The notes under the pieces were generated by a model. That model had not been told where the DNA came from and ran no database searches. It saw only the letters and a program-made list of their open reading frames with translations. Shown in pieces: positions 1 to 64,000 of a stretch of 64,000 bases of DNA; the stretch's first letter is position 1; each line of letters starts with the position of its first letter. The DNA is taken from the NCBI RefSeq assembly GCF_003261055.1, contig NZ_CP030073.1, forward strand, positions 7,130,001 through 7,194,000, given 5' to 3'. The translations under genes and the position numbers were made by a program. Source of the stretch: Streptomyces cadmiisoli. GTDB taxonomy: Bacteria; Actinomycetota; Actinomycetes; Streptomycetales; Streptomycetaceae.

Positions 1-1539
1 CTGGTGGAGCCGGGCTTCGACGTCCAGTCCTCGCTCACCTCCCGCCAGGCCGGGCAGTTGGCGCGGGAGGCGCAGGTCGTGACCGAGCTGGTCCGGGTGC
101 GGGAGTTCGTCTCACGCGAGGACGCGCTGGTCGCCGGGGCGCGCGCCGCGGGTACCCTGACCGACCGGCAGTACGACACGCTCACCGCGACCGTCGAGCA
201 CCGGCGGGTGTTCGAGCGGACCTACGTGCCCGATCTGCCGGCCGACTCACGGGCGCTGTTCGAGGAGTTCCGGCGCGGCGACCTGTACCGGGAGCTGACC
301 GCGAGCGAGGACGCGCTGCTGCGGGCCGGCGCGGACGGCGCGGGCGAGGCCGTGGCGGCGGGCTCCTGGCGCACCACCACCGACCGGGCGGTCGAGCGCT
401 ACATGCTGCTGTGCACCGAGTCGGCGGTGAACGCCGCCGAGCGCGCCCGGGCGTTCGCCCACCGGGAGCTGGCCAGGGCGGTCGCCGTCGGAGTGCTCGG
501 CCTGGTGGCGGTGGGCCTCTCGCTGTGGCAGGCGCTGCGCGGAGCCCGGCGCATCTCACGCCGGCTGGAGGCGCTGCGGGACGCCGCCGACGTGCTCACG
601 GCACGCCAACTGCCGGATGTGATGGCGCGGTTGAGCGCCGGGGAGGAGGTGGACGCCGCCGTCGAGGCGCTGCCCCTGACCGGCGCGGAGGCGGTCACCG
701 ACGAGATCGGGCAGGTCGGCCGCTCCTTCGACGCCGCGCGGCGCGCGGCCGTCGAGGCAGCCGTCCGGCAGGCCGCGCTGCGGCGCGGAATGGACGCCGT
801 ACTGCTGAACATCGCGCGCCGCAACCAGGCACTCGTGCACCGGCAGTTGAAGCTCGTCGACACGCTGGAGCGGCGGACCCAGGATCCGGACGTCCTGGAG
901 GAGCTGTTCCGGATCGACCACCTGACCACCCGGATGCGCCGGCACGCGGAGGGGCTGATCATCCTCTCCGGTGCGGCCCCCGGCCGCAGATGGCGCAGGC
1001 CCGTCCCGGTCGCCGACGTCGTCTCCTCCGCGGTGAGCGAGATCGAGGACTACGCGCGCGTGGAGGTGCCCCCGATGGAGCGGCTGGGGGTCGCCGCGGA
1101 CGCCGTCGCCGATGTCGCGCACCTGGTCGCCGAGTTGGTCGAGAACGCGACCATGTTCTCGCCGCCGCACACCCGGGTCACCATGCGCACGGGACGCGCG
1201 GCCCGCGGCGGCTTCGTCCTGGAGGTCGACGACCGCGGTCTCGGCCTGTCCGCCGAGCAGCTGGACCTGGCCCGCCGCACCCTGACCCGCCCGGACGACT
1301 TCGACCCCACCCGGCACGAGCGGCTCGGGCTGTACGTCGTGGGCAGGCTCGCCGCCCGGCACGGCATCCAGGTCACGCTGAGCGGATCGCCCTACGGCGG
1401 CACGACGGCGGCGGTGCTGCTGCCGAAGGGGGTGCTCGCGCCGCTCGACGCCGAGACGGATGGCGCGACGGACCACGGGGCGGACGAGGAAGCGGACGAG
1501 GCCGCCGTCCGGTCGGCCGCCGGCACCGACGACCCCTGA
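1..1539 (+). CDS. Nitrate-sensor-type histidine kinase, CvnA-like (5' partial)
   Basis: This is the 3' part of a membrane sensor kinase; the reading frame is open from base 1, so the true start lies upstream. The visible order is the end of an extracytoplasmic all-helical NIT-type sensor region (about residues 1-155), one membrane segment (about 160-180), a HAMP-like linker, a dimerisation helix without an obvious phospho-accepting His box (DHLTTRMRRHAEG), and a HATPase domain with an N box (AELVENATMFSPP), a G1 box (DDRGLGL) and a G2-like GGTTAAVLLP. This is the architecture of the first protein of Streptomyces conservons, which usually lead to a roadblock protein, a DUF742 protein and a small GTPase. 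Here a DUF742 gene follows after 7 bp and no roadblock gene lies between. Sensing nitrate or nitrite is a family-level guess only. Confidence 0.85.
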   Translation: MVEPGFDVQSSLTSRQAGQLAREAQVVTELVRVREFVSREDALVAGARAAGTLTDRQYDTLTATVEHRRVFERTYVPDLPADSRALFEEFRRGDLYRELTASEDALLRAGADGAGEAVAAGSWRTTTDRAVERYMLLCTESAVNAAERARAFAHRELARAVAVGVLGLVAVGLSLWQALRGARRISRRLEALRDAADVLTARQLPDVMARLSAGEEVDAAVEALPLTGAEAVTDEIGQVGRSFDAARRAAVEAAVRQAALRRGMDAVLLNIARRNQALVHRQLKLVDTLERRTQDPDVLEELFRIDHLTTRMRRHAEGLIILSGAAPGRRWRRPVPVADVVSSAVSEIEDYARVEVPPMERLGVAADAVADVAHLVAELVENATMFSPPHTRVTMRTGRAARGGFVLEVDDRGLGLSAEQLDLARRTLTRPDDFDPTRHERLGLYVVGRLAARHGIQVTLSGSPYGGTTAAVLLPKGVLAPLDAETDGATDHGADEEADEAAVRSAAGTDDP

Positions 1540-1546
1540 GCCGGCC

Positions 1547-1927
1547 GTGAGCGACGAGCACTGGTACGAGGACGAGACCGGGCCCATGGTGCGGCCCTAC
1601 ATGGTGACGCGCGGCCGCACCCGGCCCTCCGGCCGCCACACCATCGACCTGTTGTCGCAGGTCACCGCGGTGGCGCAGGACGACGGGCGGCCGGGATCCG
1701 ATCACTCCCGCGCCGCGCTGCTCGCCCTGGTGCGCCGCGGCCCCCGGCCCGTCGTCGAGCTCGCCGCCGACGCTGACCTGCCGCTGACCGTCGTACGGGT
1801 GCTGCTCGGCGATCTGGCCGAGGCCGGACTGGTGCGCGTCGACCCGCCCCGGTGGGCCGCCACGGACGACCCGGCCACCGACCCGGAGATCCTGCGGGAG
1901 ATCGCTGCGCGCCTGCGCGAGCTCTGA
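1547..1927 (+). CDS. DUF742 protein (CvnC-like)
   Basis: A 126-residue cytoplasmic protein starting at GTG 7 bp after the kinase stop. The N-terminal MVRPYMVTRGRTRP and the helical C-terminal half, a winged-helix-like stretch around residues 58-100 (ALVRRGPRPVVELAADADLP), are hallmarks of DUF742. In conservons this is the third component, acting between the kinase and a small GTPase. The upstream in-frame ATG at 1460 lies inside the kinase gene and is rejected, because the protein family starts about here. No CvnB (roadblock) or CvnD (GTPase) gene follows, so this is a two-gene or orphaned version. Confidence 0.85.
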   Translation: MSDEHWYEDETGPMVRPYMVTRGRTRPSGRHTIDLLSQVTAVAQDDGRPGSDHSRAALLALVRRGPRPVVELAADADLPLTVVRVLLGDLAEAGLVRVDPPRWAATDDPATDPEILREIAARLREL

Positions 1928-2076
1928 CGACGCGGGCGACGGCACCACGAGCCGACCCGGGCGCCGCTCGGCCGGGCCCTCGCTCGGCCGGGCCCCGGTC
2001 CCGCTCAGCCCGCGCGCTCCCGTTCCCCTCAGCTTGCCCGCCGGGCCCGTGGCGGCGCCGTGCCGTGAACCGGCGT

Positions 2077-2136
2077 GCAACGAATCGCCGCGCCGGCCCG
2101 CCCCGACGCAACGATCCGCCCACCGGCGCGCAACGG
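2077..2136 (+). promoter_or_regulatory. Three GCAACG direct repeats upstream of davA
   Basis: Copies of GCAACG(A/G) start at 2077, 2108 and 2130, that is 31 and 22 bp apart, close to three and two helical turns. They lie 80-140 bp before the davA start in the 288-bp gap after the DUF742 gene. Phased direct repeats of this sort can bind a transcription factor. The short length means chance occurrence is quite possible. Confidence 0.25.
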
Positions 2137-2215
2137 CTTCTTCTTGTCCGGCGGTACCCCCCGCCCGTACCGTCTACGTGGCCCCCACAACCATTCCGCC
2201 CGGTGAGGATCACGC

Positions 2216-3004
2216 ATGCGCACCGCCCTGCTCCAGAGCTCCGGCCGCCCCGGCTCCGCCGTCGAGAACCTGAAGGTCCTCGACGAGGCCGCGGGCCGCG
2301 CCGCCGCGGCCGGTGCCGGGCTGCTCGTCGCGCCGGAGATGTTCCTGACCGGCTACGCGATCGGTGACGACGTCGCCCGGCTCGCGGAGCCCGCCGACGG
2401 CGACGCCGCCGACGCGGTGGCCGACATCGCCACCCGGCACCGCGTGGCGATCGCCTACGGATACCCGGAGCGCGGCCCGCACGCGGTGCACAACTCCGCC
2501 CAGCTCATCTCCGCCGACGGCACCCGCCTGGCCAACTACCGCAAGACCCATCTCTTCGGCTGCTTCGAGCGCGACCACTTCGCACCGGGTGACCAGCAGG
2601 TCGTCCAGGCCGAGCTGGACGGTCTGCGGGTCGGCCTGATGATCTGCTACGACGTGGAGTTCCCGGAGAACGTGCGCGCGCACGCCCTGGCCGGCACCGA
2701 CCTGCTGCTGGTGCCGACCGCGCAGATGCACCCGTTCCAGTTCGTCGCGGAGAGCCTCGTCCCGGTGCGGGCCTTCGAGAGCCAGATGTACATCGCGTAC
2801 GTCAACCGCACCGGACCGGAGGGCGAGTTCGAGTTCGTCGGGCTGTCCGCCCTGGCCGGCCCCGACGGGGTCGCCCGCGCCCGCGCCGGGCGCGGTGAGG
2901 AACTGGTCCTCGCCGATGTCGACCCCGCCTTCCTGGCCGCGTCCCGCGCGGCCAACCCGTACCTGGAGGACCGCCGCCCCGGCCTCTACGGGTCCCTCGT
3001 CTGA
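2216..3004 (+). CDS. davA: Carbon-nitrogen hydrolase, probable 5-aminovaleramidase (DavA-like)
   Basis: A 262-residue cytoplasmic nitrilase-superfamily amidase. The Glu-Lys-Cys triad is visible: E41 in APEMFLTGY, K110 in NYRKTHLF and C144 in MICYDVEFPE. Overall sequence and length resemble my memory of Pseudomonas putida DavA, which hydrolyses 5-aminovaleramide to 5-aminovalerate and ammonia. The case is strengthened by the next gene, 40 bp downstream, a close match to DavB, the enzyme that makes the amide from L-lysine. The ATG at 2216 is preceded by GGTGAGGA. A different amide substrate is possible if the partner oxidase uses another amino acid. Confidence 0.8.
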   Translation: MRTALLQSSGRPGSAVENLKVLDEAAGRAAAAGAGLLVAPEMFLTGYAIGDDVARLAEPADGDAADAVADIATRHRVAIAYGYPERGPHAVHNSAQLISADGTRLANYRKTHLFGCFERDHFAPGDQQVVQAELDGLRVGLMICYDVEFPENVRAHALAGTDLLLVPTAQMHPFQFVAESLVPVRAFESQMYIAYVNRTGPEGEFEFVGLSALAGPDGVARARAGRGEELVLADVDPAFLAASRAANPYLEDRRPGLYGSLV

Positions 3005-3044
3005 GCCCCACCCCCGGTTCCATCGCGCAAGGAGTCCGTACCCC

Positions 3045-4757
3045 ATGACGTCCACGGTGCCCAACGCCGTCGAGCACACCGACGAGCAGCAGCCGCCGAT
3101 CACCATGTTCGGCCCGGACTTCCCGTACGCCTACGACGACTACCTCGCCCACGCGGCGGGCATCGGCCAGATACCCGCCACCGAGCACGGCGCCGAGGTC
3201 GCGGTCATCGGCGGCGGCCTGTCGGGCATCGTGGCCGCGTACGAGCTGATGAAGATGGGCCTGAAGCCCGTCGTCTACGAGGCGGACCGGATCGGCGGAC
3301 GGCTGCGCACCGTCGGCTTCGAGGGCTGCGACCCGTCACTGACGGCCGAGATGGGCGCGATGCGCTTCCCGCCGTCCTCCACCGCCCTCCAGCACTACAT
3401 CGACCTGGTGGGCCTGGAGACCCGGCCCTTCCCGAACCCCCTGGCCGAGGCCACGCCCTCGACCGTCGTCGACCTGAAGGGGGAGTCGCACTACGCCGAG
3501 ACGATCGACGACCTGCCGCAGGTCTACCGCGACGTCGCCGCCGCCTGGAACAAGTGCCTGGAGGAGGGCGCCGACTTCTCCGACATGAACCGGGCGATGC
3601 GCGAGCGCGACGTCCCGCGCATCCGTGAGATCTGGGCGAAGCTCGTCGAGAAGCTCGACAACCAGACCTTCTACGGGTTCCTCTGCGACTCCGAGGCCTT
3701 CAAGTCCTTCCGGCACCGCGAGATCTTCGGCCAGGTCGGCTTCGGCACCGGCGGCTGGGACACCGACTTCCCCAACTCCATCCTGGAGATCCTGCGGGTC
3801 GTCTACACCGAGGCCGACGACCACCACCGCGGCATCGTCGGCGGCTCCCAGCAGCTGCCGCAGCGCCTGTGGGAGCGCGCGCCGGGGAAGATCGTGCACT
3901 GGCCGTACGGCACGTCGCTGGCCACGCTGCACGAGGGTGGCGAGCCCCGCCCGGCCGTGACCCGTCTGAACCGCACCGCGGGCAACCGGATCACGGTCAC
4001 CGACGCGGCCGGCGACATCCGCACCTACCGGGCCGCGATCTTCACCGCCCAGTCCTGGATGCTGCTGTCGAAGATCGCCTGCGACGACTCGCTGTTCCCG
4101 ATCGACCACTGGACGGCGATCGAGCGGACCCACTACATGGAGTCCAGCAAGCTCTTCGTGCCCGTGGACCGGCCGTTCTGGCTGGACGAGGCCGTCGACG
4201 ACAACGGGAACCCCACCGGTCGCGACGTGATGTCGATGACGCTCACCGACCGCATGACCCGCGGGACCTACCTCCTCGACGACGGCCCGGACAAGCCCGC
4301 CGTGATCTGCCTGTCGTACACCTGGTGCGACGACAGCCTGAAGTGGCTGCCGCTGTCCGCGAACGAGCGGATGGAGGTGATGCTGAAGTCGCTCGGCGAG
4401 ATCTATCCGAAGGCCGACATCAGGAAGCACATCATCGGCAGCCCGGTGACGGTCTCCTGGGAGAACGAGCCCTACTTCATGGGCGCGTTCAAGGCCAACC
4501 TGCCCGGCCACTACCGCTACCAGCGGCGCCTGTTCACCCACTTCATGCAGGACCGGCTGCCCGAGGACAAGCGGGGCATCTTCCTCGCCGGTGACGACAT
4601 CTCCTGGACGGCCGGCTGGGCCGAGGGCGCCGTCCAGACCGCGCTGAACGCGGTCTGGGGCGTCATGCACCACTTCGGCGGGGAGACCGACCGGTCCAAC
4701 CCCGGCCCCGGCGACGTCTACGACGAGATCGCGCCGGTGGAGCTGCCGGAGGACTGA
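3045..4757 (+). CDS. davB: Flavin monooxygenase, probable L-lysine 2-monooxygenase (DavB-like)
   Basis: A 570-residue flavin amine oxidase-fold protein. The dinucleotide-binding motif VIGGGLSG is at residues 54-61 and is followed by YEADRIGGRLR. The C-terminal FAD motif is IFLAGDDISWTAGWAEGAVQTALNAV. The N-terminal ITMFGPDFPYAYDD and the long GQVGFGTGGWDTDFPNS block match, from memory, P. putida DavB, which oxidatively decarboxylates L-lysine to 5-aminovaleramide, and less closely tryptophan 2-monooxygenases. ATG 3045 has an AAGGAG ribosome site 10 bp upstream, so in-frame codons inside davA are rejected. Together with DavA it gives the first two steps of the 5-aminovalerate route. The transaminase and semialdehyde dehydrogenase that would follow are not adjacent. 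Confidence 0.8.
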   Translation: MTSTVPNAVEHTDEQQPPITMFGPDFPYAYDDYLAHAAGIGQIPATEHGAEVAVIGGGLSGIVAAYELMKMGLKPVVYEADRIGGRLRTVGFEGCDPSLTAEMGAMRFPPSSTALQHYIDLVGLETRPFPNPLAEATPSTVVDLKGESHYAETIDDLPQVYRDVAAAWNKCLEEGADFSDMNRAMRERDVPRIREIWAKLVEKLDNQTFYGFLCDSEAFKSFRHREIFGQVGFGTGGWDTDFPNSILEILRVVYTEADDHHRGIVGGSQQLPQRLWERAPGKIVHWPYGTSLATLHEGGEPRPAVTRLNRTAGNRITVTDAAGDIRTYRAAIFTAQSWMLLSKIACDDSLFPIDHWTAIERTHYMESSKLFVPVDRPFWLDEAVDDNGNPTGRDVMSMTLTDRMTRGTYLLDDGPDKPAVICLSYTWCDDSLKWLPLSANERMEVMLKSLGEIYPKADIRKHIIGSPVTVSWENEPYFMGAFKANLPGHYRYQRRLFTHFMQDRLPEDKRGIFLAGDDISWTAGWAEGAVQTALNAVWGVMHHFGGETDRSNPGPGDVYDEIAPVELPED

Positions 4758-4793
4758 CCGGGCGAGCCGCGGTCGGGCAGGTGGTCCGGGAGG

Positions 4794-5480
4794 TCAGTCG
4801 GGCAGCGGGGTGAGCATCATCCGGCCCGCGAAGCCGACCGCCGCGTCGAGGCGGTCGGTGAACTCCTCGGCCACCTCCGGGAGGCGGCGCAGCGCCCACA
4901 GCGCACGCGCCGCGGCCCAGGTGGCGTCGCGGGCGCGGTCCAGACTCCAGGAGCCGAGCAGATGGGTCAGCGGGTCGGCGATCTGGAGCAGGTCGGGACC
5001 CGGCATCAGATCTTCGCGGACCCGCTCCTCCAGCGTCACGAGGAGGTCGCCCACGCGGTCGAACTCGTCCTCCAGCTCGGCCGGTTCGCAGTCCAGCGTA
5101 CGACAGGCGTCCACCACGGCGAGCGCGAGATCGTGGCCGATGTGCGCGTTGATGCCCGCGAGCGCGAACTGCAACGGGCGTACGCCGGGATGGCGGCGGA
5201 ACTGGAGCAGCGGCCGCCAGCAGGCCGGTGGGCGGCGCCCCTGCGCCGCCGCGTCGACCGCCGCGAGATAGCGTTCCGCGAACCGTACGTCCAGCGTGAT
5301 CGCGGCCCGCGCGTCCGCGAACCGCCCGCTGTCGATGTGCCGGTCGACGGCCTCGGTGACGGCCAGGTAGACGCGGTTGAACACCGCGACCCCGTCCCTC
5401 GCGGGCAGGGCCGCGTCCAGCGCCCGCATCCGGGCGACCACGCCGTCGACGGGAGTGGCGAACTGCTCCAACTGCGTCAT
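4794..5480 (-). CDS. DUF5995 family protein
   Basis: A 228-residue, largely helical soluble protein without signal peptide or membrane segment. It has the features I associate with DUF5995: an N-terminal FNRVYLAVTEAVDRHI block, RFAERYLAAVDAA, and a central LAGINAHIGHDLALAVV whose two His residues may bind a metal. Its biochemical role is unknown. It is convergent with davB (36 bp between stops) and divergent from the GH6 gene with a 103-bp gap. I see no operon partner. Confidence 0.7.
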   Translation of the reverse strand: MTQLEQFATPVDGVVARMRALDAALPARDGVAVFNRVYLAVTEAVDRHIDSGRFADARAAITLDVRFAERYLAAVDAAAQGRRPPACWRPLLQFRRHPGVRPLQFALAGINAHIGHDLALAVVDACRTLDCEPAELEDEFDRVGDLLVTLEERVREDLMPGPDLLQIADPLTHLLGSWSLDRARDATWAAARALWALRRLPEVAEEFTDRLDAAVGFAGRMMLTPLPD

Positions 5481-5583
5481 GGGGGCAGCGTCCCAGTCCT
5501 AGGCTTGCACGGGTGCCGGCGGGCCCGACGCTTCCCCAGAACGGGGGAACGCGCCGCCGCACCGGGGAGGGGGACCGAGCACC

Positions 5584-6786
5584 GTGTCAGGCTTACGTGC
5601 CAGGCGCCTGGCCGCCCGCCGGGCCGAGCGCAGACGGGCCGCCCGGCGCAACGCCATGCTCGCGGCGGCCTGTGCCGTGGTCGCGGCCGGCACCGTGAGC
5701 GGCATGCTGACCGCATTCGACGACGGCGCCGGCGCGGACCGCGCGGGCGGGTCCGGGGCCGGCGCCTCGACACGGTCGGAACCGCTGCCCGTCGTGCCGT
5801 CCCGGTCCCCGTCGCCCTCGGTGACACCCTCCCCGGCGGACACCGCCTCGGCCGCCGCCTCCAGGAAGGTGACCGCCACGGCCGCCTCCGGCACCGGGAC
5901 CCGGCGGCAGGCGGCCGTCCCGGGCACCCGCCTCTACCGCCACCCGCAGTCCCAGGTCCTCGACTGGGTCCGGGCCCATCCCGGCGACCCGCGCCGGGCG
6001 GTCATCGAGTCCCGCATCGCGGGCCGGCCGGCCTCGGTGTGGTTCGCCGACTTCACGCCCGCGACCATCACCTCGCGGGTCGCCGCCGTCACCTCGGGTG
6101 CCGCCGCGCAGGACCGGGTGCCGGTCCTGGTGGCGTACGCGGTCCCGAACCGCGACTGCGGCGGCCACTCCCAGGGCGGGGCGCCGGACCTGGCCGCCTA
6201 CGACGCCTGGATCGACCGGTTCGCGGCGGGCCTCGGCTCCGGGGAGGTCATCGTCGTCCTGGAGCCCGACTCGGTCGCCCAGGCCGGCTGCCTGTCAGCG
6301 GCGGACCGCGCCGACCGGTTCGCCTCCCTGGCCCGGGCCGGCCGCGTCCTGAAGGCCGCCAACCCCAGGGCACGGGTCTACTACGACGCCGGCCACTCGG
6401 GCTGGAACCCGGCCGCCAGGCAGGCGGAACTGCTGAAACAGGCCGGTGCCGCCTCGCCCGACTCCTCCGACGGCATCTTCAGCAACGTCTCCAACTTCCA
6501 CCGCACCGCCGACGAGATCGCCTACGACCGCCGGGTGCTCGACGCCCTGGGCGGCCCCGAAGGGCTGGGCGCGGTGATCGACACCAGCCGCAACGGCAAC
6601 GGCGCCCCGGCCGACGGAGAGTGGTGCGACCCGGCGGGACGAAAAATCGGGCAGGCCCCGACGCCGGCCACCGGCCAGGCGCGGATCGACGCCTATCTGT
6701 GGGTGAAGCTGCCGGGCGAGTCGGACGGCTGCAAGGGCGCGCCGGGCACCTTCGCACCGGACTACGCCTACGACTTGGCGCGCTGA
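5584..6786 (+). CDS. Secreted glycoside hydrolase family 6 (endoglucanase/cellobiohydrolase type)
   Basis: A 400-residue protein. A strongly basic N-terminus is followed by one hydrophobic segment (residues 25-45), then a low-complexity Ser/Pro/Thr linker to about residue 115 and a GH6 catalytic domain. Diagnostic GH6 blocks are AYAVPNRDCGG (D191, candidate acid residue), VIVVLEPDS (D229), VSNFHRT, DTSRNGNG and LWVKLPGESDG near the end. The leader could be a signal peptide or a membrane anchor that displays the enzyme at the surface. The GTG start follows a purine-rich GGGGAGGGGG. No carbohydrate-binding module is present, so the substrate may be soluble or mixed-linkage beta-glucan. Its last 19 bases overlap the 3' end of the permease gene on the other strand. 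Confidence 0.88.
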   Translation: MSGLRARRLAARRAERRRAARRNAMLAAACAVVAAGTVSGMLTAFDDGAGADRAGGSGAGASTRSEPLPVVPSRSPSPSVTPSPADTASAAASRKVTATAASGTGTRRQAAVPGTRLYRHPQSQVLDWVRAHPGDPRRAVIESRIAGRPASVWFADFTPATITSRVAAVTSGAAAQDRVPVLVAYAVPNRDCGGHSQGGAPDLAAYDAWIDRFAAGLGSGEVIVVLEPDSVAQAGCLSAADRADRFASLARAGRVLKAANPRARVYYDAGHSGWNPAARQAELLKQAGAASPDSSDGIFSNVSNFHRTADEIAYDRRVLDALGGPEGLGAVIDTSRNGNGAPADGEWCDPAGRKIGQAPTPATGQARIDAYLWVKLPGESDGCKGAPGTFAPDYAYDLAR

Positions 6787-8159
6787 TCCCCCTCGTCGTA
6801 GCGGGACGTGCCCTCGTCCAGCAGCGGTGCCTGCGTCTTGAGGTGGGCGGGGGCGAAGGCCCGCAGCGCGTGGTAGCCGGTGATGACGACGAGCGTGCCG
6901 AGCGCGATGCCGCTGAGCGAGAAGTTGTCGCCGAACTCCAGGCTGACGTTGCCGACGCCGATGATGATGCCCGCCGCGGCCGGTACCAGGTTGAGCGGAT
7001 TGCGCAGGTCCACCTCGGCGTTGATCCAGATCTGCGCGCCGAGCAGGCCGATCATGCCGTAGAGGATCACGGTGATGCCGCCCAGCACGCCGCCGGGGAT
7101 CGCCGCGACCACCGCGCCGAACTTCGGGCACACACCGAACAGCAGGGCGAAGCCGGCGGCGGCCCAGTAGGCGGCCGTCGAGTACACCCGGGTCGCCGCC
7201 ATCACTCCGATGTTCTCGGAGTACGTGGTGTTGGGCGGGCCGCCGACCGCGGTGGACAGCATCGAGCCGACGCCGTCGGCCGAGATCGCCGTGCCGAGCT
7301 TGTCGTCGAGCGGGTCGCCGGTCATCTCGCCGACCGCCTTGACGTGGCCGGCGTTCTCCGCGACCAGCGCGATGACCACCGGCAGCGCGACCAGGATCGC
7401 CGACCACTCGAAGGACGGGCCGTGGAAGGTCGGCAACCCGATCCAGTCGGCGTCGGCGACCCCCGACAGGTCCAGGCGCCAGTGGTCGGTCACCTTGCCG
7501 CTCGCGTCCACGGAGTGGATCCGGCCGAAGACCCGGTCGAGGACCCAGGAGATGCCGTAGCCGAAGACGAGGCCGAGGAAGATCGCCACGCGGGACCAGA
7601 AACCACGCAGACAGACGACGGCCAGACCGGTGAACAGCATGACAAGCAGGGCGGTCCACTGGTCCTGCGGCCAGTACGTGGACGCGGTGACCGGAGCGAG
7701 GTTGAAGCCGATCAGCATCACGACCGCGCCGGTGACGATCGGCGGCATCGTCGCGTGGATGATCCGCGCCCCGAACCGCTGCACCGCCAGACCGACGAGG
7801 AACAGCGCGACGCCGACGACGAAGACCGCGCCGGTCACCGTGGCGCTCGTACCGCCCTGCGCGCGGATCACGGCGGCGACGCCCACGAAGGACAGGGAGC
7901 AGCCGAGGTAGCTCGGCACCCGGCCGCGGGTGGCGAGCAGGAACACGATCGTGGCGACGCCCGACATCATGATGGCGAGGTTGGGGTCCAGGCCCATCAG
8001 GACCGGCGCCACGAACGAGGCTCCGAACATCGCGACCACATGCTGTGCACCGAGTCCGGCCGTGCGCGGCCAGGACAGCCGCTCGTCGGGCCGGACCACC
8101 GCGCCCGGTGCCGGGGTGCGTCCGTCGCCGTGCAGTTTCCAGCGGACGCCGAGATCCAT
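6768..8159 (-). CDS. Uracil/xanthine permease, NCS2 family
   Basis: A 463-residue integral membrane transporter with about 12-14 hydrophobic segments. NCS2 features are the N-terminal GAQHVVAMFGASFVAPVLMG, the first-half GCSLSFVGVAA, and the motif region PVVIALVAENAGHVKAVGEMTG, with the conserved Glu in ALVAENAGH followed by GGPPNTTYSENIGVMAATRVYS. This is the UraA/PyrP type, expected to import uracil by proton symport; xanthine specificity cannot be excluded. It appears monocistronic, and its 3' end overlaps that of the GH6 gene. The 167-bp upstream region contains no PyrR-like structure that I can recognise. Confidence 0.88.
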   Translation of the reverse strand: MDLGVRWKLHGDGRTPAPGAVVRPDERLSWPRTAGLGAQHVVAMFGASFVAPVLMGLDPNLAIMMSGVATIVFLLATRGRVPSYLGCSLSFVGVAAVIRAQGGTSATVTGAVFVVGVALFLVGLAVQRFGARIIHATMPPIVTGAVVMLIGFNLAPVTASTYWPQDQWTALLVMLFTGLAVVCLRGFWSRVAIFLGLVFGYGISWVLDRVFGRIHSVDASGKVTDHWRLDLSGVADADWIGLPTFHGPSFEWSAILVALPVVIALVAENAGHVKAVGEMTGDPLDDKLGTAISADGVGSMLSTAVGGPPNTTYSENIGVMAATRVYSTAAYWAAAGFALLFGVCPKFGAVVAAIPGGVLGGITVILYGMIGLLGAQIWINAEVDLRNPLNLVPAAAGIIIGVGNVSLEFGDNFSLSGIALGTLVVITGYHALRAFAPAHLKTQAPLLDEGTSRYDEGDQRAKS

Positions 8160-8326
8160 GGGGTGTCGCTTTCGTCGTACGTGCAGTCCGGACCATTGTC
8201 ATGGCAGGCCAGGGGTGCTTCGGCCACCCGAGCGTCCGGTGGGGGAGAGGCGACGTACGGGCACGGCACGCCCCTGCTCGTCCGGGTCGGCGCCGGGACG
8301 CTCCGCCCGGCGCCGTGCGGAGCGTG

Positions 8327-9538
8327 TCAGGCCCGCGGGTCGGGGACCGCCGCGCTCGCCTGACCGACCTTCGGGTGCTGCCGGCCGCTCGAGCGCAGGA
8401 CGCCCGCGAAGACCGCGAGCCCGCACGCCAGGGCCGTCACCAGGCCGAACGACACGACCAGGCTGGTCGCCTGCGCCAGCGAGCCGATGGCGCTCGGCGC
8501 GATCAGGCCCGAGGTGTAGGTGATGGTCGCGACGCCCGCGATGGCCTGGCTCGGGTTCGGTCCGCTGCGGCCCGCCGCCGCGAAGCACAGCGGTACGACC
8601 ACCGCGATGCCGAGGCCCATCAGCGCGAAGCCGGTCATCGCCGCCGCCGGGTGGTCCGCGACGACGATCAGCAGCCCGCCCAGGGCGGCGAGCACGCCGC
8701 TCCAGCGGACCGTGCGCACCGCGCCGAAGCGGTCCACCACCCGGTCGCCGGCGAACCGGGCCAGCGCCATCGTGAGTGTGAATCCGGTGGTGCAGGCGGC
8801 GGCGAGAGCCGCCGAACTGCCGAGCTCGTCCTCCAGGTAGACGGCCGACCAGTCCAGGCTCGCCCCCTCGGCGAACACGGCGCAGAACCCGATCGCGCCG
8901 ATCAGCACCGCCGACTTCGGCGGCAGCGCGAACCGGGGCGGCGGCTCCTCGTCCTCGGTCGGCTGGAGGTCCAGCACCCAGTGGCAGGCCACGAGGCCCA
9001 GTACGGTCAGGACGGCGGCCGCCAGGGCGTGGTGCAGCCGGGCGTCCGTCTCCAGGTGCGCCGCCAGGGTGCCGCCGGCCGAACCGACCAGGGCACCCAC
9101 GCTCCACCAGCCGTGCAGGCCCGACATGATCGACCGGCTGAGGCGGTTCTCCACCTCCACACCGAGCGCGTTCATCGCGACGTCCGCCATGCCCGCGGTG
9201 GCGCCGTAGACGAACAGGGCCGTGCAGAGCGCCGGCAGACCGGGAGCGAGGGACGGCAGGGTCAGCGACAGCGTCCACAGGGCGATCAGTCCGCGCAGCG
9301 CCGTACGGGCGCCGAAGCGGTGGCTGATCCGGCCCGCGAGTGGCATCGCGAGCGACGCCCCGAGCGCCGGGAAGGCCAGCGCGAGTCCCAACTGGCCCGC
9401 GCTCACCGAGGCGTGGTCCTGGATCCACGGCACACGGGTCGCGAACGAACCGGTGACGGCGCCGTGCACGGCGAACACGGCGGCCACCGCGTACCGGGCG
9501 TGTTTCACCTCGCGGTGCTCGCGGACCACGTCACTCAT
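8327..9538 (-). CDS. MFS transporter, sugar-permease-like
   Basis: A 403-residue protein with 12 predicted membrane segments. Its start is WIQDHASVSAGQLGLALAFPALGASLAMPLAGRISHRFGARTAL, in which GRISHRFGAR is the loop 2-3 MFS motif, and the C half carries ARFAGDRVVDRFG. Sequence style and length fit the fucose-permease/YbjJ-like branch of MFS. It is transcribed divergently from a ROK repressor, with a perfect 23-bp palindrome 49 bp before its start, so it is probably repressed by that regulator and induced by a sugar. The ligand is unknown. Confidence 0.8.
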   Translation of the reverse strand: MSDVVREHREVKHARYAVAAVFAVHGAVTGSFATRVPWIQDHASVSAGQLGLALAFPALGASLAMPLAGRISHRFGARTALRGLIALWTLSLTLPSLAPGLPALCTALFVYGATAGMADVAMNALGVEVENRLSRSIMSGLHGWWSVGALVGSAGGTLAAHLETDARLHHALAAAVLTVLGLVACHWVLDLQPTEDEEPPPRFALPPKSAVLIGAIGFCAVFAEGASLDWSAVYLEDELGSSAALAAACTTGFTLTMALARFAGDRVVDRFGAVRTVRWSGVLAALGGLLIVVADHPAAAMTGFALMGLGIAVVVPLCFAAAGRSGPNPSQAIAGVATITYTSGLIAPSAIGSLAQATSLVVSFGLVTALACGLAVFAGVLRSSGRQHPKVGQASAAVPDPRA

Positions 9539-9586
9539 TGTTCCCGCCCCTTGTCATGTCGCTGCGTCACCATGGTCGGCGGTAAA

Positions 9587-9609
9587 CTATCAGGAACCCT
9601 GCCTGATAG
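9587..9609. promoter_or_regulatory. Palindromic operator between MFS and ROK genes
   Basis: CTATCAGG and CCTGATAG form a perfect 8-bp inverted repeat separated by 7 bp, in the 131-bp divergent region. AT-rich arms like these are atypical for this GC-rich DNA, and the site sits 49 bp from the MFS start and 60 bp from the ROK start. The natural reading is an operator for the ROK protein controlling both directions. Confidence 0.7.
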
Positions 9610-9669
9610 ATAGGGGACCCTCGGCGGCCCGTCCCCGACGCGGCCCCGCCGATCTGGAAGGATCCCGGC

Positions 9670-10902
9670 ATGCCCGCATCCCCCAGCACCGCCCGGGCCA
9701 TCAACGACCGGCTCGCCCTGCGACTGCTCCAGCAGGAGGGCTCGTTGACGGCCGGACAGTTGAAGCAGCTGACCGGGCTGTCCCGGCCGACCATCGCCGA
9801 CCTGGTGGAGCGCCTCACCGCCTCCGGGCTGATCGCCGTGGTCGGGGAGGCCGGGGAGCAGCGGCGCGGGCCGAACGCGAAGCTGTACGGGATCGTCGCC
9901 GACCGGGCCCATCTGGCCGCGCTGGACGTGCGCACCGAGGGCGTCTCCGTGGTCGTCTCCGACCTGCTCGGCAAGGCGCTCGCCGAGGCGTCCGTGCCGA
10001 TCGGCGGCGACACCGGGACCGGACCCGCGGTGGAGCAGGCGGTCGCCCTCGTCGAACGTACGGCGAAGGAGGCGGGGGCCGACCGGCTGCACACCGTCGG
10101 CATCGGCGCGCCCGGCCTGATCGACCCGGCCACCGGCGAACTCCGCGACTCCTCCGGCCTGCCCGCGTGGCACCGCCGCCTCGTCGCCGCCCTCCAGGAA
10201 CGGCTGCCCGAGGCCCGGGTCATCGTCGAGAACGAGACCAACCTCGCCGCGCTGGCCGAGCAGCGGGACGGGGCGGCGAGGGACCGGGAAACCTTCGTGC
10301 TGCTGTGGCTCGGCCACGGCACCGGCGCCGCCGTCGTCCTCGACGGCGCGCTGCGCCGCGGCGCCTCCGGCGGTACCGGCGAGATCGGCTTCCTCCCGGT
10401 ACCGGGCACGGAGGGCCTGCCGTCGGCCACCGACTGCGAAGGCGGTTTCCACTCACTGGCCGGGTCGGCGGCGATCGCCGGGCTGGCGCTGGAGTACGGG
10501 GTGCCCCTCGCCGCCCGGGGACCCGAACCGATGGCGGCGGGCCTGGTGCGCGCGGCGGTCGAGACGGTGCAGGCCGGCCCCGGTGGCGCGCGCCCGGACC
10601 GGCCCGGCGCACCCGGCGACCGGGCCGACCGGTTCCTCGATGTCCTCGCCGATCGCCTGGCCATCGGCGCCGCCTCTGTCGTCGCTGTCCTCGACCCCGG
10701 ATGCGTGGTGCTCGGCGGTGAGATCGGGCAGGCCGGCGGTGCCGTGCTCGCCGGTCGCGTGGGGGAGCGGCTGAGACGGATGTCGCCCCTGGTGACGGAG
10801 GTGCGGGCGGGGGTGCTGGGCGGTGGCGCGGTGCTGCGCGGGGCGTTGCTGACCGCGCGGGACCACGCCCAGGACGAACTGTTCGCACCCCCTGAGCGCT
10901 AG
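9670..10902 (+). CDS. ROK family transcriptional regulator
   Basis: A 410-residue protein with an N-terminal winged helix-turn-helix (about 14-65: LALRLLQQEGSLTAGQLKQLTGLSRPTIADLVERL) and a C-terminal ROK sugar-kinase-like domain. The kinase signature is weak: the zinc-binding CxCGxxGC block is absent and only ATDCEGGFHSLAG is seen at that position, so it is probably a sensor without kinase activity. It is likely to control the divergent MFS gene through the palindrome between them. Its TAG stop is formed at the first bases of a MITE-like element, so the insertion occurred at the very end of the gene. Confidence 0.88.
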   Translation: MPASPSTARAINDRLALRLLQQEGSLTAGQLKQLTGLSRPTIADLVERLTASGLIAVVGEAGEQRRGPNAKLYGIVADRAHLAALDVRTEGVSVVVSDLLGKALAEASVPIGGDTGTGPAVEQAVALVERTAKEAGADRLHTVGIGAPGLIDPATGELRDSSGLPAWHRRLVAALQERLPEARVIVENETNLAALAEQRDGAARDRETFVLLWLGHGTGAAVVLDGALRRGASGGTGEIGFLPVPGTEGLPSATDCEGGFHSLAGSAAIAGLALEYGVPLAARGPEPMAAGLVRAAVETVQAGPGGARPDRPGAPGDRADRFLDVLADRLAIGAASVVAVLDPGCVVLGGEIGQAGGAVLAGRVGERLRRMSPLVTEVRAGVLGGGAVLRGALLTARDHAQDELFAPPER

Positions 10903-11132
10903 GGCCTGTCGTCGAATTCCCGTCTGCCCCGTGACGCCCGGCACGCTCCCCCAGTGCCTGAAGGGCGTGGGAGGTGCCCCCGCTCGCCGCAGCGGGCGAA
11001 AGCCCGAGTTCGTCCAGTTCGAGGACTTCCGCCCGGCACTCTCCCAGCCTCCGGCCGGGGGACCCCCGGAGCACGCACCGGACGCCGCGGGGCCGCCCTT
11101 CGGGCAACGACAGCAAGGTGACGACAGGCCCT
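10901..11132 (+). mobile_element. MITE-like element, copy 1
   Basis: A 232-bp non-coding element bounded by perfect 13-bp inverted termini (AGGGCCTGTCGTC and GACGACAGGCCCT). Its core, from about 10933 to 11035, is closely similar to the core of the element at 25129-25330 (GACGCCCGGCACGCTCCCCC start, GTGGGAGGTGCCCCC, GTCCAGT(T/A)CGAGGACT). The terminal sequences of the two copies differ. The left end overlaps the ROK stop codon. Short open frames inside it are by-products of the repeat. The internal stem CACGC/GCGTG and GGGAGGTGCCCCC may fold and act as a terminator. Confidence 0.7.
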
Positions 11133-11206
11133 GGAGCGTGTCGTCGGCGCACGGCTGGGAGGCCCGGCGGCGGGCAAGGGCCGTCGTCACCGCCGCCGGG
11201 CCGGTC

Positions 11207-11515
11207 TCACGGGGTCTGCGGGTGCCCCGTTCCGGACGGACCCCACTCGCCGGTGGCGCCGGGCTCCCGGCCCCTCGTCCACCACTCGGCCTTCCACGAG
11301 TGCCCGCGACGGGCCACCCTGCTCCTCCTCCCGCCGTGCTCCGCCGTCACGGTCCGGGCCGGAGCCGTGCACTGCCCGGTGCCGTCGGACGCGGTCGGCG
11401 TCACCGTCACCACCGAAGTCCTCGGACCGGCCCGGTCCTTGGCGTCGCCCGGCGCCGAATCGTCGTGGCCGGACCGGAACTCCGTGCCGCCGGGCAGGGG
11501 GACAGCATCGTCAGT
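11207..11515 (-). pseudogene. Chitinase remnant (C-terminal CBM5/12 chitin-binding module)
   Basis: Read on the minus strand, an open frame ends with GHSWKAEWWTRGREPGATGEWGP, the diagnostic C-terminal core of CBM5/12 chitin-binding modules. It is preceded by VVTVTPTASDGTGQCTAPA, a typical linker into such a module. No start codon or catalytic domain precedes it: only about 30 bp separate the frame from the -10 of a well-preserved chitinase-type promoter (11539-11581). The end also differs, since WGP is followed by SGTGHPQTP and a stop instead of the usual W-x-D-L-G-x-C. I read this as an internally deleted, drifting chitinase or chitin-binding protein gene. From memory S. coelicolor has a chitinase gene next to ribE at the equivalent place. 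Confidence 0.65.
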
Positions 11516-11538
11516 TCCTCTCCGCGGAAGTTGCGCAG

Positions 11539-11581
11539 ACCATAAAGAGGACTAGACCAGCACGTCAATAGGTATGGACCA
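11539..11581 (-). promoter_or_regulatory. Chitinase-type promoter with direct repeats, upstream of the remnant
   Basis: On the minus strand the -35 is TTGACG (11568-11563), with an 18-bp spacer and -10 TATGGT (11544-11539). Two 12-bp direct repeats, TGGTCCATACCT (11581-11570) and TGGTCTAGTCCT (11559-11548), flank the -35 and are 22 bp apart. Such repeats are characteristic of Streptomyces chitinase promoters. Spacing and sequence match the promoter of the intact chitinase at 26635-26676. It is preserved although the gene it served is decayed. Confidence 0.7.
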
Positions 11582-11725
11582 ATTTCAACCGGGCGTGTCG
11601 GTAAGGGAGTTGGGGTCGTTCCGGAGTGTCCGAGAAGTCCAGCGGAACGGCCTGTGAGCCACTCCACACCCCTCGCCCGCATGGACGTCGATCAGGCGTG
11701 GCAGACTGGCCGTGTACCAGAAGCA

Positions 11726-11852
11726 GCGCACTCCGGGGTCGGTGAAAGTCCGAACCGGCGGTTACAGTCCGCGACCCGGTCGCCTCCAGCGGCCGGTTGA
11801 CCAGGTGAAATTCCTGGACCGACGGTTAAAGTCCGGATGGGAGGCAGTGCGC
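11726..11852 (+). promoter_or_regulatory. FMN riboswitch (RFN element)
   Basis: The closing stem GCGCACT (11726) with AGTGCGC (11846) encloses the conserved RFN blocks in order: GGTGAAAGTCCGAACCGGCGG, ACAGTCCGCGACCCG, CCAGGTGAAATTCCTGGACCGACGG and TTAAAGTCCGGATGGGAGG. It lies 149 bp before the ribE start and therefore should control the ribE-ribM-ribBA-ribH operon, lowering expression when FMN is abundant. Between the aptamer and the start no classic U-tract terminator is obvious, so control of translation or Rho-dependent termination is as likely as an intrinsic terminator. The stretch 11586-11725 before it shows nothing further that I can assign. Confidence 0.95.
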
Positions 11853-12000
11853 GGCGGGCGGGCATTCGTGCGCGCCGCCGTAGGTGCTCGTCCAGGGTGA
11901 CGGGTGCCGTCCGGCGTCGCCCCCGGTGTCGCCGTCCGTTCATTCTGTCGTCATCGACAGCCCCGGAGTCCGTGCCCGAAGAGGCAGGAGGACCCGGGAA

Positions 12001-12603
12001 GTGTTCACCGGAATCGTCGAAGAGCTGGGCGAAGTCACGGCCGTCGAGAACCTCGGCGACGCCTCACGTTTCCGGCTGCGCGGCCCCGTAGTCACCGAGG
12101 ACGCGAAGCACGGCGACTCGATCGCCGTCAACGGTGTGTGTCTCACGGTCGTCGAGCACGAGGGCGACGAGTTCACGGCCGACGTCATGGCCGAGACCCT
12201 CGACCGCTCCAGCCTCGGCGCCCTCACCGTCGGCTCCCGCGTCAACCTCGAACGCCCCACCGCCGTCGGCGCCCGCCTCGGCGGGCACATCGTGCAGGGA
12301 CACGTCGACGGCACCGGCTCCGTACTGGCGCGCACGCCGTCCGAGCACTGGGAGATCGTGAAGATCTCCCTCCCCGACCACCTCGCGCGCTACGTCGTCG
12401 AGAAGGGCTCCATCACCGTCGACGGCATCAGCCTCACCGTCGTCGAGGCCGGCCCCGACCACTTCAGCGTCAGCCTCATCCCCACCACCCTCGCGCTGAC
12501 CACCCTCGGTCTGAAGCAGCCCGGCGACCCGGTCAACCTCGAGGTCGACATCATCGCCAAGTACGTCGAGCGGCTCCTCGGCTCACCCGGAGCGGCGCGG
12601 TGA
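12001..12603 (+). CDS. ribE: Riboflavin synthase, alpha chain
   Basis: A 200-residue protein starting at GTG 12001 with [11 protein letters not shown], the universal RibE/RibC start, preceded by GGAGG. It contains the internal lumazine-binding duplication: [12 protein letters not shown] and [12 protein letters not shown] are the paired repeat motifs, and [12 protein letters not shown] lies between. It converts two 6,7-dimethyl-8-ribityllumazine molecules to riboflavin plus the RibA/H intermediate. It is the first gene after the FMN riboswitch, and its stop overlaps the next start (GTGA). In-frame codons upstream to 11884 are inside the leader and are rejected. Confidence 0.95.
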
Positions 12604-13241
12604 GCCGGCTCGACTCCGAGGCCTTCGTCCTGTTCGGCCAGCACATCATCTGGTCGGACATGGTCGGCAACATCCTCGGGCTGATCGCGCTCGCCCTCGG
12701 GTGGTGGCGCTCCGTGTGGACCTGGCCGGTGCAGTTCCTGTCCGGCGTCATCCTCTTCACCGCCTTCTACGGCCACCTCGCCGGCAGCGCCGGCAAACAG
12801 GTCGTCGTCATGGCCGTCGCGCTGTACGGCTGGTGGCAGTGGAACCGCGGCAGCGGCCGGGCCGAGGACGGCCGCATATCCGTCCGCTTCGCCACCTGGC
12901 GCGAGCGTGCGGCGATGATCGCCGCCGCGGCCGCCGGCACGGTCGCGGTGGCCCTGATCTTCAAGGCCTACCCGTCGCTGTCCTGGGACCCCTGGCCGGA
13001 CGCCTACATCTTCGTCGGCACGATCGTCGCCATGTACGCCCAGGCGCGCGGCATGGTCGAGTTCTGGTTCGCCTGGCTGCTCGTCGACCTGGTCGGCGTG
13101 CCGCTCAACTTCGCCAACGGCTACGCCTTCTCCGGCTTCGTCTACGTCATCTACGGCGCACTCGTCCTGTGGGGCATGCGCGACTGGTGGCTGCGCTCCC
13201 GCAAGGACGCGCGGCCCGTCCTGGAAGGAGCGCCGGCATGA
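12600..13241 (+). CDS. ribM: PnuC-family transporter, probable riboflavin importer RibM
   Basis: A 213-residue membrane protein with about seven hydrophobic segments and the PnuC-family features [36 protein letters not shown] and [29 protein letters not shown]. Related PnuC proteins import nicotinamide riboside. Members inside actinobacterial rib operons under an FMN riboswitch (RibM/PnuX) transport riboflavin, and that context applies here. The GTG start overlaps the ribE stop and the stop overlaps the ribBA ATG, indicating translational coupling. Confidence 0.85.
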
Positions 13242-14608
13242 GCGCCCGCCCGTCTGCCACCACCACCCTCAACGAGGCCGTCCCGGAGCCGGGCTCCTGG
13301 GAGGACCACCACCGCGCCACTCCCGCGACCCCGGCGCTCTACGGCACCGAGGACCTCGACGACCTCAGCCTCGACCCGGTCGAGCAGGCCGTCGCCGACA
13401 TCGCGGCCGGACGCCCGGTCGTGGTCGTCGACGACGAGGACCGGGAGAACGAGGGCGACCTCGTCATCGCCGCCGAGAAGGCGACCCCCGAGATCGTCGC
13501 CTTCATGATGAGCGAGTGCCGCGGCCTGATCTGCGCCCCGATGGAGGGCGACGAACTCGACCGGCTGCGTCTGCCGCAGATGGTCGAGGACAACACCGAG
13601 TCGATGAAGACCGCCTTCACCGTCTCCGTGGACGCCTCCCCGGCGCACGGCGTGACCACCGGCATCTCCGCGTCCGACCGCGCGACCACGCTGCAACTGC
13701 TCGCCGGCGGCACGGCCGAGCCCGGCGACCTGGTCCGCCCCGGCCACATCTTCCCGCTGCGCGCCAGGCCCGGCGGCGTGCTCGTCCGCAACGGCCACAC
13801 CGAGGCCGCCGTCGACCTCGCCCGGCTCGCCGGTCTGCGCCCGGCCGGCGCGATCGTCGAGATCGCCGGTGAGGACGGCCGCATGCTGCGCCTGCCCGAG
13901 CTGATCCCGTTCGCCCGCAAGCACGGCCTGACGATCATCTCCATCGCGGACCTGATCGCCTACCGCCGCACCAGCGAGCCCACCGTCCGCCGCGAGGCCC
14001 GGACGCAGCTGCCCACCGCCCACGGCACGTTCACGGCGTACGGCTACCGGTCCACCCTCGACGGCGTCGAGCACATCGCGCTCGTCCACGGCGACCTCGG
14101 TGACGGCGAGGACGTCCTCGTCCGCGTCCACTCCGAATGCCTCACCGGGGACGTCTTCCACTCGTTGCGCTGCGACTGCGGCCCCCAGCTGGAGACCGCT
14201 CTGGAGCGCGTCCACGCCGAGGGCCGGGGCGTCGTGGTCTATCTGCGCGGACACGAGGGCCGCGGGATCGGCCTGCTGTCCAAGCTCCGCGCCTACGAGC
14301 TCCAGGAGCGCGGGCGCGACACCCTCGACGCCAACCTGGAACTCGGCCTGCCCGCCGACGCCCGGGACTACGCCGCCGGCGCGCAGATCCTGACCGATCT
14401 CGGGGTGCGCAGCGTGCGTCTGATGACCAACAACCCCGACAAGACCGACGCCCTCCTGCGGCACGGACTCCAGGTCACCGACCGCGAGCCCATGCCCGTG
14501 CAGGCGGGCGAACACAACCTCCGTTACCTGCGCACCAAGCGGGACCGGATGGGGCACGACCTGCCCTGGCTGGACACGACCACCGTGTCCGCCTGCGGCA
14601 ACCAGTGA
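13238..14608 (+). CDS. ribBA: Bifunctional DHBP synthase / GTP cyclohydrolase II
   Basis: A 456-residue fusion. The first half (about 45-250) is 3,4-dihydroxy-2-butanone-4-phosphate synthase, with [42 protein letters not shown] and [10 protein letters not shown]. The second half (about 255-450) is GTP cyclohydrolase II, with the zinc ligands in [19 protein letters not shown], the catalytic GHEGRGIGL and MTNNPDK. It supplies both precursors of the riboflavin pathway. The ATGA overlap with ribM fixes the start. About 40 residues at the N-terminus precede the first domain and look unstructured. Confidence 0.95.
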
Positions 14609-14633
14609 GAACACACCGAGGAGACAAGAGAAC

Positions 14634-15119
14634 GTGAGCGGCAAGGGCGCACCGGAACTGTCCGTACGCAACGTCGGGGACCTGCGGGTCGCCGTCATCG
14701 CGGCACAGTGGCACGAGAAGGTGATGGACGGACTGGTGGACGGCGCGCTGCGCGCCCTGCACGACCTGGGCATCGACGAGCCGACCCTGCTGCGGGTCCC
14801 CGGCAGCTGGGAGCTGCCGGTCGTCGCCAAGGCCCTCGCGGGCCGCGGCTACGACGCGATCGTCGCCCTCGGCGTCGTCATCCGCGGCGGCACCCCGCAC
14901 TTCGAGTACGTGTGCCAGGGCGTCACCCAAGGCCTGACCCAGGTCTCGGTCGACACCGGCGTCCCCGTCGGTTTCGGCCTGCTGACCTGCGACACCGAGG
15001 AGCAGGCCCTGGACCGGGCCGGCCTGGAGGGTTCCAACGAGGACAAGGGGCACGAGGCGGTGACGGCGGCGGTGGTGACGGCGGCCGCGCTCCGCTCAGT
15101 ATCCGAACCGTGGCGTTAG
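14634..15119 (+). CDS. ribH: 6,7-dimethyl-8-ribityllumazine synthase
   Basis: A 161-residue subunit of the icosahedral lumazine synthase, which condenses the ribitylaminopyrimidine with dihydroxybutanone phosphate. Typical blocks are [60 protein letters not shown], and the catalytic-loop region [21 protein letters not shown]. The GTG start lies 25 bp after ribBA with AGGAGA upstream. It is the last rib gene. hisE follows after 34 bp, so read-through from the riboswitch-controlled transcript into histidine genes is possible. Confidence 0.95.
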
Positions 15120-15153
15120 GCCCGGCGGCCGAACGCGTAAAGTGGGCGCCACC

Positions 15154-15426
15154 ATGTCCAAGAAGACGTTCGAGGAGCTGTTCACCGAGCTCCAGCAGAA
15201 GGCCGCCCACGCAGACCCCGCCACTTCCCGTACCGCGGAGCTGGTCGAGAAGGGGGTCCATGCGATCGGCAAGAAGGTCGTCGAGGAGGCCGCCGAGGTC
15301 TGGATGGCCGCCGAGTACGAGGGCAAGGAGGCGGCCGCCGAGGAGATCTCGCAGCTGCTGTACCACGTCCAGGTGATGATGGTCGCCCGCGGGATCTCCC
15401 TCGACGACGTCTACGCCCACCTCTGA
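15154..15426 (+). CDS. hisE: Phosphoribosyl-ATP diphosphatase
   Basis: A 90-residue HisE, second step of histidine synthesis, releasing pyrophosphate from PR-ATP. The MazG-like helical fold is shown by [52 protein letters not shown] and the ending [11 protein letters not shown]. The catalytic acidic cluster EEAAE is present. ATG 15154 is preferred over the GTG four codons upstream. It sits 47 bp before hisG. Confidence 0.93.
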
Positions 15427-15473
15427 AGCCCCACCACCCCCACGCACGTCCCAGAGCAAAGGAAGCCGACCTC

Positions 15474-16322
15474 ATGCTGCGCATCGCCGTCCCCAACAAG
15501 GGTTCCCTGTCCGGCCCTGCGGCGGACATGCTGCATGAGGCCGGCTACCAGCAGCGCCGCGAGTCCAAGGAACTGCGGATCGTCGACCCGGAGAACGAGG
15601 TCGAGTTCTTCTACCTCCGCCCCCGCGACATCGCGATCTACGTCGCCTCCGGCCGGCTCGACGTCGGCATCACCGGACGCGACCTGCTGATCGACTCCGG
15701 AGCCAAGGCCGAGGAGATCCTGCCGCTCGGCTTCGCCCGCTCCACCTTCCGCTACGCCACCAAGCCCGGCACCGCGGACGGCGTGGACGGTCTCAAGGGC
15801 CTGACGGTCGCCACCTCCTACGAGGGCATCGTCGCCCGGCACCTCTCGGACAGCGGTATCGACGCCGCCGTCGTCCACCTCGACGGTGCCGTGGAGACCG
15901 CCATCGAGCTCGGTGTCGCCGAGGTCATCGCGGACGTCGTCGAGACCGGTACCTCGCTGCGCAACGCGGGCCTGGAGGTCATCGGCGAGCCGATCATGAA
16001 GTCCGAGGCGATCGTGATCCGCCGGGTCGGCGCCGACGCGGAGGAGCCCAAGGTGCAGCAGTTCCTGCGCCGGCTCCAGGGCGTCCTGGTGGCCCGGACG
16101 TACGTGATGATGGACTACGACTGCCGGGTCGAGCAGCTGGAGAAGGCCGTCGCGCTCACGCCGGGCCTGGAGTCCCCGACCATCTCGCCGCTGCACAACG
16201 AGGGCTGGGTCGCCGTGCGCGCCATGGTGCCCGCCAAGGACGCCCAGCGGATCATGGACGACCTGTACGCCATCGGCGCGCGGGCCATCCTGACCACCGC
16301 CATCCACGCCTGCCGTCTCTGA
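15474..16322 (+). CDS. hisG: ATP phosphoribosyltransferase (long form)
   Basis: A 282-residue long-form HisG that begins histidine synthesis from ATP and PRPP. It shows the N-terminal LRIAVPNKGSLSGPAADML, the RPRDIAIYVASGRLDVGITGRDLL block and the PRPP-binding EVIADVVETGTSLRNAGLEV. A C-terminal regulatory domain (about 205-282) with PTISPLHNEGWVAVRAMVP mediates histidine feedback in the long form. AAAGGAAG precedes the ATG. hisE-hisG are separate from the main his cluster, as is usual in Streptomyces. Confidence 0.95.
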   Translation: MLRIAVPNKGSLSGPAADMLHEAGYQQRRESKELRIVDPENEVEFFYLRPRDIAIYVASGRLDVGITGRDLLIDSGAKAEEILPLGFARSTFRYATKPGTADGVDGLKGLTVATSYEGIVARHLSDSGIDAAVVHLDGAVETAIELGVAEVIADVVETGTSLRNAGLEVIGEPIMKSEAIVIRRVGADAEEPKVQQFLRRLQGVLVARTYVMMDYDCRVEQLEKAVALTPGLESPTISPLHNEGWVAVRAMVPAKDAQRIMDDLYAIGARAILTTAIHACRL

Positions 16323-16334
16323 GGGGCCCCAGCC

Positions 16335-16805
16335 ATGCCGGATCAGACCTCTCTTCCCGAACTGCCCGTGACCTTCCGCCCGGTGCGCACCCGTGCCGTG
16401 CTGCTCACCGCGGCCGCCGCGATCTTCGTGGCGGTGTCGGCGGTGGCGCTGCTGCTGGACAAGCTCGGCCCGGGCGAGCGGCTCAGCTTCGTCCTGACGG
16501 CCGTACTGCTGTCGGGCGGGGTGCTCGTGCTCGCCCGGCCCAAGGTCGTGGCCGACGAGTCCGGCGTCACCGTCGTCAACTTCGCCGGCACCCGCCGTCT
16601 GGAGTGGGCGGAGATCATCCAGGTGAACCTCCGAGTCGGTGATCCCTGGGCCTTCCTGGACCTCAGCGACGGCACCAGCCTGGCCGCGATCGGTATCCAG
16701 CCGGGTATCGGGAAACAGCAGGCCATCGCGGACGCGGGCGCGCTGCGCGCGCTCGTGGAGGCGCGGGCCGGGCACGTCGCCCGCGGCTCCGGCGCGAAAT
16801 CCTGA
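16335..16805 (+). CDS. PH-domain membrane protein
   Basis: A 156-residue protein with two hydrophobic helices (about 20-42 and 51-68) and then a small beta-rich domain, LARPKVVADESGVTVVNFAGTRRLEWAEIIQVNL. This is characteristic of the bacterial PH-domain proteins (bPH) common in actinobacteria, whose ligands are unknown. It follows hisG by 12 bp and is probably co-transcribed, but no link to histidine synthesis is implied. Confidence 0.75.
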   Translation: MPDQTSLPELPVTFRPVRTRAVLLTAAAAIFVAVSAVALLLDKLGPGERLSFVLTAVLLSGGVLVLARPKVVADESGVTVVNFAGTRRLEWAEIIQVNLRVGDPWAFLDLSDGTSLAAIGIQPGIGKQQAIADAGALRALVEARAGHVARGSGAKS

Positions 16806-16838
16806 CGAACATCACGGTTGACATCGGGGCATTCACCC

Positions 16839-16856
16839 TGCCGTTGACACGGCAGT
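16839..16856 (+). terminator. Hairpin after the PH-domain gene
   Basis: CTGCCGT and ACGGCAG pair perfectly around a TGAC loop, 33 bp after the stop, and are followed by an AT-richer stretch. It is a likely terminator for the rib-his transcript. Confidence 0.5.
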
Positions 16857-16871
16857 CGTGATTAATCTGTT

Positions 16872-16900
16872 GGCGGAGGCGTTCTCGATGCGCCTCCGCC
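16872..16900 (+). terminator. Second tandem hairpin before the CBS-protein operon
   Basis: GGCGGAGGCG and CGCCTCCGCC form a perfect 10-bp stem with a 9-nt loop, followed by CCTGTTGT. It is either a second terminator of the upstream operon or part of the leader of the downstream operon. I cannot tell which, because no clear promoter is visible between it and the next gene. Confidence 0.5.
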
Positions 16901-17025
16901 CCTGTTGTGCCGGACGGTGCGCGGGGGTTCCTGCTACCCGAGGAGTGACTCCCTCCGGCGATGGACGGATCGTCCTGTAGTACCTGCGCCGCCCCCTGCC
17001 GACACAGCGCACGGGCGGCGGCATC

Positions 17026-18378
17026 ATGAACATCCCCCTGCTGCTCCTGGCAGCCGCCTTCCTGCTCATCCTCGCCAACGGTTTCTTCGTGGCCGCGGAG
17101 TTCGGCCTGGTGACGGTCGACCGCCCGGACGCCGAGCAGGCGGCCGCCGACGGCGACCGGCGCGCGCACCGGGTCGTCGAATCCCTCAAGGAGCTGTCCT
17201 TCCAGCTCTCCGGCACCCAGCTCGGCATCACCATCACCTCCCTCGTCGTCGGCATGCTCGCCGAACCGGCGCTGGCCCGGTTGCTGGACGGACCGTTCAC
17301 GGCCGTCGGGATACCCGAGGGTGCGGTGCCCGGCGTGTCCGTCGTGGTCGGCATGCTGCTGGCCTCGGCCGTGCAGATGGTGGTCGGCGAACTCGTCCCC
17401 AAGAACTGGGCCGTGTCCCGTCCGCTCCAGGTCGCGCGTTTCGTGGCCGGCCCGCAGCACGCCTTCGCACGGCTGTTCAGGCCGGTGATCGCCGCCCTGA
17501 ACGCGGTCGCCAACCGCCTGGTCCGGGCACTGGGCGTGGAGCCGGCCGAGGAGCTGGCCTCCGCGCGCACCCCCGGCGAGCTGGTCTCCCTGGCCCGGCA
17601 CTCCGCCCGGGCCGGCGCCCTGGAGCAGGACACGGCGGACCTCTTCGTACGGACGCTGTCCCTCGGGGAGCTGACCGCGCAGCACGTCATGACGCCGCGC
17701 GTGAAGGTGAGCGCGTTGCAGTCCTCGGCGACCGCCGAGGACGTGGTCAATCTGACGCGCGCCACCGGTCTGTCCCGCTTCCCGGTCTACCGGGAGAAGA
17801 TCGACGAGGTGATCGGGATGGTCCACCTCAAGGACGCCCTCGCCGTGTCCGCCGCCGCCCGGCTGCGCACCCCCGTGAGCCGGATCGCCCGGCCGCCGCT
17901 GCTCGTCCCGGAGACGCTGCCGGTCCGGCCGCTGCTCGTCCGGCTGCGCAGCGAGCAGCCGATAGCGGTCGTCGTCGACGAGTACGGCGGCACGGCCGGG
18001 GTGGTCACGCTGGAGGACATCGTCGAGGAACTGGTCGGCGAGGTGCGGGACGAGCACGACGACCTGCTGGCCGATCAGCCCGAACTCGCCCCCGCCCCGG
18101 CCGAGGACGGCCGCCTCGCCTGGGACGCCGACGGCAGCTGCCGGGTCGACGTCCTGCGGCGCATCGGGCTGGACGCGCCCGACGGCCCGTACGAGACCGT
18201 CGCGGGCCTCGTCGCGGACCTGCTGGGCCGGATCCCGGCGGTCGGCGACCGGGCCGAGCTGCCCGGCTGGCGGCTGGCCGTGCGGCAGGTCGGGCACTAC
18301 CGGGCCGAGCGGGTGCGGCTGGTCCGCACGGTCCCGGCCGCGGAGGCCGCCGCGCCCGTCATGGAGGCCGTGCGATGA
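17026..18378 (+). CDS. CNNM/CorC-type hemolysin family protein with CBS pair
   Basis: A 450-residue protein. Order: a DUF21/CNNM transmembrane domain (about 1-200) with ILANGFFVAAEFGLVTV and the GELVPKNWAVSRP signature, a CBS pair (about 215-340) with VMTPRVKVSALQ and YGGTAGVVTLEDIVEELVGEVRDEHDD, and a C-terminal CorC_HlyC domain (GSCRVDVLRRIGLDAPDGPYETVAGLV). The family is linked to magnesium or other divalent cation efflux and regulation, not proven haemolysis. It overlaps the next gene by ATGA, and the two paralogues probably work together. Confidence 0.88.
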   Translation: MNIPLLLLAAAFLLILANGFFVAAEFGLVTVDRPDAEQAAADGDRRAHRVVESLKELSFQLSGTQLGITITSLVVGMLAEPALARLLDGPFTAVGIPEGAVPGVSVVVGMLLASAVQMVVGELVPKNWAVSRPLQVARFVAGPQHAFARLFRPVIAALNAVANRLVRALGVEPAEELASARTPGELVSLARHSARAGALEQDTADLFVRTLSLGELTAQHVMTPRVKVSALQSSATAEDVVNLTRATGLSRFPVYREKIDEVIGMVHLKDALAVSAAARLRTPVSRIARPPLLVPETLPVRPLLVRLRSEQPIAVVVDEYGGTAGVVTLEDIVEELVGEVRDEHDDLLADQPELAPAPAEDGRLAWDADGSCRVDVLRRIGLDAPDGPYETVAGLVADLLGRIPAVGDRAELPGWRLAVRQVGHYRAERVRLVRTVPAAEAAAPVMEAVR

Positions 18379-19445
18379 GCGTGCTCCAACTCCTGCTCGC
18401 CGCGCTGCTCGTGCTGGCCAACGGATTCTTCGTCGGCGCCGAGTTCGCACTGGTGTCCGTGCGCCGCAGCCAGATCGAACCGCTCGGCACCGCCCGGGCC
18501 CGGCAGGTGCTGTACGGACTGGAGCGGCTGCCCCAGATGATGGCCGCGGCGCAGTTCGGCATCACCGTCTGCTCGCTGACCCTCGGCGCGGTCGCCGAAC
18601 CGACGGTGGCGCACCTGCTGGAACCGTTCTTCGAGTGGATCCGTCTGCCGCAGGCGGTCGTCCACCCGCTGGGGTACGTGATCGCCCTCGCCACGGTGGT
18701 CTTCTTCCACCTCGTCATCGGCGAGATGGTGCCGAAGAACCTGGCCATGGCGGCTCCGGAGAAGGCGGCGCTGTGGCTCGGGCCGGGTCTGGTCGCCTTC
18801 GCGCGTCTGTGCCGTCCGATCACCGTCGCCCTCGGCGCCTGCGCCCGCGCCGTCCTCAGGCTGTTCCGTGTGGAGCCCAGGGACGAGGTGGAGGCGGTCT
18901 TCACCAGCGAGCAGCTCAACCGTCTCGTGGAGGACGCCGGCCAGGCCGGTCTGCTCGACCCGGAGGAGGCCGAGCACCTGGAGGACGCCCTGGAGCTCGG
19001 CTCGCGACCGGTCACCGACGTGCTCCTGCGGCATGAGTCGCTGGTGACGGTGAACCCGTCGGTCACCCCGGGCCGGATCGTCGGGCTGACCGCACGCACC
19101 GGTTACTCCCGTTTCCCGGTGGCCGCGGACAACGGCGCCTTCATGGGCTATCTGCACGTGAAGGACGTGCTCGACCTGGAGGACTCCGAACGCGCGGTGC
19201 CGCAGCATCTGTGGCGGCCGATGCCGACGCTGCGGCCCGAGCTTCCGCTGGACGACGCGCTGACGGTGATGCGCCGTGCCGCCACCCACCTCGCGCAGGT
19301 GACGGACGCGTCGGGCCGGGTGCTGGGTCTGGTGGCGCTGGAGGACGTACTGGAGCTGCTGGTCGGCGAGGTGCGGGATCCGGCGCACCGGGAGATGCCG
19401 GAGCCGCGGACCAGCGGGACGCCGACGGAGGTACTGGCCGGCTGA
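18375..19445 (+). CDS. CNNM/CBS protein, short paralogue
   Basis: A 356-residue paralogue of the preceding protein with the same DUF21 membrane domain (LVLANGFFVGAEFALVSVRRSQIEPL, IGEMVPKNLAMAAPEKAAL) and CBS pair (GYSRFPVAADNGAFMGYLHVKDVLDLED ... LGLVALEDVLELLVGEVRD). The CorC_HlyC C-terminal domain is missing, so the protein ends shortly after the second CBS. The pairing of a full-length and a truncated member suggests a heteromer. The start is set by the ATGA overlap. Confidence 0.87.
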   Translation: MSVLQLLLAALLVLANGFFVGAEFALVSVRRSQIEPLGTARARQVLYGLERLPQMMAAAQFGITVCSLTLGAVAEPTVAHLLEPFFEWIRLPQAVVHPLGYVIALATVVFFHLVIGEMVPKNLAMAAPEKAALWLGPGLVAFARLCRPITVALGACARAVLRLFRVEPRDEVEAVFTSEQLNRLVEDAGQAGLLDPEEAEHLEDALELGSRPVTDVLLRHESLVTVNPSVTPGRIVGLTARTGYSRFPVAADNGAFMGYLHVKDVLDLEDSERAVPQHLWRPMPTLRPELPLDDALTVMRRAATHLAQVTDASGRVLGLVALEDVLELLVGEVRDPAHREMPEPRTSGTPTEVLAG

Positions 19446-19455
19446 GCGGTGGCCT

Positions 19456-19493
19456 CGACCGGTGCGGGCGGCGTCGCGCGTCCGCACCGGTCG
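19456..19493. terminator. Bidirectional terminator
   Basis: CGACCGGTGCGG and CCGCACCGGTCG form a perfect 12-bp stem with a 14-nt loop, between the convergent ends of the CBS-protein operon and the AAA ATPase gene. Confidence 0.6.
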
Positions 19494-19531
19494 GGGCACC
19501 GCCGCGCCGCCCCGGCGGACGGCGGGGGCGC

Positions 19532-21394
19532 TCACATGGGCGACGGATCCTGCGGGCCCCGGCCGGACAGGACCTCGCCGTAGGCCTGCATCAGGTCCGG
19601 AAGGCGCAGTGTCGCGAGGTCGTCCCGGGACAGCGCACCCGGATACGCGGACAACCGCAGATCCCGGTAGGCGCAGCTCTTCTCGTAGAGCGTGCGCAGG
19701 AACCGCCCGTTGCCCAGCTCGTCGATCCACCCCTGGTCGACGACGTGGCCGGCGATCGACCGCAGTTCGTCCAGGGACTCCTCGTCCCACGCGTCGCCGT
19801 TCTCCGCGGCCAGCACCTCACCGATCGAGGTGAGTTCGAGGGGGCGGTACGACGGGAAGTCGACGCGGGTGGTGAATCGGGAGGACAGGCCCGGGTTGGC
19901 CGCGAGGAGGCGGTCCATCCCTTCCGGATAGCCTGCCAGGATCACCACGAGGTGGTCGCGGTTGTCCTCGGCGCGCTTGAGCAGCACCTGGAGCGCCTCG
20001 TCGCCGTAGGCGTCGCCCTTGCCGTACCCCGAGTTGGACAGCGAGTAGGCCTCGTCGACGAAGAGGACCCCGCCGAGGGCGGAGTCGATCAGTTCGTTGG
20101 CCTTCACCGCGGTCTGGCCCAGGTATTCGCCGACCAGGTCGGCCCGCTGCGCCTCCACGAGATGGTCACCGCCGAGCAGGCCGAGGGCGTAGAAGACCCG
20201 GCCCAGGATGCGGGCGACGGTGGTCTTGCCGGTGCCGGAGGGCCCGGAGAAGACGAAATGGCGCTTGGGCGGCTGCACCGGCAGCCCTTGACCGGCCCGC
20301 AACCTGGCCATGTTCAACTGGGCGGACAGCGCCTTGACCTGTCGTTTCACCGGCTCCAGGCCCACCATGCGCTCGAGCTCGGCGAGTGCCTCCTCGAGTA
20401 AGGCCGGGTCGGTCGGGCCCGCGGGCAGCGACGACGAGGGCACGGTGGTCTTCTCCCGCACCGTCGGGTCGACGACGGAGGGCACGGGACCGGTCGGCGG
20501 CGGGCCGGGCTCGGAGAGCCTCAGGTCGCGCACGTCGGTGCCGTAGAGCGGGTCGAGTCCGTCGGGCCCGTCGATGCCGTCCCCGGGCCCGGTGAGCGTG
20601 ATCGCGGCGAGGCCGGTGGCGTCGTCGTACCCGTCCCCCTCGGCGATCGCCGCGAGCCGGGCCGAGGTGTCCATGAACGCGGGGTCGACGCGGTGCACCG
20701 CGCGGTACAGCGGGAGCGCGGCGGCCGAGCGGCCGGTGCCCTCGTGGGCCCGGGCCAGCCAGTAGCGCAGTTCCTTGCGCTGCGGCTGCTCGCTGCGGCA
20801 GCGCATCAGGGCGGCCGACAGCAGCGGTTCCGCCTGTCCGTACATCTCCAGCCGGACCCGGGCCATGCCGCCGAACAGACCCGCCTCGATACCGAGCAGG
20901 GGATCGTTGATCAGCGAGTCGGTGTGCCGTACCAGCTGCTCCCAGTCCTTGACGAGGTAGGCGCGGCAGGCGTGCAGGAAGCGGACGTGGGGATCGGTGT
21001 CGACCGGCGGCAGGCCCGCCAGGGCGCGATCCAGCTCCGGGACGTGCCGGCCGTCCAGCCAGTGCGAGGCGTGCGCGAGCAGCAGGTCGCGCGGGTTCTC
21101 CAGCACCGGCTGCACCCACCAGCCCAGCCAGTACCAGGAGTTGAGGGCCCGGCGGTGGCGGCTGCGCTGCTCCCCGAAGCGCTCACGGTGGCGGAACATC
21201 CGCAGCAGCGCGGTCGTCGTGTCCACGCGCAGCGCGTGCAGTCCGAGCCAGCCGTCGGCCATCCCGGGATCGAGCCGCACCGCGGTCCGGAACTCCTCCT
21301 CCGCCTGCGGATACGCGCCCATGGTGTAGGCATCCACGCCTCGCAGCCAGGCGAGGTCGGCCGGGGCCTCGGGGCCCTGCGTGCCGAAGTCCAT
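19532..21394 (-). CDS. CbxX/CfxQ-type AAA ATPase with TPR-like N-terminus
   Basis: A 620-residue protein. The N-terminal ~310 residues are helical repeats (AYTMGAYPQAEEEFRTAVRLDPGMADGWLGLHAL), then a Pro/Ser/Thr-rich linker and a C-terminal AAA domain. The AAA domain shows Walker A FSGPSGTGKTTVARILG, Walker B GGVLFVDEAYSL and the arginine-finger region NPGLSSRFTTRVDFPSY. The layout is that of EccA ATPases of type VII secretion and of SpoVK/CfxQ proteins. No ESX genes are nearby, so a chaperone role is only inferred. ATG 21394, in front of MDFGTQGPEAPADLAWLRG, has GGGGGGA upstream. The longer open frame to 21700 crosses the candidate small-RNA terminator and is rejected. Confidence 0.85.
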   Translation of the reverse strand: MDFGTQGPEAPADLAWLRGVDAYTMGAYPQAEEEFRTAVRLDPGMADGWLGLHALRVDTTTALLRMFRHRERFGEQRSRHRRALNSWYWLGWWVQPVLENPRDLLLAHASHWLDGRHVPELDRALAGLPPVDTDPHVRFLHACRAYLVKDWEQLVRHTDSLINDPLLGIEAGLFGGMARVRLEMYGQAEPLLSAALMRCRSEQPQRKELRYWLARAHEGTGRSAAALPLYRAVHRVDPAFMDTSARLAAIAEGDGYDDATGLAAITLTGPGDGIDGPDGLDPLYGTDVRDLRLSEPGPPPTGPVPSVVDPTVREKTTVPSSSLPAGPTDPALLEEALAELERMVGLEPVKRQVKALSAQLNMARLRAGQGLPVQPPKRHFVFSGPSGTGKTTVARILGRVFYALGLLGGDHLVEAQRADLVGEYLGQTAVKANELIDSALGGVLFVDEAYSLSNSGYGKGDAYGDEALQVLLKRAEDNRDHLVVILAGYPEGMDRLLAANPGLSSRFTTRVDFPSYRPLELTSIGEVLAAENGDAWDEESLDELRSIAGHVVDQGWIDELGNGRFLRTLYEKSCAYRDLRLSAYPGALSRDDLATLRLPDLMQAYGEVLSGRGPQDPSPM

Positions 21395-21669
21395 CACGTC
21401 CCCCCACAAACCGTGCCCCCGCTGGTTCGCCGCCGGGTGTCGCCCGCCGACCCACTCGGTCCAACCGTCGTGCCGCGGACCGGAGTTGCAACGGTGCGCG
21501 GAGCAGCCGTCCGCAGGTCGCACCGAGGGCATCGTACCCGCGGGTCGGTGCCGGTCGAAGGGTGCCGCACGGGCCGTTCGGCGAGGTGGGAGCAGACGGG
21601 GCGCACACGCGCATGGTGACCGAGGGTGAGCGGATCGCGCCCCGGAGCGCCCGAAAGGGGTGAAGAGAG

Positions 21670-21741
21670 CAGAACGAAGCCCCCGATCACGGGGGAACAA
21701 CCGGGGGCTTCGCGTCTGACGGCGGCCTCGTCGGGCCGCAC
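21670..21741 (-). ncRNA. Candidate small RNA with its own promoter and terminator
   Basis: On the minus strand, TTGACC (21777-21772), an 18-bp spacer and TACGTT (21753-21748) form a good housekeeping promoter. About 30 nt after the predicted start lies a strong stem (CGAAGCCCCCG 21675-21685 with CGGGGGCTTCG 21702-21712) followed by a T-rich run. A second stem, GCGGCC with GGCCGC, lies between. The predicted ~70-nt transcript contains no convincing reading frame. It lies in the 468-bp gap between the small kinase gene (stop at 21863) and the AAA gene. The alternative is that the stem simply terminates the kinase transcript. The rest of the gap, 21395-21669, shows nothing I can assign apart from the leader of the AAA gene. 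Confidence 0.45.
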
Positions 21742-21862
21742 ATTGAGAACGTAAGTCCTGTACGGCCCCCCGGTCAAGCGGAGTTGGGGCAGTCGGCCGA
21801 GTTCCGACGCAAGGGTCTTCACAACTTCAGCACATTGCCGACGGTCCGTCACCGTGTGTGAC

Positions 21863-22492
21863 CTACTGGTCCGGACCAGGGTGCCCGGAGGGTCCCCGGA
21901 GCACCTCGTACCCCTCCTGTACCTGCCGCACCAAGAGGTCGGCGAACGGCCGGGAGGGGTCCTCGGCGAAATGCCGCCGCTCCGCCTCGACCCACCCGGC
22001 CCAGAACTCCCGCTGCTCCTCCCCGTCCCGCAACTGCCCGCGCGCCCATGACTCCTCATGAGGCACCTCCAGCCACAGCAGGTGCGCCAGATGGGGGCGC
22101 AGGGCGCGGCGGCCCGCGCCGACCCCCTCGATCAGGACCACCGGAGCGGGCGGCAGCGCGCGCGGCGGCCCGAAGCGCCGGGCCCGCCAGTCGTAGGGCG
22201 CGTAGCGCGCGGTCGCGCCGCGGCCGAGCGGTTCGATCACCTGGGGCAGCAGTCGGCCGGTCCAGGCGAACAGTTCGCCGTGGCTCGCGATGTCGTCCAG
22301 GTGCAGCACCGGCGCACCGCCGAGCGCCTCGGCCAGCCGCCCGGCGAGGGTGGTCTTCCCGGAGCCCGCGTGTCCGTCGACACCGATCAGACGGACCGGG
22401 CCGCAGGACGCGGGCAGCTCGCGCAGGGTGCGCGCGAGGTCGGGCAGCGGGGGGCGGGACGCGGGGCGCGGGGCGGGGCGAGGGGACGGCAC
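21863..22492 (-). CDS. Uridine-kinase-like P-loop kinase
   Basis: A 209-residue soluble protein with Walker A VDGHAGSGKTTLAGRLAEALGG, LHLDDIASHG (substrate-side Asp), PVVLIEGVGAG as Walker B and a LEVPHEESWARGQLRDGEEQREFWAGWVEAERRHFAEDP C-terminal block. This group is annotated as uridine kinase-like. The actual phosphate acceptor is not established. The start is uncertain: GTG 22492 is directly preceded by GGAGG with little spacing, and ATG 22537 or 22573 are in frame but the latter would swallow the DasR-like site. Confidence 0.75.
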   Translation of the reverse strand: MPSPRPAPRPASRPPLPDLARTLRELPASCGPVRLIGVDGHAGSGKTTLAGRLAEALGGAPVLHLDDIASHGELFAWTGRLLPQVIEPLGRGATARYAPYDWRARRFGPPRALPPAPVVLIEGVGAGRRALRPHLAHLLWLEVPHEESWARGQLRDGEEQREFWAGWVEAERRHFAEDPSRPFADLLVRQVQEGYEVLRGPSGHPGPDQ

Positions 22493-22540
22493 GCCTCCAT
22501 CATCGCCTGCGCTCCGGCATGCTCCGATCCAGGTCATGCC

Positions 22541-22556
22541 AGTGGTCTCGACCAAT
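22541..22556. promoter_or_regulatory. DasR-type operator (dre) candidate
   Basis: AGTGGTCTCGACCAAT matches 14 of 16 positions of the dre consensus AGTGGTCTAGACCACT bound by the GlcNAc-responsive repressor DasR. It overlaps a 12-bp perfect palindrome ACCAATATTGGT (22551-22562). It lies between the divergent kinase and peptidase genes, 119 bp before the peptidase start, so control of the peptidase, the kinase or both by amino-sugar supply is plausible. Confidence 0.55.
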
Positions 22557-22674
22557 ATTGGTGAGCGCGGCATGCATCGAAGTGCTGGCAGTACCGCCCT
22601 CCCGCGGCCATAGTTGGCGCACGCAAGCGTGCACCGGACCCGCCTCCGACCCGGACCCTGGGAGTCTTCCGCCC

Positions 22675-24060
22675 ATGAGCAGAGCCGAACAGCCGTCCCG
22701 CAGAACCCTGCTGACCGCCGCGGTCGTGGCCGCGGTGGCGGGCAGTGCCGGTCCCGCGGTGGCCGCCCCGCGGGCCCACGCCGACGACCCGGCGCCGGCC
22801 CGCGGCGCGGTCCCCGCCGGGGCCCCGGCCCGCCCCGTGGACAACCGCACCTGGATCACGTACGCCGACTGGCGCGCCGGCACCGCCAAGGGCACCCGGG
22901 CCGTCGCCGGTGTCCGTCCCGGTGTGGTGATCGCCGCCCCGGCAGGCACCGTCGCCTACGCCGACCCCCACACCGGCCGGACGTCGACGTGGGAGTACGC
23001 GACCTGGACCTCCCCGGTCCACCGGCTCACGGTCCCCTCCACCGAGGCGATCCCCTCGTGGAACGCGCACACCCCGGCCGGCACCTGGATCCAGGTCGAA
23101 CTGCGCGGCACCTACTCCGACGGCACGGACACGCCCTGGTACGTGATGGGCCGCTGGGCGGCGGGCGACCAGGACATCCTGCGGACCTCCGTCGACGACC
23201 AGAGCGACGGCAGGAGCAGCATCTGGACGGACACCTTCGCCGTCGACGACCCCGCCTCGGGGCTGCGCCTGACGTCCTACCGGCTGCGGCTGACGCTGTA
23301 CCGCAAGCCGGGCACGAAGCTCACCCCGACCGTGTGGCGGCTCGGCGCCATGGGCTCGGACGTGCCCGACCGCTTCACCGTCCCCGCCTCCACGCCCGGG
23401 GTCGCCGGGGAGCTGCTGGTCCCGAGGTTCTCGCAGGAGATCCACAAGGGCCAGTACCCCGAGTACGACAACGGTGGCGAGGCCTGGTGCAGCCCCACCT
23501 CCTCCCAGATGATCGTCGAGTACTGGGGCGGCCGGCTCACCGCGGAGCAGCTGGCCTGGGTCGATCCGACCTACGCCGATCCGCAGGTGTGCCACGCGGC
23601 CCGGTCCACGTACGACCACCAGTACGCGGGCTGCGGCAACTGGCCCTTCAACGCGGCTTACGCGGCCACCTTCAAGGGGCTGCAGGGCGTGGTCACCCGG
23701 CTCGGTTCGCTCACCGACCTGGAGACGCTGATCGCGGCCGGCATCCCGGCCATAACGTCCCAGTCGTTCCTCGCCTCGGAGCTGACCGGAGCGGGCTACG
23801 GCACCTCCGGCCACCTGATGACCGTGATCGGCTTCACGGCCGACGGCGACGTGATCGCCAACGACCCCGCCTCGCCGAGCAACGAGGCGGTGCGGCGCGT
23901 CTACAAGCGGCGCGAGTGGGAGAACATCTGGCTCCGGACCAAGCGGTACAACGCCTCCGGCAACGTGGCTTCCGGCACCGGCGGCGTCTGCTACCTGTAC
24001 TTCCCGGCGCAGCCGACCGCGCGCCAGCGCAAGGCGCTCGCGGCGGTGGGGGTGCGCTGA
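22675..24060 (+). CDS. Tat-exported C39-like cysteine peptidase
   Basis: A 461-residue secreted protein. The leader has a twin-arginine motif SRRTLLTAAVVAAVAG and ends near AVAAPRAHA. A beta-rich N-terminal domain (about 60-235) precedes a papain-like C39 domain. The candidate catalytic Cys is in EAWCSPTSSQMIVEYWGG, the His in SGHLMTVIGF and the third residue in VIANDPASPSNEAVRR. The expected role is extracellular peptide or cell-wall peptide cleavage; the exact substrate is unknown. GGGAG precedes ATG 22675. A DasR-like site upstream suggests link to chitin/GlcNAc metabolism. Confidence 0.85.
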   Translation: MSRAEQPSRRTLLTAAVVAAVAGSAGPAVAAPRAHADDPAPARGAVPAGAPARPVDNRTWITYADWRAGTAKGTRAVAGVRPGVVIAAPAGTVAYADPHTGRTSTWEYATWTSPVHRLTVPSTEAIPSWNAHTPAGTWIQVELRGTYSDGTDTPWYVMGRWAAGDQDILRTSVDDQSDGRSSIWTDTFAVDDPASGLRLTSYRLRLTLYRKPGTKLTPTVWRLGAMGSDVPDRFTVPASTPGVAGELLVPRFSQEIHKGQYPEYDNGGEAWCSPTSSQMIVEYWGGRLTAEQLAWVDPTYADPQVCHAARSTYDHQYAGCGNWPFNAAYAATFKGLQGVVTRLGSLTDLETLIAAGIPAITSQSFLASELTGAGYGTSGHLMTVIGFTADGDVIANDPASPSNEAVRRVYKRREWENIWLRTKRYNASGNVASGTGGVCYLYFPAQPTARQRKALAAVGVR

Positions 24061-24070
24061 ACCGCTCCTC

Positions 24071-24100
24071 GAAGGCCCCCGGAGCGCTCCGGGGGCCTTC
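24071..24100 (+). terminator. Terminator after the peptidase gene
   Basis: GAAGGCCCCCGGAGC and GCTCCGGGGGCCTTC form an uninterrupted palindrome immediately after the stop, a strong hairpin terminator. Confidence 0.75.
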
Positions 24101-24210
24101 GGCTGTGACCAACGTCTCCGCCGCAAAAGCCGCCGGAAGTGGCAAGGTGGACAGATCGGTGGGGAGCCGTCGGGGAGGGTCCTCTGCAGGCACGACATCA
24201 GTGAGACGAC

Positions 24211-24351
24211 ATGACCGCACAATCAGCCACTGCCGTCCGCGTACGCACCGGCGGCCCCCGCGAGGACGGCCCGAAGATCGTCGAGCACGTCATGGGCTGG
24301 ACCCTGGTCGTTGTGCTCGCCATGCTCGTGACCCAGCTCGGACTGCTGTGA
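24211..24351 (+). CDS. SCO1431-family small membrane protein
   Basis: A 46-residue protein. A polar N-terminus (MTAQSATAVRVRTGGPREDG) is followed by one hydrophobic helix (VMGWTLVVVLAMLVTQLGLL) reaching the C-terminus. Its size, the PKIVEHVMGWTLVVVLAMLVTQLG core and its place between the peptidase and the TetR gene fit the family named after S. coelicolor SCO1431. Function is unknown. High G/C at third positions supports coding. It stops 33 bp before the TetR start. Confidence 0.75.
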   Translation: MTAQSATAVRVRTGGPREDGPKIVEHVMGWTLVVVLAMLVTQLGLL

Positions 24352-24384
24352 GCTGACCCCGGGAGCGGACCTGCCATACTGCGG

Positions 24385-25077
24385 ATGTCCCGCCGCCCGT
24401 TGGAACCAGGGTCGAAATTGAATATCAGTCAACAGCGCGACGCGTCCCGTCCCCGGGCGCGTGGCACCGAGCGTTCGCTGGCGCGCCGCGCCGAGCTCAT
24501 CGCCATCGGTCGGAAGTTGTTCGCCGACACGTCGTACGACGCGCTCTCGATGGACGACATCGCCCGGCAGGCCCATGTCGCCAAGGGGCTGATCTACTAC
24601 TACTTCCAGTCCAAGCGCGGCTACTACCTGGCCATCGTCCAGGACTCGGTCAACGACCTGGTCACCTTCGCGGCCGGCGGACTCGAACTCCCGCCGGTGG
24701 AGCGGGTCCACCGCACCATCGACGGCTATCTGCGCTACGCCGAGCACAACCACGCGGCGTACCGCACGATCGTCAGCGGCGGCGTCGGCTTCGACACCGA
24801 GGTGCAGGCCATCCGCGACGGCGTGCGCGAGGCGATCGTGCTGACCATCGCCGAAGGGGCCTACGGCGACCGGGAGATCGCCCCGGTCGCGCGGATGGGA
24901 CTGCTGGGCTGGGTCTGCGGGGTCGAGGGTGCCGCCCTCGACTGGATCGACCGTCCCGAGCTCTCCCGCGACACGATGCGCGAACTGCTGGTGAGGACCC
25001 TCGGCGGCACGATGCGCGCGATCGAGGAACTCGACTCCGGCTACCCGGCTCCCGAGCCCGCCCGGCGCGACGCGTGA
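24385..25077 (+). CDS. TetR family transcriptional regulator
   Basis: A 230-residue protein with a TetR N-terminal DNA-binding domain at about 31-77 (RRAELIAIGRKLFADTSYDALSMDDIARQAHVAKGLIYYYFQSKRGYYLAIV) and a helical ligand/dimer domain. The target is unknown; candidates are itself or the upstream micro-protein. ATG 24385 is used, but the first ~28 residues are not part of the domain and TTG 24418 is an alternative start. Its stop is 51 bp before the second MITE-like element. Confidence 0.88.
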   Translation: MSRRPLEPGSKLNISQQRDASRPRARGTERSLARRAELIAIGRKLFADTSYDALSMDDIARQAHVAKGLIYYYFQSKRGYYLAIVQDSVNDLVTFAAGGLELPPVERVHRTIDGYLRYAEHNHAAYRTIVSGGVGFDTEVQAIRDGVREAIVLTIAEGAYGDREIAPVARMGLLGWVCGVEGAALDWIDRPELSRDTMRELLVRTLGGTMRAIEELDSGYPAPEPARRDA

Positions 25078-25128
25078 GCGAGGGGCGGAAGTCCGTGGAC
25101 CCCCGCCCCGAGTCACCGTGCCCGAAAG

Positions 25129-25326
25129 CTAGTGCCGTGGCAGGCAACGTTCGCCCCGTCGCGACGCCCGGCACGCTCCCCCACTGCCTGAAAGGCGTGG
25201 GAGGTGCCCCCACTCGCCGCACCGGCCGAGAGCCCGAGTACATCCAGTACGAGGACTCACGGCCGGCGCGCCGAGATCACGCACCGGACGCCGCTCCTCG
25301 ACCGGCAAACGTCGCCTGACGCGGCA

Positions 25327-25330
<4 letters not shown>
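25129..25330 (+). mobile_element. MITE-like element, copy 2
   Basis: A 202-bp element with imperfect 23-bp inverted termini: CTAGTGCCGTGGCAGGCAACGTT at the left and the complement of CTAGTGCCGCGTCAGGCGACGTT at the right (4 mismatches). The core is closely related to that of copy 1 at 10901-11132. It fills the space between the convergent TetR and chitinase genes, and its right end CTAG supplies the TAG stop codon of the chitinase. It encodes nothing and would need a transposase in trans. Confidence 0.7.
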
Positions 25331-26562
<1,232 letters not shown>

Positions 26563-26634
26563 CGGGATGTCTCCTCGTGGGGGAGAGGGTGACGTGCGCC
26601 GATTGGCATGAACGCGATGAGGCGTTGATCCGTC

Positions 26635-26676
26635 AGGTTAGGAGGACTAGACCAGTTGGGTCAATGGTGCGGACCA
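26635..26676 (-). promoter_or_regulatory. Chitinase promoter with direct repeats
   Basis: Minus strand: -35 TTGACC (26664-26659), 18-bp spacer, -10 TAACCT (26640-26635). The 12-bp repeats TGGTCCGCACCA (26676-26665) and TGGTCTAGTCCT (26654-26643) start 22 bp apart and flank the -35, as in characterised Streptomyces chitinase promoters that respond to chitin and glucose. The rest of the 327-bp region to the next gene (26677-26889) holds only the divergent acyl-CoA dehydrogenase leader. Confidence 0.75.
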
Positions 26677-26889
26677 ATCCGGGGTGTTCGGGGTTTCCTG
26701 AAGTAAGCGGTCGTTAACCGGTGACTCGGTGCCGCCGATCGGGCATACTCACAGCGCAAGGCCGCTGGTCAGCAGCTATCCGTGACCCGGAAGCGGGACC
26801 ATCGGCCGGGCACCCGTAAGACCCGGCGGAGCCGCCCCACCCTCGGCGCACGTCCGCCGCAGCGCCCCGAAAGGGAGGAGAGCGTCGCC

Positions 26890-28062
26890 ATGCCCGACCG
26901 CGCCCCGCAGCCGGTGGACCGTCAACTGCCCACGGACGAGGCCCGGGATCTGATCTCGCTCGTCCGCGACATCGCGCAGCGCGAGATCGCCCCGCACGCG
27001 GCCGAGGAGGAGGACGCCGGACGCTTCCCGCGCGAGGTCTTCACCCTGCTCTCCGAGTCCGGCCTGCTCGGACTGCCCTACGACCCCGAGTACGGCGGCG
27101 GGGACCAGCCGTACGAGGTCTACCTCCAGGTCCTGGAGGAACTCGCCGCGGCCCGGCTGACCGTCGGCCTCGGCGTCAGCGTCCACACCCTCGCCGCCTA
27201 CGCCCTCGCCACCCACGGCACGAAGGAACAGCAGGTCGAGCATCTGCCCGCGATGCTGGGCGGCGGCCTGCTCGGCGCCTACTGCCTCTCCGAGCCCTCC
27301 TCCGGCTCCGACGCCGCCTCGCTGCGCACGAAGGCGGTCCGCGACGGCGACGACTGGGTGATCACGGGCACCAAGGCCTGGATCACGCACGGCGGGGTCG
27401 CCGACTTCTACACGGTGATGGCCCGCACCGGTGAGGAGGGCGCCCGCGGCATCACCGCCTTCCTGGTGCCCGGGGACGCCGAGGGGCTGAGCGCGGCGGC
27501 ACCCGAGAAGAAGATGGGCATGAAGGGCTCGCCCACCGCCCAGGTCCACCTGGACGGGGTGCGGGTCCCGGACGCCCGGCGCGTCGGGGACGAGGGGCAG
27601 GGCTTCGGTATCGCGCTGGCCGCCCTCGACTCCGGGCGGCTCGGCATCGCGGCCTGCGCGATCGGGCTCGCCCAGGCGGCCCTCGACGAGGCGGTCGACT
27701 ACGCGGCCGGGCGCCGGCAGTTCGGTCGGCCCATCGCCGACTTCCAGGGCCTGCGCTTCATGCTCGCCGACATGGCCACCCAGATCGAGGCCGGCCGCGC
27801 CCTGTACCTGGCCGCCGCGCGGCTGCGCGACGCCGGCCGGCCGTTCGCCAAGCAGGCCGCCATGGCGAAGCTGCACTGCACCGACACGGCGATGAGGGTC
27901 ACCACCGACGCCGTCCAGGTCCTCGGTGGCTACGGCTACACGTCGGATTTCCCTGCCGAGCGCTATATGCGCGAGGCCAAGGTCCTCCAGATCGTCGAAG
28001 GCACCAACCAGATCCAGCGGATGGTCATCGCACGTCATCTCGCGGGTCCGGAGACGCGCTGA
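26890..28062 (+). CDS. Acyl-CoA dehydrogenase
   Basis: A 390-residue FAD enzyme of the acyl-CoA dehydrogenase family. The three-domain order is visible: helical N-terminal domain, middle beta domain with AYCLSEPSSGSDAASLRTKA and WITHGGVADFYTVMAR, and C-terminal helical domain with ALDSGRLGIAACAIGLAQAALDEAVDYAAGRRQFG and VLGGYGYTSDFPAERYMREAKVLQIVEGTNQIQRMVIAR. The active-site base is the Glu in QIVEGTNQIQR, as in short/branched-chain types. ATG 26890 with GGGAGGAGA upstream is chosen over an upstream in-frame start. It is apparently monocistronic. Confidence 0.92.
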   Translation: MPDRAPQPVDRQLPTDEARDLISLVRDIAQREIAPHAAEEEDAGRFPREVFTLLSESGLLGLPYDPEYGGGDQPYEVYLQVLEELAAARLTVGLGVSVHTLAAYALATHGTKEQQVEHLPAMLGGGLLGAYCLSEPSSGSDAASLRTKAVRDGDDWVITGTKAWITHGGVADFYTVMARTGEEGARGITAFLVPGDAEGLSAAAPEKKMGMKGSPTAQVHLDGVRVPDARRVGDEGQGFGIALAALDSGRLGIAACAIGLAQAALDEAVDYAAGRRQFGRPIADFQGLRFMLADMATQIEAGRALYLAAARLRDAGRPFAKQAAMAKLHCTDTAMRVTTDAVQVLGGYGYTSDFPAERYMREAKVLQIVEGTNQIQRMVIARHLAGPETR

Positions 28063-28285
28063 ACTGACCCGGCCTGACCAGGGGCGCCGCGAGCCGGATC
28101 CACTCCGGGTCGTGGCGCCCCGGCACGGTCCGGCCGCGCGTGCTCCAGGCGTGCATCAGGTCCCGGTAGATGGGCGGGTCCGGGACCTGCGGGGCGGGCG
28201 GTCCGGGAAGCCGAGGAAGCGATTCTGCCGGCACGGGTACGAACGCTGGGAGCTGACGCCCGGTCGCGGTGTAGGTGGGGGTCAT
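28025..28285 (-). CDS. Small hypothetical protein
   Basis: An 86-residue soluble protein, Pro/Arg rich, with a conserved-looking middle (PIYRDLMHAWSTRGRTVPGRHDPEWIRLAAP) that recalls short Streptomyces proteins of unknown function. Third codon positions are mostly G or C through the middle, which supports coding. Its last 38 bases overlap the 3' end of the acyl-CoA dehydrogenase gene on the other strand. I do not recognise a family, and its function cannot be inferred. Confidence 0.5.
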   Translation of the reverse strand: MTPTYTATGRQLPAFVPVPAESLPRLPGPPAPQVPDPPIYRDLMHAWSTRGRTVPGRHDPEWIRLAAPLVRPGQFSASPDPRDDVR

Positions 28286-28425
28286 GCCTGGGCAACGCGG
28301 GCACGCGGGGCCAGGTCACCGCCCGCCGGAATCGAGCGTGAGTTCACGGCCGGCCCGGTCCGGCCCCTGGTCGCCGACGCAGACCTGACGTACCGTCAAC
28401 TGCACTGCGTCCAGGGAGGTTTGCC

Positions 28426-29547
28426 GTGCCCGACGACCGTCCGGTGCCGCTCGACGACTACCCCGTGCATCAGGTGCCCCTGTCGATGAAGCACGTCGCC
28501 ACCGGGGACCGGAACGCCTACGACCGCAGCATCTTCCACGTCTTCGACCACCACGGACGCGCGCTGCTGATCACCGGGCTCGGTGTCTACCCCAACGTCG
28601 GCGTGATGGACGCCTATGCGACCCTGCGCGTCGGTGACACCCTGCACGCGGTGCGCGCCTCCGACGCCCTCGGCGAGGACCGTATGCGGCTCGCGGTCGG
28701 TCCGCTGCGCACCCATGTCGAACGGCCGCTGCGGGACTTCCTGCTGCGCTGCGAGGCCGATCCGCGCGACCCCGACGGCCTGTCGTACGAGATCCACTGG
28801 TCGGCCGACTTCCCGGCCCTGTGGGAGCCGCACCACCAGCAGCGGCGCGGTGCCCGGCTCACACTGGAGGGGAAACGGTTCGTGCAGGCGGGGCGGTGCG
28901 TCGGCTGGATCAGGGTCGGCGGCGAGGAGATCCGCCTGCGGCCGGGGGAGTGGACCGGCACCCGCGACCGCAGTTGGGGCGTGCGGCCCCTGCCGGGGGA
29001 GGACGGCGGGCGGTTCGCCGAGGAGCACCCGACCGAGGGCTTCCACTGGATCTGGTGCCCGGTCCGCTTCGACGACCGGTTCCTGATGGTGATCGTGCAG
29101 GAGGACGCGGACGGCCACCGCTCGCTGAACGACGCGACCCTGGTCCGGCCCGGCCGGCGCGACCGGCAGCTCGGCTGGCCCCGGGCGGAGATCGGCTACC
29201 GCACCGGCACCCGCCACCCGGAACGCGCCCTGATCCACCTCGGCGACCCGCGCAAGCCGCTGGAACTCGACGTGGAGGTCCTGACCTCCACCCCGCTCGC
29301 CGTCGGCGCGGGCTACCCGCCCGCCGACGACTGGCAGCACGGCACCTGGCAGGGCCCCGCCTGGATCGACCGCCGCGCCTACGACCTGTCCGACCTGTCC
29401 GCGCACCCCCGGGCCGCGTACGGCGTCACCGACCACGCGGCCCGCTTCCGGCTGGACGGCGAGACCGGCCACGGCATCTTCGAGCACGGCTCGTTCGGGC
29501 GCCACGACCCGAGCGGCTTCACCGGCTTCGAGTCGGTCGCACCGTAG
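28426..29547 (+). CDS. Conserved hypothetical protein with beta-rich lipocalin-like fold
   Basis: A 373-residue protein without signal peptide. Repeating beta-rich segments (RSIFHVFDHHGRALLITGLGVYPNVGVMDAYATLR, FHWIWCPVRFDDRFLMVIVQED, GTWQGPAWIDRR) and the motif RDRSWGVRP recall the carotenoid 1,2-hydratase (CrtC)/AttH-like lipid-binding family, in which that motif is typical. It starts at GTG with GGAGG upstream, and the phosphotransferase-family gene starts 13 bp after its stop, so the two probably work on one lipid-like or polyketide-like substrate. That substrate is unknown. Confidence 0.6.
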   Translation: MPDDRPVPLDDYPVHQVPLSMKHVATGDRNAYDRSIFHVFDHHGRALLITGLGVYPNVGVMDAYATLRVGDTLHAVRASDALGEDRMRLAVGPLRTHVERPLRDFLLRCEADPRDPDGLSYEIHWSADFPALWEPHHQQRRGARLTLEGKRFVQAGRCVGWIRVGGEEIRLRPGEWTGTRDRSWGVRPLPGEDGGRFAEEHPTEGFHWIWCPVRFDDRFLMVIVQEDADGHRSLNDATLVRPGRRDRQLGWPRAEIGYRTGTRHPERALIHLGDPRKPLELDVEVLTSTPLAVGAGYPPADDWQHGTWQGPAWIDRRAYDLSDLSAHPRAAYGVTDHAARFRLDGETGHGIFEHGSFGRHDPSGFTGFESVAP

Positions 29548-29560
29548 GAAGGCGGCAGCC

Positions 29561-30655
29561 ATGACCACACCGCGGCGCCCCCGCACCACGACCCGGGATC
29601 CCGAGGAGCTCGCCGGACGGCTCACCGCCTGGCTCGACGCCCGGCTGCCCGGCGCGAAGGCGGTGGGCGTCACCGTCCCCGCCTCGAACGGCATGTCCAG
29701 CGAGACCCTGATGTTCGGCATCGAGCACCCCGAACCGCCGGTGCGCTCCTGTGTGCTGCGGCTCGCCGCGGACCCGGCCGCGTACACGGTGTTCCCGGTC
29801 TACGACATGGCCCGCCAGTACCGCACCCTGCGCCTGGTGGCCGAGCACACGGACGTGCCGGTGCCCCGGGTGCTCTGGCTGGAGGAGGACCCGGCGCCGC
29901 TCGGGGCGCCCTTCTTCGTCATGGAGCGGGTCGAAGGGCGCGTGCCGCCCGACGTCATGCCCTACACCTACGAGGGCAACTGGCTGCACGCGGCGAGCGA
30001 CGCGCAGCGCGACCGCCTGGAGGCGGCCACGATCGGCCTGCTGGCCCGTCTGCACGATCAAGTCCCCGTCGCCGAGGCGGAGTTCCTCGCCCCGCCCGGA
30101 CCGGGTGACGCGCTGCGCCGCCATGTCACCGCGCAACGCGCCTACTACGCCTGGGTGGTGGACGGACTGCCCCGGTCACCCCTCATCGAGGCCGCCTTCG
30201 ACCGGCTGGAGGAACTGTGGCCGAGCGACCCCGGCCCGCCCGTGCTCAGCTGGGGCGACGCACGGATCGGGAACGTCCTCTACGACGGCTTCGAGCCCGC
30301 GGCCGTCCTCGACTGGGAGATGGCGGCCACGGCACCGCGCGAGGTCGACCTGGGCTGGACGGTCTACCTGCACCGCTTCTTCCAGGACCTGACCGCCGCC
30401 TCCGGGCAGCGCGGCCTGCCGGACTTCCTGCGCCGCGACCGGGTGGAGGCGCGCTACGCCGAACTCACCGGCCACACACCGCGGGACATGGACTTCCACA
30501 CCCTGTACGCCGCCCTGCGGCACGCGATCGTGATGCTGCGCGTCGCCCACCGGCAGGTGCACTTCGGTGAGATCGCCGTCCCGCCGGACCCGGACACGCT
30601 GATCCTGCACCACGGCAGCTTGCGGGCCATGGTGCAGGGCGGCTACCGGTACTGA
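29561..30655 (+). CDS. APH-like phosphotransferase family protein
   Basis: A 364-residue protein of the aminoglycoside phosphotransferase fold. A nucleotide-binding N-lobe (ASNGMSSETLMFG, CVLRLAADP, VPVPRVLWLEEDPAPLGAPFFVMERVEGR) is followed by a catalytic loop LSWGDARIGNVLYDG, in which Asp replaces the usual HGD, and the magnesium Asp in AVLDWEMAATAPREVDLGW. It resembles the ACAD10/11-type kinases that phosphorylate hydroxyacyl-CoAs, which fits the acyl-CoA dehydrogenase and lipocalin-like genes nearby. It is unlikely to be a drug-resistance enzyme. Confidence 0.8.
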   Translation: MTTPRRPRTTTRDPEELAGRLTAWLDARLPGAKAVGVTVPASNGMSSETLMFGIEHPEPPVRSCVLRLAADPAAYTVFPVYDMARQYRTLRLVAEHTDVPVPRVLWLEEDPAPLGAPFFVMERVEGRVPPDVMPYTYEGNWLHAASDAQRDRLEAATIGLLARLHDQVPVAEAEFLAPPGPGDALRRHVTAQRAYYAWVVDGLPRSPLIEAAFDRLEELWPSDPGPPVLSWGDARIGNVLYDGFEPAAVLDWEMAATAPREVDLGWTVYLHRFFQDLTAASGQRGLPDFLRRDRVEARYAELTGHTPRDMDFHTLYAALRHAIVMLRVAHRQVHFGEIAVPPDPDTLILHHGSLRAMVQGGYRY

Positions 30656-30665
30656 GCGCGGCCCG

Positions 30666-31103
30666 TCAGGCGGCGCTGCGGCGCATCGTCGGGACACGCA
30701 TCGGGCGCGAGCCCGGGCCCCCGACGTGGGAGAAGGGCTGCATGCGCCAGTCGAGCCCCTGAGGCAGCGTCAGCAGCAGCGCGGTGTCCTGCTCGTGCGG
30801 CTCGAAGGACTCGTCCGCCGGCCGTGCGTCGGCGGCCCTGCGGCCCGTACCCGCGCAGACCGTGAGACCGAACGGGTTCCACGGCGAGGCGCACAGCGCG
30901 TGCTCCGGCAGGAAGTCCTCGTCCGCCAGCAGGGCGATGGGCTGGGCGCAGTCCGGGCAGATCACCCGGTACATCTCGAAGGTGTCGTAAGCGTCGGCCT
31001 CGTCTCCGTCGAAGGCGTCGGGTTCGACACCCTCCGGCTCGGGCTCGACGACCGGCTGCTGCCGCTTGGGTGCGGTACGACCAAGGCGCTTCAGACTCTG
31101 CAT
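30666..31103 (-). CDS. Hypothetical protein with CxxC motif
   Basis: A 145-residue soluble protein starting MQSLKRLGRTAPKRQQ, with GGGGGAG before the ATG. An acidic middle (FDGDEADAYDTFEMYRV) is followed by ICPDCAQPIALLADEDFLPEHALCASPWNPFGLTVCAGTG, with four Cys that could bind zinc, and a C-terminus ending in MRVPTMRRSAA. I do not recognise the family. It is divergent from the Lrp regulator with a 267-bp gap and convergent with the phosphotransferase gene. Confidence 0.7.
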   Translation of the reverse strand: MQSLKRLGRTAPKRQQPVVEPEPEGVEPDAFDGDEADAYDTFEMYRVICPDCAQPIALLADEDFLPEHALCASPWNPFGLTVCAGTGRRAADARPADESFEPHEQDTALLLTLPQGLDWRMQPFSHVGGPGSRPMRVPTMRRSAA

Positions 31104-31370
31104 GTTCTCCCCCTCGGGCTGGGCCGTGAAAGGCGCTGCGGCCTCGACCACAGCAAGCACTTCCCGTCCTCCGACCGGCGTAATCACGACTCCATCACGG
31201 AGAATGTTCGAAACCTGTGGCGTTCGTCACATGCCGCCCGCAGGTGCCCCTTGCGCGCCGCGCGCGTCCCCCGGCCGGCGCACGACCGGCCCCCGCCGCC
31301 CGACGGGGCTCGCACGACCTGCGCTGCTCGGGTATCCGTGGAGATCAGCCGCACTGTAGGTTCTTGCGCC

Positions 31371-31811
31371 ATGGAGGAGCTGGACCGACAGATCGTGCAG
31401 CTGCTCGTCAAGGACGGGCGGATGAGCTACACCGACCTGGGCAAGGCCACGGGCCTGTCCACGTCGGCCGTGCACCAGCGGGTGCGCCGGCTGGAGCAGC
31501 GTGGCGTCATCCGCGGGTACGCCGCGGTCGTCGACCCCGAGGCCGTCGGGCTGCCCATGACGGCGTTCATCTCGGTGAAACCGTTCGACCCCAGTGCCCC
31601 CGACGACATCGCGGACCGCCTCGCGGGCGTCCCCGAGATCGAGGCCTGCCACAGCGTCGCCGGCGACGAGAACTACATCCTCAAGGTGCGCGTCGCCACC
31701 CCCCACGAGCTGGAGGAACTGCTGGCGCGGCTGCGGGGCCTGGCCGGTGTGTCCACCCGCACCACCGTGGTGCTGTCGACGCCGTACGAGGCACGGCCGC
31801 CGCGGATCTGA
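31371..31811 (+). CDS. Lrp/AsnC family transcriptional regulator
   Basis: A 146-residue protein. The N-terminal helix-turn-helix is LDRQIVQLLVKDGRMSYTDLGKATGLSTSAVHQRVRRLEQRGVIRGYAAVVD and the C-terminal RAM amino-acid-binding domain includes IEACHSVAGDENYILKVRVATPHELEELLARLR. It should form dimers to octamers that respond to an amino acid. The close downstream gene is an amidohydrolase (46 bp), a possible co-transcribed target. From memory the branched-chain dehydrogenase regulator BkdR is a related type, but no bkd genes are here. Confidence 0.9.
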   Translation: MEELDRQIVQLLVKDGRMSYTDLGKATGLSTSAVHQRVRRLEQRGVIRGYAAVVDPEAVGLPMTAFISVKPFDPSAPDDIADRLAGVPEIEACHSVAGDENYILKVRVATPHELEELLARLRGLAGVSTRTTVVLSTPYEARPPRI

Positions 31812-31857
31812 GGCACCTGCGTTCCGGGGCGCGCGGGCGAGGCGGGAGACTGTTCCC

Positions 31858-33471
31858 ATGAGTGAGCGCACCGCCCCGCCCAGAACCGTCCTGCTCCGCC
31901 GCGGAGAGGTCCACAGTCCCGCCGACCCCTTCGCCACCGCGATGGTCGTCGAGCACGGCCAGGTCGCCTGGGTCGGCTCGGAGGGCGCCGCCGACGCCTT
32001 CACGGACGGCGTGGACGAGGTCGTCGACCTGGACGGTGCCCTGGTCACCCCGGCGTTCACCGACGCGCATGTGCACACCACCTCCACCGGCCTCGCGCTC
32101 ACCGGCCTGGACCTGTCCGGCGCACCCTCCCTGGAGGCGGCCCTGGCGCTGGTGCGCCGGTTCGCCGCCGACCGCCCCGCCGACCGCGTCCTGCTCGGCC
32201 ACGGCTGGGACGCCTCGCGCTGGCCGGGCGGCCGCCCGCCGACCCGCGCGGAACTCGACGAGGCCACCGGCGGCCGGCCCCTCTACCTCAGCCGGATCGA
32301 CGTCCACTCGGCGGTCGTGACGACGGCGCTGCTCGACCTCGTCCCCGAGATCACCGACCGCACCGACGGCCCTCTGACCCGCGACGCCCACCACACCGTG
32401 CGCGCCGCGGCGCTCGGCGCCGTCACGGCACGCCAGCGCACCGACGCCCAGCGCGCCGCCCTGGCCCATGCCGTCTCCCTCGGCATCGGCTCCGTCCACG
32501 AGTGCGGCGGACCGCAGATCTCCTCCGAGGACGACCTCACGGGCCTGCTCCGGCTCGCCGCCGAGGAGCCCGGCCCCCGGGTCGTCGGCTACTGGGCCGA
32601 ACAGGGCGAGGCGGGCGTCGCACGGGCCCGTGAGCTGGGCGCGCGAGGAGCGGCCGGCGACCTGTTCGCCGACGGCGCCTTCGGCTCGCACACGGCCGCT
32701 CTGCACGAGCCGTACGCGGACGCCGGGCACACCGGCACCGCCTACCTGGACGCCGTCGCCGTGGCCGAACACGTCACCGCCTGCACCGAGGCCGGCCTCC
32801 AGGCGGGCTTCCACGCCATCGGCGACGCCGCGGTGACCGCCGTGGTCGAGGGCGTCCGGGCCGCCGCCGAGAAGGTCGGCCTCGCGCGGGTGCGCGCCGC
32901 GCGCCACCGTGTCGAGCACGCCGAGATGCTCACCCCCGAGACGATCGCGGCCTTCGCCGAGCTAGGGCTGACGGCGTCGGTGCAGCCGGCCTTCGACGCG
33001 CTGTGGGGCGGCGAGGAGGGCATGTACGCCCAGCGGCTCGGCGCCGAGCGGGCCCGCCTGCTCAATCCCTTCGCGGCGCTGCTGCGGGCCGGTGTCCCGC
33101 TGGCCCTCGGCTCCGACAGCCCGGTCACCCCGCTCGACCCGTGGGGCACGGTGCGGGCGGCCGCCTTCCACCGGACGCCGGAGCACCGGATCTCCGTACG
33201 GGCCGCGTTCACGGCGCACACGCGCGGCGGCTGGCGGGCCGTAGGACGGGACGACGCGGGCGTCCTGGTGCCGGGCGCGCCCGCGGACTACGCCGTGTGG
33301 CGCACCGGCGCCCTGGTGGTGCAGGCCCCGGACGACCGGGTCGCGCGCTGGTCGACCGACCCGCGCTCCGGCACCCCCGGTCTGCCGGATCTGACCCCGG
33401 GCTCCGACCTGCCCGTCTGCCTGCGCACCGTGGTGGGCGGACGGACGGTGTTCGTACGGCCGGGCGAGTGA
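31858..33471 (+). CDS. Amidohydrolase family protein (YtcJ-like)
   Basis: A 537-residue metal-dependent hydrolase. The metal ligands are suggested by TPAFTDAHVHTTSTG, the later His in FHAIGDAAV and RHRVEHAEML, and the Asp in LALGSDSPVTPLDPWGT. Amidohydrolase_3 proteins of this length include N-substituted formamide deformylase and YtcJ, so an amide or formamide substrate is likely, but it cannot be assigned. ATG 31858 follows GGCGGGAG. It lies 46 bp after the Lrp gene. Confidence 0.85.
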   Translation: MSERTAPPRTVLLRRGEVHSPADPFATAMVVEHGQVAWVGSEGAADAFTDGVDEVVDLDGALVTPAFTDAHVHTTSTGLALTGLDLSGAPSLEAALALVRRFAADRPADRVLLGHGWDASRWPGGRPPTRAELDEATGGRPLYLSRIDVHSAVVTTALLDLVPEITDRTDGPLTRDAHHTVRAAALGAVTARQRTDAQRAALAHAVSLGIGSVHECGGPQISSEDDLTGLLRLAAEEPGPRVVGYWAEQGEAGVARARELGARGAAGDLFADGAFGSHTAALHEPYADAGHTGTAYLDAVAVAEHVTACTEAGLQAGFHAIGDAAVTAVVEGVRAAAEKVGLARVRAARHRVEHAEMLTPETIAAFAELGLTASVQPAFDALWGGEEGMYAQRLGAERARLLNPFAALLRAGVPLALGSDSPVTPLDPWGTVRAAAFHRTPEHRISVRAAFTAHTRGGWRAVGRDDAGVLVPGAPADYAVWRTGALVVQAPDDRVARWSTDPRSGTPGLPDLTPGSDLPVCLRTVVGGRTVFVRPGE

Positions 33472-34120
33472 TCTCCCGGGGTGGCGGAGTGAGGATCGCC
33501 GCCCGGCGCAGCGTCGCGCGACCTGCGTATCCTCTGGCCCGACCTGGGCATCCCTGGCATCACCGCAGGTCGAACGACTGTTGACAGGCGGCGGCCCGGG
33601 GCCGGTAGGTTCGGCCGAGTCCACCACGGGACGCCCGACCGGCGAACGTCCGCGTCCGCGTCGCGGCGCCGCTGGGTCAGGGACGGTGTACCGCACCGGG
33701 GCACCGCCACTGGGAGCCAGGCTCAGCGACCGCGCCGCGGCGCGGGAACGTCCGGCCGGACGGGGGTCCCTCCCAGGCCGAGCGAGGTCGAGAGCTCGGG
33801 GGGAGGGTGTGACCCGGGTGGGGCCCGGGCGCTCAGTAGACAACGGCTTCAGGTCGACCCGCAGCCGGCGGGTCCCAGGTCGGCCCGAAGGGCGCCGGGC
33901 CCCCATCCGCAGCATAGGCCGCGGCTCCGCGGAGCCGGCCGCCGCGGCGTCAGGACCGCGGCCGGACCCCCTCCCGATCGCTTTCGGCCCCCTCGCGGAG
34001 CAAAGACAGATGCCTGCCCTGCTTTTGTGGAACCGACACCAGTAATCGAACATCCCGTCACGTCACCGCAGGCCGCGGCCACTATGGTGGACGTCTGCGG
34101 ACGGACGTGAAGGGGCAGCA
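33472..34120. other. 649-bp intergenic region with Streptomyces-type hairpin repeat
   Basis: No convincing gene is present; the only long frame has poor composition and no ribosome site. It holds a repeat unit at 33762-33807, GGGGGTCCCTCCC ... AGAGCTCGGGGGGAGGG, with a perfect CCCTCCC/GGGAGGG stem, of a kind that recurs in Streptomyces intergenic DNA. Further on there are GC palindromes, such as GGCTCCGCGGAGCC at 33923-33936, and a less GC-rich stretch at 34005-34050 just before ppm1, a reasonable place for its promoter. Confidence 0.5.
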
Positions 34121-34921
34121 GTGAACGACGGCGAGGGGAACCGCGCGGCAGAGGCCCGGGTGAGGCGCTTCGGCCCGCTCGGCACGGCCTTGGTGATCAT
34201 CCCCACCTACAACGAGGCGGAGAACATCAAGAGCATCGTGGGCCGTGTCCGCGAGGCGGTTCCCGAGGCCCACGTCCTGGTCGCCGACGACAACAGCCCC
34301 GACGGCACCGGCAAGCTCGCGGACGAACTGGCCGTCGGCGACGAGCACGTCCACGTCCTGCACCGCAAGGGCAAGGAGGGCCTCGGCGCCGCCTACCTCG
34401 CGGGCTTCCACTGGGGCATGGAGCACGGCTACGGCGTACTGATCGAGATGGACGCCGACGGCTCCCACCAGCCCGAGGAACTGCCCCGGCTGCTGACCGC
34501 CCTCAAGAACGCCGACCTGGTGCTGGGCTCGCGCTGGGTGCCCGGCGGCCGGGTCGTGAACTGGCCGCGGAGCCGCGAGATCATCTCCCGGGGCGGCAGC
34601 CTCTACTCACGCGTCCTGCTCGACGTGCCGATCCGCGACGTCACCGGCGGCTACCGGGCCTTCCGCCGCGAGACCCTGGAGGGCCTCGGCCTCGACGAGG
34701 TCGCCTCCCAGGGCTACTGCTTCCAGGTCGATCTCGCCCGCCGCGCGATCAAGGCCGGCTATCACGTCGTCGAGGTGCCGATCACCTTCGTCGAGCGGGA
34801 GCTCGGCGACTCCAAGATGAGCCGCGACATCCTCGTGGAGGCGCTGTGGCGGGTGACGTCGTGGGGCGTGGGGGAGCGGGTCGGCAAGGTGCTCGGCCGC
34901 GGACGGCCTCCGCAGCCGTAG
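34121..34921 (+). CDS. ppm1: Polyprenol monophosphomannose synthase
   Basis: A 266-residue GT2 glycosyltransferase that moves mannose from GDP-mannose to polyprenyl phosphate at the inner membrane face. It has TALVIIPTYNEAENI, VLVADDNSPDGTGKLAD, GLGAAYLAGFHWGMEHGYGVLIEMDADGSHQPEELP (the DAD catalytic/metal motif), LGSRWVPGG and DVTGGYRAFRRETLEGL. It lacks the C-terminal membrane segments of eukaryotic-type DPM and the acyltransferase domain fused in mycobacterial Ppm1, as is usual in Streptomyces, where the product feeds protein O-mannosylation. The GTG start has AGGGG upstream. Confidence 0.9.
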   Translation: MNDGEGNRAAEARVRRFGPLGTALVIIPTYNEAENIKSIVGRVREAVPEAHVLVADDNSPDGTGKLADELAVGDEHVHVLHRKGKEGLGAAYLAGFHWGMEHGYGVLIEMDADGSHQPEELPRLLTALKNADLVLGSRWVPGGRVVNWPRSREIISRGGSLYSRVLLDVPIRDVTGGYRAFRRETLEGLGLDEVASQGYCFQVDLARRAIKAGYHVVEVPITFVERELGDSKMSRDILVEALWRVTSWGVGERVGKVLGRGRPPQP

Positions 34922-34970
34922 ACGGCACACGCTTATCCCGCACTGAGCCGGGCCCAGGCACACTGGGTGC

Positions 34971-35525
34971 ATGACGATCGGCGCTTCGGACCCCGGCCAC
35001 CCCACGCGACCCCGCCGTTCGCGGGTGCGCACCTTCCTGCCTCTGGGCATCGCCGCCTGGCTGGTGCTGGAGATCTGGCTGCTGACCGTGGTCGCCGGCG
35101 CGACGAACGGGTTCACGGTCTTCCTGCTGCTGCTCGCCGGGCTGGTGCTCGGCGCGGTGGTCGTCAAGCGGGCCGGCCGGCGCGCCTTCCAGAACCTGAA
35201 CGAGGCGCTCCAGCGGGGCGGGACACCGGCGGGCGGCGGTGGGAACGGCCTGACGATGCTGGGCGGTTTGTTCCTGATGGTCCCCGGACTGATCTCTGAC
35301 GCGGCCGGACTCCTGCTGCTCCTCCCGCCGGTCCAGAAGGCCGTCGGCCGGTTCGCGGAGCGCACGGTCGACCGCAAGCTGCGTGAGGCCACCCCTGGCA
35401 GCCTCGGCGACGCGTTCCAGCAGGCGCGCATTCACCGGCCGGACGGAAAGGTCGTGCAGGGTGATGTCATCCGGGACGAGCCGGAGGGCGCCCCGCGCGA
35501 TCCGCGCCCGCCGCTGAACCGCTGA
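34971..35525 (+). CDS. fxsA: FxsA family membrane protein
   Basis: A 184-residue protein with membrane segments at about 20-62 (FLPLGIAAWLVLEIWLLTVVAGATNGFTVFLLLLAGLVLGAVVV) and a conserved MLGGLFLMVPGLISDAAGLLLLLPPVQKAV block, which is the FxsA signature. E. coli FxsA reduces exclusion of phage T7 by the F plasmid; the native function is unknown. It follows ppm1 by 49 bp and is probably co-transcribed. Confidence 0.85.
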   Translation: MTIGASDPGHPTRPRRSRVRTFLPLGIAAWLVLEIWLLTVVAGATNGFTVFLLLLAGLVLGAVVVKRAGRRAFQNLNEALQRGGTPAGGGGNGLTMLGGLFLMVPGLISDAAGLLLLLPPVQKAVGRFAERTVDRKLREATPGSLGDAFQQARIHRPDGKVVQGDVIRDEPEGAPRDPRPPLNR

Positions 35526-35569
35526 CCACCCGTTCGGGAGCCCGGGCGGACAGGCCGGTCTTCGGACAT

Positions 35570-35613
35570 GACTGCGGGCGCCGCACGTGATCTCACGTGC
35601 GGCGCCCGCAGTC
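35570..35613. terminator. Bidirectional terminator between fxsA and rbpA
   Basis: Perfect 21-bp arms, starting GACTGCGGGCGCCGCACGTG, fold around a 2-nt centre; this is the longest perfect stem in the window. It lies between convergent gene ends and can stop both transcripts. Confidence 0.8.
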
Positions 35614-35657
35614 TGTTCGCTTGTCGTGTACTGAATCCGGCCCGAGCCGCGCAATTA

Positions 35658-36032
35658 CTACGCGGACTTGCGGCTGTCTCGGGGATGGACCGCGATGTTC
35701 ATCGCGCCGGACCGCAGAACGGCGAGCCGCTCCTCGAGGACCTCTTCGAGCTCCTCTCGGGTGCGCCGCTCCATCAGCATGTCCCAGTGCGTGCGCGCGG
35801 GCTTCGCCTTCTTCTCCTCCGGACCGTCGCCGTCCACGAGGAGTGCCTGGGCACCGCAGACCTTGCACTCCCACTCCGGCGGGATCTCCGCCTCGACCGA
35901 GAAGGGCATCTCGAAGCGGTGCCCCTTCTCGCATGCGTACTCCACGGCCTGGCGCGGGGCCAGGTCGATGCCGCGGTCCGTCTCGTAGCTGGTCACCACG
36001 AGGCGCGTGCCGCGAAGAGCTCGCTCACTCAT
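35658..36032 (-). CDS. rbpA: RNA polymerase-binding protein RbpA
   Basis: A 124-residue actinobacterial transcription factor that binds the principal sigma factor and stabilises the open promoter complex. It has the N-terminal LRGTRLVVTSYETDRGIDLAPRQAVEYACEKGH, the zinc-site residues in ACEKGHRF and WECKVCG, the basic linker KKAKPARTHWDMLMERRTREELEEVLEERLAVLR that includes the sigma-interaction domain, and the usual short tail. A SigR-type promoter lies 62 bp upstream, in keeping with the known oxidative-stress control of rbpA in S. coelicolor. Confidence 0.95.
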   Translation of the reverse strand: MSERALRGTRLVVTSYETDRGIDLAPRQAVEYACEKGHRFEMPFSVEAEIPPEWECKVCGAQALLVDGDGPEEKKAKPARTHWDMLMERRTREELEEVLEERLAVLRSGAMNIAVHPRDSRKSA

Positions 36033-36093
36033 GAATCGTGCCTCCCGGGCTTGTCGCCCACAGGACAGGTGTCGCTGTCGTCGTCATCCGGTC

Positions 36094-36119
36094 AACGTCC
36101 GGTCGGCGGTAAAGATTCC
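36094..36119 (-). promoter_or_regulatory. SigR-type promoter of rbpA
   Basis: On the minus strand GGAAT (36119-36115) and GTT (36096-36094) are separated by 18 bp, exactly the GGAAT-N18-GTT consensus of the thiol-oxidative-stress sigma factor SigR. It lies 62 bp before the rbpA start. Confidence 0.75.
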
Positions 36120-36191
36120 CGTTCGGAGTCCCGTTCCGGGTCGTGCGTCGCCGTCGTAGCCGCCCATGTTGTACCCACCCGCGCCCGGTTT

Positions 36192-36215
36192 GTCACATCT
36201 GACAGCAGATGTCAC
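36192..36215. promoter_or_regulatory. Inverted repeat upstream of rbpA promoter
   Basis: ACATCTG (36195-36201) and CAGATGT (36206-36212) are a perfect inverted repeat with a 4-bp centre. One mismatch allows extension to 10-bp arms. It lies between the end of the UMF1-type transporter gene and the rbpA promoter. It could be a weak terminator or an operator; no regulator is assigned. Confidence 0.4.
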
Positions 36216-36298
36216 CCAGCGTTTCGGCATCTTTGACGCGCAGTAACGGTACGCCTGGCAGGCCAAACGCGTACACTACAGCGCTTTCGTCCTGTGTG

Positions 36299-37645
36299 CT
36301 AAATCCTTTCGGGCACCGGGTTCCCGGCGTCGGCGATCGCACGCCGCACCGGAACCCGGGCCAGCAGCACGAAGCCGAGGGCGAAGAACGCCACCAGCGA
36401 GATGATCGCGTCCCGGTAGCTTCCGGTCAGCTGGTAGGTCAGGCCGAACAGCAGCGGGCCCAGCCAGCTCGTGCCGCGGTCGCTCAGCTCGTACGCAGAG
36501 AAGTACTCGGCCTCCTTGCCCGGGGGGACCAGGTGGGAGAACAGGGAGCGGGACAGCGCCTGGCTGCCGCCGAGCACGAGACCGATCCCGGCCGCCAGCA
36601 CGAAGAAGAACACCGGCGCCCCGGCCGGCAGGAAGTACCCGATCGCCAGGATCAGCGTCCAGGCGACGAGCGAACCGAGGATCGTGCGCTTCGCGCCGTG
36701 CCGGCGGGCCAGCCGGCCAAGGCCGAGGGCGCCGAACACCGCGAGGACCTGGACCAGCAGCACCGCGCCGATCAGCGTGGACTGGTCGAGCCCCAGTTCC
36801 TTGGAGCCGTAGACGGAGGCCTGGGTGATCACCGTCTGGATGCCGTCGTTGTAGACGAGGTAGGCCAGCAGGAAGGACAGGGTGAGCGGGTGGCGCCGCA
36901 TGTCGCGGACCGTCGCGGCGAGCTGCCGCCAGCCCGTCACGGTCGCCTCCCGGGCCGGTGAGCGGCGGTCGCGCAGCCGGCGCAGCGGAACGAGGGCGAA
37001 CGCACCCCACCACAATCCGGCCGACGCCAGGCAGATACGGACCGCCATGGACTCCGTGAGGCCGAACGAGTCGTGGGCGAGGTAGAGGATCAGGTTGGCG
37101 ACGAGGACCAGCGCGCCGGCCGCGTAGCCGAAGGCCCAGCCCCGGGAGGAGACCGCGTCGCGTTCCGCCGGCGGGGCGATCTGCGGCAGGTAGGAGTTGT
37201 AGAGCATCATCGCCACGGACTGCGCCGCGTTGGCGACGATCAGGAGCAGGCCGCCGAGCAGGTAGCGGTCGCCGTCCAGGAAGAACATGCCCGCCGTAGC
37301 TGCGGCGCCGATGTACGCGGCCGCGCCCAGGAGGGGCTTCTTGCGGCCGCTGCGGTCCGCCGCGGCGCCCACGAGGGGCATGATCACGACGGCCACGATC
37401 ACCGAGAGGGACACCGAGTACGCGAAGAAGGAACCGGCCCGCACCGGGATGCCCAGCGGATGCACGAACCCCTCGTCGTCCGCCGCGGCCTCCGCGACCG
37501 TCGTCAGATACGGCCCCAGGAACACCGTGAGCACGCTCGTCGAATAGACCGAGCACGCCCAGTCGTAGAAGTACCACCCGCGCTGTTCGCGCTTGCGCTC
37601 GGCGGCCCCGTCGGCCTCCGGCGTCCGCACCGTCCCGGTCCCCAC
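36299..37645 (-). CDS. MFS transporter, UMF1/Atg22 type
   Basis: A 448-residue protein with about 12 membrane segments. The opening REQRGWYFYDWACSVYSTSVLTVFLGPYLTTVAEAAADD is the classic start of the UMF1 family, followed by PLVGAAADRSGRKKPLLGAAAYIG (the MFS loop), ASVYGSKELGLDQSTLIGAVLLVQVLAVFGAL and GGSQALSRSLFSHLVPPGKEAEYFSAYELSDRGTSWLGPLLFG. Related fungal Atg22 exports amino acids from the vacuole. The substrate in bacteria is unknown. It is 49 bp after the GDPD gene, on the same strand. Confidence 0.85.
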   Translation of the reverse strand: MGTGTVRTPEADGAAERKREQRGWYFYDWACSVYSTSVLTVFLGPYLTTVAEAAADDEGFVHPLGIPVRAGSFFAYSVSLSVIVAVVIMPLVGAAADRSGRKKPLLGAAAYIGAAATAGMFFLDGDRYLLGGLLLIVANAAQSVAMMLYNSYLPQIAPPAERDAVSSRGWAFGYAAGALVLVANLILYLAHDSFGLTESMAVRICLASAGLWWGAFALVPLRRLRDRRSPAREATVTGWRQLAATVRDMRRHPLTLSFLLAYLVYNDGIQTVITQASVYGSKELGLDQSTLIGAVLLVQVLAVFGALGLGRLARRHGAKRTILGSLVAWTLILAIGYFLPAGAPVFFFVLAAGIGLVLGGSQALSRSLFSHLVPPGKEAEYFSAYELSDRGTSWLGPLLFGLTYQLTGSYRDAIISLVAFFALGFVLLARVPVRRAIADAGNPVPERI

Positions 37646-37694
37646 CCCTGCCCTCGCTTCCCCGAGAAGTGCCGTGCGCGGCGGCGGTCCGGGG

Positions 37695-38462
37695 TCAGAC
37701 CCAGACGCCCCGGTCCTCCATGACCTTGCGCAACGTGTCGATGTGATCGGTCATGATGCCATCGACGCCGAGGTCCAGGAGCCGGTGCATCCGCTCCGCC
37801 TCGTTGATCGTCCAGACATGCACCTGCAACCCGCGCGCGTGCGCGGCCCGTACGAAGCGGTGGTCCACCACCTGGATCCCGGACTGCGCCTCCGGCACCT
37901 GCGCCGCGACCGCCGAACGGCGCAGCGCGGCCGGCACGCCCCAGGAGCGCATCCGCAGGTTGAGCACGCCGCGCGTGCCGTACGACGTCGCCAGACGGGG
38001 CCCCGCCAGGCGTTGGGCGCGGATCACGCGGGCCTCGGAGAACGAACCGGCGCAGACCCGGTCCCAGGCGTTCGTGCGCCCGATCAGCTCCAGGAACGGG
38101 TGCAGGGCCGACTCCGCCTTGAGGTCGACGTTCCACCGCACCTCGGGGAAGGTCTCCAGGAGTTCCTCGAACAGCGGCACCGGTTCGCTGCCCGCCACAC
38201 GCGCGTGCCGGACGTCCTCCCACGGCAGATCGGCGATCCGGCCCGCGCCGTCGGTCACCCGGTCCAGCGTCGAGTCGTGGAAGGCGACGAGCCGTCCGTC
38301 GCGGGTGGCGTGCACATCGGTCTCCATGTACCGGTAACCCGCCTCGGCGGCCCGCCGGAACTGCAGGACGGTGTTCTCCAGGCCGTCCGCCGAACCGCCC
38401 CGGTGGGCGAAGGGGATCGGACCGGGATGGTCGAGGTACGGATGGCGTATGCGCGTGCTCAC
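37695..38462 (-). CDS. Glycerophosphodiester phosphodiesterase
   Basis: A 255-residue cytoplasmic GDPD with the catalytic start PIPFAHRGGSADGLENTVLQFRRAAEAGYRYMETDVHATRDGRLVAFHD, containing the HRG, E-x-T and D-V-H metal/acid residues and the HD pair. A C-terminal QVHVWTINEAERMHRLLDLGVDGIMTDHIDTL is also typical. It releases glycerol-3-phosphate from glycerophosphodiesters. The GTG start overlaps the stop of the YczE-like gene (GTGA), so the two are coupled. Confidence 0.9.
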   Translation of the reverse strand: MSTRIRHPYLDHPGPIPFAHRGGSADGLENTVLQFRRAAEAGYRYMETDVHATRDGRLVAFHDSTLDRVTDGAGRIADLPWEDVRHARVAGSEPVPLFEELLETFPEVRWNVDLKAESALHPFLELIGRTNAWDRVCAGSFSEARVIRAQRLAGPRLATSYGTRGVLNLRMRSWGVPAALRRSAVAAQVPEAQSGIQVVDHRFVRAAHARGLQVHVWTINEAERMHRLLDLGVDGIMTDHIDTLRKVMEDRGVWV

Positions 38463-39112
38463 GGACGCAGTATCGCGCGCCGGGGTTGACCGGTGGCAAC
38501 GACGGTGCTGCCGCCGGATGCCGGGGGGACGGCGAACACCCGCAGGAAGACCTGGGCGAGCGGGCCGATCGACACCGCGTACAGCAGCGTGCCGAGGCCG
38601 ACGGTGCCGCCCAGGGCGAAGCCGGTCGCCACGACCGCCACCTCGACGCAGGTCCGGATCAGGCGGATGGAGCGGCCGGTGCGCTGGTGCAGTCCCGTCA
38701 TCAGGCCGTCGCGCGGGCCGGGCCCGAAGCGGGCCGCGATGTACAGGCCGGTGGCGACGCCGTTGAGCACGACGCCGGACACCATCAGCGGCACCTGCAC
38801 GGGCAGGGTGCGGGCTTCGGGCACCAGGGCCAGCGTGGCGTCGAGGGCCACGCCGATCACGAAGATGTTGGACACGGTGCCGAGGCCGGGGCGCTGGCGC
38901 AGCGGGATCCACAGCAGCAGCACGGCCGCGCCCACGATGATCAGGACCACGCCGATGGACAGCCCGGTGCGCTCCGCGAGGCCCTGGTGCAGCACGTTCC
39001 AGGGTTCGAGGCCGAGACCCGACTTCACCAGGAGCGCGGAGCTCACGCCGTAGAGCGTGAGTCCGGCGTAGAGCTGGAACAGCCGACGTGCGAGATGCCC
39101 CTGCGTGGACAA
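38459..39112 (-). CDS. YczE/YitT-like membrane protein
   Basis: A 217-residue integral membrane protein of about five segments, with RRLFQLYAGLTLYGVSSALLVKSGLGLEPWNVLHQGLAERTGLSIGVVLIIVGA and GPGPRDGLMTGLHQRTGRSIRLIRTCVEV, features of the YczE group. In many bacteria this gene is divergent from a MocR-family regulator (YczR), exactly as here. A TTG start at 39112 with GGGGG upstream fits the family start. A longer frame extends into the regulator's leader and is rejected. The transported or sensed ligand is unknown. Confidence 0.75.
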   Translation of the reverse strand: MSTQGHLARRLFQLYAGLTLYGVSSALLVKSGLGLEPWNVLHQGLAERTGLSIGVVLIIVGAAVLLLWIPLRQRPGLGTVSNIFVIGVALDATLALVPEARTLPVQVPLMVSGVVLNGVATGLYIAARFGPGPRDGLMTGLHQRTGRSIRLIRTCVEVAVVATGFALGGTVGLGTLLYAVSIGPLAQVFLRVFAVPPASGGSTVVATGQPRRAILRP

Positions 39113-39212
39113 GACGTGCCCCCTGGTGGTCGTAGTGGCCTGATGCGTGACACTCTGTGGCTTGGGATGGAAAGCCATCCACGGCCAATTCGGGGAAGGT
39201 GGACTGGTAATC
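39113..39212. promoter_or_regulatory. Divergent control region, YczE/MocR
   Basis: The 100-bp gap holds a perfect inverted repeat GGATGG-AAAG-CCATCC (39165-39180) and GTGGC-like half sites (GTGGCCTGAT, TGTGGCTTGG and the inverted CCACGGCCAATT). MocR regulators of the YczR type commonly bind direct or inverted half sites in this position. This is my inference; no site has been aligned. Confidence 0.35.
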
Positions 39213-40712
39213 ATGCCGCAGTGGACCTCGGCGGTGGGGGCGGCGCAGCTCGCCCGGCTGCTCACGTCGCAGCAGGACCGCCCGGCCGGACCCGGATCCC
39301 GCCGTCCCCCCGCCTATCGCGCGCTCGCCGACGGCGTCCGCCTGCTGGTGCTCGAAGGGCGCGTCCCCGTCGCCGCCCGGCTGCCCGCCGAGCGCGAACT
39401 CGCCCTCGCCCTGTCCGTCAGCCGTACGACCGTCGCCGCCGCCTACGAGGCGCTGCGCGCCGAAGGGTTCCTGGAGTCCCGGCGGGGCGCGGGCAGCTGG
39501 ACCGCCGTGCCGGCCGGCAACCCGATCCCGGCGCGCGGCCTCGAACCGCTCCCGCCGGAGGCGCTCGGCTCGGTGATCGACCTCGGCTGCGCCGCCCTGC
39601 CCGCCCCCGAGCCGTGGCTCACCCGCGCCGTCCAGGGCGCCCTGGAGGAACTGCCGCCGTACGCCCGCACGCACGGCGACTACCCGGCCGGGCTGCCCGC
39701 CCTGCGCGCGATGATCGCCGACCGCTACACGGCGCGCGGGATTCCCACGATGCCGGAACAGATCATGGTGACGACCGGCGCGATGGGCGCCATCGACGCC
39801 ATCTGCCATCTGTTCGGCGGCCGCGGCGAGCGCATCGCGGTCGAGTCGCCGTCCTACGCCAACATCCTCCAGCTGATGCGGGAGGCGGGCGCCCGGCTGG
39901 TGCCCGTGGCGATGGCCGAAGGGCTCACCGGGTGGGACGTCGACCGCTGGCGGCAGGTGCTGCGGGAGGCCGCGCCGAGGATCGCGTACGTCGTCGCCGA
40001 CTTCCACAACCCGACCGGCGCGCTCGCCGACGAGGACCAGCGGCGCCGGCTGGTGGAGGCCGCCCGTTCGGCCGGTACCGTGCTCGTCGCCGACGAGACC
40101 ATGACCGAGCTGTGGCTGGACCCCGAGGTGGAGATGCCGCGTCCCGTGTGCGCCTTCGACCCGGCCGGATCGACCGTCATCACCGTGGGATCGGCCAGCA
40201 AGGCGTTCTGGGCGGGCATGCGGATCGGCTGGGTGCGGGCCGCGCCGGACGTGATCCGCAGCCTGGTCGCCGCGCGCGCGTACGCCGACCTGGGCACGCC
40301 CGTGCTGGAGCAGCTCGCCGTGAACTGGCTGTTCGGCACCGGGGGCTGGGAGCAGGCCGTGGCGGTCCGCCGGGAGCAGGCCCGGGACAACCGGGACGCC
40401 CTGGTCGCCGCGGTGCGCCGGGAACTGCCCGACTGGGAGTTCGAGGTGCCCCGGGGCGGGCTCACGCTGTGGGTGCGGGCCGGGGGGCTGTCGGGCTCGC
40501 GGCTCGCGGAGGCGGGGGAGCGCGTCGGACTCCGGGTGCCGTCCGGTCCGCGCTTCGGGGTGGACGGCGCCTTCGAGGGGTATGTGCGGCTGCCGTTCAC
40601 CGTCGGGGGCGCGGTGGCCGAGGAGGCGGCGGTACGCCTGGCCGCCGCGGCACGGCTGGTGGAGAGCGGAGGCGCGGTGGGCGCGGTGGCGCCGGGGTCG
40701 TTCGTGGCCTGA
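39213..40712 (+). CDS. MocR-family regulator (GntR wHTH plus aminotransferase-like domain)
   Basis: A 499-residue PLP-dependent regulator. The winged helix (about 30-95) is PPAYRALADGVRLLVLEGRVPVAARLPAERELALALSVSRTTVAAAYEALRAEGFLESRRGAGSW. The rest is a fold-type I aminotransferase domain with VTTGAMGAIDAI, VVADFHNPTGAL and the PLP-binding Lys in TVGSASKAFWAGMRIGWVRA. ATG 39213 follows GGGGAAGG. The divergent YczE-like gene is the expected target. Effector unknown. Confidence 0.88.
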   Translation: MPQWTSAVGAAQLARLLTSQQDRPAGPGSRRPPAYRALADGVRLLVLEGRVPVAARLPAERELALALSVSRTTVAAAYEALRAEGFLESRRGAGSWTAVPAGNPIPARGLEPLPPEALGSVIDLGCAALPAPEPWLTRAVQGALEELPPYARTHGDYPAGLPALRAMIADRYTARGIPTMPEQIMVTTGAMGAIDAICHLFGGRGERIAVESPSYANILQLMREAGARLVPVAMAEGLTGWDVDRWRQVLREAAPRIAYVVADFHNPTGALADEDQRRRLVEAARSAGTVLVADETMTELWLDPEVEMPRPVCAFDPAGSTVITVGSASKAFWAGMRIGWVRAAPDVIRSLVAARAYADLGTPVLEQLAVNWLFGTGGWEQAVAVRREQARDNRDALVAAVRRELPDWEFEVPRGGLTLWVRAGGLSGSRLAEAGERVGLRVPSGPRFGVDGAFEGYVRLPFTVGGAVAEEAAVRLAAAARLVESGGAVGAVAPGSFVA

Positions 40713-40737
40713 GGCGGAGCGTGCGCATCGAGGGGTA

Positions 40738-40781
40738 GGGCTCCGCAGGGCCCCGGCACCGGCGCCGACCCCGTGGAGCCC
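40738..40781. terminator. Hairpin between convergent MocR and sffA genes
   Basis: GGGCTCC (40738) and GGAGCCC (40775) pair as the base of a GC-rich stem in the 74-bp gap between the two convergent stops. Confidence 0.4.
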
Positions 40782-40786
40782 CAGGG

Positions 40787-42502
40787 CTACGAACTCGCCC
40801 GTGACGGCTCGGCCACCACCGCCTTGGCCACCACCGGTTCCGCCGTGACCGCCTCGGCCACCACCGGTTCGGCCGCCGCCTTGACCACCACCGGTTCCGC
40901 GGTGACCGCCTCGGCCGTCACCGCTTCGGCCGTGACCGCCTCCGCCGGTACCGGCTCCGGTTGCGCGGGTGTGCGTTCCGGCTCCGCGTCCGCCGGTGTC
41001 GTCCGCTGCGGCAGCAGGTCCAGCACCGCCTGCCGGTCGGCCTCGGTCGTCGCCTCGTCGTACGGGTCCGGGGTCGCGGGCACCTGGAGGCGCAGGACCG
41101 GGCCCGCGCCCAGTCGGGCGTAGCCGCGCCCGGACGGGAGCTGGGCGACCGGTGTGCTCTGCGGGGGCGCGCCCAGGACCGCTTCGAGGTGCTCAGCGGT
41201 GGCCGGACCGAGCACGACACGCGCACTCGTGTGCCGGGCCACGGATTCGGTCAGGGCGTCGAGGCCGTCGAACTGCTCGGCGACGACCACCGTGACGTTG
41301 GCGGCACGCCCGTGCCGCAGCGGCACCTGGAGCAGGGACAGCGGGTCCTTGTGGCCCTCGGCGGCGGCCACGTGGCTCAGCGCGGTCGGCCGGTCCAGGA
41401 GGATCCACAGGGGACGCTTCGTGTCCTCCGGCGGCGGATGGCCGGCCTGCCGGGCGCGGTTCGCCGCGATCAGCCGGCGCTCCGTCTCGGCGGTGGCCCA
41501 TTCCAGGCTGGCCAGCGCCCCGGCGAGGGCGGACTCGACGGCCAGCACCCCGTCCCGGCCGGTCAGGCACGCGTGGTCGTCGGTGCCGCCGCCCTCGACG
41601 ACCACGATGTCGCCGTACTGGAGGGCCTGGAGCGCGATGCAGCGCAGCAGTGTCGACGTGCCGCTGCCCGGCCGGCCGGCGACGAGCAGATGCGGTTCGG
41701 TGGAACGGGTGCCCGTGCGCCAGACGACGGGCGGGATGTCGCGCTGCCCCGTGCCGTGGGTGAGGGGGAGCGTGCGCTGGACCTCCGTGGGGTCCGTGAA
41801 GCCGAGGACCGTCTCGCCGGGTGCCGTCACGAAGCGCTGGGGGGCGATGTCGGTGGGCAGGGGAGCCAGCACGGTGACTGTCAGCTCGTTCCCCTCCGCG
41901 TCCCACTCGAAGTGGTACTCGCGGCCGCGGCCCGACTTCGCCGAGAGCAGGTGCTCGACGCGGGCGCGGGACTCGGGCTCGCCGTCCGGGAAGTACGCCG
42001 GGTAGCGGACCAGAAGGTGCGTGATGCGTCCGGTCGTGTCGAACGCGTATTCAGGGAAGGCCTTGTCCCATTCGCCGCCGTGGGCGTACAGGGGAGCGGG
42101 ATCGTCGGCCGTGGAGAAATGCGGGACCATCGCCTCGTACAGCGAGTGCAGGCGCTGTGTCTGGGTCTCGTCGGGGCCCTCCGGCGTCGCCGGACCGCGG
42201 TCGCGGCCCTGCCAGGCTGCCGCCGCCATCACGGTGATGACGGCGAGCAGCGGGCCGTACGGCACGAGCGCCAGGACGAGGACCGCCGAGGCTCCCAGGA
42301 ACAGCAGTGGGCCACGTCTGTCCTTGGGAGTCTCCGCCCACTTGCGCCGCCCGGCCGAGGCCAGCCGGCGCAGACCGCGAGTGATCGTGATCAGCGGGTG
42401 GAGGACGTCGGTGGCGCTGTCGGCCGCCGTCCGTGCCAGATCCCGGCTCCGGGCGAGCTGCGTGCTGCCGTTGCTCAGAATGCGGGGGAGGGGGCGGGCC
42501 AC
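40787..42502 (-). CDS. sffA: FtsK/SpoIIIE-like DNA translocase SffA
   Basis: A 571-residue protein. Two close hydrophobic segments (about 65-95: LLFLGASAVLVLALVPYGPLLAVITVMAAAAW) anchor it, and an ATPase domain follows with Walker A LLVAGRPGSGTSTLLRC, in which the usual GK[ST] is GTS (Lys absent), a second acidic motif VVVEGGGTDD and WILLDRPTAL. The ~85-residue tail is a low-complexity repeat of EAVTAEPVV-like units. The gene sits just downstream of smeA, as in S. coelicolor, where SmeA targets SffA to sporulation septa for chromosome segregation. The P-loop is degenerate, so ATPase activity may be weak. Confidence 0.8.
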   Translation of the reverse strand: MARPLPRILSNGSTQLARSRDLARTAADSATDVLHPLITITRGLRRLASAGRRKWAETPKDRRGPLLFLGASAVLVLALVPYGPLLAVITVMAAAAWQGRDRGPATPEGPDETQTQRLHSLYEAMVPHFSTADDPAPLYAHGGEWDKAFPEYAFDTTGRITHLLVRYPAYFPDGEPESRARVEHLLSAKSGRGREYHFEWDAEGNELTVTVLAPLPTDIAPQRFVTAPGETVLGFTDPTEVQRTLPLTHGTGQRDIPPVVWRTGTRSTEPHLLVAGRPGSGTSTLLRCIALQALQYGDIVVVEGGGTDDHACLTGRDGVLAVESALAGALASLEWATAETERRLIAANRARQAGHPPPEDTKRPLWILLDRPTALSHVAAAEGHKDPLSLLQVPLRHGRAANVTVVVAEQFDGLDALTESVARHTSARVVLGPATAEHLEAVLGAPPQSTPVAQLPSGRGYARLGAGPVLRLQVPATPDPYDEATTEADRQAVLDLLPQRTTPADAEPERTPAQPEPVPAEAVTAEAVTAEAVTAEPVVVKAAAEPVVAEAVTAEPVVAKAVVAEPSRASS

Positions 42503-42557
42503 TGGTGTCTCCTGGAGGTGCGTACGAGCGGGATGGTGCGTCCCCGGGGGCGCGGGG

Positions 42558-42752
42558 TCAGAACTTGAAGCCGCCCAGGAGGCTCGCCAGGCTCTCGCCG
42601 CCGGCCTTGATGCTCGGGGCGATGGCCGTGCTCGCGAGGTAGAAGCCGAACAGGGCCGAGATGCAGGCGTGGGACGCTTTGAGTCCGTCCTTGCGGAAGA
42701 AGATGAACACGACGATGCCGAGCAGGACGACGCCTGAGATGGACAGAATCAT
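42558..42752 (-). CDS. smeA: Small membrane protein SmeA
   Basis: A 64-residue protein: one hydrophobic segment (ILSISGVVLLGIVVFIFF), a short basic stretch (RKDGLK), and a second hydrophobic segment (ACISALFGFYLASTAIAPS) followed by KAGGESLASLLGGFKF. Size and partner match S. coelicolor SmeA, a sporulation-specific membrane protein that localises SffA at septa. It lies 55 bp upstream of sffA, with AGGAG before the ATG. Confidence 0.85.
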   Translation of the reverse strand: MILSISGVVLLGIVVFIFFRKDGLKASHACISALFGFYLASTAIAPSIKAGGESLASLLGGFKF

Positions 42753-43061
42753 GAGGTCTCCTGGTGTCTTGGGGGACAGTCACCGTGAGTTCTTCCAGGA
42801 TCACAGCATGTATCCATACGATTAAAGGTGCAACCGGGTGAAATTTCGTACTTTTCGCCCTTGTGGCGGAGTCGTGACGGGCCGGTCCGGCGGGGCGATT
42901 GCGCCCGACGGGTGCATCGCTGATCTTTGCCTGGGACGGGGCCGGTCATGTGCCCGCGCAGCCAGTACGCTGGCAATTCACCCGTACGGCCGCACCGCTC
43001 GCAGTCGTACGCTTGGCTCCCCCTCGTCCCCGACGTGCGCAAGTGAGAGGCGGTCCGGCTG
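42753..43061. other. 309-bp divergent region, smeA / ankyrin gene
   Basis: The smeA side (about 42800-42860) is AT-richer than its surroundings and is probably where the smeA promoter lies, but no consensus is convincing. The right part leads into the ankyrin gene. No gene and no clear repeat is seen. Confidence 0.4.
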
Positions 43062-43454
43062 ATGACCGAAGCCCCCGACCCCGAGGTCGTGGAGCTCGCG
43101 ACCAAGATCTTCGATCTGGCCCGGCGGGGGCAGACCGAGGCCCTCTCGGCGTACGTCGACGCGGGCGTTCCGGCCAACCTCACCAACGACCGGGGCGACT
43201 CCCTCGTCATGCTCGCCGCCTATCACGGGCACGCCGCCACCGTGCGTGAGCTCCTCGCGCGCGGCGCCGAGGCCGACCGCGTCAACGACCGAGGCCAGAC
43301 ACCCCTCGCGGGGGCGGTCTTCAAGGGCGAGGAAGAAGTGATCAAGGTTCTCCTGGAGGCCGGCGCCGACCCGGCCGCGGGCACCCCGTCGGCCGTCGAC
43401 ACGGCCCGGATGTTCGGCCGCAAGGAACTGCTGGAATTGTTCGGCGCGCACTGA
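43062..43454 (+). CDS. Ankyrin repeat protein
   Basis: A 130-residue soluble protein with three ankyrin repeats. Typical units are GQTEALSAYVDAGVPANLTNDRGDSLVMLAAYHGHAATVRELLARGAEADRVNDRGQTPLAGAVFKGEEEVIKVLLEAGADPAAG. Such small bacterial ankyrin proteins are protein-binding modules of unknown partner. The ATG is preceded by GAGAGG. It is divergent from smeA, with no operon partner downstream. Confidence 0.88.
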   Translation: MTEAPDPEVVELATKIFDLARRGQTEALSAYVDAGVPANLTNDRGDSLVMLAAYHGHAATVRELLARGAEADRVNDRGQTPLAGAVFKGEEEVIKVLLEAGADPAAGTPSAVDTARMFGRKELLELFGAH

Positions 43455-43671
43455 ACCGAAGACCCTGACCGGGCGGAAAGGCCGATCGGTCAGGCAGGAC
43501 ACGGAAAACGGGGGAGGCGGTACAGGGCCGCCGGAAATTTCGGTCGCGGCATCACGAACAGCCGGGTCATCATGACGTCGTGATTCACGGACGCGATGGC
43601 TGGGCAGGTGTTGCCGCACCGCGCGGGCCGTGACGCGGTCCGCATGGGCCACCGACGAGAGGCAGAGGAAG

Positions 43672-43731
43672 ATGGTCTACAGCAAGCAAGAGACGGCGGG
43701 CGCCCCGACGTGTTGTCACGCGGCCAGGTAG
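43672..43731 (+). CDS. Candidate 19-residue leader peptide with tandem Cys codons
   Basis: ATG 43672, closely preceded by GAGG, opens MVYSKQETAGAPTCCHAAR and a TAG stop 46 bp before the HEAT-like gene. Two adjacent Cys codons are both TGT, rare in this genome, a pattern seen in ribosome-stalling or Cys-responsive leaders. The rest of the 323-bp gap (43455-43671) has nothing I can assign. No structure for attenuation has been identified, so this could be chance. Confidence 0.25.
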   Translation: MVYSKQETAGAPTCCHAAR

Positions 43732-43777
43732 TGCACGTTTCCCGGTTGCGTCGACGCTTGATGTGAGGCTGTTTCCC

Positions 43778-45196
43778 ATGTTCGATCCGGTCATAGCGCC
43801 CAGCGGTACCCTGCTCGGCCTGCTCCAGCGGGGCCGTGGCGACGGCACACTGCACGCGCTCACCGCTCCGCGGTCCGAGGCCCTCGCGGCCCTGAACCAG
43901 TGCGTGCTGAACGACCCCCGCCACGACTGGCAGGTGGAGAACCGCTCCCTTTACTACGCCCGTCTGTACCTGGACCTCGGCGGCGAACTGGACGCCATCG
44001 AGGCGCATCTCTTCGACCCCGAGGACATCGTCGACACCGACGACTCCCGCACCGGTCTCGCGCTCGCCGTCCTGGGCCACCTCGCCTCCTACGGCAGGCT
44101 CGACGCGCTCGCGCTGCTGCGCAGGTACGCCGCCCACGGTTCCAACTGGGCCTGGGCCCTGGACGAGCTGGCGCTGCGCGACGACGACGCCGGTCTGCGC
44201 GCCCTTGCGGCACCTGTGCTGGCCCGGTTCCCGGCCGACCCCCAGGGCGAGGCCGAACTGGCCGCCGCCGTGCGCGACGCCTTCGAGCCCCGGCCCTGGC
44301 GGTTGTGGGCCGACGATCCCCGCGAATCCGTCGCCACCCGCGTGCGTGCCGCGCAGGAAGCCGGCTGTTTCGACCGGTGGCAGCGGCAGATGCGGCCCAC
44401 CGGACCCCGTCCGGGCTGGAGCGTGCAGGCCGTGTTCGAGTGGGCCCAGCAGGGCATCGAACGCGGTGCAGCCCTCCATGTGCCCGCCGCCCGCTGCCTC
44501 TCCGCCGTCGCGGGTCCCGACGACCGGCCCGAGATCGTCCGGGCCGCCAAGGACGGCACCGAGGGCGCCCGCTGCACCGCGCTGCGCTACCTCGCCGACT
44601 GCGACGATCCCGACGCCCTGAACCTCATCGAGGCCGCCGTCGCCACCGGCCCGGCCCCGGTCGTGGAGGCCGCCGTCGACGCCTTCGAGCGGATGCGCAG
44701 CGTCGCCGCCGTCGACCGGGCCCGCGGCTGGGCCCGCCGGCCCGACCCGCTCGGCGCCGGCGCCGGGCGCATGCTCGCCTGTCTGGGCGGGGCCAAGGAC
44801 AGCGACCTGGTCCTCGGCGCCCTGCGCGACGCCGTGCGCGGCGAGGGACCGGACGCGCCGACGCTGTGGACCCTCGTCGACGGCGCCGGCCGGCTCGGCA
44901 TCGCCTGCGCCGCCCCCGTACTGCGCCACGTCTACCGCGAGACCGCCTCGTCCCATCTGCGCGGCAGGGCCGCCCGCGCCCTGGCCGCCACCGATCCGTC
45001 CTTCGCCGCCGGCTTCGCCGTCGAGTGCCTGTGGGACTGCGAGGAGACCACCCGCGAGATCGCCGCCCGGCACGCCGAGACCGGCGACGCCCGTGTGGTC
45101 GAGCAGTTGCGCCGGCTCGCCGCCGACCCCGCCGAGGAGGCGGAGGTCCAGACGGCGGTCCGCAGCCGCATCGGACCCGACTCCTCCGCCGTGTGA
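43778..45196 (+). CDS. HEAT-repeat-like protein
   Basis: A 472-residue all-helical soluble protein with tandem helical-repeat segments (RSLYYARLYLDLGGELDAIEAHLFDPEDIVDTDDSRTGLALAVLGHLASYGRLDALALLRRYAAHGSNWAWALDEL; CTALRYLADCDDPDALNLIEAAVATG; AARALAATDPSFAAGFAVECLWDCEETTREIAARHA). These repeats resemble HEAT/PBS-lyase repeats that bind proteins. The function is unknown. ATG 43778 (MFDPVIAP) is chosen, with GAGG upstream; GTG 43763 is an alternative. Confidence 0.8.
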   Translation: MFDPVIAPSGTLLGLLQRGRGDGTLHALTAPRSEALAALNQCVLNDPRHDWQVENRSLYYARLYLDLGGELDAIEAHLFDPEDIVDTDDSRTGLALAVLGHLASYGRLDALALLRRYAAHGSNWAWALDELALRDDDAGLRALAAPVLARFPADPQGEAELAAAVRDAFEPRPWRLWADDPRESVATRVRAAQEAGCFDRWQRQMRPTGPRPGWSVQAVFEWAQQGIERGAALHVPAARCLSAVAGPDDRPEIVRAAKDGTEGARCTALRYLADCDDPDALNLIEAAVATGPAPVVEAAVDAFERMRSVAAVDRARGWARRPDPLGAGAGRMLACLGGAKDSDLVLGALRDAVRGEGPDAPTLWTLVDGAGRLGIACAAPVLRHVYRETASSHLRGRAARALAATDPSFAAGFAVECLWDCEETTREIAARHAETGDARVVEQLRRLAADPAEEAEVQTAVRSRIGPDSSAV

Positions 45197-45206
45197 ACTC
45201 CGACCT

Positions 45207-45246
45207 GACGGGCCCGACGGCTTATTTCGGACGTAGCGGGCCCGTC
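45207..45246 (+). terminator. Terminator after the HEAT-like gene
   Basis: GACGGGCCCG and CGGGCCCGTC form a perfect 10-bp stem around a 20-nt loop, 11 bp after the stop codon. Confidence 0.65.
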
Positions 45247-45391
45247 GGGTGAACAGCGGGTGACCCCGGAGTCAGGGGCGCGTGGACGCGGTCCGACCTG
45301 CTCGGGTGCGCAGCGCAACGCTCATGGATCGTTCCCCGTCCGGAAAGATCGACGTTGACGCGGCCACGTCCAGTGCGGCGACAACACCCCT

Positions 45392-46522
45392 ATGCGTGTC
45401 GTCATAGTGACCGAATCCTTTCCCCCCGACGTGAACGGCGTGGCCCACTGCGCGCTCCAGACCGCCCGACACCTCGTCGATCGCGGTCACGCTCCCCTCG
45501 TCGTCGCCCCGGCCCCCGCTCCCGGGAACAAGGCAGCCGCCTCGCTCGCGCCCTGCCCCGTCGTCCACGTCCCCTCCCTCCCGCTTCCCGGCTACCCCCA
45601 GGTCCGCGTCGCCCTCCCCAGCCGGCGGCTGGCCGCCGCGCTGATCGAGCACGAGGCCGACATCGTGCACCTGGCCAGCCCCTTCGTCCTGGGTGTCCGG
45701 GGCATGGCCGCCGCCGCCCGCTACGGCGTCCCCGCCGTCGCCGTCTACCAGACCGACCTGGCCGGATACGCCCGCACCTACATGGGCGCCGGCGAGGCCG
45801 CGGCCTGGCGCCGCATCCGCTCCGTCCACTCCGCCGCCGACCGCACCCTGGCTCCCTCCACCGCGTCGCAGACCGACCTGGAGGCCCACGGTGTGCCCCG
45901 GGTGCACCTGTGGCGGCGCGGCGTCGACACCGTGCGCTTCCGCCCCGTCCTCCGGGACGACGCGCTGCGCCGCGAACTCGCCCCGAACGGTGAGCTGATC
46001 GTCGGCTACGTCGGTCGGCTCGCGCCCGAGAAGCACGTCGAGCTGCTCTCCGGGGTCTGCGGGCTGCCGGGTGTGCGGGTCGTGGTCGTCGGCGACGGGC
46101 CCAGCCGGCCCGGTCTGGCCGAGGCACTGCCCGGCGCGGTCTTCCTGGGCCGCCGCACCGGAGACGAACTCGCGCGGATCTTCGCGTCCTTGGACGTCTT
46201 CGCCCACACCGGCCCGTTCGAGACCTTCTGCCAGACCGTGCAGGAGGCCATGGCGAGCGGTGTTCCCGTCGTCGCGCCGGCCGTCGGCGGCCCGCTGGAC
46301 CTGGTCGACCACGGCCGCACCGGGCTGCTCGTCCCGCCGCGCGACGCCGACGCCGTCCGGGACGCCGTGGCGCACCTGGCCGCCGACGACGCCCTGCGCG
46401 CCGCCTTCGGGGCCGCCGCGCGCGCCACCGTCGAGGGCCGGACCTGGGCCGCCATCGGCGACCAGCTGATCACGCACTACGAGGCCGTGCTGGAGGCGCG
46501 CAGGCCGGCGGTGGCGGCATGA
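45392..46522 (+). CDS. GT4 glycosyltransferase (mannosyltransferase-like)
   Basis: A 376-residue GT-B enzyme. Start MRVVIVTESFPPDVNGVAHCALQTARHLVDRGH, acceptor-side DIVHLASPFVLGVRGMAAA and YQTDLAGYARTYMG, and donor-site LIVGYVGRLAPEKHVELLSGV and FETFCQTVQEAMASGVPVVAPAVGGPLDLV with the EX7E pair. The pattern is close to actinobacterial alpha-mannosyltransferases that act on phosphatidylinositol or glucuronosyl-diacylglycerol (PimB/MgtA). It is first in a three-gene operon, and its stop overlaps the next ATG. Confidence 0.85.
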   Translation: MRVVIVTESFPPDVNGVAHCALQTARHLVDRGHAPLVVAPAPAPGNKAAASLAPCPVVHVPSLPLPGYPQVRVALPSRRLAAALIEHEADIVHLASPFVLGVRGMAAAARYGVPAVAVYQTDLAGYARTYMGAGEAAAWRRIRSVHSAADRTLAPSTASQTDLEAHGVPRVHLWRRGVDTVRFRPVLRDDALRRELAPNGELIVGYVGRLAPEKHVELLSGVCGLPGVRVVVVGDGPSRPGLAEALPGAVFLGRRTGDELARIFASLDVFAHTGPFETFCQTVQEAMASGVPVVAPAVGGPLDLVDHGRTGLLVPPRDADAVRDAVAHLAADDALRAAFGAAARATVEGRTWAAIGDQLITHYEAVLEARRPAVAA

Positions 46523-47682
46523 ACGCCCCGCTGCGCATCGTCCGCCTGGCCAACTTCGTCGCCCCGTCCTCGGGCGGGCTGCGCACCGCCCTGCGCGAGC
46601 TCGGCAAGGGCTTCAGACGGGCGGGCCACGACCCCGTCCTCATCGTGCCGGGCGAACGGCACACGGACCGCGACACCGAGCAGGGCCGCGTCATCACCCT
46701 GCCCGGTCCGGTACTGCCCGGCACCGGGGGCTACCGCGTCCTCGTCGACAAGCGCCGGGTCGCCGCCCTGCTGGAGGAACTGGCCCCGGACCGTCTGGAG
46801 GTCTCCGACCGGACGACGCTCAGGTGGACCGGCAAGTGGGCGCGGCGCGCCCGGATCCCCGCCGTGATGGTCTCGCACGAGACCGCCGACGGCGTGCTGC
46901 GCACCTGGGGCCTGTCGGAGGACCTGTCCCGGCGCGCCGCCGACGCGCTCAACGTCCGTACCGCACACACCTACTCGAGGGTCGTGTGCACCACGGAGTT
47001 CGCCGAGCGGGAGTTCGTCCGGATCGGCGCCCGCAACGTCGTACGGGCTCCGCTGGGCGTGGACCTGGTGGCCCGGCATCCCGCCCTGCGCGACGGCGCG
47101 CTGCGCGACCGGCACGCGCGTGCGGACGAGGAACTGCTCGTGATGTGTTCGCGGCTGTCCGTGGAGAAGCGGCCCGGCACCGCGCTCGACGCCCTGGAGT
47201 CCCTGCGGCGCCGCGGCGTGCGCGCCGTGCTCGTGGTGGCGGGGGACGGCCCGCTGCGCGCGCGGCTCGAACAGCGGGCGCGGGAGCGCGATCTGCCGGT
47301 CGCCTTCCTCGGCCACGTGTCCGACCGGGGGCTGCTCGGCGCGCTCCAGGCCTCCGCCGACGTGTGCCTGGCCCCCGGGCCCGCCGAGACGTTCGGGCTC
47401 GCCGCACTGGAGGCCATGGCGTGCGGTACGCCCGTCGTGGCCAGCGCGTCCTCCGCGCTGCCGGAGGTGATCGGATCGGCCGGAGCCACCGCCGCGGACA
47501 CCGGGGACGCCTTCGCGGACGCCGTGCGGACCCTGCTCGACCTGCCGGAGCGCGACCGCCGCGAGGCGGCACGCGCGCGTGCGGAGTGCTTCGGGTGGTC
47601 CACCGCGGTGGAGGCGTTCCTCGCCGCGCACGACGCGACCGCCCCGGACCGTCCCTTCGTGCGTGCGGAGGGCGCCGCATGA
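46519..47682 (+). CDS. GT4 glycosyltransferase, second
   Basis: A 387-residue GT-B enzyme with the substrate-side ANFVAPSSGGLRTALRELGKGFRRAGHDPVLIVPG, and donor-site motifs VMCSRLSVEKRPGTALDALESLRRRGVRAVLVVAGDGPLRARLEQ and ETFGLAALEAMACGTPVVASASSALPEVIG. It belongs to the same family as the upstream gene but is not a duplicate. Four-base overlaps (ATGA) on both sides show coupled translation. The likely product is a membrane glycolipid built by both enzymes. Confidence 0.85.
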   Translation: MNAPLRIVRLANFVAPSSGGLRTALRELGKGFRRAGHDPVLIVPGERHTDRDTEQGRVITLPGPVLPGTGGYRVLVDKRRVAALLEELAPDRLEVSDRTTLRWTGKWARRARIPAVMVSHETADGVLRTWGLSEDLSRRAADALNVRTAHTYSRVVCTTEFAEREFVRIGARNVVRAPLGVDLVARHPALRDGALRDRHARADEELLVMCSRLSVEKRPGTALDALESLRRRGVRAVLVVAGDGPLRARLEQRARERDLPVAFLGHVSDRGLLGALQASADVCLAPGPAETFGLAALEAMACGTPVVASASSALPEVIGSAGATAADTGDAFADAVRTLLDLPERDRREAARARAECFGWSTAVEAFLAAHDATAPDRPFVRAEGAA

Positions 47683-48644
47683 GACCCGTCCGCTTCGTGG
47701 CGCTCGGCGACTCCCTGACCGAAGGGGTGGGCGATCCCGTGGGGAAAGGGTGGCGAGGCTGGGCCGCGCTGCTCGCCGGCGGGCTCGGCGAACAGCCCGC
47801 CGAATTCACCAACCTCGCGGTCAGCGGCGCCCAGACGCGCGACGTGCTGGAACGCCAGCTGCCCCCGGCTCTGGCCCTGCGGCCGGACGTCGTGTCCGTT
47901 CTCGTCGGCGTCAACGACACGCTGCGCCGCACGTTCGACATCCACCACATCGCCGAGCGCCTCGACAAGGTCTACGCGTCCTTCGCCCGGCAGGACACGG
48001 CACTGCTCACCGCGTGCCTGCCCGACCCCGGCACGATGCTCGGGCTCCCCGGGGCGCTGGCCGCCCCGCTGGCCCGCCGGCAGCGGGCGGTCAACACCGT
48101 GGTCCACGCGCTCTCCGAACGCCACGGAGCCCTGCACCTGCACGCGGCCGAGGGAGCCTGGACCACCGACCGGGCGATGTGGAGCTCGGACCGGCTGCAC
48201 CCCGGTGAGCGCGGCCACCGCCAACTGGCCGTGCGGTTCCACGGACTGCTCACGGACGCCGGTCTGGCGACGGGGGCCGCGCCCTGTCTGGAACCCGAGT
48301 TCCGCGCGCCCACCAGATCGGCGAGCCTGTGGTGGCTGGCCACCGCGGGCACCGCCTGGGTCGCCCGGCGCTGCAACGACCTGCTGCCCCAACTGCTGCG
48401 GCTCGCCGCCGACGAACTGCGCCACCGCGCGCGTGGCACCAGCGGCCGGCTCGACCTGGGCGCGGCACACGACGTGTCCGCGGCGCTGGCCGCGCTGTCC
48501 CTGCCGGTACCGGACCCGGTTCCCGGGCAACTGCCGGTTCCCGGGCGGCGGACCGCGCCGGGCGAACGGCCCCGGCCGGAGCAGCTGTCGGTGCCGGGAC
48601 AGAGGCCGGTGCCCGGCCACCGACCGGAACCGGAGGCGGCCTAG
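47679..48644 (+). CDS. SGNH/GDSL hydrolase
   Basis: A 321-residue cytoplasmic hydrolase with the four blocks VALGDSLTEGVGDP (block I, nucleophile Ser), NLAVSGAQTRDV (II), VSVLVGVNDTLR (III) and WSSDRLHPGERGHRQLA (V, Asp and His). The C-terminal ~55 residues are a low-complexity tail of VPG-type repeats (LPVPDPVPGQLPVPGRR, LSVPGQRPVPGHRP). As the third gene of a glycosyltransferase operon, it may add or remove an acyl group on the glycolipid; this is inference. Confidence 0.85.
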   Translation: MRPVRFVALGDSLTEGVGDPVGKGWRGWAALLAGGLGEQPAEFTNLAVSGAQTRDVLERQLPPALALRPDVVSVLVGVNDTLRRTFDIHHIAERLDKVYASFARQDTALLTACLPDPGTMLGLPGALAAPLARRQRAVNTVVHALSERHGALHLHAAEGAWTTDRAMWSSDRLHPGERGHRQLAVRFHGLLTDAGLATGAAPCLEPEFRAPTRSASLWWLATAGTAWVARRCNDLLPQLLRLAADELRHRARGTSGRLDLGAAHDVSAALAALSLPVPDPVPGQLPVPGRRTAPGERPRPEQLSVPGQRPVPGHRPEPEAA

Positions 48645-48713
48645 AACCCCGCGCAGCAGTGACGCACCCGGGACCCTTCGCGCCCCGTGCCGCCTGCGCG
48701 CGCGTCGAGGGCT

Positions 48714-49583
48714 TCAGCGGCGGCGTACCGCGACGAAGCGGAGCGGAGTGCCCGGCACCGCCTGTGCGGCCGCCGGCAGGTCGCCCGCGGTGACGACCGC
48801 GATCACCGGGTAGCCGCCCGTGGTCGGATGGTCTGCGAGGAAGACGACCGGACGGCCGTCCGGCGGGACCTGCACGGCTCCCAGGACGACGCCCTCACTG
48901 GGGAGTTCGCCGCCGACGGCCCGCTCCAGCGCCGGTCCCTCGGTGCGCAGTCCGATGCGGTTGCTCGCGGCGGACACCCGGTACGCGCGGGAGGTGAACG
49001 TCCCTGCGGCAGCGGGCGTGAACCAGTCGTCGCGGGGCCCGAGCGTCACCCGCAGGACCAGTTCGGCCGGGGGCGCCGGCTGCGGAGCGACGTCCACGCA
49101 CGCGTGGCTGCCCACCGGAGGCCCCAGGGGAAGGACCGTTCCGTCCGTCAGGGGCGGCGGCCCGAGGCCGGACAGCAGGTCCGTGGCGCGGCTGCCGAGG
49201 ACGGGCTCGACGGCGACGCCGCCGGACAGGGCCACGTAGCTGCGCACCCCGCGGACGGCGGCGCCGACGTCCAGCAGTGCCCCGGCGGGCACCCGTACCG
49301 GCGCGCCCCAGGCGACCGGGCGTCCGTCCACCGTGACCGGGCAGGGCGCGCCCCCGACCGCCACGGTGACCGGGCGACGCGGGCGCAGCGCGCAGCCGTT
49401 GAGGGTCGTCTCCAGGACGGCCGCCTCGGGCGGATTGCCGACCAGCCGGTTGACCAGCGCCGCGGCGGGGGCGTCGAGCGCGCCGGAACGCGGCACCCCG
49501 AGGTGGGCGTGCCCGGGTCGGCCGCCGTCCTGCACGGTGGTGAGCGCCCCGGCCCGCACGACACTCAGCGCACGGTCCGTCAT
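48714..49583 (-). CDS. pxpC: 5-oxoprolinase subunit C (biotin-dependent carboxylase-like)
   Basis: A 289-residue protein of the KipA/PxpC family. Core: SVVRAGALTTVQDGGRPGHAHLGVPRSGALDAPAAALVNRLVGN, LSGGVAVEPVLGSRATDLLSG, SNRIGLRTEGPALERA, GAVQVPPDGRPVVFLADHPTTGGYPVIAVV. Together with PxpA and PxpB it forms the bacterial ATP-dependent 5-oxoprolinase, which opens the lactam 5-oxoproline to glutamate. The ATG overlaps the stop of pxpB. It is the last gene of its operon. Confidence 0.9.
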   Translation of the reverse strand: MTDRALSVVRAGALTTVQDGGRPGHAHLGVPRSGALDAPAAALVNRLVGNPPEAAVLETTLNGCALRPRRPVTVAVGGAPCPVTVDGRPVAWGAPVRVPAGALLDVGAAVRGVRSYVALSGGVAVEPVLGSRATDLLSGLGPPPLTDGTVLPLGPPVGSHACVDVAPQPAPPAELVLRVTLGPRDDWFTPAAAGTFTSRAYRVSAASNRIGLRTEGPALERAVGGELPSEGVVLGAVQVPPDGRPVVFLADHPTTGGYPVIAVVTAGDLPAAAQAVPGTPLRFVAVRRR

Positions 49584-50197
49584 GACGGCCCCACCGGGAC
49601 GAAGCGCACGCGCGTGCCGGGCGACAGCAGCGCGGCCGGCACGCGCGCGTGGTCCCACAGCACCGCGCCGGTGGTGCCGATCAACTGCCAGCCGCCCGGC
49701 GACGCGTGCGGGTACACCCCCGTGTACGGACCGGCCAGCGCCACCGAACCCGCCGGGACGGCGGTGCGCGGCGTGGTCCGGCGCGGGACGTGCAGGTGCG
49801 GGGGCAGCCCGGTGAGGTAGCCGAAACCGGGGGCGAAGCCGCAGAAGGCGACCAGGAACTCGGTGCCCGCGTGGACCCGGGCGACTTCCGGCTCCGACAT
49901 TCCCCACAGTGCCGCGACGTCCGCGAGGTCGGGGCCGTCGTAGCGCACCGGCAGCTCCACGACCTCGCCCGTGCGCGGGGGCGCCACGGGCACTTCGGTG
50001 GCGGTGAGTTCGGACGCCAGACGCACCGGGTCGTCGAGTCCGTCGAGGAGGACCGTGCGGGCCGCCGGCACGATCTCGCGGACCGTGAGCGAACCCTCCG
50101 CGCGGCGGCGCACCAGTTCCGCGTGCAGCGCCTGCGCCTCGTCACCGGAGGACACCTCGACGAGCAGGGCGCGGTCGCCGACCGGCAGCACCCTCAT
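49580..50197 (-). CDS. pxpB: 5-oxoprolinase subunit B (KipI-like)
   Basis: A 205-residue PxpB/KipI family protein: VLPVGDRALLVEVSSGDEAQALHAEL, VPVRYDGPDLADVA-like ELPVRYDGPDLADVAALWGMSEPEVARVHA, FCGFAPGFGYLTGLPPHL, PRTAVPAGSVALAGPYTGVYPHASPGGWQLIG. It pairs with PxpC. In Bacillus the homologue KipI also inhibits the sporulation kinase KinA. Its ATG overlaps the pxpA stop and its stop overlaps the pxpC start. Confidence 0.9.
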   Translation of the reverse strand: MRVLPVGDRALLVEVSSGDEAQALHAELVRRRAEGSLTVREIVPAARTVLLDGLDDPVRLASELTATEVPVAPPRTGEVVELPVRYDGPDLADVAALWGMSEPEVARVHAGTEFLVAFCGFAPGFGYLTGLPPHLHVPRRTTPRTAVPAGSVALAGPYTGVYPHASPGGWQLIGTTGAVLWDHARVPAALLSPGTRVRFVPVGPS

Positions 50198-50952
50198 GCG
50201 AAGGCCTCCACCCGGACCCCGGACTCCTCCAGCCGCCGCCGGACCCGGCGGGCCAGCTCGACGGCGCCCGGTGTGTCCCCGTGCAGGCACAGGGAACGCG
50301 CGCGTACGTCGATCCGCGCGCCCGAGCGGGCGGTGACCGTCCCCGACCGCGCCAGGCTCACCGACCGCCCCACGACCGTGTCGGGATCGGTGACGACGGC
50401 GCCCTCCTGGCCGCGGGGTACGAGAGTGCCCTGCTCGGTGTACGCGCGGTCCGCGAACGCCTCCGGGACGGCCGGGAGTCCGGCCCGCGCGGCCAGGTCC
50501 AGCAGCCGCGAGCCGGGCAGCCCCAGCACGGGCAGCGCGGCGTCCGCGAGGAGCACGCCGTCGACGACCGCGGCGGCCTGCTCCTCGTCGTGCACCACGC
50601 GGTTGTACAGCGCGCCGTGCGGCTTGACGTAGGCAACGCGTGCGCCCGCGGCACGGGCGAACACCTCCAGCGCGCCGATCTGGTAGGCGACCTCGGCCGC
50701 CAGCTCGTCGGGCGGCACGTCCATGGCGCGCCGCCCGAACCCGGCCAGGTCGCGGTAGGAGACCTGCGCGCCGATCGTCACCCCGCGTGCGGCCGCCAGC
50801 CGGCACACTCGGCGCATGGTGGCCGCGTCCCCGGCGTGGAAGCCGCAGGCCACGTTGGCGCTGGTGACCACCGACAGCAGTTGCTCGTCGTCGGTCAGCC
50901 GCCAGCGGCCGAAGCCCTCGCCGAGGTCGGCGTTCAGATCGATCGCGGTCAT
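50194..50952 (-). CDS. pxpA: 5-oxoprolinase subunit A (LamB/YcsF family)
   Basis: A 252-residue YcsF/LamB family protein with IDLNADLGEGFGRWRLTDDEQLLSVVTSANVACGFHAGD, GVTIGAQVSYRDLAGFGRRAM, VAYVKPHGALYN and the C-terminal ARSLCLHGDTPGAVELARRVRRRLEE. It catalyses the hydrolytic step of 5-oxoproline cleavage with PxpBC. It is 18 bp after the DUF1445 gene and overlaps pxpB by 4 bp. Confidence 0.93.
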   Translation of the reverse strand: MTAIDLNADLGEGFGRWRLTDDEQLLSVVTSANVACGFHAGDAATMRRVCRLAAARGVTIGAQVSYRDLAGFGRRAMDVPPDELAAEVAYQIGALEVFARAAGARVAYVKPHGALYNRVVHDEEQAAAVVDGVLLADAALPVLGLPGSRLLDLAARAGLPAVPEAFADRAYTEQGTLVPRGQEGAVVTDPDTVVGRSVSLARSGTVTARSGARIDVRARSLCLHGDTPGAVELARRVRRRLEESGVRVEAFA

Positions 50953-50970
50953 GGGTCCCCTCCTGCTGAG

Positions 50971-51792
50971 TCAGGCCACGCGGTACTGCTCGTCGCGGGC
51001 GTCGGTCAGGAACATCTGTCCCGGTGCGTGGGTGATGGCGAACGGCGGTCCGGAAGCCATCACGGCGGCCTGCGGGGTCACGCCGCAGGCCCAGAACACG
51101 GGGATGTCGTCCGGCTCGGCCTCCACCGGGTCGCCGAAGTCGGGGCGGGCCAGGTCGGCGATGCCGAGGCCCGAGGGATCCCCGCAGTGCACGGGACTGC
51201 CGTGCACCGCGGGGAGCAGGCTGCTCTCCCGGATGGCCGCCGGCAGATGCTCGGGCGGCACGGGGCGCATCGACACCACCAGCGGTCCGTGCAGCCGTCC
51301 CGCCGGCCGGCACTCACGGCTCGTGATGTACATCGGCACGTTCCGGCCCTGCTCGATGTGCCGGATCGGGACGCCCGCGCCGGTCAGCGCCCACTCGAAG
51401 GTGAAGCTGCACCCGATCAGGAACGACACCAGGTCGTCGCGCCAGTGGTCGAGCACGTCCGTCGGTTCGTCCACCAACTCGCCGTCCCGCCAGACCCGGT
51501 AGCGCGGCAGGTCGGTGCGCAGGTCCGCGTCGTCCGCCAGCACCGTCTTCCACGAGCCGGCGTCGGTGACGTCGAGCACGGGGCACGGCTTGGGGTTGCG
51601 CTGGCAGAACAGCAGCATGTCGTACGCCCAGTCCGCGGGCACCGAGATCAGGTTGACCTGGGTGTGGCCGGCCGCGACGCCGGCGGTGGGGCCGGTCAGT
51701 CCCGCGCGGACCCTGGCCCGCGCGGCTCTCGGGCTCCACGCGTGCGCGTGCTCGTCGACGAGGGTCATGGGCAGGTCCTGCGTGCGGTTCAC
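50971..51792 (-). CDS. DUF1445 putative hydro-lyase (YcsI-like)
   Basis: A 273-residue protein with [87 protein letters not shown] and [16 protein letters not shown], the DUF1445 landmarks. The family is linked to pxp genes across bacteria, as in B. subtilis ycsF-ycsI-kipIAC. Vertebrate proteins with DUF1445 have D-glutamate cyclase activity, which would connect D-glutamate to 5-oxoproline, but the bacterial reaction is not established here. The GTG start overlaps the MFS stop (GTGA). Confidence 0.85.
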
Positions 51793-53105
51793 ATCAGCTC
51801 CTTCCCGCGCGTCTCGGGCAGTCCGAGCAGCGCCAGCGCCGCCAGTCCGTAGCCGATGGCGCCGAAGACCAGCGCGCCGCCGACGCCCCAGCTGTCCGCC
51901 AGGAAGCCGACCGTCGTGGGAAAGACGGCTCCCACGGCGCGGCCGGTGTTGTACGTGAAGCCCTGCCCCGTGCCGCGCACCTCGGTCGGGTAGAGCTCGC
52001 TCAGGAAGGAACCGAAGCCGCTGAAGATGGCCGACATGCAGAACCCGAGCGGGAAACCGAGCACCAGCACAAGGGTGTTGGCGCCGCTGGGAATGTTCGC
52101 GTAGGCCAGGATGCAGACGGCCGACAGCAGGGCGAACAGCCAGATGTTGCGGCGGCGGCCCAGCCGGTCGGTGAGGTAACCGCCGGTCAGATAGCCGAGG
52201 AAGGCGCCGGAGATGAGGAACGTGAGGTAGCCGCCGGTGCCGACGACGGACAGGTCGCGCTCCGTCTTCAGATAGGTCGGGACCCAGGTGGCGAGCGTGT
52301 AGTAGCCGCCCTGGACGCCGGTGGAGAGCAGTACGGCGAAGACGGTGGTGCGCAGCAGACCCGGAGCGCCGGCGGTACCGCGCCGGAATATCGCCGCGAA
52401 CGACCCCTTGTGCGGATTCTTCGCGCGGGCCGCGGCGGCCTCGGGGGCGTCGTGCACCCGGCGCCGCATCCAGATGACCAGTACGGCGGGCAGGGCCCCG
52501 GTCCAGAACATCACGCGCCAGGCGAGGTCGTGGTCGAGGTAGGAGAAGACGAGCGTGTACACGATCACGGCCAGGGCCCAGCCGACCGCCCACGAGCTCT
52601 GGATCACGCCCAGGGTGCGCCCGCGGTGCTTCGCGCTCGCGTACTCGGCGACCAGGATGGCGCCGACCGCCCACTCGCCGCCGAAGCCGAGGCCCTGCAG
52701 GGCGCGGAAGACCAGCAGGGTCTCGTAGTTGGGCGCGAATCCGCAGGCCACGGTGAAGACGGCATACGTGATGACCGTGATCATCAGTGCCTTCACCCGG
52801 CCGATCCGGTCCGCCAGCACCCCGGCGAGGGCGCCGCCGATCGCGGAGACGACGAGCGTGACGGTGGTGAAAAGTCCCGTCTGTCCGCTGTCCAGGCCGA
52901 AGTAGGCGGCCAGGGCGACCATGCTCAGCGGCAGCGTGAAGTAGTCGTACGAGTCCAGCGCATAGCCGCCGAAAGCGCCGCCGAAGGCGCGCCGGCCGCG
53001 CGGACCGAGTGCGCGCAGCCAGGCGAACGCGCCGTCGTCGGAACCGTCACCCGTCCCGGGGCGGGTGTCGGCGGTCAGGGCCTGCGGTGGAGGGGGCGTA
53101 CTCAT
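51789..53105 (-). CDS. MFS transporter of the pxp operon
   Basis: A 438-residue permease with 12 segments. [41 protein letters not shown] (MFS motif A), [57 protein letters not shown]. It is of the sialate/aromatic acid:H+ symporter branch. As the first gene of the pxp operon it should import the substrate that becomes 5-oxoproline. GAGG 5 bp before ATG 53105 decides the start. It is divergent from the GntR gene. Confidence 0.85.
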
Positions 53106-53209
53106 GTGCACCTCGCAGTGGGAGGACGGAGGGTGCTTTCGGACCGGGTCGTGCCGTGCGGGGAGGGAGCGGTGGCGCGGTGGGGTCGCGCCGTTCGCAG
53201 CAAGGTAGG

Positions 53210-53226
53210 GGATCGTTCAACGATCC
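53210..53226. promoter_or_regulatory. Palindromic operator for the GntR regulator
   Basis: GGATCG-TTCAA-CGATCC is a perfect inverted repeat in the 170-bp gap between the pxp operon and the GntR gene. Its size and symmetry fit a FadR-subfamily operator. It lies 50 bp before the GntR start and would allow control of both directions. Confidence 0.6.
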
Positions 53227-53275
53227 TTCAATACTCGTGTTGTTTCGTTCTTGTATCTGCGATTGAATTCCGGGC

Positions 53276-53992
53276 ATGGCAGAGCAGCTGACGGGACTGG
53301 CCGACGACCGCGCGCTCCTCGGGCGCACCAGCACCGCCGAGCGGGTCTCGGACATCCTCAGGAGCCGTATCGCCGAGGGGTACTTCCCGCCCGGGACCCG
53401 GCTCTCGGAGGACAGCATCGGCGGAGCGCTCGGCGTCTCCCGCAACACGCTCCGCGAGGCGTTCCGGCTGCTCACGCACGAACGACTGCTCGTACACGAG
53501 CTGAACCGCGGTGTCTTCGTCCGGGTCCTGACCGTGGACGACGTCGAGGACATCTACCGCACCCGACGCCTGGTCGAATGCGCCGTCGTCCGCGGGCTGG
53601 GGGAGCCGCCGTACGCGCTCGACCGCCTCGCCTCGGCCGTGGCCGAGGGGGAGCGGGCCGCCGTCGAGAATGACTGGAAAGGGCTGGGCACGGCCAACAT
53701 CCACTTCCACCGCGAACTGGTCGCCCTCGCCGAGAGCGACCGCACCGACGAACTGATGCGCAGCGTCTTCGCCGAACTGCGCCTGGCCTTCCACGTCGTG
53801 GACGACCCGCGCCGGCTGCACGAGCCGTACCTCGCGCGCAACCGCCAGATCCTCCAGGCCCTGGAGACCGGCGCCAAGGACGAGGCCGAGCGGCTGCTCG
53901 CCGTGTACCTGGACGACTCCCTCGCCCGGGTCGTCGAGGTCTACCGGCGCCGCGTGGGCGAGGACGGGCAGCCCTCGGCCGCGTCGGCCTGA
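53276..53992 (+). CDS. GntR family regulator, FCD domain
   Basis: A 238-residue protein. The winged helix (about 20-82) is TAERVSDILRSRIAEGYFPPGTRLSEDSIGGALGVSRNTLREAFRLLTHERLLVHELNRGVFV, and the C-terminal FCD domain has DVEDIYRTRRLVECAVVRGL, ANIHFHRELVALAESDRTDELM and FHVVDDPRRLHEPYLARNRQILQALETGAKDEA. The Asp/His set (D, HFH, H) binds a metal and an organic acid in this family. It is divergent from the pxp operon and very likely its regulator. Confidence 0.9.
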   Translation: MAEQLTGLADDRALLGRTSTAERVSDILRSRIAEGYFPPGTRLSEDSIGGALGVSRNTLREAFRLLTHERLLVHELNRGVFVRVLTVDDVEDIYRTRRLVECAVVRGLGEPPYALDRLASAVAEGERAAVENDWKGLGTANIHFHRELVALAESDRTDELMRSVFAELRLAFHVVDDPRRLHEPYLARNRQILQALETGAKDEAERLLAVYLDDSLARVVEVYRRRVGEDGQPSAASA

Positions 53993-54212
53993 CACTCCCG
54001 TTCCGCGCGGGTCCGGCGCGTTTTCCCCCGCATCGGTCCGCCGCTCCCGCTTCGGCCCCGGTCCCGCGCCTCCCCCTCGCCTGGGTCCGCCGCGCCGGCT
54101 CCGCCCGCCTCCCGCGCCTCCCCCTCGCCTCGGTCCGCCGCTCCCGTTCCGCCCGGGTCCGGCGCCTCTCCCCGGCCTCGGTCCGGCGCTCCCGTTCCGC
54201 GTCCGTGTCGCC
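53973..54212. repeat. 48-bp tandem repeat, about five degenerate units
   Basis: Units start at about 53973, 54021, 54069, 54117 and 54165, each 48 bp, of the form CCTCCCCCTCGCCTCGGTCC then GCCGCTCCCGTTCCGCCCGG then GTCCGGCG. The first overlaps the last codons of the GntR gene and the others fill the gap before the SMC operon. The 16-codon period keeps one frame open on the minus strand, which makes a false Arg/Glu-rich protein. I see no reason to call it a gene. Confidence 0.7.
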
Positions 54213-54277
54213 GCCGGCGCAGGGGCCCATCTGCGTCGTTTGGGTCGTTGTCGGACCGAGGACCTAATCTGTGCACC

Positions 54278-55804
54278 GTGACTTCGCCTGCATCGACGGA
54301 CAGCGTTCCGCCCCAGTTCAACGCGGGGCCGCGGCCCGCTCCGGGCCCGGCCGCCGACGAGGGACTGGCGCGGCGGCTGCGCGCGCTCGCGTGCACCGCG
54401 CCGCTGCACGACCTGGACGCGCGCAAGGCCAATCTGGCGGGCGAGTACGCGGTGTACGGCATGGCGGAGGTCGCCCTCGCGGCCATCGATCTGGTCACCC
54501 TCAACATGGACTTCGACACCGGCGCCGACCACGACCAGGTGGTGGCCCGGCTGCTGCCGCGCATCGCCGCGCAGGCCCCGCGGCGCCCGGTCGCCGAGCA
54601 CGAGCGCGTGGCCCGCTGGGTGCTGGAGAACCTGATCAACGTCGGCAGCGTGGACCGCGGATTCCGCGTGGTCTACGGCACGTTCGCGTCGGACGGCACC
54701 TACGTCCGGCGTGACTACGACTTCAAGCTGATCGAGGAGGTGCCGGGCCCCGGCGGCAGTGTCTACCTCCGCACCACGGACGAGGCCGTCAACGTCCTGG
54801 TCGGCGCCCTCGACACGGACGTCACCAGCGCGCAGATCGCCGCCGAGGTCAAGCTGGAGGTGCTGATCAACCGCGGCCGGCTCGCCGACGCGCAGCTGGC
54901 CGCCGAACAGGCCCGCTACCGCACCGTCCAGTACTCGGAGACCCTGCGCAGGGCGCTGGAGGCGACCCGGCGCAACGTGCGCGCGGTGGACTGGCTCGGC
55001 ACCGTGCCCGACATGATCGCCGAGGCCCTCGACCACGTCGCCGACCGCTACCGCCACGAGAACGCGATCCTCACGAACATCCGCAGGGCGCGCGACGAGT
55101 CGGAGGACCCCGAGCACAAGCGGCGCGCCGCCGAGCTGGTCGACATCGTCAAGGACTGCATCCGGCGCCACACCCAGCTCCAGTCCCGGCTGCTGGAGGC
55201 CGGGCCGCTGTTCCGGGCCGAACAGGACCGGCAGGCCTTCGCCACCCCGATGACCACCTCCGGCACCGATCTGTACGGCCATCTCGTGGCGCCGCTGCTG
55301 CCGCTGCCGCTGGCAGGGGCGCTCCGGGTCACCGACGCGTTCTTCGCCCGCGGCACCGGCCCGCGCACACCGGTGTCCGTGCGCGTCGGTGACCTCGTCG
55401 ACCTCCTGCTCACCCCGCCGGTCGAGCGGGAGCACCTGGGCGCGGAGATGCCCGAGCCGGACCTGATCGCCACGCCGGACGACAGCCGGTTCAGCGAGGA
55501 GCAACTGGCGGCGGCCACGCAACTGCTGGACCTGCCTGCGGACGCGCCGCGGCGGCTGTCGGGACTCCTGGCGCAGGCCCGCGGAACCGACCCCGATCTG
55601 CCGTACCTGGTGGCTCTGATGGCGGTGCACGCGGCGAGCCCGGCGGTGGGGACGGCCTACCGGCAGGGGGAGCAGAAGCTGCTGTTCTCCGTCGACGACG
55701 GGACGGAACTGGACGACCCGGAGTTCGGCGGGGCCGACCTCATCGTCGGGACCGCGCTGCTGGACGCCGTCGCCATGGCCGCCGACCGGACGGAGGCCGC
55801 GTGA
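54278..55804 (+). CDS. SMC-operon subunit A (MukF/JetA-like candidate)
   Basis: A 508-residue, mostly helical soluble protein; GTG 54278 opens VTSPASTDSVPPQFNAGP. Beginning regions (RRLRALACTAPLHDLDARKANLAGEYAVYGMAEVALAAIDLV) and the centre (TLRRALEATRRNVRAVDWLGTVPDMIAEALDHVADRYRHENAILTNIRRARDESEDPEHKRRAAELVDIVKDCIRRHTQLQSRLLEAG) are strongly helical, as in the kleisin-like subunits MukF and JetA. I recognise no named domain. It starts an operon whose third gene is an SMC-like ATPase, so a kleisin-type role is inferred from size, order and helicity, not from homology. Confidence 0.6.
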   Translation: MTSPASTDSVPPQFNAGPRPAPGPAADEGLARRLRALACTAPLHDLDARKANLAGEYAVYGMAEVALAAIDLVTLNMDFDTGADHDQVVARLLPRIAAQAPRRPVAEHERVARWVLENLINVGSVDRGFRVVYGTFASDGTYVRRDYDFKLIEEVPGPGGSVYLRTTDEAVNVLVGALDTDVTSAQIAAEVKLEVLINRGRLADAQLAAEQARYRTVQYSETLRRALEATRRNVRAVDWLGTVPDMIAEALDHVADRYRHENAILTNIRRARDESEDPEHKRRAAELVDIVKDCIRRHTQLQSRLLEAGPLFRAEQDRQAFATPMTTSGTDLYGHLVAPLLPLPLAGALRVTDAFFARGTGPRTPVSVRVGDLVDLLLTPPVEREHLGAEMPEPDLIATPDDSRFSEEQLAAATQLLDLPADAPRRLSGLLAQARGTDPDLPYLVALMAVHAASPAVGTAYRQGEQKLLFSVDDGTELDDPEFGGADLIVGTALLDAVAMAADRTEAA

Positions 55805-55913
55805 GCCCCACCCCGCCCGTCGAGTGCGGGCCGTTCCTGCCCCGTCGCGCGATCGCGCGCACCCCCGGGGGCTTCGGCCCCGAGTTCGTCGCCGAGTCCG
55901 AGGAGTCGCGGTC

Positions 55914-56789
55914 GTGAGTGAGCACGTTGAGCCGGAAGGCGGTCCGGCGGCGGTGAGCCCCGCCGCCGTCACCCCCGCGGACGCCGCCGACGCGGCGCGG
56001 CTCGTCGCGTTCGGGCTGCAACCGAAGCTGCTGCCCGCCCGGGACCAGGAGTACGCGGACCTGCTGCGACGCCACCGGGAGGACCCGGCGTTCGCGCGGC
56101 TCGCGGACGCCGTGGCCGCCGGGCTCGGACTGATCGTGCTGGAGGTCTCCCCGCGCGCGGGCATGGCGGTCACCGCGGCCGAGGACTCGGTGTTCGCCGT
56201 TCGCATGGGCGACTACGCGCGCCGTACGGCCGCCGACTCCGGCGACCGCTTCCTGCACGGGCTCGCGCACCTCGCCGTGGCCGCGATGGCGTTCCCGCGC
56301 CCGGAGGACCTCGCCGACGACGGCTACATCGGGCGCGTCACGGTCAACGGCGTCGACGCCTTCGTACGGCAGGCGTGCCGCCGTCTGGAGGAGCGGGCCG
56401 CCGACCAGGGGGAGAACACCGACCCCGCCACCGACACACCCGGCCTGGAGGCCGCCTGGCGGATCTGGGTCAGACGCAGCGCGACGGGCGCCACGAAGGA
56501 CGCGCGCCGCCTCGCCGGTTCCACGACAGGCATCATCGGCAAGGCCGTGACGTTCCTCACCGACTCCGGATTCCTGCAGCGCACGGGCGACGACAACGGC
56601 GGCACGTACCGCACCACCGCCCGGTACCAGCTCCAGGTCCGCGACATGGCGTCCAGCGCCGCCATGGCCGAACTGCTGGAACTGGGTGTCGTCCCGGTCA
56701 CCGACGGCACCCCGACGCTGCTGCCCGCCGAGGACACCGACGACCTGGATCTGGTGGCCGACGCCGGGCTGCCCTTCCACACCGCCTGA
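55914..56789 (+). CDS. SMC-operon subunit B (MukE/JetB-like candidate)
   Basis: A 291-residue protein starting at GTG 55914 (VSEHVEPEGG), with GAGGAG upstream. About residues 40-150 form an alpha/beta part (FGLQPKLLPARDQEYADLLRRHREDPAFARLADAVAAGLGLIVLEVSP) and 170-245 a winged helix (EAAWRIWVRRSATGATKDARRLAGSTTGIIGKAVTFLTDSGFLQRTGDDNGGTYRTTARYQLQVRDMA). Double winged-helix subunits of this size are the MukE/JetB members of condensin-like complexes. It lies 110 bp after subunit A and 37 bp before the SMC gene. Homology has not been shown by search. Confidence 0.65.
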   Translation: MSEHVEPEGGPAAVSPAAVTPADAADAARLVAFGLQPKLLPARDQEYADLLRRHREDPAFARLADAVAAGLGLIVLEVSPRAGMAVTAAEDSVFAVRMGDYARRTAADSGDRFLHGLAHLAVAAMAFPRPEDLADDGYIGRVTVNGVDAFVRQACRRLEERAADQGENTDPATDTPGLEAAWRIWVRRSATGATKDARRLAGSTTGIIGKAVTFLTDSGFLQRTGDDNGGTYRTTARYQLQVRDMASSAAMAELLELGVVPVTDGTPTLLPAEDTDDLDLVADAGLPFHTA

Positions 56790-56826
56790 ACCGCCCCCTT
56801 CTGACGAAGACTTACGAGAGTCCGCC

Positions 56827-59800
56827 ATGTACGAGCTGTCCCGGGTCCGCCTCTACTCCATCGGGCCCGCCGGTGCGCGCTACGCCGACACCGTGCTTGA
56901 CCTGCGTGGAGTGGGCGAGCCCGTGCCCGATCCCGCGCCCACCCAGGCGGCGTTCTTCGAGGAGGAGCCGGTCGGTCCGCCGCGCCGGCCCGCACCCGCG
57001 GGCGTGCTCTTCCTGGAGAACGGCGGCGGCAAGTCCGTCCTGCTGAAGTTGATCTTCTCGGTGATGCTGCCCGGCCACCGGAACACGCTGGGCGGCGCCA
57101 GCTCCGGCGTGCTGCGGAAGTTCCTGCTCGCCGACGACTGCGGGCACGTCGCGCTGGAGTGGCAGCACGTGCAGACCGGCGAGTGCGTCGTCGTCGGCAA
57201 GGTGAGCGAATGGCGCGGACGGCAGGTCTCCAACGACCCGCGGAAGTTCGCCGAGGCCTGGTACTCCTTCCGGCCCGGACCCGGTCTGACGCTGGACAAC
57301 CTGCCCGTCGCCGAGGCCACCTCCGTACGCCCGACCGTGGAGGGCCAGTCGGGCGCCCAGGGCCGCCGGCGCACCATGAAGGGCTTCCGCGACGCGATCA
57401 CCGAGGCGGGCAAGGCGTACCCGCACCTGGAGGTGCACTGGGAGGAGATCCACGACCGGTGGATCGAGCACCTCGGGGACCTCGGACTCGACCCCGAACT
57501 CTTCCGCTACCAGCGGGAGATGAACGCCGACGAGGGCGAGGCCGCCGGACTCTTCGCGGTCAAGAAGGACTCCGACTTCACCGACCTGCTGCTGCGCGCC
57601 GTCACCGACACCCGTGACACCGACGGGCTCGCCGACCTCGTCAGCGGTTTCGGCAACAAGCTGGGCCGACGCGCCGAGCTGATCGCGGAACGGGACTTCA
57701 CCGCCGGTTCGGTCGATCTGCTCGGCCGGATCGTGGAGATGGCCGAGGCCCGCGCACGCGCCCGTGACGTCCACACCGGCGCCGAGCGGCGGGCGCGGAC
57801 CCTGGCGCGCAGGCTGTCCGCGCGCGGTGCCCAGGAGCGGATGCGGGCCGCCGACCTCGCCCAGCGCGTCACGGCCGCCGCCTACGCCGTGACCCACGCC
57901 GATTCGGCACGGGAGCGCAGCGCGCTGATCGCCGCCGAACTCGCCTACCGGCACGCCTCGCTGGCGCTGACGGCCGCCGAGAAGTCCGCGGCAGCGCAGA
58001 AGCGGGAACTCGCCGACGCACGCACCCTGCACTCCGCCTGGCAGGCCGCGGAGGCCGCACTGCGGCACCGCGCCGCCGCCGACCGGGTCGCGCGGGTCGC
58101 CGTCGCCATCCAGGAGGCCGAACGCGACGCCGCCCCCGCGCTGGCCGCCCGGGCGAAGGCCGCCGTCGACCTGGTCCGGGCCCTGCACGCGGCCGCGGAG
58201 AGCGCCGAGACCCTGGCCAACGAGCAGGAGGAGCGGTCCGGCGCGCTCCAGGAGGTCAGCGACAGCGCGTACCGGGACTCCACCGGCGCCGCCACCCAGG
58301 CGCAACGGGCCCGCAGCGATGCCGAGCACCTGCGCCAGCGCCTGACCGAGGTCGAGCAGGAGACCGCGGAGGCGGTGCGCGCGGGCTGGCTGGACGACAG
58401 CGCCCCCGACGCCGACCCGGCACGCGCCGCCCTCGCCGCCAGCGACGCCGAGAAGTCGGCGGTGGCCGCCTGGGACACCGCGCGGGAAGCCTCCCGCCGG
58501 GCCGGCGAGCACGCCCGGGAGTCCGCCTCGGCCGAGTCCCGCGCGGAGCTGACGGCGGCCCGGGCCGCGGACGCCGCGACGGCGGCCGAGCGGTCCTACG
58601 ACGCCGAACGCCGCGTCGCCGAGACGCTCGCCGCGGAGGAGCGCCTCGCCGAGCTGCTCAGCCTGCCCACCGCCGCCCGCCCGGCACCGGGCGGCGTGCC
58701 GGCGCCCCGCGCGGGGGCCGACGACATCGACGGCGCGACGGCGGACACCGCCGACGGTGCCGCCGCCCCGGACGCCGCCGACGGCGCGACGGGCGGCCGC
58801 CCCGCGCCCGGCGCGGACGGCGCCACCCGGCGCTCCCCGCGTCCCCTTCGCCCCGAGGCCGAAGGGGCGCTCGACGCCGAGGAGCTGGACCGGTTCGCCG
58901 ACGAGCTGCGCGAACTGCTGGACGACACGGTCGCCTCGTCCGAACGGCACCTGTTCGAACTGCGCACCGCCGCCGCCGACGACGCCCGGATCCTGGGCGC
59001 GCTCGGCGACGGCGGACTGCTGCCGCCCGGCCCCGACGTGCTGGCCACCGTGGAGTACCTCGGTGAGCACGGCATCCCCGCCCTGCCCGGCTGGCGCTAT
59101 CTCGCCCAAGCGGTCGACCCCGCCGACCACGCGCGGGTGCTGGCCGCACGTCCGGAGCTGGTCGACGGCGTGATCATCACCGACCCGGCGTCCCACGCCC
59201 GGGCCCGCGAGACGCTGAACGACGCCGCGCTGCTGCCCCGTTCGACGGTGGCGGTCGGCACCGCCGCCGCCCTGCTCGCCCCCACCCCGCCCGCCGACGC
59301 GACGCCCGCCGACGTCTTCCTGGTCCCGCCGAACCCGGCCATGCACGACGAGCACGCCGCCGACGAGGAGCGGCAGACCCTGCGCGCGAGGGCCACCGAA
59401 CGCGACGAGGAGATCCGCACGCTCGCCGCGCGCCTCGGCAAGGACCGGGAACTGGCGGCCCGGCTCGCCTCCTGGCGCACGGGCTGCCCGGCCGGGCGGC
59501 TGATCGAGCTGGCGCAGAGCGCGCGGGACACCCGGGCGTTCGCCGAGGAGGCCGAGGCCGAGCTCGTTCAGGCGCGGACCGTGCGCGCCGAGGCCGAGGA
59601 GGCCGCGGCGGAGACGGCGCAGGTGCGCGAGGAGCGCCAGGAGGCCGCGCAGAAGGCCCGACGGGCCGCCGACGCCCTGGCCGGACTGGCGTTCCGGCTG
59701 CGGGAGCGGGCCGGCTGGCAGGTCAAGTCGCGCGAACTCGCCGACGAGGCCGCCGACTCCGAGGAGCGCGCGCAGACCTGTCTGGAGCGGGCCCGCGTCG

Positions 59801-61581
59801 CCGACGAGGACCGGCGCGCCGCCCAGCGGGCAGCCGACGACGCCCGCCGCACCGCGCGCGCGTTGCGCGCCGAGCGCTCCGAGATCGCCGGCGCACCCGA
59901 CGACGTACCGGACGACGGCACGGACCGCCCCAGGACGGCGCTGCCCGCACTGCGCGAGGCCTATCGCGCCGCCTCCCAGGTGTACGAGAAGGTCGGTGTC
60001 GGCGCCGACCTGCGGGCCGAGCAGGCCCGCGCGGAGAGCGACGAGAGCGCGGCCCGCGCGGAGCTGGACCGGCTGAGCAACAAGGTCCGCACCCGCGCGG
60101 AGCTGCTGCTGGAGTCCCCCGACGGCGCCGACGGCCCGTCCCGGCAGGCCGCCGCGGCGCGCGCCGAGGAGCACGTACAGCTCCTGGAGACCCGTATGTC
60201 CAGCGCCAGCGAGCAGCTCGGCCGGCTGCGCGGCGAGGCCGAGCGGCACGCGCCCGAGGACGGCGACGCGCACACCGAGCTGCCCGAGGAGTCGCAGCCC
60301 CGCGACGCCGAGCACGCCCAGGCGCTGCTGCGCACCGCCACCGCCGAACTGGGCGCCCGGACCGACGCGTTGAGCGCGGCCCGGGAGGCCCACGCCGAAC
60401 TGCTCGACGCGCACCGCGCCGCGCAGGACGCGGCCGGCGGCTTCGACGAGATCGCCGCGATGCTGCGGGACCTGTTGCGCGAGCAGCCCGGCGACGAGGA
60501 GCCGGAGTCGCCGGAGCCGTACCCGGGCGGCTTGGAGGACGCCCGGCAGTCCGCCGCGGAGGCCCGCCGGTCGCTGCGCGGCTGCGCCGCCGACCTGTCG
60601 GCCGCCGAGACGGCGGTACGCGAGGCGAGTGACATCCTGGTCCGGCACGCCAACTCCACCCGCTACGAGCAGGTGCGCACCCCCGCACGGCAGCAGATCC
60701 GCGAGCTGCCCGCGCCCACCCTGCCGGAGCACGCCCAGAAGTGGGCCGACGCGTTCGCGCCCCGGCTGCGTGTCCTCACCGACGAACTGGCCCAGCTGGA
60801 ACGCAACCGGGACTCGATCGTGGACCGGCTGCGCGGCCTGGTGGACTCGGCGCTGGCCACCCTGCGTTCCGCGCAGCGGCTGTCCCGGCTGCCCGAAGGG
60901 CTCGGCGAGTGGTCCGGGCAGGAGTTCCTGCGCATCCGCTTCGAGGAGCCCGACCAGGCCACCCTCACCGAGCGGCTCGGCGAGGTCATCGACGAGGCGA
61001 CCAGGGCCGCCGTGAAGAAGAACTCCGACCTGCGGCGCGACGGGATGTCCCTGCTGCTGCGGGGGGTGGCCGCCGCGCTCCGGCCCAAGGGCGTGGCCGT
61101 CGAGATCCTCAAGCCGGACGCCGTCCTGCGCGCCGAGCGGGTGCCCGTCGGGCAGATGGGCGACGTGTTCTCCGGCGGTCAGCTGCTGACCGCGGCCATC
61201 GCCCTGTACTGCACCATGGCCGCGCTCAGGTCGAACGACCGGGGCCGTGACAAGCAGCGGCACGCCGGGACGCTGTTCCTGGACAACCCGATCGGCCGCG
61301 CCAACGCGACGTATCTGCTGGAGCTTCAGCGGGCCGTGTCCGACGCGCTCGGCGTCCAGCTGCTGTACACCACCGGTCTGTTCGACACGACGGCACTCGC
61401 GGAGTTCCCGCTCGTCATCCGGCTGCGCAACGACGCGGACCTCCGAGCGGGGCTGAAGTACATCAGCGTGGAGGAGCACCTGCGGCCCGGTCTGCCGCAG
61501 CAGCCGCAGGCCGGGGAGGCCGGGCACAGCGAGATCACGGCCACCCGGATGTTCAAGCGCCCGGCACCGGCCGCCTCCTGA
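56827..61581 (+). CDS. SMC-like coiled-coil ATPase (MukB/JetC-like candidate)
   Basis: A 1584-residue protein. An N-terminal ATPase half (P-loop LENGGGKS at residues 63-70) is followed by a long Ala/Glu/Arg-rich coiled coil, a central hinge-like domain at about 740-850 (ATVEYLGEHGIPALPGWRYL ... VIITDPASHARAR), a second coiled coil, and a C-terminal half with signature FSGGQ (1448-1452) and Walker B LFLDNP (1483-1488). This is the layout of SMC proteins. Two positions are unusual: the first Gly of the P-loop is Leu, and the catalytic Glu after the Walker B Asp is Asn1487. A disordered Asp/Ala insert lies at about 620-680. It is the third gene of the operon. Confidence 0.8.
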   Translation: MYELSRVRLYSIGPAGARYADTVLDLRGVGEPVPDPAPTQAAFFEEEPVGPPRRPAPAGVLFLENGGGKSVLLKLIFSVMLPGHRNTLGGASSGVLRKFLLADDCGHVALEWQHVQTGECVVVGKVSEWRGRQVSNDPRKFAEAWYSFRPGPGLTLDNLPVAEATSVRPTVEGQSGAQGRRRTMKGFRDAITEAGKAYPHLEVHWEEIHDRWIEHLGDLGLDPELFRYQREMNADEGEAAGLFAVKKDSDFTDLLLRAVTDTRDTDGLADLVSGFGNKLGRRAELIAERDFTAGSVDLLGRIVEMAEARARARDVHTGAERRARTLARRLSARGAQERMRAADLAQRVTAAAYAVTHADSARERSALIAAELAYRHASLALTAAEKSAAAQKRELADARTLHSAWQAAEAALRHRAAADRVARVAVAIQEAERDAAPALAARAKAAVDLVRALHAAAESAETLANEQEERSGALQEVSDSAYRDSTGAATQAQRARSDAEHLRQRLTEVEQETAEAVRAGWLDDSAPDADPARAALAASDAEKSAVAAWDTAREASRRAGEHARESASAESRAELTAARAADAATAAERSYDAERRVAETLAAEERLAELLSLPTAARPAPGGVPAPRAGADDIDGATADTADGAAAPDAADGATGGRPAPGADGATRRSPRPLRPEAEGALDAEELDRFADELRELLDDTVASSERHLFELRTAAADDARILGALGDGGLLPPGPDVLATVEYLGEHGIPALPGWRYLAQAVDPADHARVLAARPELVDGVIITDPASHARARETLNDAALLPRSTVAVGTAAALLAPTPPADATPADVFLVPPNPAMHDEHAADEERQTLRARATERDEEIRTLAARLGKDRELAARLASWRTGCPAGRLIELAQSARDTRAFAEEAEAELVQARTVRAEAEEAAAETAQVREERQEAAQKARRAADALAGLAFRLRERAGWQVKSRELADEAADSEERAQTCLERARVADEDRRAAQRAADDARRTARALRAERSEIAGAPDDVPDDGTDRPRTALPALREAYRAASQVYEKVGVGADLRAEQARAESDESAARAELDRLSNKVRTRAELLLESPDGADGPSRQAAAARAEEHVQLLETRMSSASEQLGRLRGEAERHAPEDGDAHTELPEESQPRDAEHAQALLRTATAELGARTDALSAAREAHAELLDAHRAAQDAAGGFDEIAAMLRDLLREQPGDEEPESPEPYPGGLEDARQSAAEARRSLRGCAADLSAAETAVREASDILVRHANSTRYEQVRTPARQQIRELPAPTLPEHAQKWADAFAPRLRVLTDELAQLERNRDSIVDRLRGLVDSALATLRSAQRLSRLPEGLGEWSGQEFLRIRFEEPDQATLTERLGEVIDEATRAAVKKNSDLRRDGMSLLLRGVAAALRPKGVAVEILKPDAVLRAERVPVGQMGDVFSGGQLLTAAIALYCTMAALRSNDRGRDKQRHAGTLFLDNPIGRANATYLLELQRAVSDALGVQLLYTTGLFDTTALAEFPLVIRLRNDADLRAGLKYISVEEHLRPGLPQQPQAGEAGHSEITATRMFKRPAPAAS

Positions 61582-61647
61582 GGAGCGCGGGGGACCGCGC
61601 GCCGGCGGTGGCCGGTCACGCGTTCCCCCGTACGCCCCCGGGTCACT

Positions 61648-63198
61648 TCAGGCGTCCTCCTTCAGCAGGTCAGCGCACTTCTCGCCGATCACCATCGTCG
61701 TGATGCACGGATTGACCGTCACCAGATCCGGCATCACCGAACCGTCCGCCACCCGCAGACCCTCGACGCCCTTCACCCTCAGCCGGGCGTCGAGCGGGGC
61801 CGAGGGGTCGTCGTCGGCGCCCATCCGCACCGTGCAGGACGGGTGGTAGACGGTGTTGTGGGTCTTGCGGATGTAGTCGAGCAGTTCGCCGTCCGACCGG
61901 ACGTCCGGGCCCGGCGCCAGCTCCGCGCCGGCCCAGCCGCTCAGCGCCGGCTGCGCGGCGATCCTGCGGGCCAGCCGCAGCCCGTACGTCATCACCCGCA
62001 CGTCGTGCTCGTGCGTGAAGTACCGCGGGTCGACCCTCGGCCTGTCGCGGTGGTCCCGGGTCCGCAGCCGCACCGTTCCCCGGGACCTGGCGCGGGTGAC
62101 GTTCGGGGTGAGGCAGAACGCGTTCTCCGAGGTCGGGTAGCCCCACCGCGCCGTGTTGAGGTCGAAGGGCACCGAGCCGTAGTGGAACATCAGGTCGGGC
62201 CGGTCCAGACCCGGCTCGGTGTCGTAGAAGACGCCCGCCTCCCACCACTGGCTGGACGTGGTGGTCATCGGCCGGGCGGCCTCCCACATGATGACGCCCT
62301 CGGGATGGTCCTGGAGGTTCTCGCCGACGCCCGGCGCGTCCACGGTCACCTCGACGCCGACCTCCCTGAGGTGCTCGGCGGGGCCGATGCCGGACAGCAT
62401 CAGCAGCTTCGGCGAGTCGATCGCGCCGCACGAGACGACGACCTCCCGCCGGGCCCGGACCGTCCGGGTGCGGATCAGGTCCGGGTCCAGGTACTCGGCG
62501 CCGGTGCACCGCCGTCCCTCCAGCACCAGCCGTCTGGCCCGCACCCCCGTGCGCACGACCAGGTTCGGCCGCTTGCCCATCACCGGATGCAGATAGGCCA
62601 CCGAGGAGGACTGCCGGACGTTGTTCTCGTCGGCGTTGATCTGGAACCAGTTGGCGCCGCGGACCACGGTCGTACCCGTGTTGAAGCCGACCGTGGGGAT
62701 GCCCGCCTGCGCGCACGCCTCCAGCAGCGCCGCCCCGCAGGGGTCCTCGCCCTTGAGGGTGCGCAGCTTCACCGGGCCGGTGCGGCCGTGGTGGTCGCCG
62801 GGCGCGTCGTTGGCCTCGAGCCGGCGGTAGAGCGGGAAGAGGTCGGCCGCGCCCCAGCCCGGGCAGCCGGCCGCGGCCCAGTCGTCGAGGTCCTCGGCGG
62901 GGGCCCAGAAGGCGATGCACGAGTTGTGCGAGGAGCAGCCGCCGAGCACCTTGGCGCGGGCGTGCCGCAGGAAGCTGTTGCCGGCCTCCTGCGGCTCGAC
63001 CGGGTAGTCCCAGTCGTAGCCGGACTCCAGCAGGCCCATCCAGCGCTCCAGCCTCAGGACGTCGTCGACGCCGACGTCGCTCGGGCCGGCTTCCAGGACG
63101 CACACGGTGACCGAGGGGTCCTCGGAGAGTCTGGCCGCGACCACGTTTCCCGCGGTGCCGCCGCCGACCACGACGTAGTCGAACTCGTCGGTGTGCAT
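61648..63198 (-). CDS. GMC family FAD oxidoreductase (choline-dehydrogenase-like)
   Basis: A 516-residue flavoenzyme. The dinucleotide motif FDYVVVGGGTAGNVVAARLSEDPSVTVCVLEAGP opens the protein, then WDYPVEPQ, KVLGGCSSHNSCIAFWAP (GMC signature 1), VSCGAIDSPKLLMLSGIGPAEHL (signature 2) and the C-terminal HNTVYHPSCTVRMGADDDPSAPLDARLRVKGVEGLRVADGSVMPDLVTVNPCITTMVIGEKCADLL with the His/Asn pair. It oxidises an alcohol, possibly choline, given the APC permease 16 bp upstream in the same operon. The start ATG 63198 is set by the family motif. Choline is inference. Confidence 0.85.
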   Translation of the reverse strand: MHTDEFDYVVVGGGTAGNVVAARLSEDPSVTVCVLEAGPSDVGVDDVLRLERWMGLLESGYDWDYPVEPQEAGNSFLRHARAKVLGGCSSHNSCIAFWAPAEDLDDWAAAGCPGWGAADLFPLYRRLEANDAPGDHHGRTGPVKLRTLKGEDPCGAALLEACAQAGIPTVGFNTGTTVVRGANWFQINADENNVRQSSSVAYLHPVMGKRPNLVVRTGVRARRLVLEGRRCTGAEYLDPDLIRTRTVRARREVVVSCGAIDSPKLLMLSGIGPAEHLREVGVEVTVDAPGVGENLQDHPEGVIMWEAARPMTTTSSQWWEAGVFYDTEPGLDRPDLMFHYGSVPFDLNTARWGYPTSENAFCLTPNVTRARSRGTVRLRTRDHRDRPRVDPRYFTHEHDVRVMTYGLRLARRIAAQPALSGWAGAELAPGPDVRSDGELLDYIRKTHNTVYHPSCTVRMGADDDPSAPLDARLRVKGVEGLRVADGSVMPDLVTVNPCITTMVIGEKCADLLKEDA

Positions 63199-63214
63199 GA
63201 GCTGCTGACCCCCT

Positions 63215-64000
63215 TCAGTCGGCCGCCGGGGCGGTGGGCCGGGCGGAGGACTCCAGCCGGTGCTCGGCGAGGACGCCGGTGCGGTGGCGCTGGACGAACC
63301 AGTAGTAGGCGAAGCCGCCGCCCGCGATGACCGCGACGAACAGGACGGCACCCCACCGCAGGTACCAGTGGAACGGCGCCGACGCGTTGTACACCGAGGC
63401 GCGCGGCCAGATCAGGTTGACGGTCATCGCCAGCCCCCACAGCACCGCCGCGATGTTGACGGGCAGTCCCCACCGGCCCAGCGAGAACCTGCCCTCGGCG
63501 GGCTGCCACCTGCCGCGCAGCCGGGCCACCAGCATCGGCGCGGTCACGCCGAGGTAGGCGAGGTAGATCATGATGATGCCGATGCTGGTGACCACGGTGA
63601 AGATCTGCGGCTGGCGGATGTTGACCACGAGGATCGCCAGCGCGAGGACACCGATGACCACGGCCGGCAGCACCGGCGTGTGGAAGCGCGGGCTGACCCG
63701 GGCCATCAGGGCGGACGCGGGCAGGTTGTTGTCCCGCGCCATCGCGAACGCCAGCCGGATCGCCGCGGTGTGGACGGCCAGGGCGCACACCGTGACCGCG
63801 ATCAGCACGCACCACAGCATCGCCTTGCCGGCCGTCGGGCCGAGCACGTCGAGCACGATGTACTGGAGGCCCTCCGTCGACAGCTTGTCCCCGTTCAGGG
63901 TCGACACGCTCATCAGCGCGAGCAGCAGGACCAGCCCGCCCAGGACGAACGAGGCGACGATCGCGCGGATGATGGCGCGCGGCGCGTTGCGGGACGGGTC
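63215..64000 (-). CDS. APC-family amino acid permease (5' partial)
   Basis: The last 261 residues of an amino acid/polyamine/organocation transporter; the frame is open to the window edge, with DPSRNAPRAIIRAIVASFVLGGLVLLLALMS, and the start lies beyond. At least seven hydrophobic segments are visible, including AMARDNNLPASALMARVSPRFHTPVLPAVVIGVLALAILVV, the APC-type region. It shares an operon with the GMC oxidoreductase. The substrate is unknown; an alcohol amine such as choline or ethanolamine would fit the context. Confidence 0.8.
   Translation of the reverse strand, partial: DPSRNAPRAIIRAIVASFVLGGLVLLLALMSVSTLNGDKLSTEGLQYIVLDVLGPTAGKAMLWCVLIAVTVCALAVHTAAIRLAFAMARDNNLPASALMARVSPRFHTPVLPAVVIGVLALAILVVNIRQPQIFTVVTSIGIIMIYLAYLGVTAPMLVARLRGRWQPAEGRFSLGRWGLPVNIAAVLWGLAMTVNLIWPRASVYNASAPFHWYLRWGAVLFVAVIAGGGFAYYWFVQRHRTGVLAEHRLESSARPTAPAAD

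Follow-up and report, generated by a model that had tools for sequence, protein, structure and literature searches.

Where does an operon encoding an SMC complex of the Wadjet or MukBEF kind belong when no JetD nuclease accompanies it, and what would such a complex do? The question is raised by a locus in a 64,000-nucleotide stretch of Streptomyces cadmiisoli DNA, referred to here as the window. Three real, co-directional ORFs (A, B and C) form a compact operon on the + strand. The first (54278..55804, 508 aa) is a jetA3-like gene for a predicted kleisin subunit, named after the PADLOC JetA3 model; the second (55914..56789, 291 aa) is a jetB-like gene for a predicted KITE subunit, recognised by its position and its identity to a paralogue; and the third (56827..61581, 1584 aa) is a jetC3-like gene for an SMC-type ATPase, named after PADLOC JetC3. 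The operon is flanked upstream by a GntR/FCD regulator gene (53276-53992, + strand) and followed by a convergent GMC oxidoreductase gene (61648-63351, - strand). The three sizes and both flanks are as the original prediction had described them.

PADLOC types A as JetA3 (PDLC00567, E=6.9e-187, over 34-516 of a 518-aa ORF) and C as JetC3 (PDLC00588, E=0, 1410.8 bits), and its matches at the locus are exclusively of type III. B has no Pfam match above the cut-off, no NCBIfam match and no PADLOC match. The JetB of a complete type III operon in this genome likewise matches no PADLOC model, and B shares 41% identity over 249 residues with that middle gene. For A, B and C together, Pfam and NCBIfam give nothing above the curated cut-offs; B and A each have a single match at chance level (E 0.3 and E 0.26, respectively). 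Its model matches place the operon in the type III lineage of Wadjet. This supports the proposal that three genes here encode a JetD-less SMC complex related to Wadjet and MukBEF, and refines it to type III. Wadjet type I is ruled out, as no Pfam match to a DUF3375 JetA or a DUF4194 JetB was found and PADLOC indicates type III only; the earlier remark that A and B do not resemble these type I proteins is borne out. An SMC-ScpAB identity was also rejected. C matches none of the NCBIfam families, and the SMC and Scp family models in NCBIfam find none of the three proteins. When the genome was searched with TIGR02168, no match was listed for the locus, the strong one at C1:2.95 Mb being smc (C1:2954852-2958394, 924.9 bits). 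Judged by these family models, JetABC is an additional complex beside the SMC-ScpAB of the same cell.

The JetC sequence carries a Walker A motif, ENGGGKS (residues 64-70; 57016..57036, + strand), and, within the stretch 61168..61296 of the same strand, an ABC signature FSGGQ (residue 1448; 61168-61182) and a Walker B motif LFLDNPIG (residue 1483; 61273-61296). Its composition is coiled-coil-like at ~301-600 and ~851-1400, and the centre (~601-850) is richer in Gly and Pro. A low-complexity linker (residues 615-673; 58669..58845, + strand) precedes the hinge-like central region, which would correspond to the hinge of the protein. The AlphaFold2 model of JetA (pLDDT 61) returns MukF chains as recurring weak, co-linear matches, the longest of which covers residues 47-493. 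The JetB model, at pLDDT 40, is too poor for use of its fold, and a profile search of PDB sequences with JetB found no KITE protein. A kleisin fold is predicted for JetA and a KITE fold for JetB.

JetD is absent from the window. All 9 matches of a whole-genome search with the JetD_C model lie elsewhere and none falls in the window range, as had been claimed for this locus. A JetD gene in the operon of close relatives, which would have counted against the original prediction, was looked for in 80 named Streptomyces loci, of which 74 could be read beyond JetC, and none was found. Elsewhere the same genome does hold JetD: the complete type III operon, at C1:1.86 Mb, includes one, and four replicon ends carry a JetD of type I. 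JetABC might thus borrow, in trans, the JetD of another Wadjet operon in the cell. We regard this as very improbable. The type III paralogue is just 31-41% identical to the proteins of the locus, and most carriers contradict the arrangement: the JetD3 model matches 29 of the 199 genus genomes (15 of them above 150 bits, a sporadic occurrence compared with that of JetA), PF09983 matches 25 of the 199 and the union comes to 32, while none of the 6 genomes without JetA has a JetD-family match; therefore 161 of the 193 JetA-matching genomes are without detectable JetD. Second JetA copies picked by JetA alone (L135-L140) have JetD3 adjoining JetC in all six cases, L120 being cut inside JetC; most of the JetD-bearing loci were retrieved by way of their JetD3 match, so their JetD reflects that selection rather than a finding. 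We also note that some genomes, the window's own included, hold both a JetD-bearing and a JetD-less relative.

JetA matches occur in 193 of 199 genomes of the genus (192 of the 194 of high quality) and in 120 of 121 genomes of the family, covering 17 of 17 genera. The match is distant in just two genomes, one in each sample: G121, and G207, which alone represents its genus. In G081 it is of intermediate strength (8e-172). The JetD-less JetABC is near-universal in the sampled genus and family, and because it is also JetD-less wherever the locus can be read past JetC, the lack of JetD looks ancestral to the group rather than a local loss. Besides A-C, no neighbour gene is common to the three groups of compared loci. 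The conservation extends to a promoter region of jetA (54238..54280, + strand), seen when the window is aligned with 79 of the 80 named loci, the remaining one beginning too close to its contig end. From ~54238 through the jetA start codon the positions are mostly >90% conserved, and a -10-like TAATCT at 54265-54270 lies 7 nt before the GTG start of jetA, a spacing from which the transcript would be leaderless. An alternative TTG start at 54248 is unlikely, since the conserved block covers it.

Several copies (L149, L160, L161 and the JetC of L105 and L111) look broken or short, possibly through assembly errors, and could be taken as signs of a decaying Wadjet remnant. Selection and intactness contradict this explanation, which we find scarcely credible. 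All 80 named Streptomyces loci have complete A and B genes and 74 a complete C, which a contig end cuts in the other 6; the median identity to these loci is 92.1% for A (80 loci), 88.7% for B (80) and 87.4% for C (74). The ATPase motifs of JetC (Walker A, FSGGQ and LFLDNPIG) are kept in 38 of 38 JetD-less sequences. The estimated dN/dS of A, B and C (0.095, 0.141 and 0.147, hence 0.10-0.15), set against 0.157-0.192 in three neighbour genes, shows purifying selection on all three.

For a tree of A+B+C, 72 operons were gathered and 58 kept (38 JetD-less and 20 JetD-bearing), 14 being excluded because a subunit was missing or short (L105, L107, L111, L112, L114, L120, L121, L125, L127, L134, L138, L141, L149 and L160). 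All 38 JetD-less tips, which are copies from Streptomycetaceae and Frankiaceae, form one clade with support 1.0 among the JetD-bearing operons, and the presence of JetD changes state once on the tree (SH-aLRT 97). This topology suggests one loss of JetD; the gene would have been lost, as against never present. JetA+B and rpoB, compared in 28 genomes, share 15 of 25 splits, whereas 1000 within-family shuffles give a mean of 1.6 and a maximum of 6. Among the well-supported Jet splits 13 of 17 are shared with rpoB, and no supported conflict between JetA+B and rpoB was found in the 28 genomes. The agreement shows vertical inheritance inside each family. This evolutionary part of the interpretation is strong.

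Two roles had been proposed for the complex, a chromosomal one of the MksBEF type and a defence that takes its nuclease from elsewhere. The chromosomal option is favoured because 161 of the 193 carriers have no detectable JetD anywhere and the compared loci have no other neighbour gene in common; the second option has fared less well. JetABC would in that case still act against plasmids or phages, by trapping or silencing extrachromosomal DNA uncut or by recruiting an unrelated nuclease in trans. Its closest relatives are JetD-bearing operons assigned by PADLOC to Wadjet, which is a defence system, and human Smc5/6 is put forward as a model of non-cleaving restriction (PMC10586767). However, the near-universal occurrence, vertical inheritance, conserved promoter and low dN/dS are unlike the sporadic JetD3, and the compared flanks contain no common partner gene. 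We consider a defence role unlikely; JetABC is probably a previously unrecognised chromosome-handling complex and not a defence system. The full history that we think probable is that JetABC stems from the type III Wadjet lineage, underwent one JetD loss in an ancestor of the copies found in Streptomycetaceae and Frankiaceae, and was then inherited vertically as a chromosomal complex.

In such a chromosomal complex JetC would dimerise through its hinge with its heads binding ATP, and JetA would bridge the JetC heads and carry JetB. The ATP cycle would power the extrusion of DNA loops, as it does in other motors of the JetABC/MukBEF type, and with no cleaving subunit extrusion would proceed without subsequent cutting. 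We infer loop extrusion by JetABC, which may serve chromosome folding or segregation as a second condensin next to SMC-ScpAB; by analogy, its chromosomal role would most likely be that of P. aeruginosa MksBEF. Conservation does not specify the role, and housekeeping functions besides folding have to be weighed here, among them DNA repair, the transfer of DNA by conjugation, the clearing of DNA from septa and tasks related to telomeres. Streptomycetaceae and Frankiaceae are filamentous sporulating actinomycetes, which counts in favour of such functions. They nevertheless appear quite improbable to us, as JetABC has the architecture of SMC complexes that extrude loops and the MksBEF precedent acts on chromosome organisation.

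The available passages of two Streptomyces chromosome-folding papers name SMC as the sole condensin of the genus (PMC13121528, PMC8410768), and no published description of a JetD-less Streptomyces complex was found in open-licence PubMed Central text on Wadjet, MksB/MukB, kleisin and Streptomyces condensin. The S. coelicolor smc deletion is not temperature-sensitive and gives 7% anucleate spores (PMC4255302). This mild phenotype leaves room for a second complex, and JetABC is a candidate for the redundancy behind it. We are evenly divided on the broadest proposal, a family-wide second core condensin in which a domesticated type III Wadjet motor, its nuclease lost once, works alongside SMC-ScpAB in compacting and segregating the chromosome and helps to explain the mild smc deletion. 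If JetABC is a second SMC complex, it would be a missing player in the folding of a linear, multi-copy genome and its segregation into spores. A defence machine seems to have been turned into a core cellular component through nuclease loss; if true, the change from Wadjet defence machine to chromosome machine has occurred at least twice independently, in P. aeruginosa MksBEF and in JetABC. Genomes that hold both JetD-bearing and JetD-less relatives therefore make the change from a cutting to a folding SMC complex testable side by side.

Among the known systems, SMC-ScpAB of Streptomyces is also an SMC complex and resides in the same cell, with family models that A-C do not match. MukBEF resembles JetABC in its three subunits and lack of a nuclease, and MukF chains weakly match the JetA model, whereas JetABC shows no significant sequence match to MukBEF. 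C. glutamicum MksBEFG and M. smegmatis EptABCD are likewise actinobacterial SMC-kleisin-KITE complexes; unlike JetABC, they include the MksG/JetD nuclease and have plasmids as their target (PMC10123090 and PMC10586767). P. aeruginosa MksBEF is an SMC-kleisin-KITE set without nuclease, thought to be derived from JetABCD via JetD loss (PMC10586767). JetABC differs from it in that its parent lineage is type III, the sequence relation to MksB being judged from the lack of Pfam/NCBIfam matches. In contrast to Wadjet type III (JetA3-JetB3-JetC3-JetD3), JetABC is a locus without JetD, near-universal and vertically inherited rather than sporadic; it shares with type III the A-B-C gene order, the matches to the JetA3 and JetC3 models and a place in the tree among such operons.

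The three genes are situated on the forward strand at 54278-55804 (A, predicted kleisin), 55914-56789 (B, predicted KITE) and 56827-61581 (C, SMC-type ATPase), and their open reading frames confirm the sizes of 508, 291 and 1584 residues given in the original prediction. A GntR/FCD regulator (53276-53992, forward strand) lies upstream of A, and a convergent GMC oxidoreductase (61648-63351, reverse strand) lies downstream of C. None of A, B and C has a match above cut-off in Pfam or NCBIfam. In PADLOC, A matches JetA3 (E 6.9e-187) and C matches JetC3 (E 0), and on these sequence matches the operon is placed in Wadjet type III. B is unmatched in PADLOC, and so is the JetB belonging to a complete type III operon elsewhere in the genome, one that includes JetD and is located at about 1.859-1.867 Mb of the same replicon (L011:1137-9028). 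The identities to that operon are 36% for A, 41% for B and, over 916 columns in the second half of the protein, 31% for C.

C carries a Walker A motif (ENGGGKS), a signature motif (FSGGQ) and a Walker B motif (LFLDNPIG), and its composition is interpreted as a layout of head, coiled coil, central hinge-like region, coiled coil and head. In many SMC proteins, the Walker B aspartate is followed by a catalytic glutamate. We note that asparagine occupies this position in JetC of JetD-bearing and JetD-less operons alike (58 sequences), and that Walker A reads GGGKG, devoid of the usual Ser/Thr, in five of 20 JetD-bearing type III JetC proteins (L011, L117, L122, L139 and L140).

The window JetA is matched in 193 of the 199 Streptomyces genomes sampled, and in 192 of the 194 with completeness of at least 90% and contamination of at most 5%. 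Among the 193, G121 has a distant match only (1e-67) and G081 a middling one (8e-172). In the sample of the family Streptomycetaceae, JetA is found in 120 of 121 genomes and in 17 of 17 genera; G207, the sole genome of its genus, holds a distant copy only (1e-16), in an operon with JetD (L158). The weak matches in G121 and G207 suggest that the core copy has been lost there. In the class, 43 of 296 sampled genomes have a match to the JetA3 model, 28 from Streptomycetaceae and 15 from a second family, f18, which we regard as Frankiaceae because its best protein hits bear the names Frankia and Pseudofrankia; 19 of 35 f18 genomes match when JetD-bearing copies are counted in. The scan of named genomes gave at least 540 related stretches, of which the best 80, all Streptomyces, were retained. 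A and B are complete in all 80, C is complete in 74 and interrupted by a contig end in the remaining six, and 79 have the GntR gene ahead of A. Broken-looking or short frames, arising from assembly error or decay, occur in L149, L160 and L161 and in JetC of L105 and L111.

JetD, the nuclease subunit of Wadjet, is not found in these best 80 of at least 540 loci with two JetD proteins as queries; a single tblastn match in L077 was judged spurious. The JetD3 model matches 29 of the 199 Streptomyces genomes (above 150 bits in 15) and PF09983 matches 25. Since the union of 32 genomes includes none of the six JetA-less ones, 161 of the 193 JetA-matching genomes are without a JetD detectable by either model. 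JetD3 is also absent from the fetched stretches of 19 window-type loci from other genera of Streptomycetaceae and 15 from Frankiaceae, five of which (L107, L112-L115) have a contig end inside the operon or within ~100 bases past JetC. Type III operons outside the window group, most of them fetched because of their JetD, have JetD3 after JetC wherever they reach past it. Loci picked by a second JetA copy alone have JetD3 in six of six cases (L135-L140), while L120 is cut.

JetD could in principle be supplied in trans, and the source genome does encode JetD elsewhere, in the complete type III operon and close to each of the four replicon ends (the larger replicon, C1, has 9,269,371 bases and carries the window at 7130001-7194000; the smaller has 969,901 bases); with JetD undetected in most JetA-matching genomes, we consider this highly improbable. 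At the left end of the larger replicon, the sole terminus read, a full type I operon (JetA1-B1-C1-D1) is present (L009:11744-18427), and the JetD matches at the other three ends suggest terminal repeats common to chromosome and large plasmid. About 2.2 kb further on from each terminal JetD1 (L005-L008), a 258-aa frame gives an additional, partial match to JetD_C. The same left end encodes an SbcD-like metallophosphatase (L009:5274-6596); the neighbouring 1083-codon frame shows weak SMC-type similarity (C1:5131-5262), and the two may form an SbcCD pair. Next to the complete type III operon, a convergent gene (L011:9408-13916) encodes a protein of 1502 residues that matches AAA below the cut-off, and operon and gene may constitute a defence island.

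A FastTree phylogeny of A+B+C, comprising 58 of the 72 collected operons, groups all 38 JetD-less operons, including L113 and L115 whose stretch past JetC is not readable, in one clade with support of 1.0 and no JetD-bearing member. The clade splits into Streptomycetaceae and Frankiaceae subclades. A quick IQ-TREE analysis of A+B gives one state change, with SH-aLRT of 97 on that branch and a program warning of long branches in the JetD-bearing rows. As the JetD-less clade is nested under midpoint rooting, a single loss of JetD is the simplest reading, supported by the occurrence of JetD, to our knowledge, in all Wadjet types. Extra JetA copies of G119, G121, G128 and G171, left out of the trees, may include further JetD-less operons. 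Trees of JetA+B and rpoB from 28 genomes have 15 of 25 splits in common (mean 1.6 and maximum 6 in 1000 within-family shuffles); among well-supported splits (18 rpoB, 17 Jet), 13 are common and none conflict. Inheritance within each family looks vertical. Jet/rpoB distance ratios, calculated for A+B, average 2.98 in Streptomycetaceae, 9.02 in Frankiaceae and 2.89 for pairs spanning the two families; the Frankiaceae copy may accordingly stem from either descent or old transfer.

Median dN/dS between window and named loci is 0.095 for A, 0.141 for B and 0.147 for the best aligned piece of C (n = 80 each), as compared to 0.176 for GntR (n = 79), 0.157 for MFS (n = 69) and 0.192 for LamB (n = 68) neighbours; that the locus is decaying is hardly credible. 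Conservation across the window and 79 loci mostly exceeds 90% over the ~40 bp preceding A and over the beginning of the gene, and TAATCT, located 7 nt before the GTG start, makes this block look like a leaderless promoter. Apart from A, B, C and overlapping frames, no neighbour gene is common to 15 Streptomyces, 19 other Streptomycetaceae and 15 Frankiaceae loci, compared over few-kb flanks, several cut by contig ends, for frames no shorter than 120 codons and rich in GC at third positions. A housekeeping role of another kind than chromosome organization is rather unlikely.

A passage of PMC12647877 describes that Wadjet JetABC extrudes plasmid DNA, after which JetD is activated. JetABC devoid of JetD would then finish extrusion with no cutting. 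The source genome has an ordinary smc gene, and in it the JetC3 model matches the 1.86 Mb operon and, in two pieces, the window locus, and nothing else. Deletion of smc in S. coelicolor leaves 7% of spores anucleate and causes no temperature sensitivity; with parB deleted as well, the figure is 23% (PMC4255302). Because extrusion without cutting is expected, and in view of this deletion phenotype, we favour, with some reserve, a second chromosomal SMC complex. Defence, either non-cleaving or by a recruited nuclease, is a lesser though real possibility.

A DefenseFinder survey of Actinobacteria (PMC10482375) reports enrichment of Wadjet in the phylum, with a bias towards chromosome ends in Streptomyces. 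Searches of open-licence PubMed Central text turned up no description of a type III complex that lacks JetD and is carried by nearly all members of a family. As JetD was tested for and is absent, the window operon is not classed as a Wadjet system; it is a Wadjet derivative, with components of a known kind in a combination, near-universal in a bacterial family, that we have not found in print.
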